Source of the DNA: Porphyromonas gingivalis ATCC 33277
GTDB taxonomy: Bacteria > Bacteroidota > Bacteroidia > Bacteroidales > Porphyromonadaceae
DNA: 64,000 nucleotides
Direction of reading: 5' to 3'
Assembly: GCF_000010505.1 (NCBI RefSeq)
Contig: NC_010729.1
Coordinates: forward strand, 792,501 to 856,500
The notes below the pieces were generated by a model, which was not told the origin of the DNA, made no database searches, and worked only from the letters and a program-made list of their open reading frames with translations. The translations under genes were made by a program, and so were the position numbers. This document shows positions 1-64,000 of the stretch, piece by piece; positions within the stretch are counted from its first letter, which is position 1; each line of letters begins with the position of its first letter.

Positions 1-822
1 GAACTGATAGTTTGCTTCTCCATGCGGCACGTGATAGTTGCCTCCCAACGGGTAGGATAGTGCGTGGACGGCTCCTACTCCTGCATTTCCGAAGGCTATA
101 CCGGCATAGTTGCTGGCCATGATCATTTCTCCCAGCTTTTCGAAGCGGTATTCAGGGCCGTGTTCGGCGATTTTCTTGAATACTTCCAGGATAATGTCCC
201 AAGCCGCCTCACTGAACAGACGAGAATATGGACTGGCTTTAGGAGATACGTATGACTCGATGGCATGGATAAGAGCATCGATTGCACTGCATGCGTAGAA
301 GTGGAAAGGCAAGCTCTTCAGAAGTTCAGGTATGATGATGGCATGGTCTGCAACAATGGCATCGTCAGCCAATCCCATTTTGGTGTGACGGCTTTTGATT
401 TCTGCGATAGAAATGTTCGTCACCTCGCTACCCGTTCCGCATGTTGTGGGCACAATGATCAGTTCTTTCTCTTTGATAAGAGGTATTTTGCGGTCGAATG
501 CATCGAGTACATCATTTAATCCTTTCAGAACGAAAAGTTTAGAGATGTCAATAACCGTACCTCCTCCGATACCGATTACGCGGTCGAACTGGATATTACG
601 GATGTCTGCCAAGATGTTATTCATCATTTCGTCAGAAGGCTCGCCTTGCCCATATTTCTCCTGCATAACAAAATGGCAGGGGAGCTGGCATGCCTTCATA
701 TACGGTTCATAGATGAACTCGTTGGTAATTACCAAGTCGCGTTCTCCAAGACAGAATTCCTTGGCAAATTCTGCAAAAGTGTCAAAGTGATGTGTTACAC
801 TCTTGAGTTTGAAAAGTTGCAT
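1..822 (-). CDS. 4hbD: NAD-dependent 4-hydroxybutyrate dehydrogenase (3' end cut by window edge)
   Basis: This is an iron-containing alcohol dehydrogenase that interconverts succinate semialdehyde and 4-hydroxybutyrate in the cytoplasm. The frame is open from an ATG at 822 to the window edge, so about 274 residues are visible and the C-terminus is missing. Visible family motifs are the nucleotide-binding GGGTVID (about residue 100), PTTCGTGSEVT and a histidine-rich metal segment (AVHALSYPVGG followed by VPHGEAN). It is the last visible gene of the abfD/NifU-like/abfT operon, about 50 bp behind abfT, which fixes its substrate more firmly than the fold alone would. Another type III alcohol dehydrogenase specificity cannot be excluded from sequence. 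Confidence 0.88.
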   Translation of the reverse strand, partial: MQLFKLKSVTHHFDTFAEFAKEFCLGERDLVITNEFIYEPYMKACQLPCHFVMQEKYGQGEPSDEMMNNILADIRNIQFDRVIGIGGGTVIDISKLFVLKGLNDVLDAFDRKIPLIKEKELIIVPTTCGTGSEVTNISIAEIKSRHTKMGLADDAIVADHAIIIPELLKSLPFHFYACSAIDALIHAIESYVSPKASPYSRLFSEAAWDIILEVFKKIAEHGPEYRFEKLGEMIMASNYAGIAFGNAGVGAVHALSYPLGGNYHVPHGEANYQF

Positions 823-872
823 AATAGTATTATTGGTTTTTGGAATAATCCTAAACTTTTTTTCTTCTCTTC

Positions 873-2168
873 TTATCCGAAACGTTTGCGGAGATGTTCC
901 GTTAGTTCCTCTCTGAAATCAGGGTGGGCTATGGCGATAAGAGCTTCTGCTCGCTGGCGCAAACTCTTTCCTTTGAGTTGTGCTATACCGTATTCGGTTA
1001 CAACGTAATCGACTTCGTTGCGGAGGGTTGTTACAGCAGCTCCCTCTGCAATTATAGGTACAATTCGAGATGCAGTACCGTTTTTGGCTGTTGAGGGAAT
1101 TGCCATGATGCTTTTGCCGTTTTTAGACCATGATGCTCCACGAACATAATCTACTTGACCGCCGGTTCCGCTGAATTGCTTGCTTCCTATACATTCGGAC
1201 ACGACTTGTCCCATAAGATCGATTTCGATACAGCTATTGATGCTGACCATATTATCATTTTGAGCGATTACTCGCGGATCATTGACGTAATCTACCGGAT
1301 AAAGTTCTACATCGGGATTTTTGTCGATGAAATGATATACGTCTTCGCTTCCCATTAAGAAGGTTGCGACCATCTTTCCGGGGTGAAGTGTCTTTTTCTT
1401 TCCTGTAATTACTCCACTGCGAACTAATTCGACAACACCATCGGAGAACATCTCGGTATGGATCCCCAGATCTTTTTTGTCCTTGAGGAATAACAGGGCT
1501 GCATCAGGAATCGCGCCGATACCGAGTTGGAGTGTGGCACCATCTTCAATAAGCTCGGCACAATTACGCCCGATAGCTTCTTCTACTTCTCCGATTTTGG
1601 GCTTTGCAAGAGAATAGATAGGGTAGTCTGCCATCACGATGTAATCCAACTTCGATATGTGAATCAAGTTGTCGCCATGTACATATGGCATTTGACGGTT
1701 GATTTCCCCTATAACTAAATGGGCGCTTTCTGCTGCCGGTTTGCTATAATCGCAAGATACTCCAAAACTACAGTAACCATTCTCATCAGGCATTGAAAGC
1801 TGAACGATGGCGACATCTATGTGAAGGATGTCTTTGCGAATCATTGATGGCACTTCATAAAAGAATACCGGAATGAAGTCGGCTCTATTTTCCTCAACTG
1901 CTTTACGAGAATTACCACCTACAAAATTGGTTATGTGTCGGAAGTGAGGGGCCATTTCAGGTGCCATATATTTTCCTTCGCCGAGACAAAGCATGTGATA
2001 AATTTCGACATTCTGGAAAAGGTCGGCCTGTTGTACCAGTGCATCAACACAACTCTGAGGAACTCCGGCAGCATGTGACAAAGCTACCCGTTCTCCATTT
2101 TTGATATGTTTTACGGCTTCTTCGGCCGAAACAATTCGGGAGGCATATTCCGCTAATACGTCTTTCAT
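873..2168 (-). CDS. abfT: 4-hydroxybutyrate CoA-transferase
   Basis: This 431-residue protein belongs to the acetyl-CoA hydrolase/CoA-transferase family and is expected to move CoA from acetyl-CoA or butyryl-CoA to 4-hydroxybutyrate. The length is normal for the family. The FSDGVVELVRSG segment carries the glutamate expected to form the glutamyl-CoA thioester. A glycine-rich GTGGQVDYVRGA segment and the C-terminal EYGIAQLKGKSLRQRAEAL signature are also present. It lies 5 bp downstream of the NifU-like gene and just upstream of the dehydrogenase. Operon context selects 4-hydroxybutyrate over acetate or succinate as the acceptor, which is inference from neighbours. Confidence 0.92.
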   Translation of the reverse strand: MKDVLAEYASRIVSAEEAVKHIKNGERVALSHAAGVPQSCVDALVQQADLFQNVEIYHMLCLGEGKYMAPEMAPHFRHITNFVGGNSRKAVEENRADFIPVFFYEVPSMIRKDILHIDVAIVQLSMPDENGYCSFGVSCDYSKPAAESAHLVIGEINRQMPYVHGDNLIHISKLDYIVMADYPIYSLAKPKIGEVEEAIGRNCAELIEDGATLQLGIGAIPDAALLFLKDKKDLGIHTEMFSDGVVELVRSGVITGKKKTLHPGKMVATFLMGSEDVYHFIDKNPDVELYPVDYVNDPRVIAQNDNMVSINSCIEIDLMGQVVSECIGSKQFSGTGGQVDYVRGASWSKNGKSIMAIPSTAKNGTASRIVPIIAEGAAVTTLRNEVDYVVTEYGIAQLKGKSLRQRAEALIAIAHPDFREELTEHLRKRFG

Positions 2169-2173
2169 AAAAG

Positions 2174-2473
2174 CTATTTGGGTTTTCTCAAAATATTCTT
2201 GGCTTGTTCTAACAGATCATCGCTAACACTATTTTCAAGAATGACATCGATGTTGTCATCTTTGAAGTATTCGCGTATCATGGCTTGAACGATTTTTTCT
2301 ACTGTCTCATGTGCTGCCGGACAGAATCGGCATGCTCCGGAAAACCGCACAAAAACGGTCTTATCCTTGATTTGAGATAAAGATAAGTCGCCCCCGTGAC
2401 TGCGCAGTAGCGGACTGATCCGCTCGCGCAGTACGAGTTCGACTATTTCTTCTGTCATTGTATCCGGTTTCAC
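2174..2473 (-). CDS. NifU C-terminal-domain protein (Fe-S cluster carrier)
   Basis: This 99-residue protein consists almost entirely of a NifU-type C-terminal domain. The cluster-binding pair is visible in ACRFCPAAHETV (CxxC), preceded by the usual acidic helix and a LRSHGGDLSL segment. Such domains carry and deliver [4Fe-4S] clusters. Its place between abfD, a [4Fe-4S]/FAD enzyme, and abfT suggests that it services AbfD; that is inference. ATG codons occur at 2473 and 2458. The first is used here, and the second would remove five residues ahead of the domain. Confidence 0.85.
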   Translation of the reverse strand: MKPDTMTEEIVELVLRERISPLLRSHGGDLSLSQIKDKTVFVRFSGACRFCPAAHETVEKIVQAMIREYFKDDNIDVILENSVSDDLLEQAKNILRKPK

Positions 2474-2530
2474 GGTTGCGTTATAATCCGTCTTCTAAAT
2501 ACATCAAACAGATAAGTGAAGGAGAGCCGA

Positions 2531-3991
2531 TTACTTATCGAGTGATTCGTCGATATGAGCAATCGCCCGTGCAAGCTTTTTCTTGCCCTCAAGATCTCCC
2601 TGACGAGCGATCATGATTCTCTGAGCTTGAGGAGATCCGGCTCCGTGCATAGACTCGGTTCGATAACCGACGGCAGCTGTTCCCAGCGTGATATTCTCTA
2701 TCAAACGCAGAACACGCATACGGTTTTCTGTCGATTTGCCTGTTGCCCCTGCAAGATATTTCTTTACGATCGGGCCTATTTCCGGATGGCGGAAGTCTTG
2801 TTGAGAAGGCATGGTTACCATCAAACCTCCTGCAATATCTTCTGCCAAGCGAGCTATTTCATAAGGAAGGCGGGTGATATTTTGCTTACAAACATTAGCT
2901 AACAGCAAATCGATCATATAGTTGCCGGCTTTCATCTGAGTTCCCTCTGAAGAGCATGCAATACCGCAAGCATAAAGGGTTTCATTCAGGTGGATCATCT
3001 CAATGAGTTTATCCTTAATGTGAGATGCCTTAGGAACTCCATTGTAGTCTGCTGCGAGAGCAGCTGCACCGATAAGTACATCACCAACACCTACTTTACA
3101 TCCTCCATAAGACTGACGGTGGTATCCGGCGAAACGTTCTACCATCATACCTGCAAACTGGTATTCTTTGCACATGAACACGCGGTCATTGGGCACGAAT
3201 ACGCGGTCGAATACAACAAGAGCTTCATGTCCGCCGAATTCAGAGTTGCCGAGGTCAATGTCTGCCCCTTCTTCCATTTTGCGAGTGTCGCATGACTGGC
3301 GGCCATAGATCATAATAACGCCCTCTGCATCACTGGGAACGGCAAAAGAAACGGCATAGTCAGCATCAGCTTCGCGCATAGCGATCGTAGGCATGATCAG
3401 ATGCTCGTGCGAATTGACTGCTCCGGTTTGGTGTGCCTTTGCACCGGAAACGACGATCCCATCTTCACGAACTTCAACAATGTGCAGATAAAGATCCGGA
3501 TCGGCTTGTTCTGAGGGAGATAAACCGCGATCCCCTTTGGGGTCTGTCATGGCTCCATCTACGACCAAGTCGTTGTCTTGTACATATTTCATGTACTCGA
3601 TGAAACGCTTGTGATAAGTGGTACCCAGAGCTTGATCCATTTCGTAAGTAGTAGAATAGATGGCATTGAATGCATCCATTCCCACACAACGCTGGAAGCA
3701 TGAAGCTGTTTTTTGTCCCATGAGACGCTGCATCTTCACTTTGTCTTTCAGATCCTCTGTGCTCTGATGTAGATGGCAGAAACGATTCACTTGCTTACCA
3801 GTCAAGTTTGAAGTTGCTGTCATTAAATGCTTGTATTCGTCCATCTCAGCAAGCTTATAAGTCATAGCTACTGAATTCATTGAGGGACGAATCATGGGAT
3901 GATCTACAGGGTTTTCGATCCTTTCACCCATGAAGTAAACCTTCAGATTAAGTTTCCGAAGACTTTCTACGTACTGTTCGCTAGTCATCAT
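2531..3991 (-). CDS. abfD: 4-hydroxybutyryl-CoA dehydratase / vinylacetyl-CoA delta-isomerase
   Basis: AbfD dehydrates 4-hydroxybutyryl-CoA to crotonyl-CoA through a ketyl-radical mechanism that uses FAD and a [4Fe-4S] cluster. The product has 486 residues, the usual length. The cluster ligands known from the Clostridium aminobutyricum enzyme are all recognisable: two cysteines in SCFQRC (about residues 98 and 102), a histidine and a cysteine in GYHRQSYGGCKVG. Two ATGs are adjacent at the start (3991 and 3988). It is the first gene of the operon, about 315 nt downstream of the cobalamin riboswitch on the same strand. Its product feeds butyrate formation and needs no B12. Confidence 0.95.
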   Translation of the reverse strand: MMTSEQYVESLRKLNLKVYFMGERIENPVDHPMIRPSMNSVAMTYKLAEMDEYKHLMTATSNLTGKQVNRFCHLHQSTEDLKDKVKMQRLMGQKTASCFQRCVGMDAFNAIYSTTYEMDQALGTTYHKRFIEYMKYVQDNDLVVDGAMTDPKGDRGLSPSEQADPDLYLHIVEVREDGIVVSGAKAHQTGAVNSHEHLIMPTIAMREADADYAVSFAVPSDAEGVIMIYGRQSCDTRKMEEGADIDLGNSEFGGHEALVVFDRVFVPNDRVFMCKEYQFAGMMVERFAGYHRQSYGGCKVGVGDVLIGAAALAADYNGVPKASHIKDKLIEMIHLNETLYACGIACSSEGTQMKAGNYMIDLLLANVCKQNITRLPYEIARLAEDIAGGLMVTMPSQQDFRHPEIGPIVKKYLAGATGKSTENRMRVLRLIENITLGTAAVGYRTESMHGAGSPQAQRIMIARQGDLEGKKKLARAIAHIDESLDK

Positions 3992-4304
3992 AGTTTCTTT
4001 GCTCTTTAAGTGATAAAACTTTCGCTTTATTTCTGTTTTTAGTCGATTCTAATGTGTTTCAGGCTCTTCGAGGAAAAGTTTTAGATTCCTTGTAGGCCAG
4101 GACTGGGGTTCTTTTTCTGGTTTACAGGTGTTAGAGCGGTTAGAAGAGGAAATTTCCAGTGTTTGAATTGGCTCTGATATGCCGAAAAATACGAAAAAAG
4201 TCGAAAAGAATCAATATCCTCCGACAATCAACGTGAATACAACAATCAAAAGTAACACAGACTCTTCTTTATCTCTAATCCCTGAGATCCAGAGAGAACG
4301 CTTG

Positions 4305-4480
4305 TAATGGCAGGTCTTCTGACTTATTCAAGGCTTCGCTGCCTTCCCATACGATTCTGTATAGTGGCTTTCTCGTGGCAAAACCCTTACATCTGAACTT
4401 ACAGCTGAGGGTACAGTCCCAGAATTTCACTGGGTTCCCTTTTCATTCTACACTCCATGAACCGGTGTAGAAAACCATTG
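4305..4480 (-). promoter_or_regulatory. Cobalamin (adenosylcobalamin) riboswitch upstream of the abfD operon
   Basis: Read on the minus strand, this stretch has the ordered landmarks of the cobalamin riboswitch: an AAAAGGGAA core near 4440, a following GTGAAATTC segment, CAGCTGTAAG near 4405, GCCACT near 4370, GGGAAGGC near 4345, and a terminal B12 box AGTCAGAAGACCTGCC at 4309-4324. The only gene it can lead into on this strand is abfD. Between aptamer and start codon lie about 315 nt without a convincing terminator hairpin, so the mode of control (termination, masking of the start, or processing) cannot be read here. A TACTTTTG box at 4247-4254 could be an internal promoter that bypasses the switch. 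I see no gene in the rest of 3992-4634. Confidence 0.9.
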
Positions 4481-4634
4481 ACACGGCAAAGATATTCATT
4501 ATATCTATACTAGTGCGGAAAATTGAAGAAAAAAATATGGATTTGTTTGAGGATATCTTTCAGTATACGTCATTAAGGCTAATCGGGTGTGAAATGTCGC
4601 TGATGCTTTATGTGTTCGTGTGTAAATAAAAACT

Positions 4635-4661
4635 GAGGCTGTCTCATGGCGAGACAGCCTC
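4635..4661 (-). terminator. Rho-independent terminator of the omp41-omp40 operon
   Basis: An 11-bp perfect stem with a 5-nt loop lies 31 nt beyond the omp40 stop codon. It is followed on the minus strand by a T-rich run (AGTTTTATTT). Confidence 0.85.
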
Positions 4662-4691
4662 CGCTTCATTTATTTGTGGGGATATTTGAGA

Positions 4692-5834
4692 TTATTCCGC
4701 TGCAGTCATTACTACAATACGATTCCAAGCGTTCTCTTCATAGATTTGCTCTGATGAGCCCTTCCATTCAATTGTAATGCGATCCGCAGAAACGCCATAC
4801 TTTTCAAGCATCTTGGCTACCGCTTTTGCACGACGCTCTGAGAGCTTCATGTTATAGGCCGCAGTACCGGTCTTTTCGTCAGCGTAACCTACTACCTTGA
4901 TCGGTGCGTTGTTGGTCTTCGCATATTCAGCTGTATTGTAAACATTGATTTCTTGATTACGATCAATCTTTGCACTATTGATACGGAAGTAAACCACATT
5001 GTCAACGACTACACGAGTAACTGTAGGCTGTGTAGGCTCAGGGCATTCAGGGCATGAAACAGGACGACGGCTCAACTCTTCCACCTGACCGCGAAGTGAG
5101 TTGATTTGGTTGTTCAGGTCATTGACCAAAGCATAGTCCATAGGAACAATTTCTGTCCACTCTGTCTTGCCCAGGTTGAATGTAAGACCTGCTGTAGCCA
5201 TTACAGGGAAGTCTGCTTTTCCTCTCTTAGTCCCGATAAAGTTCATCTTTCCGGCAAAAGCTTGGCCTTCGATATTGAAGTCTACAACTCTGGAGAGACG
5301 GAATTTCATCATCAAACCGACATTAACTGTTCCGGTTATATCATCTTTACTTCCTACTTTTTCACCATTAGCGTTTTCGCTATGGAATTTATCACCAAAT
5401 CCTATACCTGCCCACGGGATGATATGGAAGACACGATTGGGACGGTATACACCGAAATAGTTCGTCAGATCGAACATGAAGTCGAGGTGGGCATTTCCAA
5501 AGTAGTTGTGGTTACGCTCCTTGCTTCCTTGCGGGAATCCATAGATGTCAAATCCTGTGAATTGGAGACGAGTACCGAAATAAGGCTCATGCCATTTGCC
5601 GATACTGAAAGTAGGAACGATACTTAGACGATCTACAAAGTCTACATCATTATTCCATCCCGAGAGAGCCATGCCTGCTCCACCTGCAATGTCAATGAAC
5701 CAATGATCGGAGGCCTTATCACGTTGGAATGCGGTGTGCATCCCTGCTTTGTTCTGTGTAGTAGCTTCTTGGGCTGTTGCACTGAATGTGCATGCGAGAC
5801 CCGCAAGTGCTAATAATAAAGATTTAGCTTTCAT
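4692..5834 (-). CDS. omp40: OmpA-family outer membrane protein Omp40 (Pgm7-type)
   Basis: This is a major outer membrane protein with an N-terminal beta-barrel and a C-terminal peptidoglycan-binding OmpA domain. The ATG at 5834 gives 380 residues beginning with a clean signal peptide (MKAKSLLLALAGLACTFSA, then TAQ); an in-frame start 15 nt upstream would place extra residues before it. A short coiled segment (QINSLRGQVEEL) and a cysteine pair in PVSCPECPE link barrel and OmpA domain. The OmpA domain shows VVGYADEKTG and KLSERRAKAV. It forms an operon with its 391-residue paralogue 46 bp upstream; in P. gingivalis the two products are known to form heterotrimers that anchor the outer membrane. 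The name follows length and gene order. Confidence 0.9.
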   Translation of the reverse strand: MKAKSLLLALAGLACTFSATAQEATTQNKAGMHTAFQRDKASDHWFIDIAGGAGMALSGWNNDVDFVDRLSIVPTFSIGKWHEPYFGTRLQFTGFDIYGFPQGSKERNHNYFGNAHLDFMFDLTNYFGVYRPNRVFHIIPWAGIGFGDKFHSENANGEKVGSKDDITGTVNVGLMMKFRLSRVVDFNIEGQAFAGKMNFIGTKRGKADFPVMATAGLTFNLGKTEWTEIVPMDYALVNDLNNQINSLRGQVEELSRRPVSCPECPEPTQPTVTRVVVDNVVYFRINSAKIDRNQEINVYNTAEYAKTNNAPIKVVGYADEKTGTAAYNMKLSERRAKAVAKMLEKYGVSADRITIEWKGSSEQIYEENAWNRIVVMTAAE

Positions 5835-5880
5835 AATTCTGTATGTCATTTTATATTATCCAACAAAAGTCTCAGATGAA

Positions 5881-7056
5881 TTACTTGGAGCGAACGATTA
5901 CAACACGATTCCAAGCTTTCTTGCTGAACGGTTGCGTAGAGTCGCCCTTCCATTCTACAGAGATTAATTCGGAAGGCACACCATATTTACCTGTCAGAAC
6001 ATCAACAACGGCTTTAGCCCGACGCTCAGACAATTTCTCGTTGTACTGAGTATTACCCGTAGGATCAGCATAACCAACAACGGTAATCGGCTCGTTAGTT
6101 TCTTTTACAAACTGAGCTACGTCATACAGGTTGATCAATTGATCTTTGTCCACAACGTGGCTGTCGAAACGGAATAGTACAGCTTTTTCCGTCAGTATAT
6201 TTTCTGTCTTAGTAACAGGGGTTACTTCAGGACATTCGGGGCATGATACAGGACGTTTTGAGAGTTCTTCGACCTCGCTGCGCAAACGGTTAATCTGACC
6301 ATTCAGATCATTGATAAGCGCGTAGTCCATTGGCTCAATGGCATTGAAGCCTACAGCTCCCAGGCGGAAATTAAGACCTGCTGTAGCCATCCCCTGTAAT
6401 CCATTGTAATAACGTCCTGCGGGATCTTCGAATACGGGAGTTTTCTTGGCATTGTATGCGCGACTTAGATTGAGATTGGAGTGAGCTGCTTGTGCTTCGA
6501 TCACAAAGTCTACTCGCTTTCCTAATCTGAAAGCCATCATAACTCCTACATTCGCTGTCAGTGATTCCACATTGTCTTTGCTCCATTCGCTACCGATGAA
6601 TTTGTGTTGGTAGCCAACACCTACCCATGGAATTAAATGGAAGAAACGATTTTCGCGATATGGTGCAAAGTAGTTAACCACATCAAACATAAAGTCGAAG
6701 TGAGCTGCACCAAAATTGGTGTTGATTTCTTGTTCGCCATTTTTTCCGAGGAAAGTGTGGGCTTGACCTCCGTTAATTTGCAAACGAGTTGCAAAGAAAG
6801 GGCTGTGATACTTTCCGACAGAAAGAGAACCTATGGCACCTAAGCGGTCCATGAGGTCTTTGTTGTTGTTGTCATTGAGGAACTGTGCTGCAACACCGCC
6901 TTGCAGTGTTACAAACCAATTGCTGCCTGCTTTATTGCGAGCAAAAGCAACATTCTTAGCGGGTAACTGACCCGTTGCCGGTACAGTATTCTCCTGTGCA
7001 CTTGCGTTCAGTGCAATTGCTCCAACCAATGTGAGCATTAAGTACTTTACCTTCAT
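5881..7056 (-). CDS. omp41: OmpA-family outer membrane protein Omp41 (Pgm6-type)
   Basis: This 391-residue paralogue of the adjacent Omp40 is the promoter-proximal gene of the pair. It has a signal peptide (MKVKYLMLTLVGAIALNASA), a beta-barrel to about residue 240, the same linker with PVSCPECPE, and an OmpA domain with VVGYADPTGNTQYNEKLSE. Barrel sequences of the two copies have diverged more than the linkers and OmpA domains. The shared linker cysteines fit the known disulphide-linked hetero-oligomer. A Bacteroidota promoter precedes it and a strong terminator follows omp40, so the pair is probably one transcript. Confidence 0.9.
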   Translation of the reverse strand: MKVKYLMLTLVGAIALNASAQENTVPATGQLPAKNVAFARNKAGSNWFVTLQGGVAAQFLNDNNNKDLMDRLGAIGSLSVGKYHSPFFATRLQINGGQAHTFLGKNGEQEINTNFGAAHFDFMFDVVNYFAPYRENRFFHLIPWVGVGYQHKFIGSEWSKDNVESLTANVGVMMAFRLGKRVDFVIEAQAAHSNLNLSRAYNAKKTPVFEDPAGRYYNGLQGMATAGLNFRLGAVGFNAIEPMDYALINDLNGQINRLRSEVEELSKRPVSCPECPEVTPVTKTENILTEKAVLFRFDSHVVDKDQLINLYDVAQFVKETNEPITVVGYADPTGNTQYNEKLSERRAKAVVDVLTGKYGVPSELISVEWKGDSTQPFSKKAWNRVVIVRSK

Positions 7057-7111
7057 AGTTTTACTTTTCTAAGTGTATTTTTATACGTTTACCAATAGCC
7101 TATTCGCTACA

Positions 7112-7143
7112 CAAATGTAATGTAAGAAATTTGAACAGCCAAA
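7112..7143 (-). promoter_or_regulatory. Predicted sigma-ABfr-type promoter for omp41-omp40
   Basis: On the minus strand a TTTG (-33 box) is followed by a 20-nt spacer and TACATTTG, a full match to the TAnnTTTG -7 consensus. It sits 55 bp upstream of the omp41 start codon. I see nothing else of note between 7144 and 7364. Confidence 0.7.
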
Positions 7144-7364
7144 TAATTAGGAGAGAAAAGCGTTAGTTCTCCTCTCAAAAAGCCATTGATCAAAAACAAA
7201 TAACAGTCCTTTTTTATTTATAGAGTATTATTATAAAACGCTTGGGAGAAATAATTCCTTCGGCGAATCTCGTAGAGCTTTTCATGTGGTGTACCTGCAG
7301 AGCTGCAAAGAAGATTCTCCGGTAATTTTTTCCCTGTATGCATAATTACTTCGTAAGCAGAGAG

Positions 7365-8348
7365 TTATTCTTTTTTCTCTTTCAGATACTCTTTTATAAC
7401 TCCTATTTGTACATCTTTTAGAATTACATGTCCATGATTATCAAGTAGATAGATCGTTGGTGAGGCTTTGATGTCATACAGTTGTCGATCTGTGATACTG
7501 CTATCGCTATTGATTCCTACTTCCACGAAATCGGGAAAACCGGACAAACCGGCCACCCATGCATTTTTATCATTATCCGGATATATGAATAAAATACTTA
7601 GTTGTTTGGATTCTACCAAATTACGCAACCAATCATCCTGATGCAGTTGGCGAATCAGCTCGGAACATGTATGGCATCCCGGCTCATAAAAGACGAGTAT
7701 GGTGTTGAGCGTAAATCTGCTGCTGAGGCGATGTAAACTGCCATTGCTCTGTTCGTAGATAAAATCCTCGGCCTTTGTGCCGATTCGATTGCGCAGCATC
7801 AGCTCGTATCGCTCTTTCAGTCGTATTCGTTCTGCAAAGGACACCTTTGGCGACTTCATCAAGAAAGCCACAGCCGGAATATAATATTCCTCGTTGAGCA
7901 TGGGAGAATTAGGCTCGTAGAGATACTTCTTGTAGAATTTTATGAATAACTCCAGCAGTGCTCCGGAAGATTTTTCCAGTGGATAGATAATCGAGGATTT
8001 GACTTCATCTACAGGAAGTGCTATGGCTACTCCGAGAAAGTTGGCGATGCTAACTTCCATATTTTGAGGTTTCTCCAAGTAGGCAGAATCCATGAAGTTG
8101 AATTCATCCCAATAATGTTTTACGAAATATAAGGCTCGTTCCCGAGGACTTGTTATAGAAAGTGGTATCTCCGGCAAAGGGAAAGCAAGTTCCGGTTCTT
8201 GAACTGAAACATTTGAAGTAATGCTATCCGTGGGTTGCTCTATTTTGTTAGGCTGCTGGCTGCATGACGCTGCAAATGAAGTAATGGAGCCGAATAATGC
8301 TACCATACCTATTGTCATACAAAATCTACGATACATAACTGGATACAT
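7365..8348 (-). CDS. Secreted lipoprotein with thioredoxin-like fold
   Basis: This 327-residue protein has a signal peptide ending at a probable lipobox (SFAASC, about residue 29), so it is likely lipid-anchored. Its N-terminal half resembles the DUF5106-type region common in Bacteroidota lipoproteins. The C-terminal half is thioredoxin/TlpA-like, with a redox-active CxxC in FYEPGCHTCSEL and a cis-Pro-type strand in KASPTIYLLD. It may act as a periplasmic or surface thiol-disulphide oxidoreductase; the substrate is unknown. It ends 30 bp before the glgP stop-side boundary on the same strand but has no obvious functional tie to that gene. Confidence 0.75.
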   Translation of the reverse strand: MYPVMYRRFCMTIGMVALFGSITSFAASCSQQPNKIEQPTDSITSNVSVQEPELAFPLPEIPLSITSPRERALYFVKHYWDEFNFMDSAYLEKPQNMEVSIANFLGVAIALPVDEVKSSIIYPLEKSSGALLELFIKFYKKYLYEPNSPMLNEEYYIPAVAFLMKSPKVSFAERIRLKERYELMLRNRIGTKAEDFIYEQSNGSLHRLSSRFTLNTILVFYEPGCHTCSELIRQLHQDDWLRNLVESKQLSILFIYPDNDKNAWVAGLSGFPDFVEVGINSDSSITDRQLYDIKASPTIYLLDNHGHVILKDVQIGVIKEYLKEKKE

Positions 8349-8379
8349 TTTTTAGTTAGGTGAAATGAATGACTGACAC

Positions 8380-10950
8380 TTATGAAATGGCAGCCCATCG
8401 AACATAGGCAAAATCCATTTTATGGGGTAGAAGAGCCGAATGGGGAGTAATGCGTATCGCCACACGATGTAAACCCGGATTCTTCAGGCTGCAATTCACT
8501 TTATACTTCTGCCATCTGTTGTCTGCCGATTGTTCGGACAGATTGAGAGGAATCGTTTGGACCAAAGAAACTCCCCCTTGATTGTCGTCGGAAATTACAA
8601 CCAACTCGACATTTAACTCGGCTGATAAATTGCCTTTTTCTATCTCTATCTCAAGGGTTTGCATGGTATGATTGTCTTGGAGGCAAAGACCGAATCCGGT
8701 GGCAGCAACTCGTACGACTCGCATCTCATCCCAATGTGTCGCAGTTTGTTGCTTCCAGTCTGCAATTTCCGAAGCCAAAGCGAAGGAAGAGGCACTGATC
8801 GAACGGTGGCGTTGAGCAAGAGGTCCGTAGAACTTATCATAATAGTCGTCCAGCATTCTCTTCATTGTGAAGTGTGGAGCTATGTACATCATTGATCGGC
8901 GTATATATAGTATCCAACCTTCGGAGTAACTTTTGTCCTCTTTGTCATAATAGAGAGGAATGATCTCTCTCTCAAGAATGTCATATAAGGAAAGAGCATC
9001 GAGTTTGTCCTGCATTTGTTGATCGCGATAAGTCGGTTTGTCGGTCAGTGCCCAGCCGGCATTTGGTCGATAACCTTCGTACCACCATCCATCTTGTACG
9101 GAGAAGTTCAGTACACCGTTCATTTCAGCCTTTTGTCCGGATGTCCCCGATGCTTCGAGCGGTCGGGTAGGGGTGTTGAGCCACACATCGACGCCGGCAA
9201 TCAGTTTGGAAGCCAGATGCATGTCGTAGTTTTCCAAGAAAATGATTTTGCCTCGGAATTCGGGACGGCGGCTGATTTCCGTAATGTGTTTGATAAGCCC
9301 TTGTCCTCCTCCGTCGGCCGGATGTGCTTTGCCTGCGTAAAGGAATCGTACGGGGCGTTCGGGATTATTGACCAGACGTGATAGCCTTTCTAAATCCGTA
9401 AAGAGCAGATGCGCCCTTTTATAGGTAGCAAATCTGCGAGCGAAACCGATTAGGAGTGTATTGGGTTCGATACCGTCCAGGCCATCGGGGAAACAGATCG
9501 GATCCTCATTGTGTCGAAGCCATCGTTTGCGATAGTCATGCGCTATGTAATGGAGCAGATTCTCTTTGAGTTGTGAGCGCAGTTCCCATATTTCTTCGGA
9601 CGGGATTTGCTCTATTATTTCCCAAGCGGATTCTTCAGCCTGACGGCTGAGAAAATCCGTGCCAAGATGCTGTTCATAGAACCTCTGACTCTCCGGAGAA
9701 GCCCAGGTCGGAAGGTGTACGCCATTGGTGACATGACCTACATGCAGCTCTTCGGCAAAGAAGCCGGGCCATACGGGAGCGAACATCCTTCGCGAGACTA
9801 CTCCATGCAGATAGCTGACTCCATTGGCCTCCTGACAGGTGTTGAGTGCAAAGACACTCATGGAGAACTTTTCGTTCGAGCCCGGTGTCGTTCGTCCCAT
9901 GTCGATGAACTCCTGCCAGCTGATGCCAAGTCTGCGAGGAAAATGTCCCATGTAACGCCCCAAAAGCTCTTCATCGAAGTAGTCATGCCCTGCCGGTACA
10001 GGGGTGTGAACCGTGTAGAGCGAGGAGGAACGAACAGCTTCAAGGGCAATATCGAAACTCAATCCCCTTTGTTCCACATAGTCGGCCAGACGTTGAGCAT
10101 TGATCAGTGCTGCATGACCTTCATTCATGTGGTAGATATCTTTCTTGATGCCCAAACGCTGCAGCAGGAGGATGCCACCGATGCCGAGCAGGTATTCCTG
10201 CTTCATTCGATTCTCCCAATCTCCTCCGTATAGATTGTGAGTGATCTGACGGTCGGCCTCACTGTTTTTGTCGAGATCGGTATCAATCAGAAAAAGATCT
10301 ATCCGTCCCACCTTGACCTGCCATACATGGCAGTACACCGTGTGATCAGAGAAAGGTACTTCCAATACGATCTGGTATCCACTCTCATCCTTCACGGGCC
10401 GTATAGGAAGAAGATGAAAGTCTTGAGCATCGTAAGTGGCCAGCTGCTGACCGTCTGCACTGATTCGTTGGTCGAAATAGCCGTATCGATAGAGAAAGCC
10501 TACTGCCGTAAGGGGTACATTGCTGTCACTTGCTTCTTTCAGGTAGTCTCCCGCCAATACACCCAATCCACCGGAATATATCTTCAATACATGAGTAAGG
10601 CCGTATTCCATGCTGAAATAGGCTATACTCGGTCGATCGGTTTGTCCCGCGGACGACATATATTTTTGCCATGTACTGTGAACATTGTCCAGCTCTTGCA
10701 TCCATTCTGTATCGTTGAGGAGGGTATCGATACGATTGAGCGAGAGGGAGCGGAGCATTTTGATCGGATTGCCGTCCGTTTCGAACCAGAGATCCGGATC
10801 CATGCGCTCGAAAAGGTTTGTAGCCTGCGGATTCCACGACCACCAAAGATTATAGGCCAACTCCTCCGCCTTCTTGAGTTTTTCGGGAAGTTCTACACAT
10901 GTGAATACTTCTTTCCAAACGGGGGCATTATTTTTTTTCTGAACTATCAT
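8380..10950 (-). CDS. glgP: Alpha-glucan (glycogen/maltodextrin) phosphorylase
   Basis: This 856-residue GT35-family phosphorylase releases glucose 1-phosphate from alpha-1,4-glucans. An N-terminal DUF3417-type region (AEELAYNLWWSWNP) marks the shorter, bacterial/archaeal glgP clade. The active-site segment EASGTSGQKAEMNGVLN contains the lysine expected to hold pyridoxal phosphate. HMNEGHAAL and NGVHLPTWASP are further family signatures. The C-terminal 130 residues form an extra beta-rich domain. A TACCTTTG box on the minus strand at 11018-11025 may be part of its promoter. Confidence 0.9.
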   Translation of the reverse strand: MIVQKKNNAPVWKEVFTCVELPEKLKKAEELAYNLWWSWNPQATNLFERMDPDLWFETDGNPIKMLRSLSLNRIDTLLNDTEWMQELDNVHSTWQKYMSSAGQTDRPSIAYFSMEYGLTHVLKIYSGGLGVLAGDYLKEASDSNVPLTAVGFLYRYGYFDQRISADGQQLATYDAQDFHLLPIRPVKDESGYQIVLEVPFSDHTVYCHVWQVKVGRIDLFLIDTDLDKNSEADRQITHNLYGGDWENRMKQEYLLGIGGILLLQRLGIKKDIYHMNEGHAALINAQRLADYVEQRGLSFDIALEAVRSSSLYTVHTPVPAGHDYFDEELLGRYMGHFPRRLGISWQEFIDMGRTTPGSNEKFSMSVFALNTCQEANGVSYLHGVVSRRMFAPVWPGFFAEELHVGHVTNGVHLPTWASPESQRFYEQHLGTDFLSRQAEESAWEIIEQIPSEEIWELRSQLKENLLHYIAHDYRKRWLRHNEDPICFPDGLDGIEPNTLLIGFARRFATYKRAHLLFTDLERLSRLVNNPERPVRFLYAGKAHPADGGGQGLIKHITEISRRPEFRGKIIFLENYDMHLASKLIAGVDVWLNTPTRPLEASGTSGQKAEMNGVLNFSVQDGWWYEGYRPNAGWALTDKPTYRDQQMQDKLDALSLYDILEREIIPLYYDKEDKSYSEGWILYIRRSMMYIAPHFTMKRMLDDYYDKFYGPLAQRHRSISASSFALASEIADWKQQTATHWDEMRVVRVAATGFGLCLQDNHTMQTLEIEIEKGNLSAELNVELVVISDDNQGGVSLVQTIPLNLSEQSADNRWQKYKVNCSLKNPGLHRVAIRITPHSALLPHKMDFAYVRWAAIS

Positions 10951-11017
10951 TTTCTTGCTATGCTGTATGCTTTATCGTATGGCTGCATTTTGCTGAGGCC
11001 ATACGCTAAAAACATTT

Positions 11018-11025
11018 CAAAGGTA
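11018..11025 (-). promoter_or_regulatory. Possible -7 promoter box for glgP
   Basis: TACCTTTG on the minus strand matches TAnnTTTG and lies 68 bp upstream of the glgP ATG. No matching -33 TTTG at 19-21 nt is evident, so it is a half-site only. Confidence 0.4.
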
Positions 11026-11216
11026 TGTATTTGTTTGGATAAGCTTTTCCCTATCATATATTATCGCCGCTCGTCTAACCTCTATCATCGAGTATCGTAT
11101 CATCTGCCAGCAACTCGGTTAGAAGTTCCCGACGGTATTCTGGTGGTAGAAACTTCTTGTCAGGCGGACAGTTGGGGTAAGCCTGAACGTACAAGAAAAT
11201 TATCATTTGTGGGACC

Positions 11217-11297
11217 AAAAAACGTGGTGCGGCAATTTTTTGCTTTTGGTTCGGGGAAAAATAATTTCTCGAACCAAAACGAAAAAAAACTCGCGCG
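11217..11297. repeat. Dispersed palindromic intergenic repeat, copy A
   Basis: The left arm CGTGGTGCGGCAATTTTT plus TTTGG and the right arm CCAAAACGAAAA plus CTCGC form an imperfect long inverted repeat. Related copies lie at 42861-42930 and 58636-58710. The surrounding gap 10951-11553 holds further TTTTGGTTCG/CGAACCAAAA inverted repeats (11244-11280 and near 11334) but no convincing gene; a minus-strand frame at 11160-11618 overlaps the repeats and I do not call it. Confidence 0.7.
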
Positions 11298-11553
11298 TAA
11301 ATTTTCAAAAACACGAACCATAATCTCAGCTCTTTTGGTTCGTAAAATCTTTTTGGCCAAAATCTTTCGGAAAAAAACAAGGTAAGCCTCATCATCTTTC
11401 TTGTTGTGGAAATCCGTGTCGGCATGGAGTTTTACACCGGTTTTCCTGTCGGCCTCTTCCATCAATACCGATGGAAGCAATTCGCAGGGTCTGCAAGTTT
11501 GAACCGGATACTTTATTTTTGTTCTCATTACGAAACTATTTTCGGACAGCGAT

Positions 11554-12090
11554 ATGAGCCAAAAGCCTACAAACGATCGGAAAATCATCCTCATTACCGG
11601 CGGACAACGTTCGGGCAAAAGTCTCTATGCCGAGCAGATGGCACTAGCGCTGTCCGCTCATCCTATCTACCTGGCTACGGCGAGGATTTGGGATGATGAG
11701 TTCGCTCAGCGAGTGGCAGTACACCGTGAGAGACGAGGCTCTGAGTGGACCAATATGGAGGAAGAGAAGGTGCTGAGTCGCCACAATCCGCTCGGAGAAG
11801 TGATTTTGATCGATTGTCTGACGCTTTGGGCTACTAATTATTTCTTTGACAACGACTCCGATGTGGAGCTTGCATATGCGGCTCTCTGTGCAGAGTTCGA
11901 TTCCTTTACATCGCATTCGGGTACGTTCATCTTCGTTACCAATGAGATCGGATTGGGAGGAGTGGCAGAGAACGCTGTCCAGAGGCATTTTGCCGATCTG
12001 CTGGGCAGGCTCAATCAGTACGTAGCTGCACGGGCCGATCGTGTCGTCTTGATGATCAGCGGCATTCCCATGGTCATTAAAGGGGACTAA
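11554..12090 (+). CDS. cobU: Adenosylcobinamide kinase / adenosylcobinamide-phosphate guanylyltransferase
   Basis: CobU phosphorylates adenosylcobinamide and transfers GMP to give AdoCbi-GDP, the activated corrinoid for lower-loop attachment. The 178-residue product is of normal length. It shows a P-loop near the start (GGQRSGKSLYAE), DCLTLWATN and VTNEIGLGGV, the last being diagnostic for the family. It opens a tight plus-strand operon cobU-cobT-cobS-cobC. A TATTTTTG box lies at 11514-11521, but without a well-spaced -33 element. Confidence 0.93.
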   Translation: MSQKPTNDRKIILITGGQRSGKSLYAEQMALALSAHPIYLATARIWDDEFAQRVAVHRERRGSEWTNMEEEKVLSRHNPLGEVILIDCLTLWATNYFFDNDSDVELAYAALCAEFDSFTSHSGTFIFVTNEIGLGGVAENAVQRHFADLLGRLNQYVAARADRVVLMISGIPMVIKGD

Positions 12091-12142
12091 AAACCGTGCC
12101 TGTCGAGAGTAATATAATAAGGAAAGGAAACGATACTGCCGG

Positions 12143-13180
12143 ATGAAAACATTCAATATCAAAAGCCCCGATCAAGCTATCCGTCAAGCCCTGATCGATC
12201 GGATCGACAACCTGGCGAAGCCTGAGGGTTCGTTGGGAATGCTCGAGGAACTTGCCCTGCAAATCGGGCTTATACAGCAGACCCTATCTCCTCGACTCCG
12301 TAATCCTCACAACATAATCTTTGCCGCGGATCATGGTATTGCCGACGAAGGAGTCAGCTTTTCGCCCAAGGAGGTCACTTGGCAGGTAATCAATAATTTT
12401 CTCGGTGGCGGTGCCGGTATCAATTTCCTCTGCCGTCAGCATGGATTCGAACTCGTGCTGGTGGATGGAGGTATCGACTTCGATTTTCCCGAAGGATTGG
12501 ACATTATCGACCGTAAGGTGCGGAAAGGTACGCGAAACTATTTGTACGAAGCGGCACTGACCGGAGAAGAGATGGAGCAAGCTGTGACAGCCGGAGCGGA
12601 AGTCGTTAGCGACTGTCATCACCGAGGCTGCAATGTGGTGAGCTTCGGTGAGATGGGGGTGGCCAATACTTCCACCTCTTCCATGTGGATGAGCTTCCTC
12701 ACCGGAATCGACCTGAAAGATTGTGTGGGTGCCGGTAGCGGGTTGGATTCGGAGGGAGTCAGACATAAGTATAACATCCTTAAACAGGCCAAAGAAAACT
12801 ATAAAGGCAACGGATCGACCGAGGACGTCATCACTTATTTTGGAGGATTGGAGATGCTAATGGCCGTTGGGGGAATGCTTCAGGCGGCAGAGTTGGGGAT
12901 GCTGATCATCGTGGATGGATTCATCATGACCAATTGCCTCCTTGCTGCATCGCAGTTCTATCCCGAAGTCTGCGACTATGCCGTATTCGGTCACTGCGGC
13001 GACGAATCGGGGCATGCACGCCTGCTGGAGTATATGAAGGCCAAACCTCTTCTGAATCTGGGGCTTCGCTTGGGAGAAGGTTCCGGAGCGGTGTGCTCAT
13101 ACCCCATCATAGTATCGGCCGTCAGCATGATCAACGAAATGCATACTTTTGCTCAAGCGGCTGTGACTAAGTATTTCTAA
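12143..13180 (+). CDS. cobT: Nicotinate-nucleotide--dimethylbenzimidazole phosphoribosyltransferase
   Basis: CobT makes the alpha-ribazole phosphate that becomes the lower ligand of cobalamin. The product has 345 residues. The fingerprint [12 protein letters not shown] and a C-terminal [11 protein letters not shown] with the expected catalytic glutamate are present, along with [13 protein letters not shown] near the N-terminus. It is separated from cobU by 52 bp and from cobS by 6 bp, consistent with one transcript. Confidence 0.95.
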
Positions 13181-13186
13181 AAGTTC

Positions 13187-13969
13187 ATGAAGGAAAAGCA
13201 GGCAAAACCATATCAGCGAATATTGGCAGCATTTATGCTGCTCACACGCTTACCGCTGTGGCGTTTGGTGAGTGTCCCTGATGCTGCTTTCAAGCGCGCC
13301 ACCGATTATTGGAGTCTGGTGGGTTGGCTTACGGGAGGACTGATGGTTCTAATCTGCCACTTGGGACTACTGATCGACCTCCCTGTCACTATGGTCGTTT
13401 CCCTTGCACTCCTCTCTCGCGTTCTCTTTACAGGGGCTTTCCATGAGGATGGATTGGGTGATTTCTTCGATGGATTCGGTGCAGGGCGAACCAAGGAGCG
13501 CATCTTGGCTATCATGAAAGATTCGCATACGGGTACTTATGGTATTCTGTCCTTCATCTTTTACTTCATGATAGGGATCTATTCTCTGTCTTCTCTCCCT
13601 CCGATCCTGACGCTTGTCGCATTAGGTGTGGGCGATCCTCTGTGCAAATTGGTGGCCTCCCAGCTCATCAATACGCTTCCCTACGCCCGTTCCGAGGACG
13701 AGAGTAAGGTGCAAGCCATATACAGTCCGATGGGTGTCTTGGCTTTTTGGGTCTCATTCTCTGCCGGAGCTTTGCCCTTGGCCCTCTTTCTTCCACTCCC
13801 TTATTGGCCGGCAGTTTTGATCCCCATTTTGGCTTTCCTCTTGCTGCGCGGTCTTATGAAGCGGAAGATAGGCGGTTATACAGGCGATTGCTGCGGAGCT
13901 ACTTTTCTTCTCTGTGAGCTGTCTTTTTGGGTAGGAATGCTTATTATGAATAGGATCATAGAATTGTAA
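13187..13969 (+). CDS. cobS: Adenosylcobinamide-GDP ribazoletransferase (cobalamin synthase)
   Basis: CobS joins AdoCbi-GDP and alpha-ribazole (phosphate) in the inner membrane. The 260-residue protein has several hydrophobic segments. The two acidic family motifs are clear: FHEDGLGDFFDGFGAG near residue 85 and GYTGDCCGA near residue 230. It sits between cobT and the phosphatase gene, with the next ATG overlapping its stop region by about one base. Confidence 0.95.
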   Translation: MKEKQAKPYQRILAAFMLLTRLPLWRLVSVPDAAFKRATDYWSLVGWLTGGLMVLICHLGLLIDLPVTMVVSLALLSRVLFTGAFHEDGLGDFFDGFGAGRTKERILAIMKDSHTGTYGILSFIFYFMIGIYSLSSLPPILTLVALGVGDPLCKLVASQLINTLPYARSEDESKVQAIYSPMGVLAFWVSFSAGALPLALFLPLPYWPAVLIPILAFLLLRGLMKRKIGGYTGDCCGATFLLCELSFWVGMLIMNRIIEL

Positions 13970-13970
13970 G

Positions 13971-14510
13971 ATGCAGATTACTCTCATCCGCCACACGACT
14001 CCGGATGTCCCTGCCGGAATATGCTACGGGCAATCCGATGTACCCCTACGGGCTTCCTTTGAAGAAGAGGCCGAGGTCGTACGCCGCCGGCTATCGGGGA
14101 TGGACTTCGATGCTGTCTATACGAGTCCGCTCAGCCGCTGTGTCCGTTTGGCTCATTTTTGCGGTTATCCTGATGCCATACAAGACGGACGACTGATGGA
14201 GATTAATTTCGGTTTGTGGGAGATGCAGCGATATGACCATATCGACGATCCTCGCCTACAAGATTATTACGCGGATTATCTACGAACACCTGCAACAGGG
14301 GGCGAGAGTTTCGTCATGCAGCTGGAACGCGTAAGCAATTTTCTGGAAGAGGTGACTGCGATGCCGTTCGGGCATATAGCTATCTTCACGCATGGGGGAA
14401 CTATTCTCTGTGCTCAGGTTTATGCGGGCTTATATGAGCTTGAGACTTGCTTCGAGCACCAAACACCCTATGGGGGCATCGTTATGCTGGTCGTTTCTGA
14501 TAAAAAATAA
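13971..14510 (+). CDS. cobC: Histidine-phosphatase-family protein, probable alpha-ribazole phosphatase
   Basis: This 179-residue phosphoglycerate-mutase-like phosphatase begins MQITLIRHTTPD, giving the catalytic RH pair. YTSPLSRC and FTHGGTI supply the other expected active-site residues. Its position right after cobS supports a role in dephosphorylating alpha-ribazole phosphate or cobalamin phosphate; the family alone would not settle that substrate. Confidence 0.85.
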   Translation: MQITLIRHTTPDVPAGICYGQSDVPLRASFEEEAEVVRRRLSGMDFDAVYTSPLSRCVRLAHFCGYPDAIQDGRLMEINFGLWEMQRYDHIDDPRLQDYYADYLRTPATGGESFVMQLERVSNFLEEVTAMPFGHIAIFTHGGTILCAQVYAGLYELETCFEHQTPYGGIVMLVVSDKK

Positions 14511-14571
14511 TGAGGCGGAATATACTGGCGGCCCAATTATTGGTACCTTTACCTCCGATAAAAGCATCAAC

Positions 14572-15396
14572 ATGAACTCATCCATCGGCATATTCGACTC
14601 CGGTTATGGAGGACTTACCATCTTGAGTGAGATCCGCAGACTCATGCCGGAGTACAACTTTGTTTACTTGGGCGATAATGCCCGCTCTCCCTATGGCAAC
14701 CGCTCTTATGAAGTAGTTTACAAATTCACGCTACAGGCTGTGAGAAAGCTCTTTGAACTCGGTTGTCCGCTAGTCATTCTCGCTTGTAATACGGCATCGG
14801 CAAAAGCCTTGCGAACCATTCAGCAACGCGATCTGCCCAATATGGAGGATCCCACCCGTCGTGTCCTCGGTATCATCCGCCCTACGGTTGAAGCCGTAGA
14901 TGAGATCACAAGGACTAAGCACGTAGGTGTTTTGGCCACACAAGGTACAGTTAGTTCGCATAGCTACCAGCTCGAAATCGCAAAATTGTTCCCCGAAATA
15001 TCAGTCACCGAAGAGGCGTGTCCGATGTGGGTACCACTCGTGGAAACGGGCGAAAGTGACAGCCCGGGGGCTGACTATTTCATTCGCAAGCATCTGGACA
15101 GTATCATTGCCAAGGATGATACCATCGATACGATTATATTGGCGTGCACACATTATCCTCTATTGCGTCCTAAGATGAAGCGTTTGCTTACGCCTACTAT
15201 CAAGCTCATAGCACAAGGTGAACTTGTGGCGCATTCTTTGAAAGACTATCTCAGTCGCCACCCCGAAATGGACAGACGCATTGAGAAGGGTGGCAAAACA
15301 TCCTACTACACCACGGAGAGTCCGGACAAGTTTGGAGAATTGGCATCTCTTTTCCTTAAGGAGGAAGTGGAGGCTGAGCATGTAACCATTGATTGA
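14572..15396 (+). CDS. murI: Glutamate racemase
   Basis: MurI makes D-glutamate for peptidoglycan. The ATG at 14572 gives 274 residues starting MNSSIGIFDSGYGGLT, the correct N-terminus for the family; a longer frame opening at 14392 overlaps cobC out of frame and is rejected. The two catalytic cysteines lie in ACNTASA and ACTHYPLL. It follows the cob genes on the same strand but has no metabolic link to them. Confidence 0.95.
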   Translation: MNSSIGIFDSGYGGLTILSEIRRLMPEYNFVYLGDNARSPYGNRSYEVVYKFTLQAVRKLFELGCPLVILACNTASAKALRTIQQRDLPNMEDPTRRVLGIIRPTVEAVDEITRTKHVGVLATQGTVSSHSYQLEIAKLFPEISVTEEACPMWVPLVETGESDSPGADYFIRKHLDSIIAKDDTIDTIILACTHYPLLRPKMKRLLTPTIKLIAQGELVAHSLKDYLSRHPEMDRRIEKGGKTSYYTTESPDKFGELASLFLKEEVEAEHVTID

Positions 15397-15413
15397 ATCA
15401 TATCAGCAACATT

Positions 15414-15845
15414 ATGAATAGAAGACAGTATCTTATAGCATTGGTCATAGCCGCCATCTTTTCGGCTTGTGGCACCAAAGCCAATACCCAAGGACGTCAG
15501 GAGAGTCTTGACGGCAAATGGGAGGTGAAGCTTTCAGAAACAGAAGACAATTCTTCGACTGAGAATGTGAAAATGACATTGGAGTTTAACCTCGCTGAAA
15601 AGCGATTCGGGGGCGAAGGCATCTGTAATACGTATGGAGGAGATATTGAAACTCTCAATTCGTCCAAGGGGACGATACGTTTGGGTGATGTTATTTCCAC
15701 CCTTGTCGCCTGTGACAATATGGCTTATGAGAACGCTCTGTTCGATCGTTTGCCGGAGGTTAGGCGTTTTCAAATGAAAGAAGGCAAGTGCTATCTCTAT
15801 GGAGAGGATGGAGAGACACTTCTTCTCATCCTCATTCGTCAATAG
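15414..15845 (+). CDS. META-domain (HslJ-like) lipoprotein
   Basis: This 143-residue protein starts at the ATG at 15414 (an upstream TTG at 15393 would overlap murI). The signal peptide MNRRQYLIALVIAAIFSAC ends at a lipobox cysteine, so it is probably lipidated. The mature part resembles the META/DUF306 fold: LDGKWEV at the front, FGGEGICNTYGGDIE in the middle and a conserved VACDNMAYENALFDRLPEV helix. Function is unknown; the fold is often found in stress-related envelope proteins. Confidence 0.75.
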   Translation: MNRRQYLIALVIAAIFSACGTKANTQGRQESLDGKWEVKLSETEDNSSTENVKMTLEFNLAEKRFGGEGICNTYGGDIETLNSSKGTIRLGDVISTLVACDNMAYENALFDRLPEVRRFQMKEGKCYLYGEDGETLLLILIRQ

Positions 15846-15882
15846 ACTAAGACAGACTTTCTCATCATCTTTCTCTTAAATG

Positions 15883-15931
15883 ACGGAGGCTATATCTGAC
15901 ACATTCGGTCAATATAGCCTCCGTCTTTTTG
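15883..15931 (+). terminator. Rho-independent terminator after the cob-murI-lipoprotein genes
   Basis: A 14-bp perfect stem (GACGGAGGCTATAT and its complement) is followed by TTTTTG on the plus strand. Confidence 0.85.
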
Positions 15932-15983
15932 TCGGACACCGATGTGTCCTATCGCTTACAGATGCACGAAAGCATACGGCGGA

Positions 15984-16043
15984 AAAAAGAGAGGCCGAAG
16001 GCTCGCCATCCTATTGGGGTGGGAGCCATTCGGCCTCTCTCTT
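15984..16043 (-). terminator. Rho-independent terminator of the TonB-dependent receptor gene
   Basis: AGAGAGGCCGAA pairs with TTCGGCCTCTCT, extended by GGCTC/GAGCC with one mismatch. On the minus strand it is followed by TTTTTTCC. It faces the convergent terminator at 15883. Confidence 0.85.
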
Positions 16044-16078
16044 AGAAATATCTTAGTTTAAGAGTTCCTGCTATTTGA

Positions 16079-18625
16079 TTAGAACTTCACTACCAAGCCC
16101 ATGTAGCCTGTACGCGGCTGCGTAGGACCATAGATATATCCGCTGTCACGTGCAGCTCCACGATCGAAGTCCTTCTGGAAAGAGTTGAAGATATTGTTCA
16201 TCCCTACATAGAGTTGAACCTCGGTAGCTTGGAATACGTGGAAGTCATAACCCACTTTCAAGCCCAAATCGAAGAATGCAGGCGTCTTCTTCAGCTCATC
16301 AATACGGGGAGCTGTTCCGGTTTCGTCGGTAATCTCAGGATTGTTCTGCATAATATCCAGTTCGGCAGACTTCACACCATATTCGATAGCGTGGGGTACA
16401 TACATCTGACCGGTATATGCTCCCGTAAGGGCTACGCTCCATGAGTGAGCAGGATTGTAGGCCAAAGTAAAATAACCGTATACGCTGGGGGTACGGGTGA
16501 TCTGCGTATCCGTCATGGATTCGTTCTTGTATTCCTGTTGTCCATTTGCATTGGCCTCGGTAACAAAAGCTCCGTTGGTATCTTTCACCGTATTCAGACC
16601 CCACTCCTGTGCTTCGTCGTATTTGTTGCTGGCCAGGGTAAGACCGGCTTGGAGCTGGAAGGACTTGTATGCGACCTTACCTTCCAGATTGAGACCGAAT
16701 ACTTTGGCTCCGCTACCGTTGATACGCGTGTAGCGTTTGATGCCATCGTGCTGATCAGGCTGCTCCTCGTTGGTGAATACATCCAGCAAACGAGTATAGA
16801 AGCCTTCCACAAGGAAGTTGGTCTGGACGTTACCGAAACGATGATACATATCGGCACTCAAACTGAATGCATGAGAAATTTCAGGCTTGAGGTTCGGATC
16901 GTTGAATACTTTCTGTGCCTCACCGCCTACAACCCCTACGTGCAAGTCTTCATCGAATACCTGCGGTGCGCGGAACCCTTTTGCATATGTAGCGCGCAGG
17001 TTGATGTCCGGATTCACATTGAAACGCAGTGTGGTACGAGGACTCAGAATAATATCCTTGACTTCGCTATGCTTGTCCAAGCGAGCGCCAACAAGGATGC
17101 TCCATTTGTCATTTTTCCATTCGTTCTGACCGAACAGGCTGTAGTTGTTGATATTCTGATCCAATTCGGGATAGAGGGGAATGGTATTCCCATTGGCATC
17201 CTCGCCGGTCTGCCATGAAAGGATGGGCATCACGTCATTGAGTTCATCACGCGTATATTCGGCTCCAAACAAAAGTTGCGAAGGCATGAGGAGGAATTTG
17301 TCCAAGTCGTAGCTGTACTGGATACCGCCCATATATGTCTTGCCTTTGGTCACGCCATAATTATTGCCGTATTGATCCTGAGGGATAGGGTAGCCTTCCG
17401 TACCACCGGGGTGGCCATTGACGTCAATCTCTCCGATACCTCCGTAATAGCTCTTGCGATTTACGATCTGTCCGGAAGTATAAGCCTGGAAGTGGTGTTT
17501 ATAGTTGGAAGAGAAGAGATCGTATTTCAAGTTTCCGCTAAATACGCTATGGTCAGTTTGTTCAGCTACACCCACTACATGAGGAGGCAAATCGATACGA
17601 TCGCCACCACGGCGGAATTCACTGATCGTGTGAAACTCTCCCGTCAATTTGCTGTAGTCGCTCAAGCGCAAATAAGAATGCGCTCCCAGCGAGCGGGCAT
17701 CTATTTTACCCAATTCGGAATAACCGTCATTGTTAGCATCCCAATGGTTGCGGTAACGAGCCTGCCCGAATACCATGGCACCGGCACGGTTGTCATCGCT
17801 GACGATGGAGGCATTGAAGTTCGTGTTGTTATCCAGCTTGCTAAAACCGGTAAAGCTCAGAGATTCATTGAATGTGAAAGAATTGTGAGAAGGTTCCTTG
17901 GTAATGATATTCACCACTCCGGCAATAGCAGAAGAACCGTACAAGGCCGATCCTCCACCACGTACTACCTCCACACGTTCGATCATATTGGCAGGGATCT
18001 GCTCCAGACCGTAAACACCGGCAAGGGCACTCATGATGGGACGGCTGTCGATGAGGATCTGTGCATAACGACCATCCAGTCCATTGATACGAACTTGATT
18101 GAAACCACAGTTCTGACAGTTGTTCTCTACACGAACTCCCGGCTGGAATGACAAGCCTTGAGCCAGGTTAGAAGCATTGACTTGCGAGAAGACTTTTTCG
18201 TTCAATACATTTACCAGAGTAGGAGCAAGACGGCGAAGCGTCAGTTCGCGATTGGCCGAAATCACGACTTCGTCCAGATTGATGGCATCCTCTTCTGCTT
18301 CGAAATTCACCTCGATAGTCTTGTCTTTTTCTACGCGGACTACGCGCTCCTGGCTCTTATAGCCCATGCCACGCATAATCAAAGTGATCTCACCCGGACG
18401 CAAGTTACGAAGATAGTAGTGCCCGGTTGCATCTGTAGATGTACCAAAGGTAGTGCCTTTGATAGCAATAGTGATACCGACAAGGTGTTCACCCGTCTTG
18501 CTGTCTTTGACGTGACCGATGATATTGGCATCGGTCGGGTACTTGAACTCAGCGTCTGTCGCTGCGTTCAGCCCACTGAACGCAATGAGCGCCAGCAGGA
18601 TAAAAAAGAATTTTTTTCCGATCAT
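16079..18625 (-). CDS. TonB-dependent outer membrane receptor
   Basis: This 848-residue receptor has a signal peptide (MIGKKFFFILLALIAFSGLNA) and a CarboxypepD-regulatory-like domain at about residues 33-115 (IIGHVKDSKTGEHLVG, GTSTDATGHYYLRNL). A plug domain follows at about 120-245 with RVEVVRGGGSALYGSSAI, then a large barrel ending in a terminal aromatic strand (YMGLVVKF). The plug includes a CQNCGF segment common in this clade of siderophore/heme-type receptors. The substrate cannot be read from sequence; its nearest neighbours (FKBP genes) give no clue, and there is no SusD partner. Confidence 0.88.
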   Translation of the reverse strand: MIGKKFFFILLALIAFSGLNAATDAEFKYPTDANIIGHVKDSKTGEHLVGITIAIKGTTFGTSTDATGHYYLRNLRPGEITLIMRGMGYKSQERVVRVEKDKTIEVNFEAEEDAINLDEVVISANRELTLRRLAPTLVNVLNEKVFSQVNASNLAQGLSFQPGVRVENNCQNCGFNQVRINGLDGRYAQILIDSRPIMSALAGVYGLEQIPANMIERVEVVRGGGSALYGSSAIAGVVNIITKEPSHNSFTFNESLSFTGFSKLDNNTNFNASIVSDDNRAGAMVFGQARYRNHWDANNDGYSELGKIDARSLGAHSYLRLSDYSKLTGEFHTISEFRRGGDRIDLPPHVVGVAEQTDHSVFSGNLKYDLFSSNYKHHFQAYTSGQIVNRKSYYGGIGEIDVNGHPGGTEGYPIPQDQYGNNYGVTKGKTYMGGIQYSYDLDKFLLMPSQLLFGAEYTRDELNDVMPILSWQTGEDANGNTIPLYPELDQNINNYSLFGQNEWKNDKWSILVGARLDKHSEVKDIILSPRTTLRFNVNPDINLRATYAKGFRAPQVFDEDLHVGVVGGEAQKVFNDPNLKPEISHAFSLSADMYHRFGNVQTNFLVEGFYTRLLDVFTNEEQPDQHDGIKRYTRINGSGAKVFGLNLEGKVAYKSFQLQAGLTLASNKYDEAQEWGLNTVKDTNGAFVTEANANGQQEYKNESMTDTQITRTPSVYGYFTLAYNPAHSWSVALTGAYTGQMYVPHAIEYGVKSAELDIMQNNPEITDETGTAPRIDELKKTPAFFDLGLKVGYDFHVFQATEVQLYVGMNNIFNSFQKDFDRGAARDSGYIYGPTQPRTGYMGLVVKF

Positions 18626-18725
18626 GTTTTTATTGTATAAGGTGGGAATAGGTTCCCTAAAGCATTTCTTCCGATTCCGCCCAAAAAAGTAAAGAGGATA
18701 TCGAATAGAATCTGCTCATCATATA

Positions 18726-18761
18726 AAAGAGAGGCGACACCCATATTGTTCGCCTCTCTTT
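18726..18761 (-). terminator. Rho-independent terminator of the FKBP gene cluster
   Basis: AAAGAGAGGCGA pairs with TCGCCTCTCTTT across a 12-nt loop. It lies 29 bp beyond the stop of the last FKBP gene on the minus strand. Confidence 0.8.
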
Positions 18762-18790
18762 GTATTCTTAGTTTATTTTTGGACTCTCTC

Positions 18791-19621
18791 TTACTTTTTC
18801 CCGGGCTTGATCCCGATAAGTTCCATCTCGAACGTCAGGGTAGAGAACGGTTCGATGGTATAGTTACCGGTCTCCCCATAAGCCAGCTCCTGTGGGATTA
18901 CCACGCGAACTTTCTGACCGACCTTCATGAGTTGGAGCATCTCCGTCCAGCCTTTAATCACACCGGTAACGGCAAATTCGATTCCTTCTTCGTTTTTGTC
19001 GAACTCTTTACCATCGACCAGAGTACCCACATACTTGACACGTACAGTATCGGCCAAAGAGGGAGTAGCTCCCGTACCTTCCTGAAGAGTCTTGTATGCC
19101 AGACCACTTGTCGTAACAATTACACCATCCTCTTTTTTAAAGGTATCGATGTATTCATTACCCTTTTCGATGTTCTGGCCGAACTGCTTCATATTGTTCT
19201 CTCGCTGCTTTTTGGCTTGGATTCGTTGCATGAAAGCCTGTGCATCTGCAGGCTTCAGGGCGATAGATACGGTGTCTTTAAGAAGAGCCGCACGCATGGC
19301 TGCATAGAACTTGTCGATATCGATGGAATCATGAGCCAGCTGACGAGCTATATTGGAAGCATAGATAGCTCCCAGATTGTACGAGAAGCGCGTCGTATCG
19401 ATACCATATTTGAAACCGTCCAAGAAAGCTACCGAATCGATCGGCTGGCCTTGCAAGCGGGACATTTCGAACTGATTGGCAAAATCCTGTCCGTACAAAA
19501 TACCCATGGACAAGGCTAAGCTATCCTTTTCACTGACAGCGGTAGTGTCAGCATTTTTCTTACAGCCGACGGCTCCTAAAGCCAAGAGGGCTGAGGCGAT
19601 AATTGCAATTGTTTTTTTCAT
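18791..19621 (-). CDS. FKBP-type peptidyl-prolyl isomerase, lipoprotein
   Basis: This 276-residue isomerase has a signal peptide ending in LGAVGC (a lipobox), so it is probably membrane-anchored in the periplasm. An FKBP_N dimerisation region (about residues 35-150) precedes the catalytic FKBP domain, with VRVKYVGTLVDGKEFD, GWTEMLQLMKVGQKVRVVIP and LAYGETGNYTIEPFSTLTFE. It is the last of three consecutive FKBP genes and probably arose by duplication. It should assist folding of envelope or exported proteins. Confidence 0.9.
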   Translation of the reverse strand: MKKTIAIIASALLALGAVGCKKNADTTAVSEKDSLALSMGILYGQDFANQFEMSRLQGQPIDSVAFLDGFKYGIDTTRFSYNLGAIYASNIARQLAHDSIDIDKFYAAMRAALLKDTVSIALKPADAQAFMQRIQAKKQRENNMKQFGQNIEKGNEYIDTFKKEDGVIVTTSGLAYKTLQEGTGATPSLADTVRVKYVGTLVDGKEFDKNEEGIEFAVTGVIKGWTEMLQLMKVGQKVRVVIPQELAYGETGNYTIEPFSTLTFEMELIGIKPGKK

Positions 19622-19648
19622 TTGGAGTTTCCCTTATGTTTTTTATCG

Positions 19649-21027
<1,379 letters not shown>

Positions 21028-21409
21028 GTAACACTTGCTTAGTTCTTAATATGCGCGCAAAAATATAAATTTTAGACCGATTCCTCATACCGGCACATGG
21101 CAATATCTATCTGTGCACACTCCATCGGCAAGGCTTGCCGGTTATTCACAGATTACGGATTGCATCCATATCGACACAGTTCCTGTGGGCAGCTGTTTAT
21201 TCGGAGCCGGTCGATTGGCCCTGAAGCTGAAAGCGAAAGAATGAAAAATGAAAAACCTGTTTGGGGCTGGTCCCCGAATGTTTTTTTTATTTCCAAGCCA
21301 TTCGTATCGTATCTGCACACCAATTACATGAATGGCGCGCTTGATTTTAATGCTCTCATTTATAGCTACTTATATTTTCGGAAAAAAGAGCTAAAACGAC
21401 CCTCAAACT

Positions 21410-21501
21410 AAACTATATAGTTTGGTTGAACTAAACTATATACTTTGGTCGAACCAAACTATATACTTTGATGAAACCAAACTATATACTTTGGTTTTGC
21501 C
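21410..21501. repeat. Tandem array of four 23-bp repeats
   Basis: Four contiguous 23-nt units start at 21410, 21433, 21456 and 21479. Each opens with AAACTATATA(G/C)TTTG and ends in a variable eight nucleotides. There are no spacers, so it is not a CRISPR. The rest of 21028-21670 carries no gene I can support; a weak plus-strand frame at 21097-21411 lacks any recognisable domain. Confidence 0.9.
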
Positions 21502-21670
21502 CTTTGTAAGCTTTACAAAATCATTATCATAACAAGCCTTTCGGAGGAGTCCTTCTCGAGTGTGCGATATGTATAGGCAGGCCCTTCTATTCTAATATAT
21601 ATCGGTAGAATCTTAATGCCTGCTATTTCAGCAGAGATGTTTAGCCTGTGGTCATGATCCATAGGAAAAG

Positions 21671-21708
21671 AAGAGGGTGTTGCAACTTTTGTCTTGCAAC
21701 ACCCTCTT
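21671..21708 (-). terminator. Rho-independent terminator after the PAS-domain gene
   Basis: A 15-bp perfect stem (AAGAGGGTGTTGCAA and its complement) with an 8-nt loop, followed by CTTTTCC on the minus strand. Confidence 0.8.
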
Positions 21709-21753
21709 GGCTTTCGCTGGAAAGGAACAGAGCTTTCCTATATATAAGGAGTC

Positions 21754-22101
21754 TCAATCATTTGCCGGCTTCGGTGTACGAATCTTGTGTTCCATTTCGA
21801 AAGGGATCACCATCGACAGCTCCAAGAAGCCCATATATTCCCCCTTTTCATACCAGGGGATCTGATAGATCAGCTTCTTTCGCCCATTCTTCTCTATCGT
21901 ATAGACGTGCTTTCGCTCCTGACGCATCATCTCTTCGAGCATGGAGCGAGCCGGTTCGGGATGACAGTCCAATACATTCGAGCCGATCAGCTCCTGACCG
22001 GGCTTGAGGTTTACCTGACGGGACTGTTCGTTCATATCGATGATTTTGCCCGTTTTGTCACAGACGGTCACGGCAATATCTGCCTCTTGGAAATACTTCA
22101 T
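21754..22101 (-). CDS. Small stand-alone PAS-domain protein
   Basis: This 115-residue protein is essentially a single PAS fold. It starts MKYFQEADIAVTVCDKTGKI, with the NEQSRQVN helix and an LIGSNVLDCHPEPAR segment typical of PAS sensors linked to DUF438-type proteins. There is no output domain, signal peptide or membrane segment. It is encoded 21 bp behind the PabA-type amidotransferase gene and shares its terminator, so the two are probably cotranscribed. The ligand and partner are unknown. Confidence 0.75.
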   Translation of the reverse strand: MKYFQEADIAVTVCDKTGKIIDMNEQSRQVNLKPGQELIGSNVLDCHPEPARSMLEEMMRQERKHVYTIEKNGRKKLIYQIPWYEKGEYMGFLELSMVIPFEMEHKIRTPKPAND

Positions 22102-22122
22102 TTTTCGGATTATGTGATAGGG

Positions 22123-22719
22123 TTATGTTTTTCGGATTTGTGTCGCTATATCCAGCCAGTTCCGGATCAGTCGTTCTCCGCAATCGGATATAATGCTTTC
22201 GGGGTGGAACTGAACACCATAGTGTGGCAGTAGCTTGTGGCGCATGGCCATCAATACGCCGTCGTCATCGCTCCAAGCCGTGGGGATCAGGCAGTCCGGC
22301 AAGTCGGTATCCTCCACCACCCAGCTATGGTAACGCCCGACAACGGCATCGTTCGGTACGCCTTTCCAAAAAGGCTCATCCGGCTCGGTCAGCCGTATTG
22401 GCGAATCATGCCCGTGGAAAGGATGTTCGATTCGCCGTAGTCGGCCGCCGAAAAACTCTGCCAGAGCCTGATGCCCCAGGCAGACGCCCAAGATGGAGTG
22501 TGTGGCCGCTGCGGCTTGGATCAGTTCCATTTGGCCGCAAGCCTCGGAGGGCAATCCCGGTCCGGGGCTTAACAGGATACCTTGATAATCCGACAAATTG
22601 CCCCAGGGGATAGCATCTCCTCGGACTACATCGAACCGACAGTTCGGAGCTTCTCGAAGCAATTGTACCAGATTGTAAACGAACGAATCGCGGTTGTCAA
22701 GAACTAATACTCGTAACAT
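22123..22719 (-). CDS. Class I glutamine amidotransferase, TrpG/PabA type
   Basis: This 198-residue glutaminase subunit would supply ammonia to an anthranilate or aminodeoxychorismate synthase. The catalytic triad is visible: Cys in GVCLGHQAL, and His and Glu in VQFHPESI. LSPGPGLP and LVLDNRDSF are also family signatures. The ATG at 22719 is preferred over a TTG nine bases upstream. No component I gene lies in the window, so the choice between trpG and pabA is open. A TACCTTTG box ends seven bases before the ATG. Confidence 0.88.
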   Translation of the reverse strand: MLRVLVLDNRDSFVYNLVQLLREAPNCRFDVVRGDAIPWGNLSDYQGILLSPGPGLPSEACGQMELIQAAAATHSILGVCLGHQALAEFFGGRLRRIEHPFHGHDSPIRLTEPDEPFWKGVPNDAVVGRYHSWVVEDTDLPDCLIPTAWSDDDGVLMAMRHKLLPHYGVQFHPESIISDCGERLIRNWLDIATQIRKT

Positions 22720-22725
22720 CGGGGG

Positions 22726-22733
22726 CAAAGGTA
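22726..22733 (-). promoter_or_regulatory. -7 promoter box implying a leaderless amidotransferase transcript
   Basis: TACCTTTG on the minus strand matches TAnnTTTG and ends seven nucleotides from the ATG at 22719. If used, transcription would begin at about the A of the start codon. No -33 TTTG at the expected spacing is seen. Confidence 0.4.
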
Positions 22734-23320
22734 TTCATTTGTCCTTGCAGAGACACCCCACGGATAAAGCTTTGGCCGAATGCTCAGGCTCAAAATCCGT
22801 TTTTGATTCGATTTATACGGTGTAAACGATGTCCGAATTCTTTTTCGACCCCTTTTTACCGGCTTGGGAAGGGGTGTTTCTCTTTTATAACGCCAGTTTG
22901 ATCTAAGCGCAAGTTGGAAGTTTGGTCTTTCTGACGATTTCGATATTCAGTTCAGACTTTTTAGGGAGGAAGTTGTACGCAATCAGTCCCGAGATAAGGT
23001 TAGTAAGAAAATTCATTAGTATCCCAATTTTGACGGGACACCAATGAGGTATTGAGGTAATTTCTTGATTATTTTCTTGCGTCAAAAATGTATTAGATGT
23101 TAATTGATTTTAAGATATGGGTTTAAAAAGTTAATAGACTTATTTTCTCTTGCATCTTGAAATATATTTCTTATATTGCGCAAAACTCAGTTTATGGTTA
23201 CTTACTGATACCATCATCTGAGGGGAGAGAAAATGGATGAAAACATCCCGAAGGGCTTTTCCTGTTTAGAAAAATGGGTCTCGTTTCGTGTATGGCACGG
23301 AAGATGTGCGGGTGTGGTTG
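22734..23320. other. AT-rich intergenic region with one doubtful ORF
   Basis: This gap separates the amidotransferase gene from the 1538-residue protein. A 60-codon minus-strand frame at 22903-23085 has a possible transmembrane segment (IGILMNFLTNLISGLIAYNF) but no recognisable family and no clear promoter or start signal. I see no other structure that I can name. Confidence 0.3.
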
Positions 23321-26300
23321 ATGTCTAACCTAAAATTTAGTATTATGCCTGATCAAGAAAATAAGGAAAAGGCTTTGAGCGCGCTGGTAGATAAACTTTT
23401 GCGAATCGTTAAGGATAAGGAGAGCAAAAGTACAGCAGAGAAAAATGAGTGGCGTGCACGTCCTCTCGCTTATGAAACTCTGAAAAATTTGGTTGCTCCG
23501 AACTTGAAGGAGAATGAGCGCTTGATGAAGGGAGATTTGCTGTTGGCAAAAGAATGTTTGGAGATGTCTTTGCCGGGGAGTAATCATCTGGGGGTGCTGA
23601 AGAGTCTCATGACCTTGCAGAGTGTCGTCAAGCTGTTGAAGCTTTCGGTTCGACGAGAGTTCAGACCGAATGACTCCCTCATCCCCATAAAGGGGATCAG
23701 TCGGGTGATGCAGGCGAGACTGCGAGAGAGGCTGAATGTGTATGATGTCTCCACCCTTTTGGAAAGAGGATGCACCTATGAGAGGAGGGTCTCCATGGCC
23801 AAGGAGCTTGGTGCCGATATCAAGCTCGTTACCAGCTGGGTGAGGCAGGCCGATCTATGGCGGGTCGACGATATTGGATCGGACTTGGCGTATCTCTTGG
23901 TGCAGGCCGGAGTGCGTAATGTCGGGGATTTGGCAAAGGTAGATCCCGAAAAAGCCTATCCTATTCTTTACAATATCAATTCTACTCAGGCGGGCTTTAC
24001 TTTTCGAGGAAAAGAGGAGCTCGAGAGAGTGATTCGCGATGCGGCCCTGTTGGTGAGATTCTCTCCAAGTACAACCAGTTCCTACAGGAAGTGGGTGCGG
24101 GAGTATGAGGGAAACATAAGAAAGATTGCCCCAAGTGTCATCAATGATCCGAAGCCCGCTGATGCTCTGCTCGCCAGACTTCGAGAAGATCTGAGAAGAA
24201 TAGGCCTACCCCGAATAGTGGGCGACGATCCCACAGCGAAGGGAGATGGCTTCCCTCTCATTCCGGCTCAGGTGGAGGCCGACGGACTCCCACCGGTGTA
24301 CTTGTTCAAGGATGGAGTTTCTTTGGACGATGATGAGGCAATGATAGAGTTGCAGTCCATATATGACATCCTGAACGAAGCTTTGGGCTTTTTGGATAAT
24401 ATCGAATATACATTGCCTCTACCTCGTACGGCGAGTGGTACCGTGTTCATAAAGAATGCGAATGACTTGGATGAAAACAAGAGAGCCCTGCCCGGGGTAA
24501 TGGTCGAGATAGATGGTATAGTGAGTCCTGACCAAGACAAGACAGAGGTCAATAAAAAACCTCGATGTTACACCGATGGCAGTGGAAAATTCATAATATC
24601 GATGCCTGACAGATATAGTCTCAAGGAGGCTATCACGATCATCGTTTCGGATGGAGCAAAGAAACAGAAGTTCCTGATGACTGCATCGGACTTTATCAAC
24701 TCTGTGCCAGAGCAAAGAGAGCTCGATGAGTTCCTCGCTCTCGATGCCCTCGGTGACCGTGCAGACAGCTTATCCGAGAGGATAAACTATTTGGAGAAAA
24801 AGTGGGCAAGGCTCGATAAAAAGAAAAAAGAGGAGGGTACAACGGAAAGGGTCAAACTCTTGTATGAAGAGGCTCAGAACAAGATAAGCGAAACCTTGAA
24901 AGGCAAGGGAGACAACAGAGGTCTCAATGGTGAGCTCGAGGATCTGAAGGCAGAGTACAAGAAGAAGAGAGAGCAGCTGCTGAAGCACGCTCCATCAAGT
25001 GACCTGAAGAGTGCTTTCGGACGATTTATGGCATCCGCTTCGATGCTTAATGCAAAGCTTGCTCCGAGCGTCATCGGAGATGAAATCAAAAAAGAAGGAG
25101 AGGATGTCAAAAGTGGCGAAGTAAAGGTCAAAAGTGAAGGGTTTGTCGTCATTCAAGAGATCTTCGAAAGACGACGCATGGATATCCCTCGAGCATTGCC
25201 GAGCGTAAAGCTCATGGGCGAGGGGAGTGACATCATAAAGTTGCCTACGGATACAGCTCCCTCCAGAGTATTTACCTACAAAATGCTCCAACGCCTCAAA
25301 GAACCGGACATATTCCCTGTGCCCTCAGGAGCAGGTAGGAATGGTCGTATTCCTGTGAACAGACCTCTGGACGTAGAGGCGTTCAAGGAGCAGATGTACA
25401 AGAATCCTCACGACTATCCTCAGATGTCCACCCTCGGCATAGGCTATACCCTGAATATGCATCAGGCATGGGTGCCGGACGGATTTGCTCTCGGTACATT
25501 GTTGTACTCTTTGGTTCTTGCTCCGGGAGAAGAACAACGTCTCATCGTACGCGAAAACAAGCAGAGATACAGTCTTGCGGATATATCGCAAGGTACAGAT
25601 GCAACACGCTCTCGTTATGCTATGTCTCAGGTGGATGACTCCCATGCCATCTTCCAGTATGCCGTCGATCAGATGTCCAAAGCCGAGTCATCCTCCGGCT
25701 ATAGTACTTCGACAGGTAATTTTGGTGGAGGTCTTGGTATCGCTGGTGGTTTCCTTCCTTATGTCAGCGCAACTCTGGGGCTATCCGGAGGTTCTTCGCG
25801 AGCGAGAGGTCGCAGTTTTTCCTCATCCAGTCAGTCCAATTCTTATAGGGAGGCATCGATGGCGGCCAACAGCTTCCAACACAGTATCAAGAGTGCTTCC
25901 GAGAAATTGTCTCAGTCGAGGCGCGTAAGTATCAGTACTGCTACGAGCGATGTGTCTGACTCGGTGGCAACCAAGATCATTGCCAACCACAACCACTCTC
26001 ACGCGATGACTGTACAGTACTGGGAGGTGATGCGTCGTTACCGTCTGGAGACTTGTATCGACAGTGTGGATCTTGTCCTGTTCGTACCTCTCAGACCGAT
26101 CAGGTTTTTACCGGAGGGACAGGAGTTGATTTATCCTGTGAATAATATCTCCTCTTTTGGCAGGGAGGAGTTCAAAAGACGATATGCTACAGTGCTGAAG
26201 CATGCTGACTCTTTGAGGTACTACCTGCCCTACAAGTATCGGGCCGGGCTGGATCTGATTCAGAAGTATGCGGCTTTGCCTCAGTGGACAATGGAAAAGT

Positions 26301-27937
26301 TGGGCAGTGCACCATCTGTATTTGAGCTAAATATAAGTGGCAGATTCCTTTCTTGTGATGACCTCAGGGCCTATCTCGTCTTGAAGAATGGTAAGGGGAC
26401 AGTCGCCGGCACGGTGAGCTATCGAAGGATAGCATTGAAAGACCATTATCAGACCAGTAGGGAGCTGAAACGAGTAATACGGGATATCCGAAATTCAAAC
26501 ACTTTTGAATACGGTGAGAGTGTGGCCAAGATTTCCTTCTTCCTACCTATCGGGGTTGTCAATGAGGATATCTCGCATGTGACCATCCGCTACTCTTGTG
26601 AGCCTTTGGAGTATACGCTGTACAAGGATCCGGATGCCAAGACCATGAAAGGAGAGAGTGCTCATAGTGAGTTTAGCAAGATGATGGACAAGTACTGGGA
26701 TCTGATGAAGGACAATGATAACTCTTCGGGAGACTTGAGAAAGATCGAGTACTACAAGAAAGTCTTGCCTGAAGCATATATCTCCCCCAATGTGGAGATA
26801 TCTCCGGGAGAGATGAGGAGTCTGGGTGTCCCCGAGATCAGACTGTCCAGTGCATCGGTAGGGTATCAGCTTGTGCTGTCCTCTACATACTTGGATGGAG
26901 ATGTTTATGTGGGAGTTTCCACAAGTGCTCATACGATGCTCTATACCGAGTTTCGGCAGATAGAGGCCTTGTTGCAGCACCTGGCATCGGAGACTTTGCG
27001 TTACTCTCAGATCGTCTGGAGAGGTCTCTCTGATGACGAAAGAGCGATGATGTTGGAACAATATACCGTGAAGATGGACTTCGAAGAGGCTATCCAAAAT
27101 GCCAGCCTTCCGGAAGACGAAGAAGAGATGATCAAGGGTCTTGATAGGAAGAATATCAATGTTCCACTACTCAACTGTGTCAATGTGAAGAAGCTCCTCG
27201 GCTTCTACGGCAATTGTATGTTGCTTCCTTTCACCTTCCCACAGAGCCTGTCAAAGATGTTAGGTTGTACCGCTGCAGATCTTCAAGATGCTATATGCCG
27301 ATACCACAGCAATAGTTTCCGTGCACCGACGACTACAATCTCTTTGCCTACAGACGGAATGGTGGGTGAAGCGGTGTTGGGAGAAACAAATGTGAGTGAA
27401 AAGATCGACCTTACCCGATTCTGGAACTGGCAAGACTCTCCTATCGATAAGATGAACATCGATGAAAAGAGCCTCAACTCCACGGATTACTTGGTGGGTA
27501 AAACAACAAAGGACATTACTCCGCTCAACTTGCAAGGACCTACCCCTGCCACCCCGGTCTCTACAGTAGACTTATTGACCGCTCTGGTCAATAAACAGGC
27601 TCCAACCTTTGACAATATGACCGGATTAGACCAGCTTAAGGAAATCCTTAATGAGGCAACCAAGAGTGCGGCTACCGGTCGGGACAAGGCTATAGAGGCA
27701 TCCGAAAATATGGCAAAGGCGGCAATGGATTTTTTCTCAATCGGCAAAAAAGCTGAGGGTGGGAAAGAAGGAGGAGCGCCGACTCCAAAAGAATCCGGAG
27801 GTGAAAATAATGGGGGAGCGATAAATAACGTTTTCGTCTATCCGGGAGGAACTTGTGTCACCGGAGAGCCTTCTGTCGCAAAGCCGAAGGAGCCTGATCC
27901 CAAAGAGGGGAAGGAGCCTAATCCTAAAAAGGAATGA
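23321..27937 (+). CDS. Very large multidomain protein of unknown function (1538 residues)
   Basis: I do not recognise this protein as a whole. From the first ATG (23321; alternatives are GTG 23288 and ATG 23345) it has no signal peptide. In order: a helical N-terminus; a helix-hairpin-helix-like pair at about residues 120-220 (ISRVMQARLRERLNVYDV and AGVRNVGDLAKVDPEKAY, similar in style to DUF4332); a CarboxypepD-regulatory/Ig-like segment at about 370-455 (GTVFIKNAND, then YTDGSGKFIISMP); and a charged coiled coil at about 480-555. A long region at about 680-930 contains LAPGEEQRLIVRENKQ, a Gly/Ser-rich stretch (GNFGGGLGIAGGFLPY) and CIDSVDLVLFVPLRPIRFLP. After that come about 530 mixed residues and a Gly/Pro/Lys-rich tail. 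An 88-residue gene follows 84 bp behind, with an IS element downstream. The absence of a signal suggests a cytoplasmic or non-classically delivered protein. Confidence 0.85.
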   Translation: MSNLKFSIMPDQENKEKALSALVDKLLRIVKDKESKSTAEKNEWRARPLAYETLKNLVAPNLKENERLMKGDLLLAKECLEMSLPGSNHLGVLKSLMTLQSVVKLLKLSVRREFRPNDSLIPIKGISRVMQARLRERLNVYDVSTLLERGCTYERRVSMAKELGADIKLVTSWVRQADLWRVDDIGSDLAYLLVQAGVRNVGDLAKVDPEKAYPILYNINSTQAGFTFRGKEELERVIRDAALLVRFSPSTTSSYRKWVREYEGNIRKIAPSVINDPKPADALLARLREDLRRIGLPRIVGDDPTAKGDGFPLIPAQVEADGLPPVYLFKDGVSLDDDEAMIELQSIYDILNEALGFLDNIEYTLPLPRTASGTVFIKNANDLDENKRALPGVMVEIDGIVSPDQDKTEVNKKPRCYTDGSGKFIISMPDRYSLKEAITIIVSDGAKKQKFLMTASDFINSVPEQRELDEFLALDALGDRADSLSERINYLEKKWARLDKKKKEEGTTERVKLLYEEAQNKISETLKGKGDNRGLNGELEDLKAEYKKKREQLLKHAPSSDLKSAFGRFMASASMLNAKLAPSVIGDEIKKEGEDVKSGEVKVKSEGFVVIQEIFERRRMDIPRALPSVKLMGEGSDIIKLPTDTAPSRVFTYKMLQRLKEPDIFPVPSGAGRNGRIPVNRPLDVEAFKEQMYKNPHDYPQMSTLGIGYTLNMHQAWVPDGFALGTLLYSLVLAPGEEQRLIVRENKQRYSLADISQGTDATRSRYAMSQVDDSHAIFQYAVDQMSKAESSSGYSTSTGNFGGGLGIAGGFLPYVSATLGLSGGSSRARGRSFSSSSQSNSYREASMAANSFQHSIKSASEKLSQSRRVSISTATSDVSDSVATKIIANHNHSHAMTVQYWEVMRRYRLETCIDSVDLVLFVPLRPIRFLPEGQELIYPVNNISSFGREEFKRRYATVLKHADSLRYYLPYKYRAGLDLIQKYAALPQWTMEKLGSAPSVFELNISGRFLSCDDLRAYLVLKNGKGTVAGTVSYRRIALKDHYQTSRELKRVIRDIRNSNTFEYGESVAKISFFLPIGVVNEDISHVTIRYSCEPLEYTLYKDPDAKTMKGESAHSEFSKMMDKYWDLMKDNDNSSGDLRKIEYYKKVLPEAYISPNVEISPGEMRSLGVPEIRLSSASVGYQLVLSSTYLDGDVYVGVSTSAHTMLYTEFRQIEALLQHLASETLRYSQIVWRGLSDDERAMMLEQYTVKMDFEEAIQNASLPEDEEEMIKGLDRKNINVPLLNCVNVKKLLGFYGNCMLLPFTFPQSLSKMLGCTAADLQDAICRYHSNSFRAPTTTISLPTDGMVGEAVLGETNVSEKIDLTRFWNWQDSPIDKMNIDEKSLNSTDYLVGKTTKDITPLNLQGPTPATPVSTVDLLTALVNKQAPTFDNMTGLDQLKEILNEATKSAATGRDKAIEASENMAKAAMDFFSIGKKAEGGKEGGAPTPKESGGENNGGAINNVFVYPGGTCVTGEPSVAKPKEPDPKEGKEPNPKKE

Positions 27938-28021
27938 CCTGACTCCTTCAAAGGCCTGAGAAAATAGGGAAAGTGATGCCAATTAGTAGTTATTTGGACT
28001 GAACCTTAAAAAGAGATTGAT

Positions 28022-28288
28022 ATGCCTGAAAATAAAGTAGATATACAAGCGTTAGTAGCGAAATTGTTAGAACACGAAGTTTCGCCTGAAGTATTGGAAA
28101 TAAGAAAGATGATACTTCGCAGAATTGCTACAGAAAGCGATATAAGGCCTTCTCGCATTCCTGCACCCATGAATATTACTCAAGTCGGCGGGTACGTTAA
28201 TCTGCTCATGCAGCTTAACGAGCAAGAAATGCTTCGACAGACTCTATCTGCCATACTCGGACTGCCTATGCAGACGCCGAAAGGGTAA
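28022..28288 (+). CDS. Small helical protein, probable companion of the 1538-residue protein
   Basis: This 88-residue protein has no family that I recognise. It is mostly helical by inspection, without signal peptide or membrane segment. Its N-terminus (MPENKVDIQALVAKLLEHE) loosely resembles that of the large upstream protein (ALSALVDKLLRI), which might mean a shared interaction helix. It has a PSRIPAPMNITQVGGYVNLL core. It lies 84 bp behind the large gene on the same strand and is probably cotranscribed. Confidence 0.7.
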   Translation: MPENKVDIQALVAKLLEHEVSPEVLEIRKMILRRIATESDIRPSRIPAPMNITQVGGYVNLLMQLNEQEMLRQTLSAILGLPMQTPKG

Positions 28289-28343
28289 AAACTCGCAGAC
28301 ACAGAGGGTGGACCATTCATGGTTGGTGCTTTGAGAAAACCTT

Positions 28344-28424
28344 GTGTTTGATCACGGTATGGATCATGATCCGGATTGTCCGACGTGTAAGTGGTCTTTG
28401 AATTGTATGCAATGTGAACAGTAA
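28344..28424 (+). CDS. Possible 26-residue Cys-rich micropeptide
   Basis: A GTG-started frame (or ATG at 28359, 21 residues) encodes a peptide with two CxxC pairs: DPDCPTCKW and LNCMQCEQ. It sits 55 bp beyond the 88-residue gene on the same strand. No Shine-Dalgarno is evident and the frame is short enough to be chance. The remainder of 28425-28872 shows only an unconvincing 63-codon frame at 28529-28720. Confidence 0.3.
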   Translation: MFDHGMDHDPDCPTCKWSLNCMQCEQ

Positions 28425-28872
28425 TGTGGCGCACTTTTGCTTGGTAGGTATACCGGTGCAGTTTCTGCGATTGGTGCCTGTCAAATTCAATCCTTGAGCA
28501 AAAGAGAGGGGATCGATGTCGAACCGAAATGGCCGAAAGTGAGTCCTATCAAAAGCTTTTGAACCCGAACTCGGGAGTAGTTGTATCAGAGAGCAACCAT
28601 TTGCTCGCAGTCAACAAATCTCGGCGGAAGAGGAGAATGTTTTATAGGATTTTACGAGTAGTCCGGAGTAGGGATGTGACGGAGAGAACCGTTAGATCAA
28701 AGGCGAGCGTTTCGGATTGAGCAGATTACAGCAGTAGGTTGCCTGTGTTCCATTTTGTCTCTGTCCATTATAAGTGACGAGAACCAAGTATTCAGACCAG
28801 CGTGATGTAGATGAGTTTCCCTAATTGCATGGGGCTAGAGTCGTATTCTAAGGTGTAGGGTACGAGACGGTT

Positions 28873-28929
28873 GGAGTGGTTTTGAGAACTCCCCCTCTTG
28901 GGGGAGATTCGAGAAACCACTCCTTTTTT
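28873..28929 (+). terminator. Rho-independent terminator at the end of the unknown-function locus
   Basis: GGAGTGGTTT pairs with AAACCACTCC, with an inner CTCCCCC/GGGGGAG hairpin, followed by seven T residues on the plus strand. Confidence 0.8.
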
Positions 28930-29141
28930 ATGCCGTTTACATGGGTTTGGCATCAAATCTCGGCAATAAATCTACGCCAGATCGATCTAGCGAACATACC
29001 ATAAAAATAATAAGTAGCTGTAAATCATACCCTTTTGAGACCTTTGCACGGCGATTGGTGTGTATTTTGTTTGTTAATTCATTGTGTAATAGGGAGTTAT
29101 TTTGTATATTTGAGTGTTAAAAACAGCATAATATTCCTCCC

Positions 29142-30227
29142 ATGGCATACCAATCCAAGAATACCGATGAGCATGTAACATTTGCAGACGCACTCCTTTC
29201 AAAGCGTTATCGCAAAGCACAAAACGACTTCCTCAATCAGGTTGACAGGCTTATCGATTGGCGTCCGATCAGGACGCTGATCAACAAGAAATACACGAAG
29301 CGACAAAATGCCATCGGTGCCCCGGCTTATGACGTGATTCTCTTATTCAAGATGTTGCTTTTGGAGACATGGTACAACCTCAGTGATTGTGCTTTGGAGG
29401 AGCGCATCAATGATTCAATCACCTTTTCCCGATTCTTGGGGCTGAAGATGGAAGAGGTATCTCCCGACCACAGCACCATCAGTCGATTTCGTTCGGCACT
29501 GACAGAGTTGGGTCTCATGGACAAACTATTGGCGCAGTTTAACAAACAACTTTCCCGCCATCACATTTCGGTCAGGGAAGGGGTGCTTGTCGATGCAAGC
29601 CTTGTGGAGACGCCGCATAAACCCAACGGAAGCATTACGATTGAAGTCGCAGACGACAGGCAAGACAATCGGAGCGAGGAGGAAAAAGAGGCAGAGGAGG
29701 ATTATCAAAAACAGGTTGTCCGTCAGCGTAAAGGGACGGATGAAGAAGCCCGTTGGGTGTACAAACAAAAGCGTTATCACTACGGATACAAAAAGCATTG
29801 TCTGACCAATGTTCAAGGCATTGTTCAAAAGGTGATAACGACAGCTGCGAACCGCAGTGACACGAAGGAGTTTATTCCGCTATTGCAGGGTGCAAACATA
29901 CCTCAAGGTACAGCCGTCTTGGCGGACAAAGGATATGCTTGCGGGGAAAATCGTTCCTACCTGCAAACCCATCACCTTCAAGACGGCATCATGCACAAGG
30001 CACAACGCAACAGGGCATTGACCGAGGAAGAGAAGCAACGAAACAAAGCAATCGGTCCGATACGGAGCACCATCGAACGCACCTTTGGCAGTATTCGCCG
30101 GTGGTTTCATGGCGGACGATGTCGATACCGGGGACTTGCCAAGACCCATACTCAAAACATTCTTGAAAGCATCGCCTTTAATTTATACAGAACCCCGGGG
30201 ATAATTATGTCCTCATCCGTAGGATAA
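29142..30227 (+). CDS. IS1126-type transposase (IS5 family, DDE)
   Basis: This 361-residue transposase is intact. The N-terminal domain has PAYDVILLFKMLLLETWY and VSPDHSTISRFR. The catalytic acids are visible in GVLVDASLVE, AVLADKGYACG and RSTIERTFGSIRRW (D, D, E). A charged insertion (EEEKEAEEDYQKQ) lies between the first two acids. An intact enzyme could also mobilise non-autonomous elements with the same ends, such as the one at 48710. Confidence 0.95.
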   Translation: MAYQSKNTDEHVTFADALLSKRYRKAQNDFLNQVDRLIDWRPIRTLINKKYTKRQNAIGAPAYDVILLFKMLLLETWYNLSDCALEERINDSITFSRFLGLKMEEVSPDHSTISRFRSALTELGLMDKLLAQFNKQLSRHHISVREGVLVDASLVETPHKPNGSITIEVADDRQDNRSEEEKEAEEDYQKQVVRQRKGTDEEARWVYKQKRYHYGYKKHCLTNVQGIVQKVITTAANRSDTKEFIPLLQGANIPQGTAVLADKGYACGENRSYLQTHHLQDGIMHKAQRNRALTEEEKQRNKAIGPIRSTIERTFGSIRRWFHGGRCRYRGLAKTHTQNILESIAFNLYRTPGIIMSSSVG

Positions 30228-30234
30228 GGCATAA

Positions 30235-30275
30235 CCCCCCTTGAGGAGCTCGTGCAAGTAGCTCCTCAAGGGGGG
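30235..30275 (+). terminator. Strong hairpin terminator inside the IS element
   Basis: A 16-bp perfect stem (CCCCCCTTGAGGAGCT and its complement) with a 9-nt loop begins seven bases after the transposase stop and is followed by ATTT. Confidence 0.75.
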
Positions 30276-30566
30276 ATTTACAACTACTTTCACTCCTTAC
30301 TGCCACCCCTTTCACTCGCTCCTTTTATGCCAAGAACTCCTCTTCCCTCCATCTCCTTATTTTGCAAAGGTCTCCTTTTGTGATTCTCCGGCTGTATAAT
30401 GATCGGGAAGAAGGGGCGGCTTCTAAGCCATTGGGCTTCAGATGTAGATAAAAAGCCATCTGAAAGCAATATAAGTGCCTGAAAAACGCTGTGTGGAAAA
30501 TAAAACGCACTAATAACCAATGTGTTGTACCATTCCTTTATATCGAACTCACGTTTTATAAGGTGT

Positions 30567-31313
30567 TTATATTCCTTGTAATATATCGACTGCCTGACGG
30601 ACCATGTCGGCCGATGTCTCGGGACGGCTGTATTCATCTATTTTCACCGTACCGCCCATACTGACTTCAGGCCGCCGAAATCGCATGCTACTCGGAATAT
30701 CATGGCGCAAGGAACTGTGGAATTGGGTGATCCCGGTATGGCGAGCCAGTGTTTCTATATTGCCCAATCGTATACCGCAGCCGGCCATGATACCGATTCG
30801 TCCGGCAGCTTGTTTGTTTAGTGCTCCGATCATGTCCTTACCCTCCAATGCCGTAGGGGCACAACCGGACGTAAGTACACGATGGAAGCCGGTGGCAATC
30901 AGCTTTTCGAGCATCTCAAACGGAGCAGCACAGACATCGAAAGCTCGGTGAAAAGTGAGTTGCATCCCTTGCGCCTCTTTCAAAAGACGCGAATTTGCCT
31001 CCTCGTCATAGCCCCCCTCCGGTGTGAGACATCCAAAGACAACGCCTTCCATACCGAGGCTGCGGACTACACGAATATCGTAGCACATGGCTTCTATCTC
31101 CTCCGATGAGTAAACGAAATCCCCTGCACGCGGACGTATTATGACATGGATAGGAATAGCTATCAGACTGCGAGCCACAGCCATTTCTCCGGCAGAAGGT
31201 GTAGTACCGCCCTCAGGAATACCGGCACAAAGCTCTACACGAGTAGCCCCACCCAACTCGGCCTGCTGACAGCTGGTAGCCGAATTGGCACAAATTTCTA
31301 ATTGCATCGCCAT
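30567..31313 (-). CDS. cutC: CutC family protein
   Basis: This 248-residue TIM-barrel protein belongs to the CutC family. It begins MQLEICANSATSCQQAELGGATRVELC and shows PIHVIIRPRAGDFVYS and HRAFDV, as in the family. CutC was named for copper homeostasis in E. coli, but the biochemical role remains uncertain. It lies 4 bp downstream of corA, so the two are cotranscribed. The gap to the IS element (30380-30566) holds no gene. Confidence 0.9.
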   Translation of the reverse strand: MAMQLEICANSATSCQQAELGGATRVELCAGIPEGGTTPSAGEMAVARSLIAIPIHVIIRPRAGDFVYSSEEIEAMCYDIRVVRSLGMEGVVFGCLTPEGGYDEEANSRLLKEAQGMQLTFHRAFDVCAAPFEMLEKLIATGFHRVLTSGCAPTALEGKDMIGALNKQAAGRIGIMAGCGIRLGNIETLARHTGITQFHSSLRHDIPSSMRFRRPEVSMGGTVKIDEYSRPETSADMVRQAVDILQGI

Positions 31314-31317
31314 ATTG

Positions 31318-32238
31318 TTAGAACCATTTTATTTTTCTGAAAACGACAAAGGCTATTATCGAAAGCAGGACGGACACGGCCACAATGATGAAGAAAGAAT
31401 ACTGAAACCCACTGCCTGCAATGGGCACATTCATTCCATAGAAACTGGCAATCAGTGTAGGGAGCATCAGTACGATGGAAATCGTGGTCATGCGCTTCAT
31501 GATAGTATTCAGGTTGTTCGAAATCACTCCGCTCAGAGCTTCCGTCGTTCCGGAAAGGATGTCGCTATAGATATTCACAGTATTATAGGCCTGTCGCAGT
31601 TCTATTCGCACATCTTCCACCAGCTCTTCGTCGATCCGATTTTCTCCCGAAGCCCTTATTTTGCCCAGTACGGCTTCATTGCCGCGAATGGAAGTACTGA
31701 AGTAAACGAGAGTCTTCTGAAGCATCATCAGGTGAATGAGGTCTTCGTTGCGAATACTGCGTTCGAGTTCTCGCTCGGAGATGGTCACCTCATTGTTGAT
31801 CTGTTTCAGGTACTTCAGGAACCACACGGCAGAAGAATAGATGAGCCTTAGTACCAGTTCTGTCCGGTTGAGGACTTTGATTCGTTTGCGCCGAGTGTGA
31901 AGTAGAAAGTCGGCGAGCATGGGAGCGCGATGGTAACATACGCTCACCGTTACATCCGATCGGGTAGCTATCCCCATCGGTACGGTAACGTAAGGCACAC
32001 CGCTCAGGCGACTTTCGATAGGAATCCGCAAGATCGTCAGATGCCAGTCGCCATCATGCTCTACGCGTGGGCGTTCATCGGCATCCGCTATATCGGACAA
32101 AAAATCTTCGGGGACGTTAAGTGTGTCGATCAGAAACTTCATATCCTCTGCATCGGGAGTTTCGACACACACCCAGCAGTCTGCTCCGAAATCGGGCTTT
32201 TCCACAAAACCCTGTTCGGCGAAAAGGTATTTTTTCAT
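31318..32238 (-). CDS. corA: CorA-family magnesium/divalent cation transporter
   Basis: This 306-residue channel has a large cytoplasmic N-terminal domain and two C-terminal transmembrane helices. The signature YGMNVP follows the first helix (IVLMLPTLIASF), and the second helix is FFIIVAVSVLLSIIAFVVF. The length is normal. It is the first gene of the corA-cutC pair. A TACCTTTG box on the minus strand at 32426-32433, without a clear -33 element, may serve as promoter. I see no gene between 32239 and 32519. Confidence 0.92.
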   Translation of the reverse strand: MKKYLFAEQGFVEKPDFGADCWVCVETPDAEDMKFLIDTLNVPEDFLSDIADADERPRVEHDGDWHLTILRIPIESRLSGVPYVTVPMGIATRSDVTVSVCYHRAPMLADFLLHTRRKRIKVLNRTELVLRLIYSSAVWFLKYLKQINNEVTISERELERSIRNEDLIHLMMLQKTLVYFSTSIRGNEAVLGKIRASGENRIDEELVEDVRIELRQAYNTVNIYSDILSGTTEALSGVISNNLNTIMKRMTTISIVLMLPTLIASFYGMNVPIAGSGFQYSFFIIVAVSVLLSIIAFVVFRKIKWF

Positions 32239-32519
32239 TGCTGTACTTCCTCTTCTTTATGTGTTACGGCATTGCGCCGCACCTCCTCCGTCTATCGGGT
32301 AGCACAGCAATGCCGTCAGTTAATCTTTCTACGGCTCGACGGAGGGAATGGGTCTTCCATTGACTATGATTTGGTGAAATTAAAATCCGGCCAACCAATC
32401 GGTAATGCCGAAAAAATCAGCTCTACAAAGGTAAGATTATCACGCAAACGAAAAAGATGCTTTGCCTTCGGAGACCATTGTTTTTGCTCTGAAGCTATCG
32501 GCAAATGTGCTCATCCTGC

Positions 32520-32561
32520 AAAAAAGAAGAGGGCGACCCAAGAATATTTGGATCGCCCTCT
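32520..32561 (-). terminator. Rho-independent terminator behind the response-regulator locus
   Basis: GAGGGCGA pairs with TCGCCCTC, extended by CC/GG. On the minus strand it is followed by CTTCTTTTTT. Confidence 0.8.
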
Positions 32562-32632
32562 GTTCTTTATGCTAACTTCATTCAGAGGGCTGTCGGCTCC
32601 TCCTGAAAAAAGTGTTGTCAGATCATATAACT

Positions 32633-32862
32633 TTATTTTTTGTCATCCAGGCTCGCACTGATGAAATTGCCTTGTGCATCGAACAGCAGGTCATACTCCC
32701 TGTTGTTGTAGACAATCTCTGCCTCGTATCTGCCATTGCCGTCGCCGAATACCGTATGTATCGTCCGGCAGGGCTCCATTTCGCGACGAGCCTTCACGTA
32801 CACCATCTCATCGTAGTAAATATCGTGAGCGAAACGCATAGCCTCCTGTGGGGTAATCTTTC
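32633..32862 (-). pseudogene. PepSY-like domain remnant overlapping the response regulator
   Basis: A minus-strand frame beginning just after an in-frame TAA inside the regulator's 3' end encodes HRKITPQEAMRFAHDIYYDE and continues to 32633 with VFGDGNGRYEAEIVYNN. The pattern is that of PepSY-like domains, which normally sit behind a signal peptide in periplasmic lipoproteins. Here there is no signal peptide and only one domain, so it looks like the 3' part of a larger gene. An ATG at 32839 preceded by AGGAGG could still allow translation of 68 residues. Confidence 0.6.
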
Positions 32863-33531
32863 TATGAGTTTATAACCGAATCCATATACCGATTTGATCT
32901 CGATAGTCGCCCCTGCATCGTTCATCTGCTTGCGCAGATTTTTGATTTGAGCATAGACAAAGTCATAATTGTCCGCTTGGTCTATATAGTCTCCCCACAC
33001 GGCTTCTGCCAGAGCGGCCTTGTCCACCAATCGGTTCGGTCGGGTCATCAGGTGATACAGGATATCGTATTCTTTTCGCTTCAATTCCAAGGGATGCCCC
33101 TTGACCGCAACTTCGAACCTGTCCGGTACCAAAGACACATTTCCGAGTTTGATTTCCATGGCTCCATGAGCCGTTTTGCGTCGGATAAGTCCTTTGATTC
33201 TGGCGTTCAATTCCAGGAGATGGAATGGCTTTGTCAGATAATCATCCGCACCCAGTTCGATCCCCTGCACCTTGTCCTCGATCGCGTCTTTGGCAGAGAT
33301 GATGATCAGGTTCTCTGTTTTTCCTCTCTTTTTCAGTTCCTTCAAAAGGGTAAGCCCATTGCCGTCGGGCAGCATAATGTCCAGCAGGATACAGTCGTAG
33401 TCGTACACCAGCACCTTGTCCAGGCCTTCGTTCATCGTTGCAGCTGTCTCTACGATGTACCTTTCCCCGAGGAGAAACTTTTGGATAGTTTCCCTCAGAT
33501 CCGGTTCATCTTCGATAATGAGGATTTTCAT
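32794..33531 (-). CDS. OmpR-family response regulator with aberrant C-terminus, no cognate kinase
   Basis: This 245-residue regulator has a receiver domain (MKILIIEDEPDL, phospho-acceptor Asp in DYDCILLDIMLPDGNG, Lys in YLTKPF) and a winged-helix OmpR DNA-binding domain (RKEYDILYHLMTRPNRLV, YAQIKNLRKQM, VYGFGYKLI). The family normally ends a few residues after GYKLI. Here about 20 extra residues (RLPHRRLCVSLTIFTTMRW) continue out of frame through the PepSY remnant. No histidine kinase gene follows, although such regulators are usually paired. A deletion that removed the kinase and fused the ends would explain both oddities. Confidence 0.85.
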   Translation of the reverse strand: MKILIIEDEPDLRETIQKFLLGERYIVETAATMNEGLDKVLVYDYDCILLDIMLPDGNGLTLLKELKKRGKTENLIIISAKDAIEDKVQGIELGADDYLTKPFHLLELNARIKGLIRRKTAHGAMEIKLGNVSLVPDRFEVAVKGHPLELKRKEYDILYHLMTRPNRLVDKAALAEAVWGDYIDQADNYDFVYAQIKNLRKQMNDAGATIEIKSVYGFGYKLIERLPHRRLCVSLTIFTTMRWCT

Positions 33532-33690
33532 CTGGATAGCCCTGTTTGGATTGATCTTCTTTTACAAATATAACATGGTAAAACTGAATTTTTCCTGAAA
33601 TAGCATGCTCTCCCTTTGCAGTCCCGGGATGTGCGGATATTTTACGCCTGTGTTTTGGGGACGAGGTGCAAATTCGGTGGCACTTTTTTA

Positions 33691-33698
33691 TATCTTTG
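33691..33698 (+). promoter_or_regulatory. -7 promoter box for the NlpC/P60 gene
   Basis: TATCTTTG matches TAnnTTTG and lies 64 bp upstream of the ATG at 33763. A -33 TTTG at the right spacing is not evident. Confidence 0.45.
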
Positions 33699-33762
33699 TC
33701 CCAAGACGATTTGCTCGAATCTCAGCAAACGAAGTCTTTCAATCACTTAAAAACAGATAGTT

Positions 33763-34371
33763 ATGACAGTAAAGCGCGCAGTGCGAATAGCACTTCTCAC
33801 GCTGATAGGCATTCTTTTTTCCTCACCTTCTCTTGTTCGGGCGCAAAGTCTTTTCAGCACCGAACATGTCTTGCAACTATACAACAAGATACTCTATGGA
33901 GAGTCAGCGGCGGATACCGTCGCAGAGAAAACGGCAGGTGAGTCGGCATTTCCTTTTATAGACAAACTCATCAACCTCGGCCGCACTTTCCTCGGCAAAC
34001 CATATCGCTATCGCGGTCCTTCCCCATGGCCGATGGACTGCTCGGGCTATGTGTCTTACCTCTACTCCAAATTCGACATCAAACTCCCACGTGGTGCGGC
34101 AGCACAGAGCCAATATACGAATCCTATCGAGCGCGAGGATGTTCGTCCGGGCGACCTCCTTTTTTTCAAAGGCCGCAATGCACGCAGCAACCGTATCGGG
34201 CATGTAGCTTTGGTCGTATCTGTCGATGAAGATGATATTACCATGATGCACAGCCGCAATTCGCGAGGGATCGTGATCGAAAAACTCAATCGCAGTGCAT
34301 ACTTCTCCCGTCGCTTGGTGAGCTATGGCAGGGTACCCGGAGCCAAGAGAGTGATCCCACGAAAAAGTTGA
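33763..34371 (+). CDS. Secreted NlpC/P60 cysteine peptidase
   Basis: This 202-residue enzyme has a signal peptide (IALLTLIGILFSSPSLVRA) and a C-terminal NlpC/P60 domain, whose members cleave peptidoglycan stem peptides. The catalytic Cys is in WPMDCSGYVSYLYS, His in IGHVALVV and the third polar residue in MMHSRNS. RPGDLLFFKG is also typical. A close paralogue with the same GKPYRY-GPS-WPMDCSGYV core is encoded at 47796. It appears monocistronic, with its own promoter box and terminator. Confidence 0.9.
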   Translation: MTVKRAVRIALLTLIGILFSSPSLVRAQSLFSTEHVLQLYNKILYGESAADTVAEKTAGESAFPFIDKLINLGRTFLGKPYRYRGPSPWPMDCSGYVSYLYSKFDIKLPRGAAAQSQYTNPIEREDVRPGDLLFFKGRNARSNRIGHVALVVSVDEDDITMMHSRNSRGIVIEKLNRSAYFSRRLVSYGRVPGAKRVIPRKS

Positions 34372-34410
34372 TCGGGACTATACCGAAACAAGGGTAGGGG
34401 CTATCCCCCT

Positions 34411-34453
34411 AAGGGCTGTGCAGCAATCACCGGATTTGTGCACAGCCCTTTTC
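34411..34453 (+). terminator. Rho-independent terminator of the NlpC/P60 gene
   Basis: AAGGGCTGTGCA pairs with TGCACAGCCCTT across a 16-nt loop, followed by TTCG on the plus strand. Confidence 0.75.
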
Positions 34454-34540
34454 GCATACAGCCCGGATGGATTTGGAAGGAGAAAGTATTGTGAGGTGGC
34501 CAAAGAGAGAGAAAAAAAACGATACATATTTCGGAACTTA

Positions 34541-34690
34541 TTTTTCCGGCCGGGAAAAGTTTCCCCGACAGCTGACAAAAATAAATTTTCCGGCCGGAAA
34601 ATCTCTATCCAAAGCCTTCGGATATATAAACGAAGCCTTTGGATACATATACGAAAGCTTCGTTTATATATCCGAAACCTTTGAATAAAG
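34541..34690. repeat. Cluster of palindromes in an intergenic region
   Basis: The stretch contains two CCGGCCGG-centred palindromes (a perfect 16-mer TTTTCCGGCCGGAAAA at 34586-34601 and a near copy at 34543-34558). It also contains a perfect 20-bp inverted repeat (34617-34636 with 34657-34676, arms beginning TTCGGATATATAAACG). CGAAGCCTTTGGAT-like words recur. No gene is visible from 34454 to 35035, where the dpp5 promoter must also lie. Confidence 0.85.
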
Positions 34691-35035
34691 AATTGCAGTA
34701 TACCTTTTCAACTTTTCTGTACTGCAGAAAAAACTTTTTCCGGCTGAGAACGATCATTTCTTTTTATTGCTGTCCGGTAAAAAATGAACATTCTTCAAAA
34801 CGTACTGTAATGAAGGGATTTACGTGAGATATTCGTATGCCAGAAGCAATAGCATATTGAGTCTTGCCTATCGCACCGATAGCGATTGCATCGATGCTTT
34901 CATTCAGGGGCGGTACACTTTTATCCGACAAACCTTGTTCTCCTATAGATTCAACTCTCGTTAAAAGAGGGGATAACGAGTTTCTTTCGTATTTTCGTTC
35001 CACAATAAAACGCAATACAGTAATAAATCACCACA

Positions 35036-37090
35036 ATGAACAAAAAAATCTTTTCGATGATGGCTGCAAGCATCATTGGTTCGGCTGCTATGACCCCATC
35101 AGCCGGAACGAATACCGGAGAGCATTTGACGCCGGAACTATTCATGACCCTGTCGCGGGTGAGCGAAATGGCCTTGTCTCCCGACGGTAAAACGGCTGTT
35201 TATGCCGTCAGCTTTCCCGATGTCAAAACGAACAAGGCTACCCGCGAGCTATTTACCGTCAATCTCGATGGTTCGGGGCGTAAGCAGATAACCGACACCG
35301 AGTCCAACGAATACGCTCCTGCCTGGATGGCCGACGGTAAGCGCATTGCTTTTATGAGCAACGAAGGCGGCAGCATGCAGCTTTGGGTCATGAACGCCGA
35401 TGGTACGGAACGCCGCCAACTCAGCAATATCGAAGGTGGTATTACAGGTTTTCTTTTCTCCCCGGACGAGAAACAGGTGCTTTTCACCAAAGACATCAAA
35501 TTCGGCAAACGCACCAAAGACATTTATCCCGATTTGGACAAAGCTACCGGACGCATCATCACCGATCTGATGTATAAGCATTGGGACGAGTGGGTGGAGA
35601 CCATACCGCATCCCTTCATCGCGAACGCGACGGATGGAATGATCACCACCGGCAAAGACATCATGGAGGGCGAACCCTACGAAGCTCCGATGAAGCCGTG
35701 GTCGGGTATCGAAGATTTCAGTTGGAGCCCTGACGGACAGAACATAGCATACGCCAGCCGCAAGAAAACGGGCATGGCATATTCTCTGTCTACCAACTCG
35801 GACATATATATCTATAATCTGACTTCCGGCCGGACGCACAACATTTCCGAAGGGATGATGGGCTACGACACCTATCCGAAGTTCAGCCCCGACGGCAAGA
35901 GCATTGCATGGATCAGCATGGAGCGCGATGGATATGAAAGCGATCTGAAGCGTCTTTTCGTGGCGGATCTTGCCACAGGAAAGCGCACCCACGTAAACCC
36001 CACATTCGATTACAATGTGGATATGATCCAATGGGCACCGGACAGTAAGGGTATCTATTTCCTTGCCTGTAAGGAGGCAGAGACCAATCTGTGGGAGATT
36101 ACGCTGAAAACGGGTAAGATCCGTCAGATCACGCAGGGACAGCATGACTATGCCGACTTCTCCGTGCGCAACGACGTTATGCTGGCCAAACGCCATTCTT
36201 TCGAACTCCCCGACGATCTCTATCGTGTGAATCCGAAGAATGGAGCGGCACAGGCTGTCACGGCAGAAAACAAAGCCATCCTCGATCGTCTCACTCCCAT
36301 CGCCTGCGAAAAACGCTGGATGAAGACTACCGATGGAGGCAATATGCTTACATGGGTAGTACTGCCACCCGACTTCGATAAAAACAAGAAATATCCGGCT
36401 ATACTCTATTGTCAGGGAGGTCCGCAGAATACCGTAAGCCAGTTCTGGTCGTTCCGCTGGAATCTCCGACTGATGGCCGAGCAGGGCTATATCGTCATTG
36501 CCCCCAACCGCCATGGTGTACCCGGATTCGGGCAGAAATGGAACGAACAGATCAGTGGCGACTACGGTGGCCAGAATATGCGTGACTATCTGACTGCCGT
36601 AGACGAAATGAAGAAAGAACCCTATGTCGATGGCGATCGCATCGGAGCGGTGGGTGCAAGCTACGGTGGCTTCTCCGTCTATTGGTTGGCCGGCCATCAC
36701 GATAAGCGATTTGCCGCTTTTATCGCTCATGCCGGCATCTTCAATCTGGAGATGCAGTACGCCACAACCGAAGAGATGTGGTTTGCTAATTGGGATATAG
36801 GCGGTCCTTTCTGGGAGAAGGATAATGTAGTGGCTCAGCGTACCTATGCAACTTCGCCACACAAGTACGTGCAGAATTGGGATACACCTATCCTCATGAT
36901 TCATGGCGAACTGGACTTCCGCATTCTTGCTTCACAGGCTATGGCTGCTTTCGATGCGGCACAGCTTCGTGGCGTTCCGAGCGAGATGCTGATCTATCCG
37001 GATGAAAACCACTGGGTACTCCAACCGCAGAATGCATTGCTATTCCATCGTACATTCTTCGGCTGGCTGGATCGTTGGCTGAAGAAGTAA
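35036..37090 (+). CDS. dpp5: Dipeptidyl peptidase DPP5 (S9 prolyl oligopeptidase family)
   Basis: This 684-residue periplasmic serine peptidase, exactly the length known for P. gingivalis DPP5, releases dipeptides with hydrophobic P1 residues and feeds the asaccharolytic metabolism. It has an N-terminal signal peptide (MNKKIFSMMAASIIGSAAM), a beta-propeller with WD40/TolB-like repeats (SPDGKTAVYAVS, SPDEKQVLFTKD, SWSPDGQNIAYAS, FSPDGKSIAWIS) and a C-terminal alpha/beta-hydrolase domain. The nucleophile is the Ser in GASYGGFS, with Asp in GELDFRI and His in DENHWVL. It is monocistronic by its flanking terminator. Confidence 0.95.
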   Translation: MNKKIFSMMAASIIGSAAMTPSAGTNTGEHLTPELFMTLSRVSEMALSPDGKTAVYAVSFPDVKTNKATRELFTVNLDGSGRKQITDTESNEYAPAWMADGKRIAFMSNEGGSMQLWVMNADGTERRQLSNIEGGITGFLFSPDEKQVLFTKDIKFGKRTKDIYPDLDKATGRIITDLMYKHWDEWVETIPHPFIANATDGMITTGKDIMEGEPYEAPMKPWSGIEDFSWSPDGQNIAYASRKKTGMAYSLSTNSDIYIYNLTSGRTHNISEGMMGYDTYPKFSPDGKSIAWISMERDGYESDLKRLFVADLATGKRTHVNPTFDYNVDMIQWAPDSKGIYFLACKEAETNLWEITLKTGKIRQITQGQHDYADFSVRNDVMLAKRHSFELPDDLYRVNPKNGAAQAVTAENKAILDRLTPIACEKRWMKTTDGGNMLTWVVLPPDFDKNKKYPAILYCQGGPQNTVSQFWSFRWNLRLMAEQGYIVIAPNRHGVPGFGQKWNEQISGDYGGQNMRDYLTAVDEMKKEPYVDGDRIGAVGASYGGFSVYWLAGHHDKRFAAFIAHAGIFNLEMQYATTEEMWFANWDIGGPFWEKDNVVAQRTYATSPHKYVQNWDTPILMIHGELDFRILASQAMAAFDAAQLRGVPSEMLIYPDENHWVLQPQNALLFHRTFFGWLDRWLKK

Positions 37091-37114
37091 TTACATTCCC
37101 GTCACAAACGAAAG

Positions 37115-37151
37115 GAGGCGGGCAGACACGATATTGTCAGTCCGCCCTTTT
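37115..37151 (+). terminator. Probable terminator of dpp5
   Basis: GGCGGGCAGACA pairs imperfectly with TGTCAGTCCGCC, followed by CTTTTC, 25 bp after the stop codon. Confidence 0.65.
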
Positions 37152-37174
37152 CATCTCAACCAATAGTATATATC

Positions 37175-37801
37175 ATGATCAGGAACATCGTATTCGACCT
37201 CGGTGGAGTTCTCATTCACCTTAACCGAGAAGAATCCATCCGCCGATTCAAAGCCATAGGAGTAGCAGACATTGAAGAAATGCTCGACCCCTATCTGCAA
37301 AAAGGTCTCTTCCTCGACTTGGAGTCCGGGCGAAAGAGCGAGGCGGAATTCCGAACCGAGCTATCCCGACACATAGGAGAAGAATTGACCTATCAGCAGG
37401 TGTACGATGCTCTCTTTGGTTTTCTTGAGGAGATTTCGGCCGAAAAGTTCGATTATATCGACTCGCTACGCCCCGATTATCGCCTCTTCCTCCTCTCCAA
37501 CACCAATCCTTATGTCCTCGATTTGGCCATGAGTCCGCGTTTTCTTCCCTCAGGAAGGACGCTGGATAGTTTCTTTGATAAAGTCTATGCCAGTTGTCAG
37601 ATGGGGAAATACAAACCCAATGAAGATATTTTCCTCGAAATGATAGCCGACAGCGGTATGAAGCCGGAGGAAACCCTCTTTATCGACGACGGACCGGCTA
37701 ATGTAGCAACAGCCGAACGACTCGGTTTCCACACCTATTGCCCCGACAATGGGGAAAACTGGATCCCTGCCATTACTCGACTCCTTCGCGAACAGAAATA
37801 A
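37175..37801 (+). CDS. HAD-superfamily hydrolase
   Basis: This 208-residue phosphatase-type protein begins MIRNIVFDLGGVLIHL, placing the nucleophilic Asp in motif I. Motif II is LLSNTNP, the motif III lysine is in GKYKPNEDIF, and motif IV is FIDDGPANV. The IHLNREESIRRF cap start resembles the epoxide-hydrolase-N-like/phosphoglycolate-type clade. The substrate cannot be told. It lies 23 bp beyond the dpp5 terminator and is followed by its own terminator. Confidence 0.85.
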   Translation: MIRNIVFDLGGVLIHLNREESIRRFKAIGVADIEEMLDPYLQKGLFLDLESGRKSEAEFRTELSRHIGEELTYQQVYDALFGFLEEISAEKFDYIDSLRPDYRLFLLSNTNPYVLDLAMSPRFLPSGRTLDSFFDKVYASCQMGKYKPNEDIFLEMIADSGMKPEETLFIDDGPANVATAERLGFHTYCPDNGENWIPAITRLLREQK

Positions 37802-37805
37802 AGAA

Positions 37806-37848
37806 GGGCTGTACCGCGAATCGTTTCGCTCCGTACAGCCCCCTTTTC
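37806..37848 (+). terminator. Rho-independent terminator of the HAD gene
   Basis: GGGCTGTAC pairs with GTACAGCCC, with CGAA/TTCG inside the loop, followed by CCTTTTCG. It could also serve the convergent PEGA gene. Confidence 0.75.
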
Positions 37849-37867
37849 GTATCGAAAGAACGTTTGC

Positions 37868-38257
37868 TTATTTCGTAGGCTCTTGCATCGTGAAGTCCAC
37901 GTTCAGCTTATTCTGATCCAGTCCGTACCAGTTGCCTGTAATAGCATCGATAGCCACGGGAATAAGACCACCGAGTACATCCAATACCACCCACTTGGCT
38001 TCCACACGGTTGTTGATTATACGTATGATGGGCTGTTTACCCGGAATACGAAATTCCACGGTGTAGGATTTGTCAGCCTTGAGCGAGAGTTGCAAGGGCG
38101 TTTGTCCCATCTTGTCACCATTGATGTAAACTTCTGCTCCCTGTGGGTTGGAAACCATTTCCACAGCATGCGTCTGTTTGCCGAAAAGAGTGGCACACCC
38201 GGTAATCGTAGCTAAGCAAAGTGCACCGCAAGCGAAGCATAGTAATGCTTTTTTCAT
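37868..38257 (-). CDS. PEGA-domain lipoprotein
   Basis: The ATG at 38257 gives 129 residues with a signal peptide and lipobox (CLATITGC); a start 30 nt upstream would put a polar leader before it. A PEGA domain follows (VSNPQGAEVYINGDKMGQTPLQLSLK), a small surface-associated beta fold. The second half has a weakly hydrophobic segment (VVLDVLGGLIPVAIDAITG). Function is unknown. The gap 38258-38505 shows no gene. Confidence 0.8.
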   Translation of the reverse strand: MKKALLCFACGALCLATITGCATLFGKQTHAVEMVSNPQGAEVYINGDKMGQTPLQLSLKADKSYTVEFRIPGKQPIIRIINNRVEAKWVVLDVLGGLIPVAIDAITGNWYGLDQNKLNVDFTMQEPTK

Positions 38258-38505
38258 TGTATTGTTTTTATTTTTTTTCGCCCCCATAATTTAGACCGGT
38301 ATGGAAGGATGATGGAGGCATAGTCATCCTTCTCATACAAATGATATGTTCTTTTTTTGATGTTCCGTAAGGGATTTATATCGATTTTTCGGACGGCAAA
38401 AATAACATAAACTCCTCAATCGATAATATGTATATGGTTAAAAACCATACTGACTTTCAAGAGGAGACGATGTGTGTCTTTTACCGGTGGGGAGCATTGA
38501 TCGGA

Positions 38506-39672
38506 CTATACATTCGTCGGATCTTGAGCAGCATAATATGCCCTTGCCGGATTGGCATACATGATCAGAATCAGTCGTTTCAATTCCTCTTCATCCTTAT
38601 CCTGCATCTTCACTTTGGCGATTTGTGCGGACAGATAGTTTAAAAAGGTCTCTTTTTCCTCCTCGCTATAATGCGAACCGGCGTGGTCGCATCCGTCCAG
38701 AAGATCCCATGCTACATAATTGCCCGGGTAGAGACGGTAGCGACGATGGATTTCTGCATCGATCAGCTTGCCTGCCTCTGTGAACTGCCGGGCATGCGGT
38801 GCATCTGCCGGCATGCTCTCGGCCAATTCTCTTAGAGGTGTACCTATGGCAAAGTGAACACGTCCTTTGTAGCCGAAAATACCTGTCTGCATATTCAGCA
38901 GATCCTCCCCGACGGGTTTCTTATATAACGGATCGCGCTGCTTGCAAAGCATTTCGCGCGCTTTCAGGTAATCGCAGGGGTCATACTCATAGCTCAAAGA
39001 GAGCGGCACGATGTTGAGATCGAGCAGACTCTTGATTCCTCCGTCCTCACCGCTCATGGCAAGCATCTTGAGCACACTGCTCTGCGTGCGATCGTCGGCA
39101 TCTTTGGCCCGTCCTTCGCGTTGGGCTATCCAGATGGAATCTTTCGTTTGGGTAATCGTATGCCGGATGTATGCCGATAGTCTCTGCGACTGTGCTATCA
39201 GTTCGCGCATATTGATCCCGCGACGTACGATAAAGCTCCCGTTGAGTCGTACGAAGTCTTCTATCCACGGCTTCACAAGGAGGTTGTCTCCGATGGCTAT
39301 CTGTGGCATATTGTAGTCGATCTCAGCAAGCAGCAGGTTGAGGAAAGCCGAGTCCAATACGATGTCTCGGTGGTTGGAGATAAAAATATAGGCTCCATTG
39401 TCAGGGATACGACTCCTGCCACTTAACGAGAGGCTGAATGTCGTCTTCTCACTCACTGCCTTAACCGCTGTATAGCCGAAGATGTGTTTGAATTCACCGG
39501 TGGATTTGCAGCGCAACATCATTTGTTCGAACTCCTGTGGCTTTACGTCCGGCATCATTTTGCCGAACACATACCGATATTCGGCCGAACTCAGCAGACG
39601 TTCGATTACGGCCGGTGCTTCCTGATCGCAGTATGGTCTGATGTCGTCAAATAGTATTGTATTCATAGTCAT
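38506..39672 (-). CDS. PlsC-like acyltransferase
   Basis: This 388-residue protein has the glycerolphosphate acyltransferase fold. The HX4D motif is visible in ISNHRDIVLD, and the second block in AQREGRAKD. FIVRRG also fits the family. The longer N- and C-terminal parts set it apart from the usual 240-residue PlsC. It probably acylates a phospholipid or ornithine-lipid-type intermediate at the inner membrane. It is the last gene of a minus-strand run with ddl, rluD and a PASTA protein, 18 bp behind ddl. Confidence 0.8.
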   Translation of the reverse strand: MTMNTILFDDIRPYCDQEAPAVIERLLSSAEYRYVFGKMMPDVKPQEFEQMMLRCKSTGEFKHIFGYTAVKAVSEKTTFSLSLSGRSRIPDNGAYIFISNHRDIVLDSAFLNLLLAEIDYNMPQIAIGDNLLVKPWIEDFVRLNGSFIVRRGINMRELIAQSQRLSAYIRHTITQTKDSIWIAQREGRAKDADDRTQSSVLKMLAMSGEDGGIKSLLDLNIVPLSLSYEYDPCDYLKAREMLCKQRDPLYKKPVGEDLLNMQTGIFGYKGRVHFAIGTPLRELAESMPADAPHARQFTEAGKLIDAEIHRRYRLYPGNYVAWDLLDGCDHAGSHYSEEEKETFLNYLSAQIAKVKMQDKDEEELKRLILIMYANPARAYYAAQDPTNV

Positions 39673-39690
39673 TTATCGTGAAGTTGTCCG

Positions 39691-40686
39691 CTATTGGGTC
39701 TCATTCAGTCCATCCCGAATGATAGTGCAAAGTACCTCTTTCATATCCATTTCGGCTGCTCGAACCTGCTGGGGGATAAAGCTCGTAGGGGTCATGCCCG
39801 GTGTCGTGTTCACTTCCAGCAGCGTGGGAATACCATCCGCTTCGATGATATAGTCCACACGTATGATGCCCCGAGCGTTGAGAAGCTCGTATATGCGCGC
39901 AGTCATGGTCTGTATCAATCGAGTGGCTTCATCGCTGATTCTCGCCGGTGTGATTTCCTCTACAGCTCCGTTGTATTTGGCATCGAAGTCGAAAAACTCA
40001 TTATGTGCGACAACTTCTGTAACAGGCAATGCGACCACTTCTTTTTTCCTGAGGAATGCCCCGCAGGTAACCTCGGTACCACATATCAGACGCTCTATCA
40101 TTACCTCTTCGCCTTCCGAGAAGGCTTGTCCTATTGCCGGAAGGAGCTGTGCAGCTTCCACCACCTTGGTAGTCGCGATGCTGGAACCTCCCACATTGGG
40201 TTTCACGAAAAGAGGAAGCCCCATACGTGCTGTCAGATCCGCCACATCGGGCTGAGTATCTCGCCCGGTCAGTCGCATAGAATCGGCAATGCGGATACCG
40301 AAGCCGGAGAGAAAACGATTGCACACATATTTGTTGAAAGTCAGGGATTCGACGAGCGTGTCACCCGTATTGTATGGGATGCCGATCATGTCGAGATACC
40401 CCTGAAGCAGACCGTTCTCTCCCGGAGTTCCATGTATGGTGATATAAGCATAGTCAAACCGTATTCGTTCGTCATCGAGATCAAAGCTGAAATCGTTCTT
40501 ATCCAGTGGAACCTCTCTCTGCTCCGATACTCTTACCGACCAGCGATCACGTTCGATCAGAACAAGAAAGGCGGAGAAAGGCTCGCTTCCCAGCCAGGAC
40601 AGAATGCCGGCAGCACTTTTGAGCGAAACCGAATGTTCGCCCGAATAACCGCCTGCAATGACAGCCACAATTGGTTTTTTCATCAT
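39691..40686 (-). CDS. ddl: D-alanine--D-alanine ligase
   Basis: Ddl makes the D-Ala-D-Ala dipeptide for peptidoglycan. The 331-residue ATP-grasp enzyme has the N-terminal AVIAGGYSGEHSVSL, the GTPGENGLLQGYLD segment with the catalytic loop, FVKPNVGGSSIATTKV for ATP binding and LLEVNTTPGMTPTSFIPQQ for Mg2+. Two adjacent ATGs start the gene. It lies 63 bp behind rluD. Confidence 0.95.
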   Translation of the reverse strand: MMKKPIVAVIAGGYSGEHSVSLKSAAGILSWLGSEPFSAFLVLIERDRWSVRVSEQREVPLDKNDFSFDLDDERIRFDYAYITIHGTPGENGLLQGYLDMIGIPYNTGDTLVESLTFNKYVCNRFLSGFGIRIADSMRLTGRDTQPDVADLTARMGLPLFVKPNVGGSSIATTKVVEAAQLLPAIGQAFSEGEEVMIERLICGTEVTCGAFLRKKEVVALPVTEVVAHNEFFDFDAKYNGAVEEITPARISDEATRLIQTMTARIYELLNARGIIRVDYIIEADGIPTLLEVNTTPGMTPTSFIPQQVRAAEMDMKEVLCTIIRDGLNETQ

Positions 40687-40749
40687 TCTGTTTATTTAAT
40701 ATGTAGGGGAAAGTATTGTACTATTTGTATGAGGATCAGCCGAATCGGT

Positions 40750-41871
40750 TCAGATATAGTCCTGTCCTGCAGATATGCAGGCGATAAACGTACGCCAACG
40801 CTCAAGCAAAGTGGTAAGATCGGCAGGTATATCGGAGTCGAACTGCATCTCCACTCCCGTGACAGGATGGCGAAAGCCTAATGTCTTGGCATGCAGAGCC
40901 TGTCGTGGACAGATAGCCAAACAGTTCTGCACGAATCGGCGGTAATTGGCCGTATTGTTTCCTCTCAGGATTTGATCGCCGCCATAACGCTCGTCAGCAA
41001 ACAGCGTATGGCCTATGTGCTTCATGTGTGCCCTGATCTGATGGGTACGCCCTGTCTCCAGACGGCATTCTATCCAGCTGACGTATGCCAGTTCTTCCAA
41101 GACCTGGTAATGCGTTACGGCCGGTTTGCCAATATCTCCATCGGGAGGGAATACCGCCATTTGCAGGCGGTCTTTCAGGTCGCGTCCTATATTGCCGGTA
41201 ATGGTTCCGATCGGGTAGTCGAAACGTCCCCATACCAGTGCACGATAGGAGCGATGCGTCGTCTTATAATAGAATTGCTTGCACAAGTCCGATTTGGCTT
41301 CGGCCCTCTTGGCAACAACCAGAAGGCCGCTCGTGTCCTTGTCTATACGGTGTACGAGTCCCAGACTCGGATCCATGGGGTCGTATTCAGGATCCTCTCG
41401 GAGGTAGTAGGCCAGTGCATTGACCAGTGTACCCGTGTAATTGCCATGGCCGGGGTGTACCACTAATCCGGCAGGCTTATTGATCACGAGCAGTACATCG
41501 TCTTCATACACTATATCGAGTGGAATATCTTCGGGAATGATCTCCAATTCCCGTCGTGGTCGGAGGAGTTCCAACGTGACCACATCGCCCGGTTTGATCC
41601 GGTAGTTGCTCTTTACCGGCCGGCCATTGACGAATATGGCACCGGCTTCAGCCGCTTGTTGGATACGGCTGCGTGTGGCGTTGTTCATCCTGTCGACAAG
41701 GAATTTGTCGATACGAATAAGTGTCTGTCCCGGATCCGCTACAGTGCGGAAATGTTCGTATCTGTCCTCTTCCTCCGGGTCGAGTCCGCCGTCCGAGATG
41801 TCCTCTGCATCGTCTTCGTCGAATAGCTCCGCCATCTCGGGAGTCATCCGATACTGAAGTTCTTCCTCCAT
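40750..41871 (-). CDS. rluD: 23S rRNA pseudouridine synthase, RluD type
   Basis: The product of the ATG at 41871 has 373 residues; a start at 41931 would overlap the PASTA gene. An acidic N-terminal extension (about residues 1-45) precedes an S4 RNA-binding domain (IRIDKFLVDRMNNATRSRIQ). The catalytic domain carries the active-site Asp in HRIDKDTSGLLVVAK. LETGRTHQIRAHM is also diagnostic. The RluA/C/D subfamilies are hard to separate by eye, but the S4 domain and the motif favour RluD. Confidence 0.9.
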   Translation of the reverse strand: MEEELQYRMTPEMAELFDEDDAEDISDGGLDPEEEDRYEHFRTVADPGQTLIRIDKFLVDRMNNATRSRIQQAAEAGAIFVNGRPVKSNYRIKPGDVVTLELLRPRRELEIIPEDIPLDIVYEDDVLLVINKPAGLVVHPGHGNYTGTLVNALAYYLREDPEYDPMDPSLGLVHRIDKDTSGLLVVAKRAEAKSDLCKQFYYKTTHRSYRALVWGRFDYPIGTITGNIGRDLKDRLQMAVFPPDGDIGKPAVTHYQVLEELAYVSWIECRLETGRTHQIRAHMKHIGHTLFADERYGGDQILRGNNTANYRRFVQNCLAICPRQALHAKTLGFRHPVTGVEMQFDSDIPADLTTLLERWRTFIACISAGQDYI

Positions 41872-41884
41872 AAGGTATACCCGA

Positions 41885-42541
41885 TTACCACCACGATTCG
41901 CTATTCTCCTCTTCGGTCTTCCCCGAAGCACTGTCCTGCGATGAACCGTAGGTGATCGATTCGTCGATCAGTGACGAATCAGCAGGAAGCGGCGCATAGC
42001 CGTTGATCACCCGTAGCACCAACGGAGTCGTTATCGGCAGGCGAGTACCGGCAAGTACATTCCGGCCATCGGCCAGTTCGACTCCGTCTGTCAGATTGAC
42101 AAAATCGCCTGAGATGTATCGCTCTGTGACTTGTTCGAAGCCCAATCCTTTCAGGATGGCCAGAGCTTGGCGGCCGGACATATCTTTCAGATCAGGGACG
42201 ATCCCCTTCCGTGCCGATCTCGCATTGATCGAAAGGAAAATGATCCGCCCCGGTTTGACGGTATTGCCGCTCTGTGGAACCATTTCTACTACGACACCCG
42301 GAGCCAAGGATTTGTCATAAACGGAATCGACAAGTTCGTAGCGAAGATTATGGCTCGACAGCAAACGCTCTGCCTCCTTCAAGTCTTTGCCACGCAACTC
42401 CGGCATCACGATAGAGCTGTCGTGTCTCGTGTAAATATCCAGTCCGAACAAGATACCCATGAGGATAAGCCCTGAAGCCAAAGTCATCAAAATCAGGTGG
42501 AAGAGGACGGGATATTTATGATGAAAATTCTTTAGTTGCAT
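41885..42541 (-). CDS. Membrane-anchored PASTA-domain protein
   Basis: This 218-residue protein has a short cytoplasmic tail, one N-terminal transmembrane helix (LFHLILMTLASGLILMGILF) and two PASTA domains (VMPELRGKDLKEAERLL and IVPDLKDMSGRQALAILKGL). PASTA domains bind peptidoglycan or muropeptides. There is no kinase or transpeptidase domain. Genomic linkage to ddl supports a cell-wall role. It begins the four-gene minus-strand run. Confidence 0.85.
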   Translation of the reverse strand: MQLKNFHHKYPVLFHLILMTLASGLILMGILFGLDIYTRHDSSIVMPELRGKDLKEAERLLSSHNLRYELVDSVYDKSLAPGVVVEMVPQSGNTVKPGRIIFLSINARSARKGIVPDLKDMSGRQALAILKGLGFEQVTERYISGDFVNLTDGVELADGRNVLAGTRLPITTPLVLRVINGYAPLPADSSLIDESITYGSSQDSASGKTEEENSESWW

Positions 42542-42860
42542 GCCAACGGAATATTTTTTGTTCCAAAATACAGTTCAAAGTACGGAAAAAAGCAGCAAAC
42601 AGAAAAACAGCGGCCTGTCCCGGAAATGGGTTGGCAGCCGGGAGCCGTTAATTCGAATTTTGCTTTGCAGTCTTCGGCGTTAATCCTAATCGGCAGCTTT
42701 GTCTGGATCATTAAGGTGGATTCGAATGCGACAAGCTGCATCCATTTTGGAGGCATTGATGCCAAACCATTGCTCCTACAGATGAATGCCTACAGCCTGC
42801 CGGCTGCCGAAATACGAACCAAAAACGGTCGGATTGTGGCGCGTGTTTTCTGAAAATGTG

Positions 42861-42930
42861 GCGTGAGAATTTTTTCGTTTTGGAGCGAGAATTTTTTGCT
42901 TCCCGGACCAAAACGAAAATTTTCTCGCCC
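42861..42930. repeat. Dispersed palindromic intergenic repeat, copy B
   Basis: The left arm GCGTGAGAATTTTTTCGTTT (then TGG) and the right arm CCAAAACGAAAATTTTCTCG (then CCC) form a near-perfect 23-nt inverted repeat with a 24-nt spacer. It is the best-preserved of the three copies in the window. The gap 42542-43133 holds no gene. Confidence 0.85.
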
Positions 42931-43018
42931 TACGTTTTTCGGAGCGTACAATAGGAAAAGTTTGGTGTGACGTGTGACGTGTCCTGAAAAAAGCTACTCC
43001 ATCCTGATCTGACTTGTG

Positions 43019-43060
43019 AAGGCAACCGCATCGGTAAGAGTATTCTGATGCGGTTGCCTT
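43019..43060. repeat. AAGGCAACCGCATC hairpin
   Basis: A 14-bp perfect inverted repeat (43019-43032 with 43047-43060) lies in a divergent intergenic region, so it terminates neither flanking gene. The same GGCAACCGCATC arms occur inside the MITE at 48710-48900. Confidence 0.8.
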
Positions 43061-43094
43061 GTGCATATTTCCCTTACCATCACTATATTTTCTG

Positions 43095-43102
43095 TAGTTT
43101 TG
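43095..43102 (+). promoter_or_regulatory. -7 promoter box for ribE
   Basis: TAGTTTTG matches TAnnTTTG 32 bp upstream of the ribE ATG. No -33 element or FMN riboswitch is visible. Confidence 0.4.
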
Positions 43103-43133
43103 TACCGCTTCATCAATTAAAAACAACAACAAT

Positions 43134-43736
43134 ATGTTTTCCGGAATCGTAGAAGAATATGCCCAAGTGACGGATCTCCGTCACGAAAATGACAATCTGC
43201 ACATCACGATGACGTGTTCTTTCGTCAATGAACTCAAGATAGACCAAAGCATCGCACACAATGGCGTATGCCTCACCGTAGTCAGCAAGACGGACACCAC
43301 CTATACCGTGACTGCCATACGCGAAACCCTCGAACGTTCCAACCTCGGACTGCTCCAAATAGGCGATCTCGTCAATCTGGAACGAAGCATGATGATGGGC
43401 GGCCGGCTCGATGGACACATCGTGCAGGGACACGTAGATCAGACGGCTGTATGTACCGCTGTGGAAGAAGCCGGCGGCAGCCACTACTATTCGTTCGAAT
43501 ACAAGCTCGACAAGGAGATGGCTCGCCAAGGCTATATGACCGTGGAGAAAGGATCCGTATGCGTCAATGGCGTGAGCCTGACCGTATGCGACTCCGGCAT
43601 GAACAACTTCCGTGTGGCTATCATCCCCTATACTCGCGACCATACGAACTTCTGCCGCATTGTTCCGGGTAGTGTGGTCAATCTGGAATTCGACATTGTG
43701 GGGAAATACCTCAGCAAGATGCTCCAATACCAATGA
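43134..43736 (+). CDS. ribE: Riboflavin synthase, alpha subunit
   Basis: RibE dismutates two 6,7-dimethyl-8-ribityllumazine molecules to riboflavin. The 200-residue product starts MFSGIVEE and shows the internal duplication of lumazine-binding domains: NGVCLTVV and VNGVSLTVCD, plus GGRLDGHIVQGHVD. Its stop overlaps the nitroreductase start by 4 bp (ATGA), so the two are cotranscribed, pairing flavin synthesis with a flavoenzyme. Confidence 0.95.
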   Translation: MFSGIVEEYAQVTDLRHENDNLHITMTCSFVNELKIDQSIAHNGVCLTVVSKTDTTYTVTAIRETLERSNLGLLQIGDLVNLERSMMMGGRLDGHIVQGHVDQTAVCTAVEEAGGSHYYSFEYKLDKEMARQGYMTVEKGSVCVNGVSLTVCDSGMNNFRVAIIPYTRDHTNFCRIVPGSVVNLEFDIVGKYLSKMLQYQ

Positions 43737-44284
43737 ACCCGAACGACTTTTACTCTCTGATCGAACAGCGACAGAGCGATCGCAAGTTCGATCCCGACCG
43801 CCCCGTACCCGAAGACGTGCTTCAGCGCATCATCGAAGCGGGGCGTCTCTCCCCCTCAGCCTGCAATTCGCAGCCTTGGAGCTTTGTCGTCGTCACCGAT
43901 CCCGACACTCGCAGACAACTGGCTGAAGCCTCATCGTCACGGTTATTGGGTATGAATCACTTCACGCGTCAGGCTCCCGTACACATCGTATTAGTCGAAG
44001 AGAAAGCCAACTTCACGGCGACCATCGGGGGGAAAATGAAAAAAATCCACTATGCCAATATCGACCTCGGCATAGCCGCCGCACACATCACGCTGGCAGC
44101 CACAGCCGAAGGTCTCGGCAGCTGCATCATAGGCTGGGTAAACGAAGCCAAGATCCGCGAAATACTGGGCATTCCCTCCGGACGCCGCGTAGTCATGAAC
44201 ATCATGCTCGGCTATTCCGCCGATCCGCACAGGGCCAAGAAGCGCAAAGAAACCTCGGAGATTCTTCACCGCGAGAAGTGGTAG
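43733..44284 (+). CDS. Nitroreductase-family flavoprotein
   Basis: This 183-residue FMN-dependent oxidoreductase has the family's N-terminal signature (LIEQRQSDRKFDPDRPVP, ILEAGRLSPSACNSQPW-like block) and the GLGSCIIGWVN segment. It is translationally coupled to ribE. The physiological substrate is unknown; the family includes quinone, nitroaromatic and flavin reductases. Confidence 0.88.
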   Translation: MNPNDFYSLIEQRQSDRKFDPDRPVPEDVLQRIIEAGRLSPSACNSQPWSFVVVTDPDTRRQLAEASSSRLLGMNHFTRQAPVHIVLVEEKANFTATIGGKMKKIHYANIDLGIAAAHITLAATAEGLGSCIIGWVNEAKIREILGIPSGRRVVMNIMLGYSADPHRAKKRKETSEILHREKW

Positions 44285-44342
44285 GCTCTCTCCTCCCTCC
44301 GCCCCGAAGAGGTCACATACATAGTATATAGTATAGCTCATT

Positions 44343-45557
44343 ATGTACGACATTCAAAAAATCAGGGAGGACTTCCCCATCCTCCATACCCGGGTACACG
44401 GTAAACCTCTCATCTATCTGGACAATGCCGCCACGACACAGAAACCCATAGCGGTATTAGACCAAATCGAACGAGCCTACCGCACATTCAATGCCAATAT
44501 CCACCGCGGCGTACACCATCTGAGTCAGGTGGCTACGGAGCAGCACGAAAATGCTCGCAAGCGGATAGCCCGCTACATCGGAGCGGAAGACCCCAAAGAA
44601 GTGCTCTTTACGCGCGGCACCACAGAGGCAATCAATCTGGTGGCCTCTTCGTTCGGCCAAGCTTTCGTCCGCTCCGGCGATGAGATTATCATCAGTACCC
44701 TCGAACACCATTCGAATATCGTCCCATGGCAACTTTTGGCCGAACGTACCGGCGCTCGGCTCAGAGTGATCCGGTTGACCGAATCGGGCGAACTGGATGT
44801 GGAGCATTTCCGGTCTCTACTGAACGAACGTACCAAAATCGTTTCGATAGCCCACGTCAGCAATGTGCTCGGCACCATCAATCCCATACGCCGGATAACG
44901 GATTTGGCTCATGCCGCCGGAGTACCCGTTCTGGTCGATGGAGCACAGGCCATCGCCCACTGCCGGGTAGATGTTCGGGAGTTGGGAGCGGATTTCTACG
45001 CCTTCTCCGGCCATAAAGTCTACGCACCCACAGGAATAGGCGTATTGTATGGCAAAGCGGAGTGGTTGGAGAAGATCCCCCCCTACCACGGTGGCGGAGA
45101 GATGATCGCCAAGGTGACATTCGAAAAGACCACCTACAACGAATTGCCCTATAAGTTCGAAGCCGGCACGCCGGACTATGTCGGCTCCACGGCTTTGGCC
45201 ACAGCTCTCGACTACATCGAAGGATTGGGCTTGGAAGCCATAGCCACACATGAAGACAAACTCCTGCGAATGGCCACCGAAGGCGTGAGAACTTTCCCCA
45301 ATGCCCGTATCATCGGAGAAGCCGAACATAAGAGCGGTGTACTCTCTTTCCTCATAGGCGACATTCACCCTTATGACCTCGGCATGTTGCTCGATCGGCT
45401 GGGTATAGCCATCCGTACCGGACATCACTGTGCCGAACCGCTACTCGAAAGCATGGGACTCAATGCCACGGCTCGCGCCTCCTTTGCTCTCTACAATACC
45501 GAGGAGGAAGTGGAGCAATTCCTCCAAGCCTTGAAACGTGTAGTAAGCATGTTCTAA
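44343..45557 (+). CDS. sufS: Cysteine desulfurase, SufS type
   Basis: SufS releases sulfur from cysteine for Fe-S cluster assembly. The 404-residue PLP enzyme shows [11 protein letters not shown] near the start, the PLP lysine in [13 protein letters not shown], and the catalytic cysteine in [11 protein letters not shown]. Class II features (the TGHHCAEP motif) favour SufS over IscS. No other suf genes are adjacent, so it is separated from the scaffold genes in this window. Confidence 0.93.
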
Positions 45558-45567
45558 TTTCTTCCCC

Positions 45568-46173
45568 ATGCTGCTCTCTCGCTACATAGACGATGACTTG
45601 CGTGAATGCGGTTGCGACGAAGCCGGTCGTGGCTGTCTGGCCGGTCCCGTCTATGCAGCGGCTGTGATCCTACCGGCCGACTTCTCTCATCCCCTGCTGA
45701 ATGATTCGAAACAACTGAGCGAAAAGCAACGCTATACCCTTCGCCCTGTCATAGAATCCGAGGCTATCGGATGGGGGATAGGCATTGTGAGTCCGCAGGA
45801 GATAGACGAGATCAATATCCTCAGAGCTTCCTTTCTCGCGATGCATCGCGCCATAGAGCAGTTACCTTTTCGCCCCGAAAGATTGCTGATCGACGGCAAT
45901 CGGTTCGATCCTTTCGAACAAATCCCTCACCACTGTATCGTGGGAGGCGATGCCCGCTATCGCTCCATCGCAGCAGCTTCCATTTTGGCCAAAACCTATC
46001 GGGACGACTCGATGCTCCGTCTGAATAAGGACTTCCCGATGTACGGATGGGAGCGCAACAAAGGTTATCCGTCACCTGCACACAAATCCGCTATTCGTCG
46101 TTTCGGAGTTTCGCCACATCACCGTCTTACTTTCCGTGGAGTGGTGGATGCAGACCGGCCGACAACAGAATAA
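45568..46173 (+). CDS. rnhB: Ribonuclease HII
   Basis: RNase HII cleaves the RNA strand of RNA-DNA hybrids and misincorporated ribonucleotides. The 201-residue product has the DExxRG-type start [25 protein letters not shown] with an active-site Asp, and [21 protein letters not shown]. It begins 10 bp after sufS. Confidence 0.93.
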
Positions 46174-46179
46174 AGGGAC

Positions 46180-46187
46180 TATATTTG
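46180..46187 (+). promoter_or_regulatory. -7 promoter box for the small basic protein and tadA
   Basis: TATATTTG matches TAnnTTTG and ends 12 nt before the ATG at 46199. No -33 TTTG at the right spacing is present. Confidence 0.4.
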
Positions 46188-46198
46188 CATCACTGAAT

Positions 46199-46426
46199 AT
46201 GAGCAGGAAAAATCGGTACAATGTACTCCCGCGAGCCACGATGCTCCGAAAGAAAGCCATTCAGATCCGACTGAACGAAGCGGAGCACAAGGCCGTCGAG
46301 ACCTATTGCAGCCGCTTCAAAGTAGAGAACCGCTCCCGTTGGATCCGAGAAACGCTGATGAAAGAAGTGATACACCGGTTAGAAAGCGATACTCCCTTGC
46401 TTTTTCGAGAGGAGGAAATGCGATGA
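46199..46426 (+). CDS. Small basic protein, possible ribbon-helix-helix type
   Basis: The ATG at 46199 gives 75 residues; longer and shorter starts exist (46136, 46241). The core KKAIQIRLNEAEHKAVETYC followed by NRSRWIRETLMKEV is strand-helix-helix in pattern and resembles Arc/MobC-like DNA-binding proteins. Its stop overlaps the tadA start (ATGA), so the two are translationally coupled. Function is inferred only from the pattern. Confidence 0.65.
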   Translation: MSRKNRYNVLPRATMLRKKAIQIRLNEAEHKAVETYCSRFKVENRSRWIRETLMKEVIHRLESDTPLLFREEEMR

Positions 46427-46875
46427 CAGCCCCTACCTTTGCCACGGATGACATCCGCTACATGCGGATCGCGCTCGAAGAGGCACGAGCGGCTGCTGAC
46501 GAAGGAGAGATTCCTATCGGAGCCGTGATCGTCTGCAAAGGGCAGATCGTTGCGCGTGCTCACAATAGAGTGGAAAGGCTAAACGACCCTACGGCTCATG
46601 CCGAGATGCTTGCCATCACGATGGCCGTAGATGCCATAGGGGGGAAATACCTCCGCGACTGCACGCTGTACGTGACTGTCGAACCCTGCCTGATGTGTGC
46701 TGGCGCACTTCGCTGGACACAAATACCGCGAGTAGTGTACGGAGCATCCGAACCCAAAGTGGGCTACAGGCTGTTCACCGATCATGCACTCCATCCCAAA
46801 TGCCACGTAGAAGGCGGTATATTGGCGGACGAATCGGAGAATCTGATGCGTAGTTTCTTTGCCGAACGGCGGTAG
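46423..46875 (+). CDS. tadA: tRNA-specific adenosine deaminase (TadA-type deaminase)
   Basis: TadA makes inosine at the wobble position of tRNA-Arg(ACG). The ATG at 46423 gives 150 residues; a longer frame from 46306 overlaps the preceding gene. The zinc/catalytic motifs are TAHAEMLAI (HAE) and PCLMCAGAL (PCxxC). MRIALEEARAAADEGEIPIGAV is the standard start. A guanine or cytosine deaminase cannot be fully excluded, but the motif spacing fits TadA. Confidence 0.88.
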   Translation: MTAPTFATDDIRYMRIALEEARAAADEGEIPIGAVIVCKGQIVARAHNRVERLNDPTAHAEMLAITMAVDAIGGKYLRDCTLYVTVEPCLMCAGALRWTQIPRVVYGASEPKVGYRLFTDHALHPKCHVEGGILADESENLMRSFFAERR

Positions 46876-46892
46876 CCGAGCAACACATTATA

Positions 46893-46900
46893 TATCTTTG
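46893..46900 (+). promoter_or_regulatory. -7 promoter box implying a leaderless rnz transcript
   Basis: TATCTTTG matches TAnnTTTG and ends seven nucleotides before the rnz ATG at 46907, so the start site would fall at about the start codon. Confidence 0.4.
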
Positions 46901-46906
46901 TGCAAT

Positions 46907-47821
46907 ATGGCAGCATTCAGTGTACATATATTGGGCTGCGGATCTGCCCTGCCAACCACACACCACCATCCCTCTTCGCAAGTAATCGACCTGCGCGACA
47001 AACTCTACATGATCGATTGCGGAGAAGGTGTCCAGCGACAATTCAGACACGAAAAGCTCCATTTCGGACGTCTCATTCATATCTTCATCAGCCATCTCCA
47101 TGGCGATCACTGTTTCGGTCTGCCCGGATTTATCTCCACGCTCGGTCTGCTGGGGCGTACCGGCACCCTGCATGTGCATGGGCCGGAGGGAATAGAGCGT
47201 TTCCTCAGCCCCATATTGGAGCAGTTCTGTCACCGAATGCCCTATCAGGTGGAGATACATACGATCGATGCCTCCCGACATGCGCTTGTACATGAGGACA
47301 AATCCGTCAAAGTCTATAGCATACCGCTCAGCCACCGCATCCCTGCGGTGGGCTACCTCTTCGAAGAGAAATGCCGTGCAAGGCATCTGAACAAAGCGGC
47401 TGCCGAGTTCTACAATATTCCGCTTGCCGAATATCCCCTCATCATAGAAGGATCCGATTACACGACACCGGATGGGCGGATCATCCCCAACCGACACCTC
47501 ACGACCCCGGGTACACCACCCAGACGATATGCTTACTGCTCGGACACGGAGTTTTGTCCCTCCATCGTCCCTATTATTCAAGGTGTGGATTTGCTCTACC
47601 ATGAAGCTACTTTTATGGAGGAGGATTGGGCAAGAGCCAAAGAGACTTTTCACAGTACAGCCAAAGAAGCCGCCGAAATAGCACGACAGGCAGGAGCAAA
47701 ACGCCTCCTCATCGGGCATTACTCCGGCAGATACAAGGACGTCCAAGGTTTGTTGGAAGAAGCTCAAAGCGTATTCAAGCCAACTATTGCCGCCAATGAA
47801 AGAATGCGCATCGATCTGTAA
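46907..47821 (+). CDS. rnz: Ribonuclease Z
   Basis: RNase Z trims tRNA 3' ends. The ATG at 46907 gives 304 residues starting MAAFSVHILGCGSALPTTHH. The zinc-binding motif is FISHLHGDHCFGLPGF, with further ligands in LYHEATF and LIGHYSGRY. The length is that of the short, bacterial form. The lipoprotein gene behind it overlaps its 3' end by 26 bp. Confidence 0.93.
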   Translation: MAAFSVHILGCGSALPTTHHHPSSQVIDLRDKLYMIDCGEGVQRQFRHEKLHFGRLIHIFISHLHGDHCFGLPGFISTLGLLGRTGTLHVHGPEGIERFLSPILEQFCHRMPYQVEIHTIDASRHALVHEDKSVKVYSIPLSHRIPAVGYLFEEKCRARHLNKAAAEFYNIPLAEYPLIIEGSDYTTPDGRIIPNRHLTTPGTPPRRYAYCSDTEFCPSIVPIIQGVDLLYHEATFMEEDWARAKETFHSTAKEAAEIARQAGAKRLLIGHYSGRYKDVQGLLEEAQSVFKPTIAANERMRIDL

Positions 47822-48365
47822 ACGCCTTTTCCGGCAGTCTTGTTTGCTCCTTACCCTTGCTGGCCTCCTGTATTCCTGCGGAACAGGCAAAAAAGCGACA
47901 AATATATCCGGCAAACCTCACGATACAACTACTACCGGCCATTCGCTCCGAACGGCGGAGGACATCGTTACCGACCTGATAGCCCGAGGCAAGAAACTGA
48001 TAGGCAAACCCTACAGGTATCAGGGGCCATCGTCTTGGCCGATGGATTGCTCCGGCTACGTGGCCTACCTCTATTCCTGCTACGGTATTCATATCCCACG
48101 CTCTTCATCGGCTCTGTACAACTATACCATTCCCATACGCCATCCTCTACCGGGCGATCTGCTTTTCTTCCGTGGTAGCAAGAATCACAAAGGGACTATC
48201 GGCCATGTGGCACTGTTGATCGAAGTTTGCGATGACGAACTAATCATGCTACACAACACCAATAGCAGAGGTATTATCATCGAATCACTGCAACGAAGTT
48301 CGTACTTCAGCAAGCGTTACATCCGTGCCGGTCGTTTGCCTGAGATCCAAGCTCTCATGGACTGA
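47796..48365 (+). CDS. NlpC/P60 cysteine peptidase, lipoprotein
   Basis: The ATG at 47796 gives 189 residues with a signal peptide ending in the lipobox LLYSC. The NlpC/P60 domain carries the catalytic Cys in WPMDCSGYVAYLYS, His in IGHVALLI and the third residue in MLHNTNS. It is a paralogue of the protein at 33763, sharing GKPYRY and PGDLLFF, but is lipid-anchored. It overlaps rnz by 26 bp and has no obvious terminator before the repeat region. Confidence 0.9.
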   Translation: MKECASICKRLFRQSCLLLTLAGLLYSCGTGKKATNISGKPHDTTTTGHSLRTAEDIVTDLIARGKKLIGKPYRYQGPSSWPMDCSGYVAYLYSCYGIHIPRSSSALYNYTIPIRHPLPGDLLFFRGSKNHKGTIGHVALLIEVCDDELIMLHNTNSRGIIIESLQRSSYFSKRYIRAGRLPEIQALMD

Positions 48366-48586
48366 TCTCCACCGAGTTCCTCTTCCATAAAAATCCAATT
48401 TCACCTTTTGACTGGCAAAAACTTGAATGATATCGTTACTGTAGGCTACATTTTAGGAGAACGGTAGAATAAAAATTGGGGCTGTGTCAAAATTCGAGAC
48501 CTTTGAAAAACGGGTGATTTATAAAGGGTTGTTTTCCAGTTCGTAATCCCCTTCTCATCCGCATACTACGAGGGAATAAACCGCAT

Positions 48587-48674
48587 ACGTCGACACTGAC
48601 AGAAAGTCAGGTCGACCTAAAACGAGCAGAAGGTCGTCCTAACCGGAGCAGTACGTCGTCCTTGCTAAACGAGA
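48587..48674. repeat. Degenerate tandem array of four 22-bp repeats
   Basis: Units start at 48587, 48609, 48631 and 48653. Each opens with A(C/G)GTCG(A/T)C(A/C)(C/T); the second contains the palindrome AGGTCGACCT. The 13-nt tails vary. The surrounding 48366-49164 has no gene that I can support. A partial IS1126-like end, GAGACCTTTG, lies at 48496-48505, preceded by GGGGCTGTGTCAAAATTC. Confidence 0.75.
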
Positions 48675-48709
48675 GAAATGCGATCGGCGTTTCTCCGTTT
48701 CCTGTTAAT

Positions 48710-48900
48710 GAGACCTTTGCACGGCAATTGCCGTGCAAAGGTCCAGGGCAACCGCATCAAAATGTAAGTGCCTGATTATCAATCATAGTTTTGAGTGCAT
48801 TCTTTATCTTTGAGTATAATCTCCGAAATGCAATCATTTGAAAATTAGCAACTTGTATTTTCTCGAAATTTTTGATGCGGTTGCCCTGTGCAAAGGTCTC
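48710..48900. mobile_element. 191-bp MITE with IS1126-type ends
   Basis: The element is bounded by GAGACCTTTGCA (48710-48721) and TGCAAAGGTCTC (48889-48900), identical to the ends of the complete IS at 29037. The left end extends into a perfect 32-bp palindrome centred on AATT at 48712-48743. Inside that lies a second inverted repeat, GGGCAACCGCATCAAAA (48746-48762) with its complement (48870-48886). It has no coding capacity. No target duplication is evident. Confidence 0.8.
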
Positions 48901-49164
48901 ATGTGTGGCTCATCCGTGATTTTGTGTGATGGCTGATGGCGAATTGCAGCGAAGCTAAAGCCTCTCTATCTAGGGCTGACCATGAGCACAGCGAGAGCAA
49001 TAGGACGAAGGGGCGCAATGCTCTTCTATGGATTCGTGCTTTCCTACTCCCAAAGCCTATGGAGACCAACTGATAACCCGATAAGAAGAGGTGTGACTCT
49101 AAATGGTCTCATGGATTGTAAGCAGTTTATACACAAATCATAAGGCGGAAAAAAGCTGTTTTTC

Positions 49165-49929
49165 TCAGCTGCGACGCCTCCATTCGGAGCACAAAATGGC
49201 TGTGGCAATAGCAACATTGAGCGATTCGGTATGCCCTTTCACAGACAAACCGGAAGCCGGTATCGTAAGTCTGTCGGTAATCTCCGCCGCAACTTCGGGA
49301 CTGATGCCGTGCCCCTCACTGCCCAAGACGAGTATGGCAGGTTCGGTAAAGTTCGGCAAGGGGGCTTCGTATAGGCTTTGTCCCTCCAAAAAAGCTCCGT
49401 AAACGGGTATTCCCTGCCGACGAAAATAAGCCAGTGTATCGACCGTGTTCTTAAGGGGGGTCGGCTGTACTCGTGCCAATGCTCCCATAGAGGCCTGTAC
49501 GACTTTGGGAGAAAAGACATCGGCTGAACCTGTCCCCAGCCACACATGACGGATACCGAACCAGTCGGCTGTTCGTAGGATGGTCCCCACGTTGCCCGGA
49601 TCTTGCACCCCATCCAAGAGCAGCGTCAGCCCTTCCACTACCGGCTCTGGCTCTGCAGGCAGATCGAAAACGGCCATTAGTGGCTGCGGAGAGGTCTGCG
49701 TACTGATGCGCTTGAAGTCGAAGGATTCGGGTAGCTCCACCACTTCGGCATCATGCGGTGTGCTTACCGCTCTTAGCATGGCAGCCGTGCCGACAAGCAT
49801 ACGACAGCGATAGAAAGGCAGCATCTCGCCGACGAGCTTAGGCCCTTCCACTGCGAAAGCTTGCTCTCGCAAACGATATTTTCGTTCGCGCAGGCTTCGC
49901 AAGAATTTTATCTGATTGACAGAAAGCAT
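49165..49929 (-). CDS. TrmH/SpoU-family RNA 2'-O-methyltransferase
   Basis: This 254-residue SPOUT methyltransferase has an N-terminal substrate-binding segment (MLSVNQIKFLRSLRERKYR, FAVEGPKLV) and the three SpoU motifs: DGVQDPGNVGTILRTADWFG, ILVLGSEGHGIS and LTIPASGLSVKGHTESLNVA. It should methylate rRNA or tRNA ribose. Resemblance to RlmB- or TsnR-like members does not settle the target. It is followed upstream by the VOC gene on the same strand, 84 bp away. Confidence 0.9.
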   Translation of the reverse strand: MLSVNQIKFLRSLRERKYRLREQAFAVEGPKLVGEMLPFYRCRMLVGTAAMLRAVSTPHDAEVVELPESFDFKRISTQTSPQPLMAVFDLPAEPEPVVEGLTLLLDGVQDPGNVGTILRTADWFGIRHVWLGTGSADVFSPKVVQASMGALARVQPTPLKNTVDTLAYFRRQGIPVYGAFLEGQSLYEAPLPNFTEPAILVLGSEGHGISPEVAAEITDRLTIPASGLSVKGHTESLNVAIATAILCSEWRRRS

Positions 49930-50013
49930 GATGAAATCATCTAATCTTCAAGAAACGGCACCTCAAAGCAGTTCGGAACGCACGGCATCGAGAGATCCGA
50001 CAGTACCGAACCA

Positions 50014-50412
50014 TCAATCCCGATTCTCCGGCAGCACCTCGATCCAATAGCCGTCCGGATCGTTCACAAAGTAGAGCCCCATCTGCTCATTCTCATAGCA
50101 GATACAGCCCATGGCACGGTGATATTCGCGTACGGCATCATAGTCGCCCGTAGTCCGGACACAGAGGTGAACCTCATTCTCTCCCAAGTTGTAAGGTTCC
50201 TTCCGATCTCTGAGCCAAGTCAGCTCCAAAAGAAAATGCCCGTACTCATCGCCCAGATAAACGAGGATAAACGAGCCATCGGCCGCTTCCTTGCGCTTCA
50301 CTTCGCGAAAGCCGAAAGCGCGGTCATAGAAAGCCAGGCTACGTTCCAGGTCGAGGACGTTGTAGTTATAATGATCGAAACGCGTCGTAAAAGGTCTTTT
50401 CTGATTGTCCAT
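50014..50412 (-). CDS. Glyoxalase I/VOC-superfamily protein
   Basis: This 132-residue protein has two beta-alpha-beta-beta-beta modules typical of lactoylglutathione lyase: FDHYNYNVLDLERSLAFYDRAFGF, FLLELTWLRD, NEVHLCVRTTGDYDA and YFVNDPDGYWIEVLPE. His, Glu, His and Glu are at the positions expected for metal binding. Glyoxalase I (gloA) is the likely role, although the organism's thiol cofactor is unclear. Confidence 0.8.
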   Translation of the reverse strand: MDNQKRPFTTRFDHYNYNVLDLERSLAFYDRAFGFREVKRKEAADGSFILVYLGDEYGHFLLELTWLRDRKEPYNLGENEVHLCVRTTGDYDAVREYHRAMGCICYENEQMGLYFVNDPDGYWIEVLPENRD

Positions 50413-50567
50413 ACCTAAAAATCACATAATGAATACTTGTCCGAATCGTTCCTGAAAAAAAGAAGAAATCAGGAAAACGGACGTGCTAAGGTGACAAAAA
50501 CATTCCATCCTCCCAAATTGTAGCCCTATTGGAAAGGGTAATCAGCGAACTAAAGAGGTAAATCGCA

Positions 50568-51905
50568 TCAAGGCCACGCCATACGGAAGCGAGTGTGGCC
50601 GTCGGCATCAGTGGTCAGGGAGAAGGCCCAGCCGTGGCGAGTCAGTACTTCGCGAATAACGACCAAGCCTATCCCCTGACCATTCGGCTTGGTGCTGAAG
50701 AATGGTGTAAAGAGACGGGTGGCAACGTCATCGCTGATAGGCTGTCCATTATCCTCTACAAGCAGATTGTGACGATCCAAACAAAGCAGAACCGTCTTTG
50801 TTTCCGAGACAGCCAGATCATTTTGCTGTGCAAAGCTCTCTATAGCGTTGCGCAGCAGATTGATTACCACCTGCTCTATTTGCTCTGCATCGCAGCGGAC
50901 TAAGCACGAATTTTGCTCTTTGCACATCTTCATTTTCACACCCGTTTCGACAGCCAAAGGCTGCATCAGCAGTATGCATCGCTCGCATAGCGGTACCAAG
51001 TCTACGGAAGATAGGGTAGGATCAGGTAGCTTGACCACTTCGGCAAATCGTGTGATAAAGCGGCTCATGGCCATACACCGGTCGCGGCAGAGAGCGATGG
51101 CTTCGGACACTTCCCCTTCGGGAGTATGAGGAGTGTCGTCGAAAGCATCCCCCACGGCATTTAGCACACCGATTATACCGGCGGTACTGTTATTGACCTC
51201 ATGGGCTATCAGCCTGATCAGTTTTTCATAGGCTTCTTTCTCCGCCGAATGCAACTCCTCGGTCAGGGTTTCGATACTGAAAAAGAGACGGCTGAACGAA
51301 CGATCGAAGAATCTCATCCGCGTAATCCTCCTCACCTCGGCCGTAGGCAATCGCCATGTACGGGATTCCCCTTCGCCCAGCTCGTCCGGACCGAAAGGGA
51401 TCTTCGCGCATACTTCTTCCAACGGTCTTTCGATCGGGATATAATCATCGGGTAAGTCCAACAGCCTGCGAGCGGCAGGATTGACCGATACAACCCGCAT
51501 GTCGAAATCCAAAACGACGAAGCCCACGGGCGAAACATCTATCACGAGCGAAAGGAAATTGTCCCTTTCTTCCAGTCTCAGTCTCTCCTTCTTGAGGCTG
51601 TGCATCAGCGCATTATAAAGCTCGACCACCCGGTCTGCATCCTGCTGACCGACAGGAGCAAGGGTAGTGGCATAGTCCTGTGAACGGAGCATATCCATTC
51701 CATCGCCTACGGCTCGTATCGGCAATACTACCTTATTATATAGGAAACCGAGAAAGAAGAGGAGAGCAACCTCTATAGCCAGCATGAAGAAGAGCCCGCC
51801 TTTCTCTACCGGAGGATATAGGAGAGTCATCGCCATAAGCAATAGAGAGAGCAATACTCCTGCCAAGAGCAAAACGCGTAGGGATATTCTGCCCAATCGT
51901 TTCAT
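50568..51905 (-). CDS. NtrY-like sensor histidine kinase
   Basis: This 445-residue membrane kinase has two N-terminal transmembrane helices (LRVLLLAGVLLSLLLMAMTL and FFMLAIEVALLFFLGFL), a HAMP-like linker (VLPIRAVGDGMDMLRSQDYA) and a PAS domain (VIDVSPVGFVVLDFDMRVVS). The phospho-acceptor His is in RLIAHEVNNSTAGIIG. The ATPase domain has NLLRNAIESFAQ and GQGIGLVVIREVL. It lies 25 bp behind the sigma-54 activator gene and is clearly its partner. The signal is unknown. Confidence 0.9.
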   Translation of the reverse strand: MKRLGRISLRVLLLAGVLLSLLLMAMTLLYPPVEKGGLFFMLAIEVALLFFLGFLYNKVVLPIRAVGDGMDMLRSQDYATTLAPVGQQDADRVVELYNALMHSLKKERLRLEERDNFLSLVIDVSPVGFVVLDFDMRVVSVNPAARRLLDLPDDYIPIERPLEEVCAKIPFGPDELGEGESRTWRLPTAEVRRITRMRFFDRSFSRLFFSIETLTEELHSAEKEAYEKLIRLIAHEVNNSTAGIIGVLNAVGDAFDDTPHTPEGEVSEAIALCRDRCMAMSRFITRFAEVVKLPDPTLSSVDLVPLCERCILLMQPLAVETGVKMKMCKEQNSCLVRCDAEQIEQVVINLLRNAIESFAQQNDLAVSETKTVLLCLDRHNLLVEDNGQPISDDVATRLFTPFFSTKPNGQGIGLVVIREVLTRHGWAFSLTTDADGHTRFRMAWP

Positions 51906-51930
51906 CGTGCCGATTCTGTTTTACACATTA

Positions 51931-53325
51931 TCACAGTCCGTATTTCTCCATTCGCCGGTAGAGAGCTGCCCGGCTCAATCCCAAGGCTCGTGCAGCACGA
52001 CTAACGTTGCCGTTGTATTTAGTCAGCGTCTCTCGGATAGCAGCTTCCTCCATGTCGGTCAAAGCCCGTTCGTCGGAGTGGTCTGCTGCCGTCACCTGCG
52101 AACCGAAGTCAGCCACATCCCGGGCACTGATTTCTCTCGATCCCGAGAGCAATAGCGTACGCTCCACTACGTTTTTCAGTTCGCGTACATTGCCCGGCAG
52201 GGGCATGGCGCAGATACGTCGCATAGCTTCCGCACTCCAAACGGCAGGGGGCAATCCGATCGATTGGGCAAAGGCTTCGCTGAAGGCTTCCACCAGCAGC
52301 TGTATATCCTCCTGACGCTCACGCAGCGGAGGCAGATGCAGATGTATCAGGTTGATTCGATAGTAGAGGTCCTCTCTGAAACGTCCTTCGGCTACCATTT
52401 GCTCCAAGGAAGCATTCGTAGCCGATACCACACGGATGTCCACTCGGTGGGAGACGCTCTCGCCCAACGGCTCGAATGTCTGTTCTTGTAGCACTCGCAG
52501 CAGTTTTACTTGGTTGCCGACCGGCAGTTCGCCTATTTCGTCCAGAAAGATCGTGCCGCCATCAGCCAGCTCGAACCGTCCTTTCCTGTCGGAAAAAGCA
52601 TTGGTAAAAGCTCCTTTCTTATGTCCGAACAGCTCACTTTCGAACAAACTTTCGGGAATCCCACCCAAATTGACCTTGACGAATGGGGCTGAGGCTCGTT
52701 TGCTCCCACGGTGCAGAGCTTCGGCTATCAACTCTTTGCCCGTACCGCTCTCGCCCGTGATCAGCACAGAGGCATGGGTGGGAGCTATGCGGCGTATCTG
52801 TTCCTTGATCTTACAGATGGCATCGCTCCGGCCTATGATATGGGCACAGGGGTCATTCTCTTGGACTGTAGCTTTCGGCTGACGGGCTGTATCTCTGTCA
52901 GACTGTTCCGATGGATTCGCCACAGCTGAGGGAGCAGCCAGATGCAAGGCAGTATCTATGGTACGAAGGAGCCGATCGTTGTCCCATGGCTTGCCTATGA
53001 AGTCGAAAGCTCCAAGCCTCATTCCCTCCACTGCCAGTGGAATCGAAGCCCAAGCCGTCATCAGTATGACAGGGCAGGAAGTGAATATCTGCATCTTCTC
53101 CAGTAGTTCCAATCCTTCCCTGCCGGAGGTCGAAAGGGAGAAATTCATATCCATCAGAATCACAGCCGGCTTACAGCCGCCATCAGGATTCCGCATTATG
53201 GACAAAGCTTCGTCGGGACTGTTGGCTATAACGGGATTATAGCCCGCTCGCTTGAGCACCAGACGCAGTGCGGCACAGACTGCCACATCATCGTCTACGA
53301 CCAAAATATCGATCAGTTTTTCCAT
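51931..53325 (-). CDS. Sigma-54-dependent response regulator (NtrC family)
   Basis: The ATG at 53325 gives 464 residues; an in-frame start 18 nt upstream adds a non-conserved leader. The receiver domain has VVDDD, the phospho-acceptor in VILMDMNFS and the lysine in FIGKPW. The AAA+ domain has Walker A GESGTGKE, LFGHKKGAFTNA, Walker B GGTIFLDEIGEL and FREDLYYRINLI. The C-terminus is a Fis-type helix-turn-helix (NVSRAARALGLSRAALYRRM). The sigma-54 contact loop reads GAFTNA rather than the canonical GAFTGA. It probably drives RpoN promoters outside the window. Confidence 0.92.
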   Translation of the reverse strand: MEKLIDILVVDDDVAVCAALRLVLKRAGYNPVIANSPDEALSIMRNPDGGCKPAVILMDMNFSLSTSGREGLELLEKMQIFTSCPVILMTAWASIPLAVEGMRLGAFDFIGKPWDNDRLLRTIDTALHLAAPSAVANPSEQSDRDTARQPKATVQENDPCAHIIGRSDAICKIKEQIRRIAPTHASVLITGESGTGKELIAEALHRGSKRASAPFVKVNLGGIPESLFESELFGHKKGAFTNAFSDRKGRFELADGGTIFLDEIGELPVGNQVKLLRVLQEQTFEPLGESVSHRVDIRVVSATNASLEQMVAEGRFREDLYYRINLIHLHLPPLRERQEDIQLLVEAFSEAFAQSIGLPPAVWSAEAMRRICAMPLPGNVRELKNVVERTLLLSGSREISARDVADFGSQVTAADHSDERALTDMEEAAIRETLTKYNGNVSRAARALGLSRAALYRRMEKYGL

Positions 53326-53787
53326 TGCACGGTAAAAGTACAAATTGGCATTGAAGCACGGTCTTTTCTGTCGAATGTCTCAATTGAGACTGTTGCAGGG
53401 GATTTTCGTTGAACTCTTTTTCCGCAGAGCTGATTCTTTGTGCCTTCGTGAAAGGTTAAACCTCCAGGACATGAGCACCGAGCAAATAGATATTTTCCCC
53501 CAGTTTCTTTCATAGGTGTATACTTGAGGTTTGCAGAGATCCGCATGAAGCATTCCTTTCTTCGTCAAATCAATGCTTGTGTCGATAGGCGAGAAATCCC
53601 CGGATTTGGGAGATGAGCTTTTCGAATTTTGGGTCGGGGGAAGTCAAGTCCAATAGGAAAAGCAGACGAAGAGAAGCCAAACTCATCCTGTCTTGATCAA
53701 TATGATGGGGTGGAAGGGTTATTCTGCAACGGCCTCAGCTTTTGAAAGTTGAAGCTTTGACGTTATTCCCAGTATCAAAATGAAAAG

Positions 53788-53820
53788 GGGCTGTGTCAAA
53801 ATCGAATTTCGACACAGCCC
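53788..53820 (-). terminator. Terminator downstream of tRNA-Arg
   Basis: GGGCTGTGTC pairs with GACACAGCCC across a 13-nt AT-rich loop, followed on the minus strand by CTTTTCATTTTG. The GGGGCTGTGTCAAAA half also recurs at 48478. The rest of 53344-53787 holds no gene that I can support. Confidence 0.7.
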
Positions 53821-53843
53821 GCACTGATATTTGTAAGACTTTG

Positions 53844-53917
53844 TGACCCGGGCGGGATTCAAACCCGCGACCTTCAGAACCGGAATCTGACGCTCTATTC
53901 AGCTAAGCTACCAGGCC
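53844..53917 (-). tRNA. tRNA-Arg (anticodon CCG)
   Basis: The 74-nt cloverleaf is complete: acceptor GGCCTGG with CCGGGTC, D stem GCTT/GAGC, anticodon stem TCAGA/TCTGA with loop TTCCGGT, and T stem GCGGG/CCCGC with loop TTTGAAT. The anticodon CCG reads the CGG codon. The discriminator is A, and CCA is not encoded. Confidence 0.95.
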
Positions 53918-53977
53918 TTTTTGCAAAACAAAAGTACGAAATTCTTTCTGTTTGAGATTGCTTTTTCTCAAAACAGC

Positions 53978-54724
53978 TTAGCGCTTGCGGCGGAAAAAGA
54001 AGCTCAGATGCTTCATAATCGACTTCCTGCTCCCGTAGTAATGCTTCATGATCAAAAATCTCTCTTTGAGAGAAGCCTTATGATTTTTGTAAGTTATCCC
54101 CCCCCTATCATCCAAAGAGTGCACCAGAATCATTTCTGTATTGACGATATTGCGAGCAGCTTGAAGAATACGAATACACCAATCGAAATCAGCTGAAAAT
54201 CGGTATTTCATGTTGTACGACGGTGCTATCAATCGCTTTGCAATAAAAGCCTGATGGCATACCAACATACCATCCGCAAAACTTCTCCATTGGAGTTCGA
54301 AAGGAGGACGAAGCCGTCGTAAACCCTTCTCCTTACCGGTGGCATCAATCAGCATGGTATCGCCGTAAAGGACATCCGGTAATCCCATTGGAGAGCTTTT
54401 AATACCGTTGGCTATCGCCTCGACAAGATCATCGGATGGCAGAAGGTCGCCGGCATTCAGAAACCAAACATAGTCGCCCAAAGCCATACGCAGGCCCTTA
54501 TTCATAGCATCGTATAGCCCTTTGTCCGGTTCGCTGATCAGTCTGATATCAGAAGACAACGAACGTACCACTTCGGCTGTATTGTCGGGAGAAGCTCCAT
54601 CGACAACAATGTACTCTATATTAGGGTATGTTTGGGAAAGTACGCTGTGGGCTGTTTTGGCGATAATATCCCTTGCACAATAGCAAACTGTAATGATCGA
54701 AAAAACAGGTTTGTTCTCTTCCAT
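53978..54724 (-). CDS. Family 2 glycosyltransferase
   Basis: The ATG at 54724 gives 248 residues beginning MEENKPVFSIITVCYCARD. The GT-A signatures are VVDGASPDNTAEVV and the DxD-like LNAGDLLPSDDLVEA; DFDWCIRIL follows. It is of the WcaA/WfgS-like type and should build surface polysaccharide or LPS. Upstream on the same strand, 152 bp away, is porT; no sugar-synthesis genes are nearby. The acceptor is unknown. Confidence 0.88.
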   Translation of the reverse strand: MEENKPVFSIITVCYCARDIIAKTAHSVLSQTYPNIEYIVVDGASPDNTAEVVRSLSSDIRLISEPDKGLYDAMNKGLRMALGDYVWFLNAGDLLPSDDLVEAIANGIKSSPMGLPDVLYGDTMLIDATGKEKGLRRLRPPFELQWRSFADGMLVCHQAFIAKRLIAPSYNMKYRFSADFDWCIRILQAARNIVNTEMILVHSLDDRGGITYKNHKASLKERFLIMKHYYGSRKSIMKHLSFFFRRKR

Positions 54725-54876
54725 AATATCCAAAAAGCTTAGGCGTCGATACCGGCACAAAGAGGCTATGGTAACAATCGACTGCAAAAATATCCTTTAC
54801 CGGCTAAAAACTCAGATAAAATGTGTTTTTCATTGCAAGGATATGCGCCACTGACCTGTCGAAAAGAGCGTGCCAA

Positions 54877-55611
54877 CTACTCGAAATTGAACGTGAGCAT
54901 AATCATTCGGGTGCGTGCCCGACTGATAGACTGGGTATAGATCAACTTATAATCATCCAAAAGATCAGGACGCTCGTGTGTGATAACGTCGGGAAAACCA
55001 AAGCTAAAACGCAGTTCGGGGCACAATTTGAAAAAAGGCAGGTAAAAATCGCATCCGAGACCGATCTGCACCCCGTAATCGTTCGCTTTGGTATAAATCT
55101 CCAACCCCTTCTTTCGTCCCAGCTCCATAGTCCAGTAAGGCCCGCCGATGAGGTATGGACGCATATTGTTCAGGCGCCGAGAACCATATTTCAATAATAG
55201 CGGAAATTCCAAATAATTGGATCGAACGGAGAAAGAGGCCACGGGTTTCTCCCCATCGGAAAAGACAAACTGCTTGTCTCCGAAGTGCAAAGTCGGAAGC
55301 AAACGTAAATTCAGATTAGGCAGAAGGAACATATCACCGATCACGCCAACGGAAAATCCGGGCGAATATTTAGAAATCTGAGCATAAATCGGAGTCGACG
55401 TACTCCCTTCGGGTACAAACCCGTTGTTGGAGATAACCAAATCCTGGGCATGCATCCCTACATGGAATCCAAGATGATAGCGTTTGTAGTCGGCGTAGGG
55501 GCGATTCTGTACTTTTTCCGTTTGCGCCGACAGCGTACGTCCGGCCCAGGCACAAATCAGGCAAAAGAGAGCGACTCTCAACGAAAAACGTGAATTATAT
55601 AAGAATTGCAT
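54877..55611 (-). CDS. porT: Type IX secretion system protein PorT
   Basis: This 244-residue outer membrane beta-barrel protein has the length and sequence style of P. gingivalis PorT, required for secretion and maturation of gingipains through the type IX system. It has a signal peptide (ALFCLICAWAGRTLSA) and alternating beta strands: YHLGFHVGMHAQDLVIS, FSVGVIGDMFLLPNLNLR, VRSNYLEFPLLLKYGSRR, YGVQIGLGCDFYLP and a final MIMLTFNFE. The order glycosyltransferase, porT, upp, U32 protein, topA is as I recall for P. gingivalis. No other por genes are in the window. Confidence 0.9.
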   Translation of the reverse strand: MQFLYNSRFSLRVALFCLICAWAGRTLSAQTEKVQNRPYADYKRYHLGFHVGMHAQDLVISNNGFVPEGSTSTPIYAQISKYSPGFSVGVIGDMFLLPNLNLRLLPTLHFGDKQFVFSDGEKPVASFSVRSNYLEFPLLLKYGSRRLNNMRPYLIGGPYWTMELGRKKGLEIYTKANDYGVQIGLGCDFYLPFFKLCPELRFSFGFPDVITHERPDLLDDYKLIYTQSISRARTRMIMLTFNFE

Positions 55612-55678
55612 CTGAGAGAATAATCTTCAATTCTTTATTTGGTGTGTAAGATCAACGCCTTATGCAGCAAAGATATTG

Positions 55679-55686
55679 TATTTTTG
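55679..55686 (+). promoter_or_regulatory. -7 promoter box for upp
   Basis: TATTTTTG matches TAnnTTTG 64 bp upstream of the upp ATG. A -33 TTTG at 19-21 nt is not seen. Confidence 0.4.
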
Positions 55687-55749
55687 CGCGAATCGGTATT
55701 TAGAACATCTCGTTCGTAGATTTGCATAACCTACCTCACAACAATAATT

Positions 55750-56400
55750 ATGGAAGTAATACACTTAGGTGCCGAGCATTCTCTTCTCAATAGATTCGTC
55801 ATGGAGATGCGCGATGTCACTATTCAGAACGATCGACTGCGCTTTCGTCGCAATATAGAACGTGTGGGAGAAGTAATGGCCTATGAGATCAGCAAGAAGA
55901 TGACCCAACAGGTGCGTACCGTCACTACGCCCTTGGGTGAGGCCGAGTGCTCCGTACCCCAAGACAAAGTAGTGCTCGCTACGATCCTTCGCGCAGGACT
56001 GCCTTTCCATCATGGCTTCCTCAACTATTTCGACTATTGTGAAAATGCCTTTGTATCCGCCTACAGGAAGTATAAGGACCGCCTGAATTTCGACATCCAC
56101 ATCGAATACATAGCATCGCCGGACATCACAGACAAAGTCCTCATCATATCCGATCCCATGTTGGCCACAGGTAGCTCCATGGAACTGGCATACAAAGCGC
56201 TGCTGACCAAAGGCAATCCGAAACATATCCATATAGCCAGCATAATAGCCAGCCAGCAAGCCGTGGACTATATACGCGGTGTCATGCCGGACAATACTAC
56301 AATATGGATTGCAGCCATCGACCCCACCATAGACGAGCATTCCTATATCGTGCCGGGATTAGGCGACGCAGGCGATTTGGCCTATGGCGAAAAGCTTTGA
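55750..56400 (+). CDS. upp: Uracil phosphoribosyltransferase
   Basis: Upp converts uracil and PRPP to UMP for salvage. The 216-residue product has TILRAGLPFHHGFLNYF, the PRPP loop ISDPMLATGSSMELAYK and a C-terminal PGLGDAGDLAYGEKL that binds uracil. It is divergent from porT and overlaps the next gene by 17 bp. Confidence 0.95.
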   Translation: MEVIHLGAEHSLLNRFVMEMRDVTIQNDRLRFRRNIERVGEVMAYEISKKMTQQVRTVTTPLGEAECSVPQDKVVLATILRAGLPFHHGFLNYFDYCENAFVSAYRKYKDRLNFDIHIEYIASPDITDKVLIISDPMLATGSSMELAYKALLTKGNPKHIHIASIIASQQAVDYIRGVMPDNTTIWIAAIDPTIDEHSYIVPGLGDAGDLAYGEKL

Positions 56401-58291
56401 GCCACGGCTTGTAGAACTGCTTGCTCCGGCCAAAGATCTTGCCACGGGTCAGGCGGCAATCCTCCACGGTGCCGATGCCGTGTATATCGGTGCTCCGTCT
56501 TTCGGTGCGCGAGCTTCGGCAGGAGTATCGATAGAGGATATAGGCAGGCTGGCATGCTTTGCACGACTCTATCGTGCCAAAGTATATGTAGCACTCAATA
56601 CGATCCTGTATGACGATGAGCTTCCCGAAGCAGAACGCATCGCATGGGAGCTTTATCGGGCAGGAGCAGATGCCCTGATCGTACAGGACATGTCCCTATG
56701 TCGTCTGAACCTCCCACCTATAGCCCTCCATGCCAGTACACAATGCGACATCCGCACTGTGGAGAAAGTCCGGATGTTCGAGTCTCTGGGCTATGAGCAG
56801 GTGGTATTGGCCAGAGAGCTGTCCCTTCCCGAAATCCGCAAGATAGCCGACTCCACATCAGTGGTATTGGAAGCCTTTGTACATGGTGCACTCTGTGTGA
56901 GTCTGAGTGGGCAGTGCTACCTCTCCGAGGCACTGACTCGACGCAGTGCCAACCGAGGAGCTTGTGCCCAGCTCTGCAGACTGCCCTATACGATGATCGA
57001 TGCCGATGGAAAGGTAATCCGAAGCAATCAGCATCTTCTTTCCTTGAAAGACTTGAATCGCTCTGCCGAATTGGAGTCGATGCTTGAGGCCGGCATCTCT
57101 TCATTCAAGATCGAAGGCCGACTCAAAGGTATCTCCTATGTCAAAAATGTAACGGCACACTATCGCCGTCTTTTGGACGAACTCATCAGCCGCTACCCCG
57201 AACGTTATTGCAGAGCTTCATCGGGACGCTGCACTTTCGCTTTCCATCCCGCCCCTGAAAAGAGCTTCAACCGTGGCTTCACTAATCTCCTTCTAAGTGG
57301 TAAGCGCGACACAAATACCCTCATCACACCCGAATCGAACAAAAGCAAAGGTGCCTATATCGGCTGCGTGACAGCTGTAAACCGCAACAAGGTCAGCATC
57401 CGGCTGCGATCCGATAATACGGGAGCCAAGCCCTCCCTGGCCAATGGCGATGGCCTTTACCTCTTGCACCCCGACGGCAACATGAGCGGCACGCGCATCA
57501 ATGTGGTTTTACCCGACGGCAGCATACAAGTGGACAATTCTGCCGGCATCGTATCGGGAACAAACGTATTCCGCAATTACGACATCCGTTTCGAGAAAGC
57601 TCTCTCGCAAGACAACTCGGCCGTTCGCCTCATTCCCGTATCTCTTACCTTGACGGATGTTCCGGACGGCTTCTCTCTCTCGATAGAGGCCGACTGCTAC
57701 CCATCTGCAAAGGCTACGATAACAGCTGCTCACGAGCCTGCCACACGGTTCGATGAAGAACAGATCCGCAAGAATCTGACCAAATTAGGTGGTACACCGC
57801 TTGAAGCCGTATCAGTCGATATCCGGCTCAGTCACGACTATTTCATCCCGCTTTCTCTCATTGGCCGGTTAAGGAGAGATGCAGTCCAATCCTTCATCGA
57901 GAAAGCCTCCTCTATGCCTGAACGTGAGGAAAAACCGGTCGTACAACGTCGCATTTCTCCTGCGGCGAGCTGCTTGCAGGAGGGAGAGCAGAGCCTTTCT
58001 TTCTTAGCCAATGTGGCGAATAAGGAAGCAGAAGCCTTCTATCGGCAAATGGGATATACATCCATCGCCCCCACCTTCGAACACTCACATCCCCAAGGCG
58101 TTCCGCTTATGTTTTCGAAGCACTGTCTCCGCTATCATTTGGGCTATTGCCCCACACTCCAACACAAGGAATCGCCGTACAGAGAACCGTACTACCTGAT
58201 TCATGGCGAAACTCGTCTGCGACTCCGATTCGACTGCCAACACTGTCAAATGCTGGTCTATCACGACTCCGAAGGAATCAAGCAGACCTGA
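56384..58291 (+). CDS. U32-family protein, probable RlhA-type 23S rRNA hydroxylation enzyme
   Basis: This 635-residue protein matches the long U32 proteins (peptidase U32 plus DUF3656-like region) whose E. coli member RlhA hydroxylates 23S rRNA C2501. Signatures are ELLAPAKDLATGQAAILHGADAV split over the first 35 residues, EAFVHGALCVSLSGQC, SANRGACAQLCRLPY with candidate Fe-S cysteines, and SFKIEGRLKGISYV. A C-terminal Cys pair (DCQHCQM) is also present. A peptidase role was assigned historically but is doubtful. It overlaps upp by 17 bp. Confidence 0.85.
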   Translation: MAKSFEPRLVELLAPAKDLATGQAAILHGADAVYIGAPSFGARASAGVSIEDIGRLACFARLYRAKVYVALNTILYDDELPEAERIAWELYRAGADALIVQDMSLCRLNLPPIALHASTQCDIRTVEKVRMFESLGYEQVVLARELSLPEIRKIADSTSVVLEAFVHGALCVSLSGQCYLSEALTRRSANRGACAQLCRLPYTMIDADGKVIRSNQHLLSLKDLNRSAELESMLEAGISSFKIEGRLKGISYVKNVTAHYRRLLDELISRYPERYCRASSGRCTFAFHPAPEKSFNRGFTNLLLSGKRDTNTLITPESNKSKGAYIGCVTAVNRNKVSIRLRSDNTGAKPSLANGDGLYLLHPDGNMSGTRINVVLPDGSIQVDNSAGIVSGTNVFRNYDIRFEKALSQDNSAVRLIPVSLTLTDVPDGFSLSIEADCYPSAKATITAAHEPATRFDEEQIRKNLTKLGGTPLEAVSVDIRLSHDYFIPLSLIGRLRRDAVQSFIEKASSMPEREEKPVVQRRISPAASCLQEGEQSLSFLANVANKEAEAFYRQMGYTSIAPTFEHSHPQGVPLMFSKHCLRYHLGYCPTLQHKESPYREPYYLIHGETRLRLRFDCQHCQMLVYHDSEGIKQT

Positions 58292-58390
58292 TACGAGGGG
58301 AAACAGAGTAAGGTGTGTAAATCAGGGCTGTTGCATTAGAAATCGGATGATGGTATTCCATGTTCATAGCCCATTTGTATATAGACGTCA

Positions 58391-58560
58391 GTTCGACGTA
58401 AGAAAAGACCAATGGTCATATCGCAAAAATGCCGTACAATGGTCTCTAATATGCCCCTGGGCGAAGTTGTACTTCTTCTCGATGGCATACTTGCTCCGGG
58501 TCTGCCGAGGTATTCTTCCACAATGTGAAGACGCTCGGAATAGGTCAAATGTTTCGACAT
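58391..58560 (-). pseudogene. Frameshifted transposase N-terminus remnant
   Basis: One minus-strand frame starts MSKHLTYSERLHIVEEYLG, a typical transposase helix-turn-helix start. The continuation (SKYAIEKKYNFAQGHI, then FLRYDHWSF) is in another frame, so the reading frame is broken near 58496. The remainder of the gene is missing. I cannot name the IS family with confidence; an IS3-like OrfA is one option. Confidence 0.55.
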
Positions 58561-58635
58561 GATTACTGCTTTTTTTGACCTCTCCGATTCCGTACACGTC
58601 AGTTCGTAAAAATGGCGGTTTAGCGTTTGGAAAAA

Positions 58636-58710
58636 CGTGGCTCGGGAATTTTTTCATTTTGGCGTGGGAAGTAAAAATTTTACGCGCCACAACGGAAAAA
58701 TTCTCGCTCG
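58636..58710. repeat. Dispersed palindromic intergenic repeat, copy C
   Basis: The left arm CTCGGGAATTTTTTCATTTT and the right arm CAACGGAAAAATTCTCGCTC correspond to the arms of copies A and B. Pairing is less perfect than in copy B. Confidence 0.75.
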
Positions 58711-58963
58711 TGAATCTCAGAAAACTCGAACCGCATTCCGGCCAATTCCGGAACCAAATTCGTGAGGAATCTGCTTACAACGTCAGTTCGACGTAAGAAA
58801 AAGTCAATGAATTTGTTTTCTAATTAGTCGTCCCTTAAAGAGGTTTTTTAAGGGACGACTATATAGAGATAGAGACCTTCTCTTTTTTCAATGGTCTCCT
58901 TAAGTGTAATGATCCACCGAACAATTGCACATGGAACCGGAATGTGCAAGTATCTCTCATTCA

Positions 58964-58994
58964 TTTGTATTGCGGTACGAATACATTACCTTTG
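58964..58994 (+). promoter_or_regulatory. Predicted promoter of topA
   Basis: TTTG, a 19-nt spacer and TACCTTTG match both boxes of the Bacteroidota promoter. It lies 32 bp upstream of the topA ATG at 59027 and rules out the longer frame that opens at 58925. Confidence 0.75.
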
Positions 58995-59026
58995 CGCGCA
59001 AAATCAAACCCCCATCAACCAGAAGG

Positions 59027-61393
59027 ATGAAAAACTTAGTCATCGTAGAGTCTCCGGCAAAAGCCAAAACGATAGGACGTTTCCTCGGTTCGGATTATAC
59101 AGTACTCTCGAGTTACGGACACATCCGCGACCTCAAGCCCAATAAATTCAGTGTAGATATACAAAACAACTACGAGCCGGAATACGAGATCCCTGCCGAT
59201 AAACGTCCGGTAGTCAAGGAACTGAAATCCCAAGCCGACCGATCGGATTTCATCTGGCTGGCTTCCGATGAGGATCGCGAAGGAGAGGCCATCGCATGGC
59301 ATTTGTACGAAGCATTAGGGCTGAAAAACAAACAGACCAAGCGAATTGTATTTCACGAAATCACCGAGACAGCCATCAGAGCTGCTATCGAAAATCCACG
59401 AGATATAGACATCAATCTGGTCGATGCCCAACAGGCGAGGCGCGTCCTCGACCGTATCGTCGGCTTCGAACTTTCTCCCGTTTTATGGAGACGTATTCGT
59501 CCTTCTCTTTCGGCAGGGCGTGTACAGTCCGTTGCACTGCGTCTTATCGTTGAGAGAGAGCGTGAGATAAATGCTTTCGTGCCGGAAGCATCCTTCCGCT
59601 GTACGATAGAGTTCGTCCTTCTCGACGGTAGAATGCTGACGGCGGAATTGCAGAAACGATTCAAGACGAAGGAGGAAGCCCGATATTTCTTGGAGCAATG
59701 TATGGATGCCCACTTTCATATAACGGACGTTACGAAGCGTCCGGGCAAACGTTCTCCGGCCACTCCTTTTACTACCTCGACGCTCCAGCAGGAAGCAGCC
59801 CGAAAACTCGGCTACGGTGTGGCACAGACCATGCGTATCGCTCAGAAGTTGTACGAAGAAGGGCTTATCACCTATATGCGTACAGACTCTGTGAATCTGT
59901 CGGATATGGCCCTCGGTGCACTCAAAAAGGAAATAACCGAACATTGGGGTGAGCAATACTACCGGTTCCGCAGGTACAAGACCAAAACCAAAGGGGCACA
60001 AGAAGCCCACGAAGCCATCCGTCCTACTTATATACATAGGGCAGAGATAGATGGCACCCCGCAAGAGCAAAAGCTATATCAACTGATCCGCCGCAGAACC
60101 ATTGCTTCCCAGATGGCGGATGCCATCCTCGAAAAAACGACGATAACAATCGGAACCGACAAGTTTGCAGAGACCCTCAGCTCGCAAGGAGAGGTGATCG
60201 TATTCGACGGGTTCCTCGGAGTCTATCGTGAAGATTCGGACGAAGAACATGGCTCTGCAAATACCGAGGAGCAGCTATTGCCCTCTGTCAAAGCCGGCGA
60301 TACGCTCTCTCTGCATCATGCGAAAGCAACGGAGAGCTTCACGCAGCGTCCGGCACGCTATACGGAGGCCAGCCTCGTTCGTAAAATGGAGGAGTTGGGC
60401 ATCGGCAGGCCATCCACCTATGCCCCCACTATCCAAACCATACAGAATCGCGAATACGTAGTACGCGGCGACAAACCGGGCAAAACACGCGAATACATCC
60501 TGCTGGAATACCACAAGGGGAAAGCCATAACGGAGACGATCAAAACGGAACTGAACGGGCAGGACCGGAATAAGCTCCTCCCCACTGATATGGGGCTTGT
60601 GGTGAACGACTTTCTCGTGGCTTCGTTCCCTCAGGTGATCGATTACAACTTCACGGCCAAAGTGGAAAAAGAATTTGACCAAATAGCCGAAGGAAAACTG
60701 CAATGGCAGAAGCAGATCGGTCGGTTCTACAACAAATTCCACCCGTTGGTGGCAGAAGCATGCGAGTTCGATCCCGACCAGAAGATCGGTGAAAGAATGC
60801 TGGGTACGGATCCTGTGACCGGAGAATCTGTGGTAGCAAAAATGGGACGCTACGGAGCGATGGTGCAGAAAGGTCACACGGATAAGGAAAACGGTATCAA
60901 GGCGCAGTTTGCCTCGCTCCAGCCGGGACAGTCCATCGAATCCATCACGCTGGAGGAAGCTTTGGAACTATTCCTCCTGCCCAAGAAATTGGGACAATAT
61001 GAGGATGCGGATGTAATGGTAGCCGTAGGACGCTTCGGCCCTTATATCAAGCATGCAGGCAAGTTTGTAGGGTTGCCAAAAGATACCGATCCCCTTTCCG
61101 TTTCGCTTGACGATGCCATCAGGTATATCGCTGACAAACGCGAGAAGGAGGAAAAAAGCCTGATCAAAGGATTTGCAGAAGATCCGGAGATGGAGATCCG
61201 CACAGGGCGTTTCGGCGTTTATATCAAATACAAAGGGAAAAACTACAAAGTCCCTAAAACGGTGGAAGACCCGGAGAAACTCACCCTCGAAGAATGTCTG
61301 AAATACGTGGAAGAGGGAGAGACGAAACCGGCCAAGGGAAAGAAAAAAGCTCCGGCCAAAAAGACATCGGCAAAGAAGACTGCCAAGAAATAA
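59027..61393 (+). CDS. topA: DNA topoisomerase I
   Basis: TopA relaxes negative supercoils. The ATG at 59027, preceded by AGAAGG, gives 788 residues starting MKNLVIVESPAKAKTIGRFL. The Toprim domain has WLASDEDREGEAIAWHL, and the active-site tyrosine lies in GLITYMRTDSVNLS. RVLDRIVGFELSPVLWRRI and ARYTEASLVRKMEELGIGRP are further signatures. Instead of zinc fingers the C-terminus carries TopoI C-terminal repeats (VAVGRFGPYIKHAGKFVGLP, IRTGRFGVYIKYKGKNYKVP) and a Lys/Ala-rich tail. truA begins 3 bp later. Confidence 0.95.
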   Translation: MKNLVIVESPAKAKTIGRFLGSDYTVLSSYGHIRDLKPNKFSVDIQNNYEPEYEIPADKRPVVKELKSQADRSDFIWLASDEDREGEAIAWHLYEALGLKNKQTKRIVFHEITETAIRAAIENPRDIDINLVDAQQARRVLDRIVGFELSPVLWRRIRPSLSAGRVQSVALRLIVEREREINAFVPEASFRCTIEFVLLDGRMLTAELQKRFKTKEEARYFLEQCMDAHFHITDVTKRPGKRSPATPFTTSTLQQEAARKLGYGVAQTMRIAQKLYEEGLITYMRTDSVNLSDMALGALKKEITEHWGEQYYRFRRYKTKTKGAQEAHEAIRPTYIHRAEIDGTPQEQKLYQLIRRRTIASQMADAILEKTTITIGTDKFAETLSSQGEVIVFDGFLGVYREDSDEEHGSANTEEQLLPSVKAGDTLSLHHAKATESFTQRPARYTEASLVRKMEELGIGRPSTYAPTIQTIQNREYVVRGDKPGKTREYILLEYHKGKAITETIKTELNGQDRNKLLPTDMGLVVNDFLVASFPQVIDYNFTAKVEKEFDQIAEGKLQWQKQIGRFYNKFHPLVAEACEFDPDQKIGERMLGTDPVTGESVVAKMGRYGAMVQKGHTDKENGIKAQFASLQPGQSIESITLEEALELFLLPKKLGQYEDADVMVAVGRFGPYIKHAGKFVGLPKDTDPLSVSLDDAIRYIADKREKEEKSLIKGFAEDPEMEIRTGRFGVYIKYKGKNYKVPKTVEDPEKLTLEECLKYVEEGETKPAKGKKKAPAKKTSAKKTAKK

Positions 61394-61396
61394 TAA

Positions 61397-62155
61397 ATGG
61401 CGCGCTTCTTCATCTATCTGGCATACAACGGTACTCGCTACAGCGGCTGGCAAACGCAGCCTAATGCCCCCAGTGTGCAGCAGACCGTAGAGGAAGCCAT
61501 ATCTACCATCGTGCGCCAACCTGTCGGGGTCGTCGGAGCAGGACGAACCGATGCAGGAGTTCATGCCCACGAGATGGTAGCACATGCCGATCTTCCCTGC
61601 GATACGCCGGCGGAAGCTGCCACCCTGACAGAAAGGCTCAATAAACTCCTCCCACGCGACATCGTCATATACCGAATGGCTCCTGTCAAAGCCGATGCCC
61701 ACGCGCGCTTCGATGCCATCTCCCGGACTTACCATTACTATCTGACCGAGCAGAAAGATCCTTTTATGGAAGGCTTGATGCTGAAGACCTATCGTAAGCT
61801 CGACTTCGAACGTATGAATGAAGCGGCAGCTCTTCTTCCGCGATATATCGACTTCACGAGCTTCAGCAAACTGCATACTGACGTCAAAACGAACAACTGC
61901 CGTATAACGGAAGCCCGATGGATGCCACTTGCACAGACCGGCCAATGGGTCTTTTCCATCACGGCGGACAGATTCCTGCGCAATATGGTACGTGCCATAG
62001 TCGGCACGCTCTTCCATGTGGGGACGGGCAAGCTATCCATCACAGACTTTCGGGACATCATCGAATCGCAGGATCGCAGCCGTGCCGGCTCTTCAGCTCC
62101 GGCTCATGCCCTCTATCTGGAGAGGGTAGTTTACCCGTCGGATCTGTTTCTCTGA
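61397..62155 (+). CDS. truA: tRNA pseudouridine synthase A
   Basis: TruA makes pseudouridine at tRNA positions 38-40. The 252-residue product begins with YLAYNGTRYSGWQTQPNAPSV. The catalytic Asp is in GAGRTDAGVHAHEMVAH, and FLRNMVRAIVGTL is near the C-terminus. It is cotranscribed with topA. Confidence 0.95.
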   Translation: MARFFIYLAYNGTRYSGWQTQPNAPSVQQTVEEAISTIVRQPVGVVGAGRTDAGVHAHEMVAHADLPCDTPAEAATLTERLNKLLPRDIVIYRMAPVKADAHARFDAISRTYHYYLTEQKDPFMEGLMLKTYRKLDFERMNEAAALLPRYIDFTSFSKLHTDVKTNNCRITEARWMPLAQTGQWVFSITADRFLRNMVRAIVGTLFHVGTGKLSITDFRDIIESQDRSRAGSSAPAHALYLERVVYPSDLFL

Positions 62156-62255
62156 CAGCATCCTTTCCCCGACCGATCATTTGTTTTTCTGTACGCCTCA
62201 AAAAGGTGAAGAATAAATGAAAGAAATAGGACAGATTATATGAGATAAATCTTCT

Positions 62256-62263
62256 ACCTTTGC
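62256..62263 (+). promoter_or_regulatory. -7 promoter box ahead of the poly-C ORF
   Basis: TACCTTTG matches TAnnTTTG and lies 29 bp before the ATG at 62293. No -33 TTTG is apparent at the usual spacing. Confidence 0.45.
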
Positions 62264-62292
62264 TCGCAACGTAAATATATTCTTAATAAGAA

Positions 62293-62412
62293 ATGACAAG
62301 TAAATACTTTCATACCGGACATGAGCGTTTTATGTCGATGATGTCCTTGCTGCGTATCCCTGCTTGTTTCGACCGCACTTCCCAAAATACCCCCCCCCCC
62401 CATATTTGTTAA
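62293..62412 (+). CDS. Short ORF ending at a poly-C tract (39 codons as read)
   Basis: From the ATG at 62293 the frame encodes 39 residues, ending PPPHIC after the C12 tract and stopping at 62412. With one C fewer, the frame continues for 156 more codons to TAA at 62870-62872, a 192-residue product ending 14 bp before the HU-like gene. That downstream frame contains no ATG, GTG or TTG ahead of the tract-proximal region, so it could be reached only through this ORF. The extension is Arg/Ser/Tyr-rich because it reads the repeat field, so it may be spurious. Confidence 0.35.
   Translation: MTSKYFHTGHERFMSMMSLLRIPACFDRTSQNTPPPHIC
62390..62401. repeat. Homopolymer of 12 C
   Basis: Twelve consecutive C residues lie within the short ORF at 62293. 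Tracts of this length are prone to slippage and to sequencing or assembly error. Confidence 0.95.
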
Positions 62413-62539
62413 AAACGGTATAATTCGTTTTGTTTTCGATAACCGACTTAAGGCTATATCGGCCTCTGCCCCTTGTCGAAATTTTTTCTTTTCCATCCTT
62501 TTTCGATCGCATTTTACGGCCTTTCGGAGCATATTCCGG

Positions 62540-62830
62540 AGGGGGTCGAGCTACGCCCTACAGCGACTCGGGCTACGCCGTAGAGCGTACCGAGCTACGC
62601 TCTACGGCTTTTCGAGCTACGCTGTAGGGCTCACCGCGCCGGGCCCTACGGCTCAGCTCGGCCACCTGTACGGCTCCCGGAGCGGAACTCTACGGTTCGG
62701 CTCGCTACGCTGTAGAGCGTACCTCGCCGAGCCCTACAGCGTAGCTCGAAGAGCCGTACGGGATAGCTCGTCATCCTCTACGGCATACCGCCATGCTCCC
62801 TATGGTATAGCCCGTTATCTTCTTCGGACT
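62540..62830. repeat. Dense field of short GAGCTACG/CTACGG repeats in both orientations
   Basis: Words such as GAGCTACGC, CTACGGC, GCTGTAGAGCG and their complements recur many times, giving overlapping inverted repeats (for example GCTACGCTGTAGAGCG at 62704 and CCCTACAGCGTAGC at 62732). It differs sharply in composition from the AT-rich flanks. It lies between the poly-C ORF and the HU-like gene and could form extensive RNA or DNA secondary structure. Confidence 0.8.
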
Positions 62831-62886
62831 GAGATATTCGGACAAAAGCCAATCCAATTTTTACTAACATAAAAAATAGAATTACT

Positions 62887-63369
62887 ATGAAGTATTCAGT
62901 ATCCAAACGAGTAGTTCGCTTAGGCAAAGATGCCGGCAAAGAACTCTACTATGCCAATCCCGTCTCCGTAAAGACTGCCACAATGAAAGATCTCTGCGAC
63001 TTGATGGCCAAGAACACGACGGTCGGTCGTGCCGATATTTATGCCGTCTTGGAACAGCTGTCGGATTCGATCCGCTACCTCGTCGGTCTTGGGATGAATG
63101 TCGATCTCGCCGGGTTGGCCACTTTCCGTGGCACGTTCAAAAGCCAAGGCGTGGAGAACAAGGAGGACTTCAATCCTCGCATGCACATCAGCAAACCGGC
63201 CATCGGCTGCATCCTCAAGCGTTCGTTCAAAGAACTGAACGGCGTAACCTATGAGCAGGTGGAAGTGGCAAACAAAACCAATAGCAATACCCCAACGCCT
63301 TCGCAGCCCTCAAATACGGGTGATAATAGCGGCGGCGGCGAACAAGGCTCCACCGGTGGCGGACTATAA
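62887..63369 (+). CDS. HU-like DNA-binding protein of the Bacteroidota long type
   Basis: This 160-residue protein belongs to the HU/IHF-related family expanded in Bacteroidales. It begins MKYSVSKRVVRLGKDAGKEL. The fold's core is seen in LCDLMAKNTTVGRADIYAVL, LGMNVDLAGLATFRGTFKS and NPRMHISKPAIGCILKRSF. A low-complexity Gly/Ser/Thr/Pro tail (residues about 135-160) is unusual next to classical HU. It probably binds or bends DNA. The repeat field directly upstream may affect its expression. Confidence 0.85.
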   Translation: MKYSVSKRVVRLGKDAGKELYYANPVSVKTATMKDLCDLMAKNTTVGRADIYAVLEQLSDSIRYLVGLGMNVDLAGLATFRGTFKSQGVENKEDFNPRMHISKPAIGCILKRSFKELNGVTYEQVEVANKTNSNTPTPSQPSNTGDNSGGGEQGSTGGGL

Positions 63370-63425
63370 CCTATGGTAATAAATTTTCTAAATAGGCATA
63401 ATGGATGAATAATCTGACAAATAAT

Positions 63426-64000
63426 ATGAAACAGCTTCTCTCTCTTATTCTTTTCTCTATCCTTGGTTTTTATCCAAGTTCATTAGAGTCACAAACACGC
63501 TATGTAAGAGAAAATTCCATCACAACGATACAAGCAAGATTAGACACAGTATGTTATTTCCCTGATAGAGGAGACCTATTTCCCATGACCGAGAACTCAG
63601 CTATTTTGGAATTTCAGTATCCGAAAAGTGCCAATTCGCATGTTCTTATTCAGCTTAAAAGGATTTTTTTGCGAAATCCATGGGCCGTGATCGAAGAGAG
63701 TATTCCTAACTCGATCCTTCAATTATCTCCCGAGCAAATCGTCAAATATAGATTACAGGAATCGAACGTTCTTAAAGATGCTCCTTCCGGTGATTATTGC
63801 GATTTGTTGGACTTAAGTGTATTGACTGTACAGCATGACGGAGCGGATATGCTGACGGTAAGGCACCACATTAATATCAATCAAGCTCTTTACGATGCAG
63901 CTACATGGAATCATCGAACAGAAACCGAGAGTTGCGTGAGTATTGATAAAAAGACAGGTAAGATTCTGGATATATGGGATGTTTTCGATGTCAGGCAAAA
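63426..64000 (+). CDS. Secreted protein of unknown function (3' end cut by window edge)
   Basis: An ATG at 63426 opens a frame that stays open to the window edge (191 codons visible). A signal peptide is likely (MKQLLSLILFSILGFYPSS). The mature part has no motif I recognise; it includes RNPWAVIEESIPNSILQLSP and a later IDKKTGKILDIWDVFDV. It starts 57 bp after the HU-like gene on the same strand. It may be exported or surface-located. Confidence 0.75.
   Translation, partial: MKQLLSLILFSILGFYPSSLESQTRYVRENSITTIQARLDTVCYFPDRGDLFPMTENSAILEFQYPKSANSHVLIQLKRIFLRNPWAVIEESIPNSILQLSPEQIVKYRLQESNVLKDAPSGDYCDLLDLSVLTVQHDGADMLTVRHHININQALYDAATWNHRTETESCVSIDKKTGKILDIWDVFDVRQ

What the first reader, a model, noticed from the sequence alone, without database searches (positions are those of the whole stretch)
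2174..4480. Cobalamin riboswitch controlling a B12-independent butyrate pathway
A canonical cobalamin riboswitch lies ahead of abfD-NifU-abfT-4hbD, yet none of these enzymes uses or makes B12. Established biochemistry says succinyl-CoA can go to propionate through B12-dependent methylmalonyl-CoA mutase or to butyrate through 4-hydroxybutyrate. Repression of the latter by cobalamin would switch end-products according to B12 supply. This would resemble known cases where B12 riboswitches control B12-independent isozymes, but applied to a whole competing pathway.
Basis: partly seen in the sequence, partly recalled or inferred. Interest (0 to 1): 0.7.

Follow-up and report, generated by a model that had tools for sequence, protein, structure and literature searches.

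The report
B12 riboswitch heading a butyrate operon
A vitamin B12 sensor built into RNA sits at the start of the genes with which a gum-disease bacterium makes butyrate, a pathway that needs no B12, which suggests that B12 supply helps decide whether the cell makes butyrate or propionate.

Summary
A full-length cobalamin riboswitch (RF00174, 106.3 bits, E 1.3e-25) lies on the minus strand at 4494-4292, ahead of abfD-nfu-abfT-4hbD; sucD completes the operon outside the window. The genome has the size of Porphyromonas gingivalis ATCC 33277. A terminator insulates the unit, a Bacteroidota -7 box sits at the aptamer edge, a P13/L13 hairpin can pair with L5, and a terminator-like hairpin follows.

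Of 46 readable Bacteroidota abfD operons 24 carry the riboswitch (Porphyromonas, Tannerella, Sanguibacteroides and others). All 24 genomes encode B12-dependent methylmalonyl-CoA mutase; none of six abfD genomes without the mutase has it on abfD. The tree fits one gain and seven losses, too few independent events for significance. None of 49 non-Bacteroidota loci has it.

Best reading: cobalamin lowers a B12-free succinyl-CoA-to-butyrate branch while the B12-dependent propionate branch can run. Ligand response and direction are inferred. Against a hard switch: abfD is highly expressed in vivo, 16 genomes with the mutase lack the riboswitch, and a second promoter box lies below the aptamer in P. 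gingivalis. The riboswitch-abfD link was printed for Tannerella, labelled adenosylcobalamin biosynthesis.

The parts
4635..4661 (-). terminator-like hairpin, 12 pairs plus T-rich tail, ending the upstream ompA-like unit
   Evidence: ompA-like gene 5849-4692 (-), Pfam OmpA
4487..4494 (-). TATCTTTG, Bacteroidota -7 type box at the 5' edge of the aptamer (consensus recalled)
   Evidence: such a box lies within 40 nt of the aptamer start in 19 of 24 loci, at offset 0-2 in 17
4292..4494 (-). cobalamin riboswitch aptamer (RF00174), full length
   Evidence: 106.3 bits, E 1.3e-25
4408..4411 (-). CCCU of loop L5, kissing partner of L13
4309..4325 (-). B12 box AAGUCAGAAGACCUGCC (name recalled)
   Evidence: CAGAA.ACCUGCC invariant in 20 aligned loci apart from one position
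4271..4288 (-). P13/L13 hairpin AUCUC[AGGGAUUA]GAGAU
   Evidence: predicted fold
4247..4254 (-). TACTTTTG, possible second promoter box below the aptamer
   Evidence: box in the leader of 2 of 24 loci (P. gingivalis, P. gulae)
4194..4225 (-). terminator-like hairpin GUCGGAGG...UUUUCGAC followed by six U; candidate attenuator
   Evidence: -7.5 kcal/mol, letter-shuffle mean -2.4, sd 1.8; in P. gulae a change keeps a pair (-8.0); not found by the scan, whose rules are stricter; other species not tested
2531..3991 (-). abfD, 4-hydroxybutyryl-CoA dehydratase
   Evidence: HpaB_N, HpaB; 76% identical to the Clostridium aminobutyricum protein
2174..2473 (-). Nfu/NifU C-terminal domain protein
   Evidence: PF01106, 65.9 bits
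873..2168 (-). abfT-like CoA-transferase, probably PGN_0725, the main butyryl-CoA:acetate CoA-transferase
   Evidence: PMC4949257 passages
1..822 (-). 4hbD, iron-type alcohol dehydrogenase family, runs off the window; sucD follows outside

Best explanation
The RNA from 4494 to 4271 is a working cobalamin riboswitch at the 5' end of the abfD-nfu-abfT-4hbD-sucD transcript. When cobalamin is plentiful it binds, the L5-L13 kissing loop locks, and expression of this succinyl-CoA-to-butyrate route falls, perhaps by termination at the hairpin at 4225-4194; succinyl-CoA is then left to the B12-dependent methylmalonyl-CoA mutase and propionate. When B12 is short the mutase idles and the butyrate route is released as the B12-free outlet for carbon and electrons. 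Shown by computation: aptamer, promoter-box and terminator layout, pairing potential of L5 with L13, operon, and a mutase gene in every genome with the arrangement. Inferred: ligand binding, OFF direction, the read-out step, and the change of end products.
For: Full-length RF00174 match. Isolated unit with a -7 type box at the aptamer edge. L5-L13 pairing with different letters in different species. Aptamer upstream of abfD in 24 of 46 readable Bacteroidota operons, one gain and kept through much divergence. Mutase in 24 of 24 of these genomes, aptamer on abfD in 0 of 6 abfD genomes without the mutase. A cobalamin aptamer also precedes nrdD, a B12-independent enzyme gene, in this genome and in two others. 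The operon's CoA-transferase makes most of the butyrate (PMC4949257 passages).
Against: No ligand or expression data. 16 genomes with the mutase and abfD lack the aptamer, in five of the seven loss lineages. On the tree the mutase association rests on four independent pairs, sign test p 0.25. L5-L13 pairing is no better than shuffled loops at three pairs (18 of 24 against 0.74), only at four (15 of 24 against 0.27), and in the wider region not at all. abfD is strongly expressed in periodontitis (PMC5807917 passages). A second promoter box lies below the aptamer. P13 is 167-745 nt from abfD across species, and the candidate attenuator was examined in two sister species only.
Confidence: 0.6

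Rival explanations
1. The aptamer is real but nearly irrelevant to abfD: a promoter below it (TACTTTTG, 4254-4247) supplies most of the transcript, and the riboswitch only trims the rest.
For: The box exists in P. gingivalis and as TACATTTG in P. gulae; abfD is strongly expressed in vivo; P. loveana keeps the operon with a decayed aptamer.
Against: A box in the leader is found in 2 of 24 loci, while the box at the aptamer edge is found in 19 of 24. A transcript from the lower box would still meet the hairpin at 4225-4194.
Confidence: 0.2
2. The riboswitch works on abfD, but for a reason other than competition with propionate, for example general B12-stress adjustment of redox balance or of amino acid catabolism.
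For: 16 genomes with both enzymes lack the aptamer; the mutase association has few independent events.
Against: Both routes start from succinyl-CoA (PMC9403272 passages), and all 24 carriers have the mutase.
Confidence: 0.15
3. The switch is ON, or the riboswitch makes a short RNA that ends before abfD.
For: Another aptamer of this genome seems to head a non-coding RNA; a terminator-like hairpin lies in the abfD leader.
Against: P. gingivalis and P. gulae stay 90% alike over 604 nt through the whole leader into abfD, whereas in the orphan case likeness stops abruptly. Most known cobalamin riboswitches lower expression (statement in PMC11575231, passages).
Confidence: 0.05

Closest known systems
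Cobalamin riboswitches on B12-independent isozymes (metE, nrdD-nrdG)
   Same: RNA sensor of B12 placed before an enzyme that replaces a B12-dependent one; nrdD case seen in this genome.
   Different: Here a five-gene operon of a rival pathway with another end product is controlled, not an isozyme of the same reaction.
Cobalamin riboswitch before 4-hydroxybutyryl-CoA dehydratase in Tannerella (PMC7160235, passages)
   Same: Same RNA family before the same gene; found here in three Tannerella loci as well.
   Different: That paper labels the gene adenosylcobalamin biosynthesis and draws no link to butyrate.
Cobalamin riboswitch on mutA of Veillonella (named in PMC7160235 and PMC9600662, passages)
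   Same: Acts at the same branch point, succinyl-CoA to methylmalonyl-CoA.
   Different: Controls the B12-dependent enzyme itself, not the alternative.
B12-dependent propionate formation in Xylanibacter ruminicola (PMC11575231, passages)
   Same: B12 supply changes the fate of succinate/succinyl-CoA in a Bacteroidota species.
   Different: None of its four cobalamin riboswitches lies near a propionate pathway gene, and no butyrate is made.

Membership tests
Cobalamin riboswitch RF00174 | covariance-model score above the gathering cut-off over the full model | tested here: met
   106.3 against 31.5 bits, positions 1-189 of 189
Cobalamin riboswitch RF00174 | L5-L13 kissing loop between aptamer and expression platform (PMC9600662 passages) | tested here: inconclusive
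   CCCU/AGGG possible in the window; 15 of 24 loci reach four pairs against 0.27 shuffled, but 18 of 24 against 0.74 at three pairs; no excess
Cobalamin riboswitch RF00174 | binds cobalamin and changes expression | not testable with these tools
   needs probing and expression measurements
Riboswitch control of a B12-independent alternative | controlled enzymes use no B12 | tested here: met
   HpaB, NifU, CoA-transferase, Fe-ADH and aldehyde dehydrogenase families; cofactors recalled
Riboswitch control of a B12-independent alternative | B12-dependent counterpart in the same genome | tested here: met
   PF01642 in 24 of 24 carriers
Riboswitch control of a B12-independent alternative | alternative carries out the same reaction as the B12 enzyme | tested here: not met
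   by pathway knowledge the two routes share the substrate, not the product; so not an isozyme pair
4-hydroxybutyryl-CoA dehydratase (AbfD) | HpaB superfamily domains and high identity to the Clostridium aminobutyricum enzyme | tested here: met
   (76% over residues 1-480, L038); Fe-S and flavin ligands not checked residue by residue
4-hydroxybutyrate CoA-transferase (AbfT) | activity on 4-hydroxybutyrate | not testable with these tools
   PMC4949257 passages report no such activity for PGN_0725

The most novel reading that the evidence does not exclude
In Porphyromonas, Tannerella and relatives a cobalamin riboswitch is a branch-point valve: it sets the butyrate/propionate ratio by vitamin supply, turning down a complete competing B12-free fermentation pathway. 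It was acquired once in Bacteroidota and lost where the B12-dependent branch was lost or the link relaxed, as in P. loveana.
Probability: 0.45. Interest if true: 0.75.

Novelty: new variant of a known kind. Interest (0 to 1): 0.6.

Why it matters
Butyrate and propionate in gum crevices go with severity of periodontal disease (stated in PMC4949257). If a riboswitch ties the choice between them to B12, the vitamin, made or competed for by neighbours, becomes a control signal for end products in a community. It would extend the logic of B12 riboswitches from isozymes to a whole rival pathway. It makes a direct prediction: species with the aptamer respond to cobalamin, P. loveana does not.

Tried and rejected
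Tried without result: the order-wide RF00174 scan lists only the 150 best places of 393 genomes, so it was not used to pair aptamers with genes. A terminator in the leader by the pattern scan: none on this strand; a looser fold does show one candidate at 4225-4194. A conserved leader peptide: read by eye, start codons near P13 come and go between sister species. Rho-type C-over-G stretches: present in some leaders, not in Tannerella.

Considered and rejected: a B12-regulated succinate exporter. The riboswitch at G000:C1:985515-985726 lies 0.5 kb before a YidE/AspT-like transporter, but pairing the listings by eye shows that link only in P. gingivalis and P. gulae, and the aptamer seems to head a non-coding RNA. 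Repeated independent recruitment of abfD aptamers: the aptamer tree favours mostly shared descent, with L024 and L090 placed elsewhere with weak support.

Limits of the counts: one search kept 80 of 105 relatives. Four operons at contig edges were dropped: L007/G499, L118/G489, L094/G080 and L097/G194. L097 had first been counted as lacking the riboswitch (p 0.0039 on 47 operons); one search repeats the test without it. The mutase may be missed through incompleteness in L012, L027, L032, G475 (88% complete, abfD broken) and G092 (74%). The 49 non-Bacteroidota loci hold at least about 500 nt upstream of abfD, not always more. One search tested 47 of those 49 loci, three contigs being of one genome. 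One search aligned 20 of 24 loci; one search used 19 of 24 abfD aptamers.

Papers: ten searches. In their listings and in the passages I read, only PMC7160235 names a riboswitch before abfD, and I saw none that describes cobalamin control of butyrate formation in Porphyromonas or Tannerella. Hovik et al. 2012, Vitreschak 2003, Nahvi 2003 and the Batey review were not held, so earlier mention cannot be excluded.

Full report
What is there. The Rfam cobalamin model matches 4494-4292 on the minus strand from end to end, 106.3 bits, E 1.3e-25. The genome is one contig of 2,354,886 bases, the size of P. gingivalis ATCC 33277 (size match recalled), with five such aptamers; this one scores highest. 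Downstream on the same strand run abfD, an Nfu-domain gene, the CoA-transferase gene called abfT, 4hbD and, beyond the window edge, sucD. In 53 related loci examined abfT follows abfD in all; 4hbD and sucD follow in 28 of the 31 long loci, the other three contigs ending earlier. No protein of the operon belongs to a family that I know to use or make B12 (families).

Transcription layout. A 12-pair terminator at 4661-4635 separates the ompA-like gene from the riboswitch. TATCTTTG, the Bacteroidota -7 box (consensus recalled), lies at 4494-4487, at the aptamer's edge. Such a box lies within 40 nt of the aptamer start in 19 of 24 riboswitch-abfD loci, at offset 0-2 in 17, against 5.1% expected per 80-nt window of shuffled letters. 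It could drive a B12-blind transcript in these two.

Expression platform. Right after the aptamer a hairpin AUCUC[AGGGAUUA]GAGAU (4288-4271) presents AGGG, which can pair with CCCU of L5 (4411-4408). This is the place of the L5-L13 kissing loop described for cobalamin riboswitches in PMC9600662 (passages). Across 24 loci the pair appears as CCCC/GGGG, CCCU/AGGG, CUCU/AGAG (the P. uenonis group) and CGCG/CGCG (L090). In the loop predicted by folding, 15 of 24 reach four Watson-Crick pairs against 0.27 for shuffled loops; at three pairs it is 18 of 24 against 0.74, no excess; in the wider region run length is no better than chance. The changing letters are the better argument. Next comes a terminator-like hairpin at 4225-4200 followed by six U: -7.5 kcal/mol against a shuffled mean of -2.4 (sd 1.8); in P. 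gulae a G-U pair is an A-U pair. It is a candidate attenuator, seen in two sister species and not tested in others; the pattern scan did not report it. P13 lies 167-745 nt before abfD in the 24 loci.

Distribution. abfD was found in 10 of 393 genomes of the order and in 26 of 38 of the family. Merging and dropping four operons cut by contig ends gives 46 readable Bacteroidota operons. The aptamer lies on the same strand less than 800 nt upstream in 24. It is absent from all 49 non-Bacteroidota loci, mostly Clostridia, and from Geothrix L034, whose operon is otherwise the same. The abfD tree of 56 rows needs 9 changes of this label against 18.2 for shuffled labels; among rows of known state it needs 8, most simply one gain at the base of a supported 42-row clade (97/85) and seven losses. 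Aptamers agree in part: 17 of 19 abfD aptamers fall in one 22-row group (95/76) that also holds four others and a duplicate.

The link with the B12-dependent branch. Methylmalonyl-CoA mutase (PF01642) is encoded in all 24 riboswitch-abfD genomes and in 16 of the 22 without the riboswitch; it was not found in 6. None of those 6 has the riboswitch on abfD, although three have cobalamin riboswitches elsewhere (3, 1 and 1). Fisher p is 0.0080, but the rows are related: only four independent pairs exist on the tree and the sign test gives p 0.25. The cleanest case is P. circumdentaria, nested among riboswitch-bearing Porphyromonas: no mutase and no RF00174 match at all. The case against is as plain: five of seven loss lineages keep the mutase. 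One is P. loveana, whose sequence still aligns with window 4509-4410, the promoter box and 5' part of the aptamer, at 72% over 105 nt but no longer matches the model even at E 10. In 47 non-Bacteroidota abfD genomes the mutase was found in 6.

Function. In P. gingivalis PGN_0725, by family and gene order the window's abfT, is the main butyryl-CoA:acetate transferase; [quoted passage not shown] The operon is therefore the butyrate-forming unit even if one annotation is wrong. Other cobalamin aptamers of this genome precede a TonB-type receptor (nearest model TonB-B12, below its cut-off), a BtuC-like transporter operon (also below cut-off) and nrdD-nrdG; nrdD also follows an aptamer in P. uenonis L177 and COT-184 L182. 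So cobalamin control of a B12-independent alternative is already part of the logic of these cells. I conclude that cobalamin most likely lowers the butyrate branch so that succinyl-CoA goes to propionate when B12 allows (0.6). Tight repression is unlikely: abfD (PG0692) stands in a table beside elongation factors and RNA polymerase subunits for P. gingivalis in periodontitis (PMC5807917 passages).

What is known. Five cobalamin riboswitches in P. gingivalis were already annotated (PMC5771137 passages), one of them before PGN_0704 (PMC3764172 passages). A riboswitch before 4-hydroxybutyryl-CoA dehydratase was printed for Tannerella, labelled adenosylcobalamin biosynthesis (PMC7160235 passages). 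In ten paper searches (listed under Tried and rejected) I saw no statement that cobalamin controls the butyrate branch. So the element is known; reading it as control of a branch point is, as far as I could search, not in print; and it is a variant of the known control of B12-independent isozymes.

Noticed in passing
G000:C1:985515-985726 (-) and about 225 nt downstream; L123, L126, L156, L190, L176: This cobalamin riboswitch is followed by no conserved ORF but by a structured stretch (starts CGAGGAAA, several hairpins, long terminal hairpin capped by ATGAGC, U-rich end). P. gingivalis and P. gulae are 97% alike over 437 nt, then diverge abruptly; P. macacae and G479 fold alike; 14 of 28 pairs of the terminal hairpin show compensatory changes in four sequences. 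Rfam lists nothing else there at gathering score. Candidate cobalamin-riboswitch-headed non-coding RNA.
   Followed up: partly
L006 about 4590-4800, P. loveana: Decayed aptamer ahead of an otherwise intact abfD operon; the box at its edge is kept. A natural loss-of-riboswitch control.
   Followed up: partly
G000:C1:1552755-1553013 (-), L124; L177; L182: Cobalamin riboswitches before nrdD (with nrdG in P. gingivalis), a B12-independent ribonucleotide reductase.
   Followed up: partly
window 11554-14510 (+): cobU, a cobT-type phosphoribosyltransferase, cobS and a histidine-phosphatase gene, B12 nucleotide-loop assembly, lie 7 kb from the abfD riboswitch; no RF00174 match precedes them in the window.
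   Followed up: partly
L009:88-297, Tannerella forsythia ATCC 43037; G479:C1:409109-409323: A second, nearly identical aptamer 4.2 kb upstream of the abfD aptamer in one Tannerella strain, and a second aptamer 1.65 kb upstream in G479 with no ORF of 120 aa starting within 1.5 kb.
   Followed up: no
G189:C12, G343:C1, G489:C22, G491:C163, G492:C1: In five genomes a YidE/AspT-like transporter paralogue lies about 1.1 kb from a methylmalonyl-CoA mutase subunit gene on the same strand; a possible dicarboxylate carrier.
   Followed up: no
L120:620-2203 (-), beyond sucD outside the window: A protein with hemerythrin, PAS and DUF1858 domains lies just past sucD on the same strand; a possible redox or oxygen sensor.
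   Followed up: no
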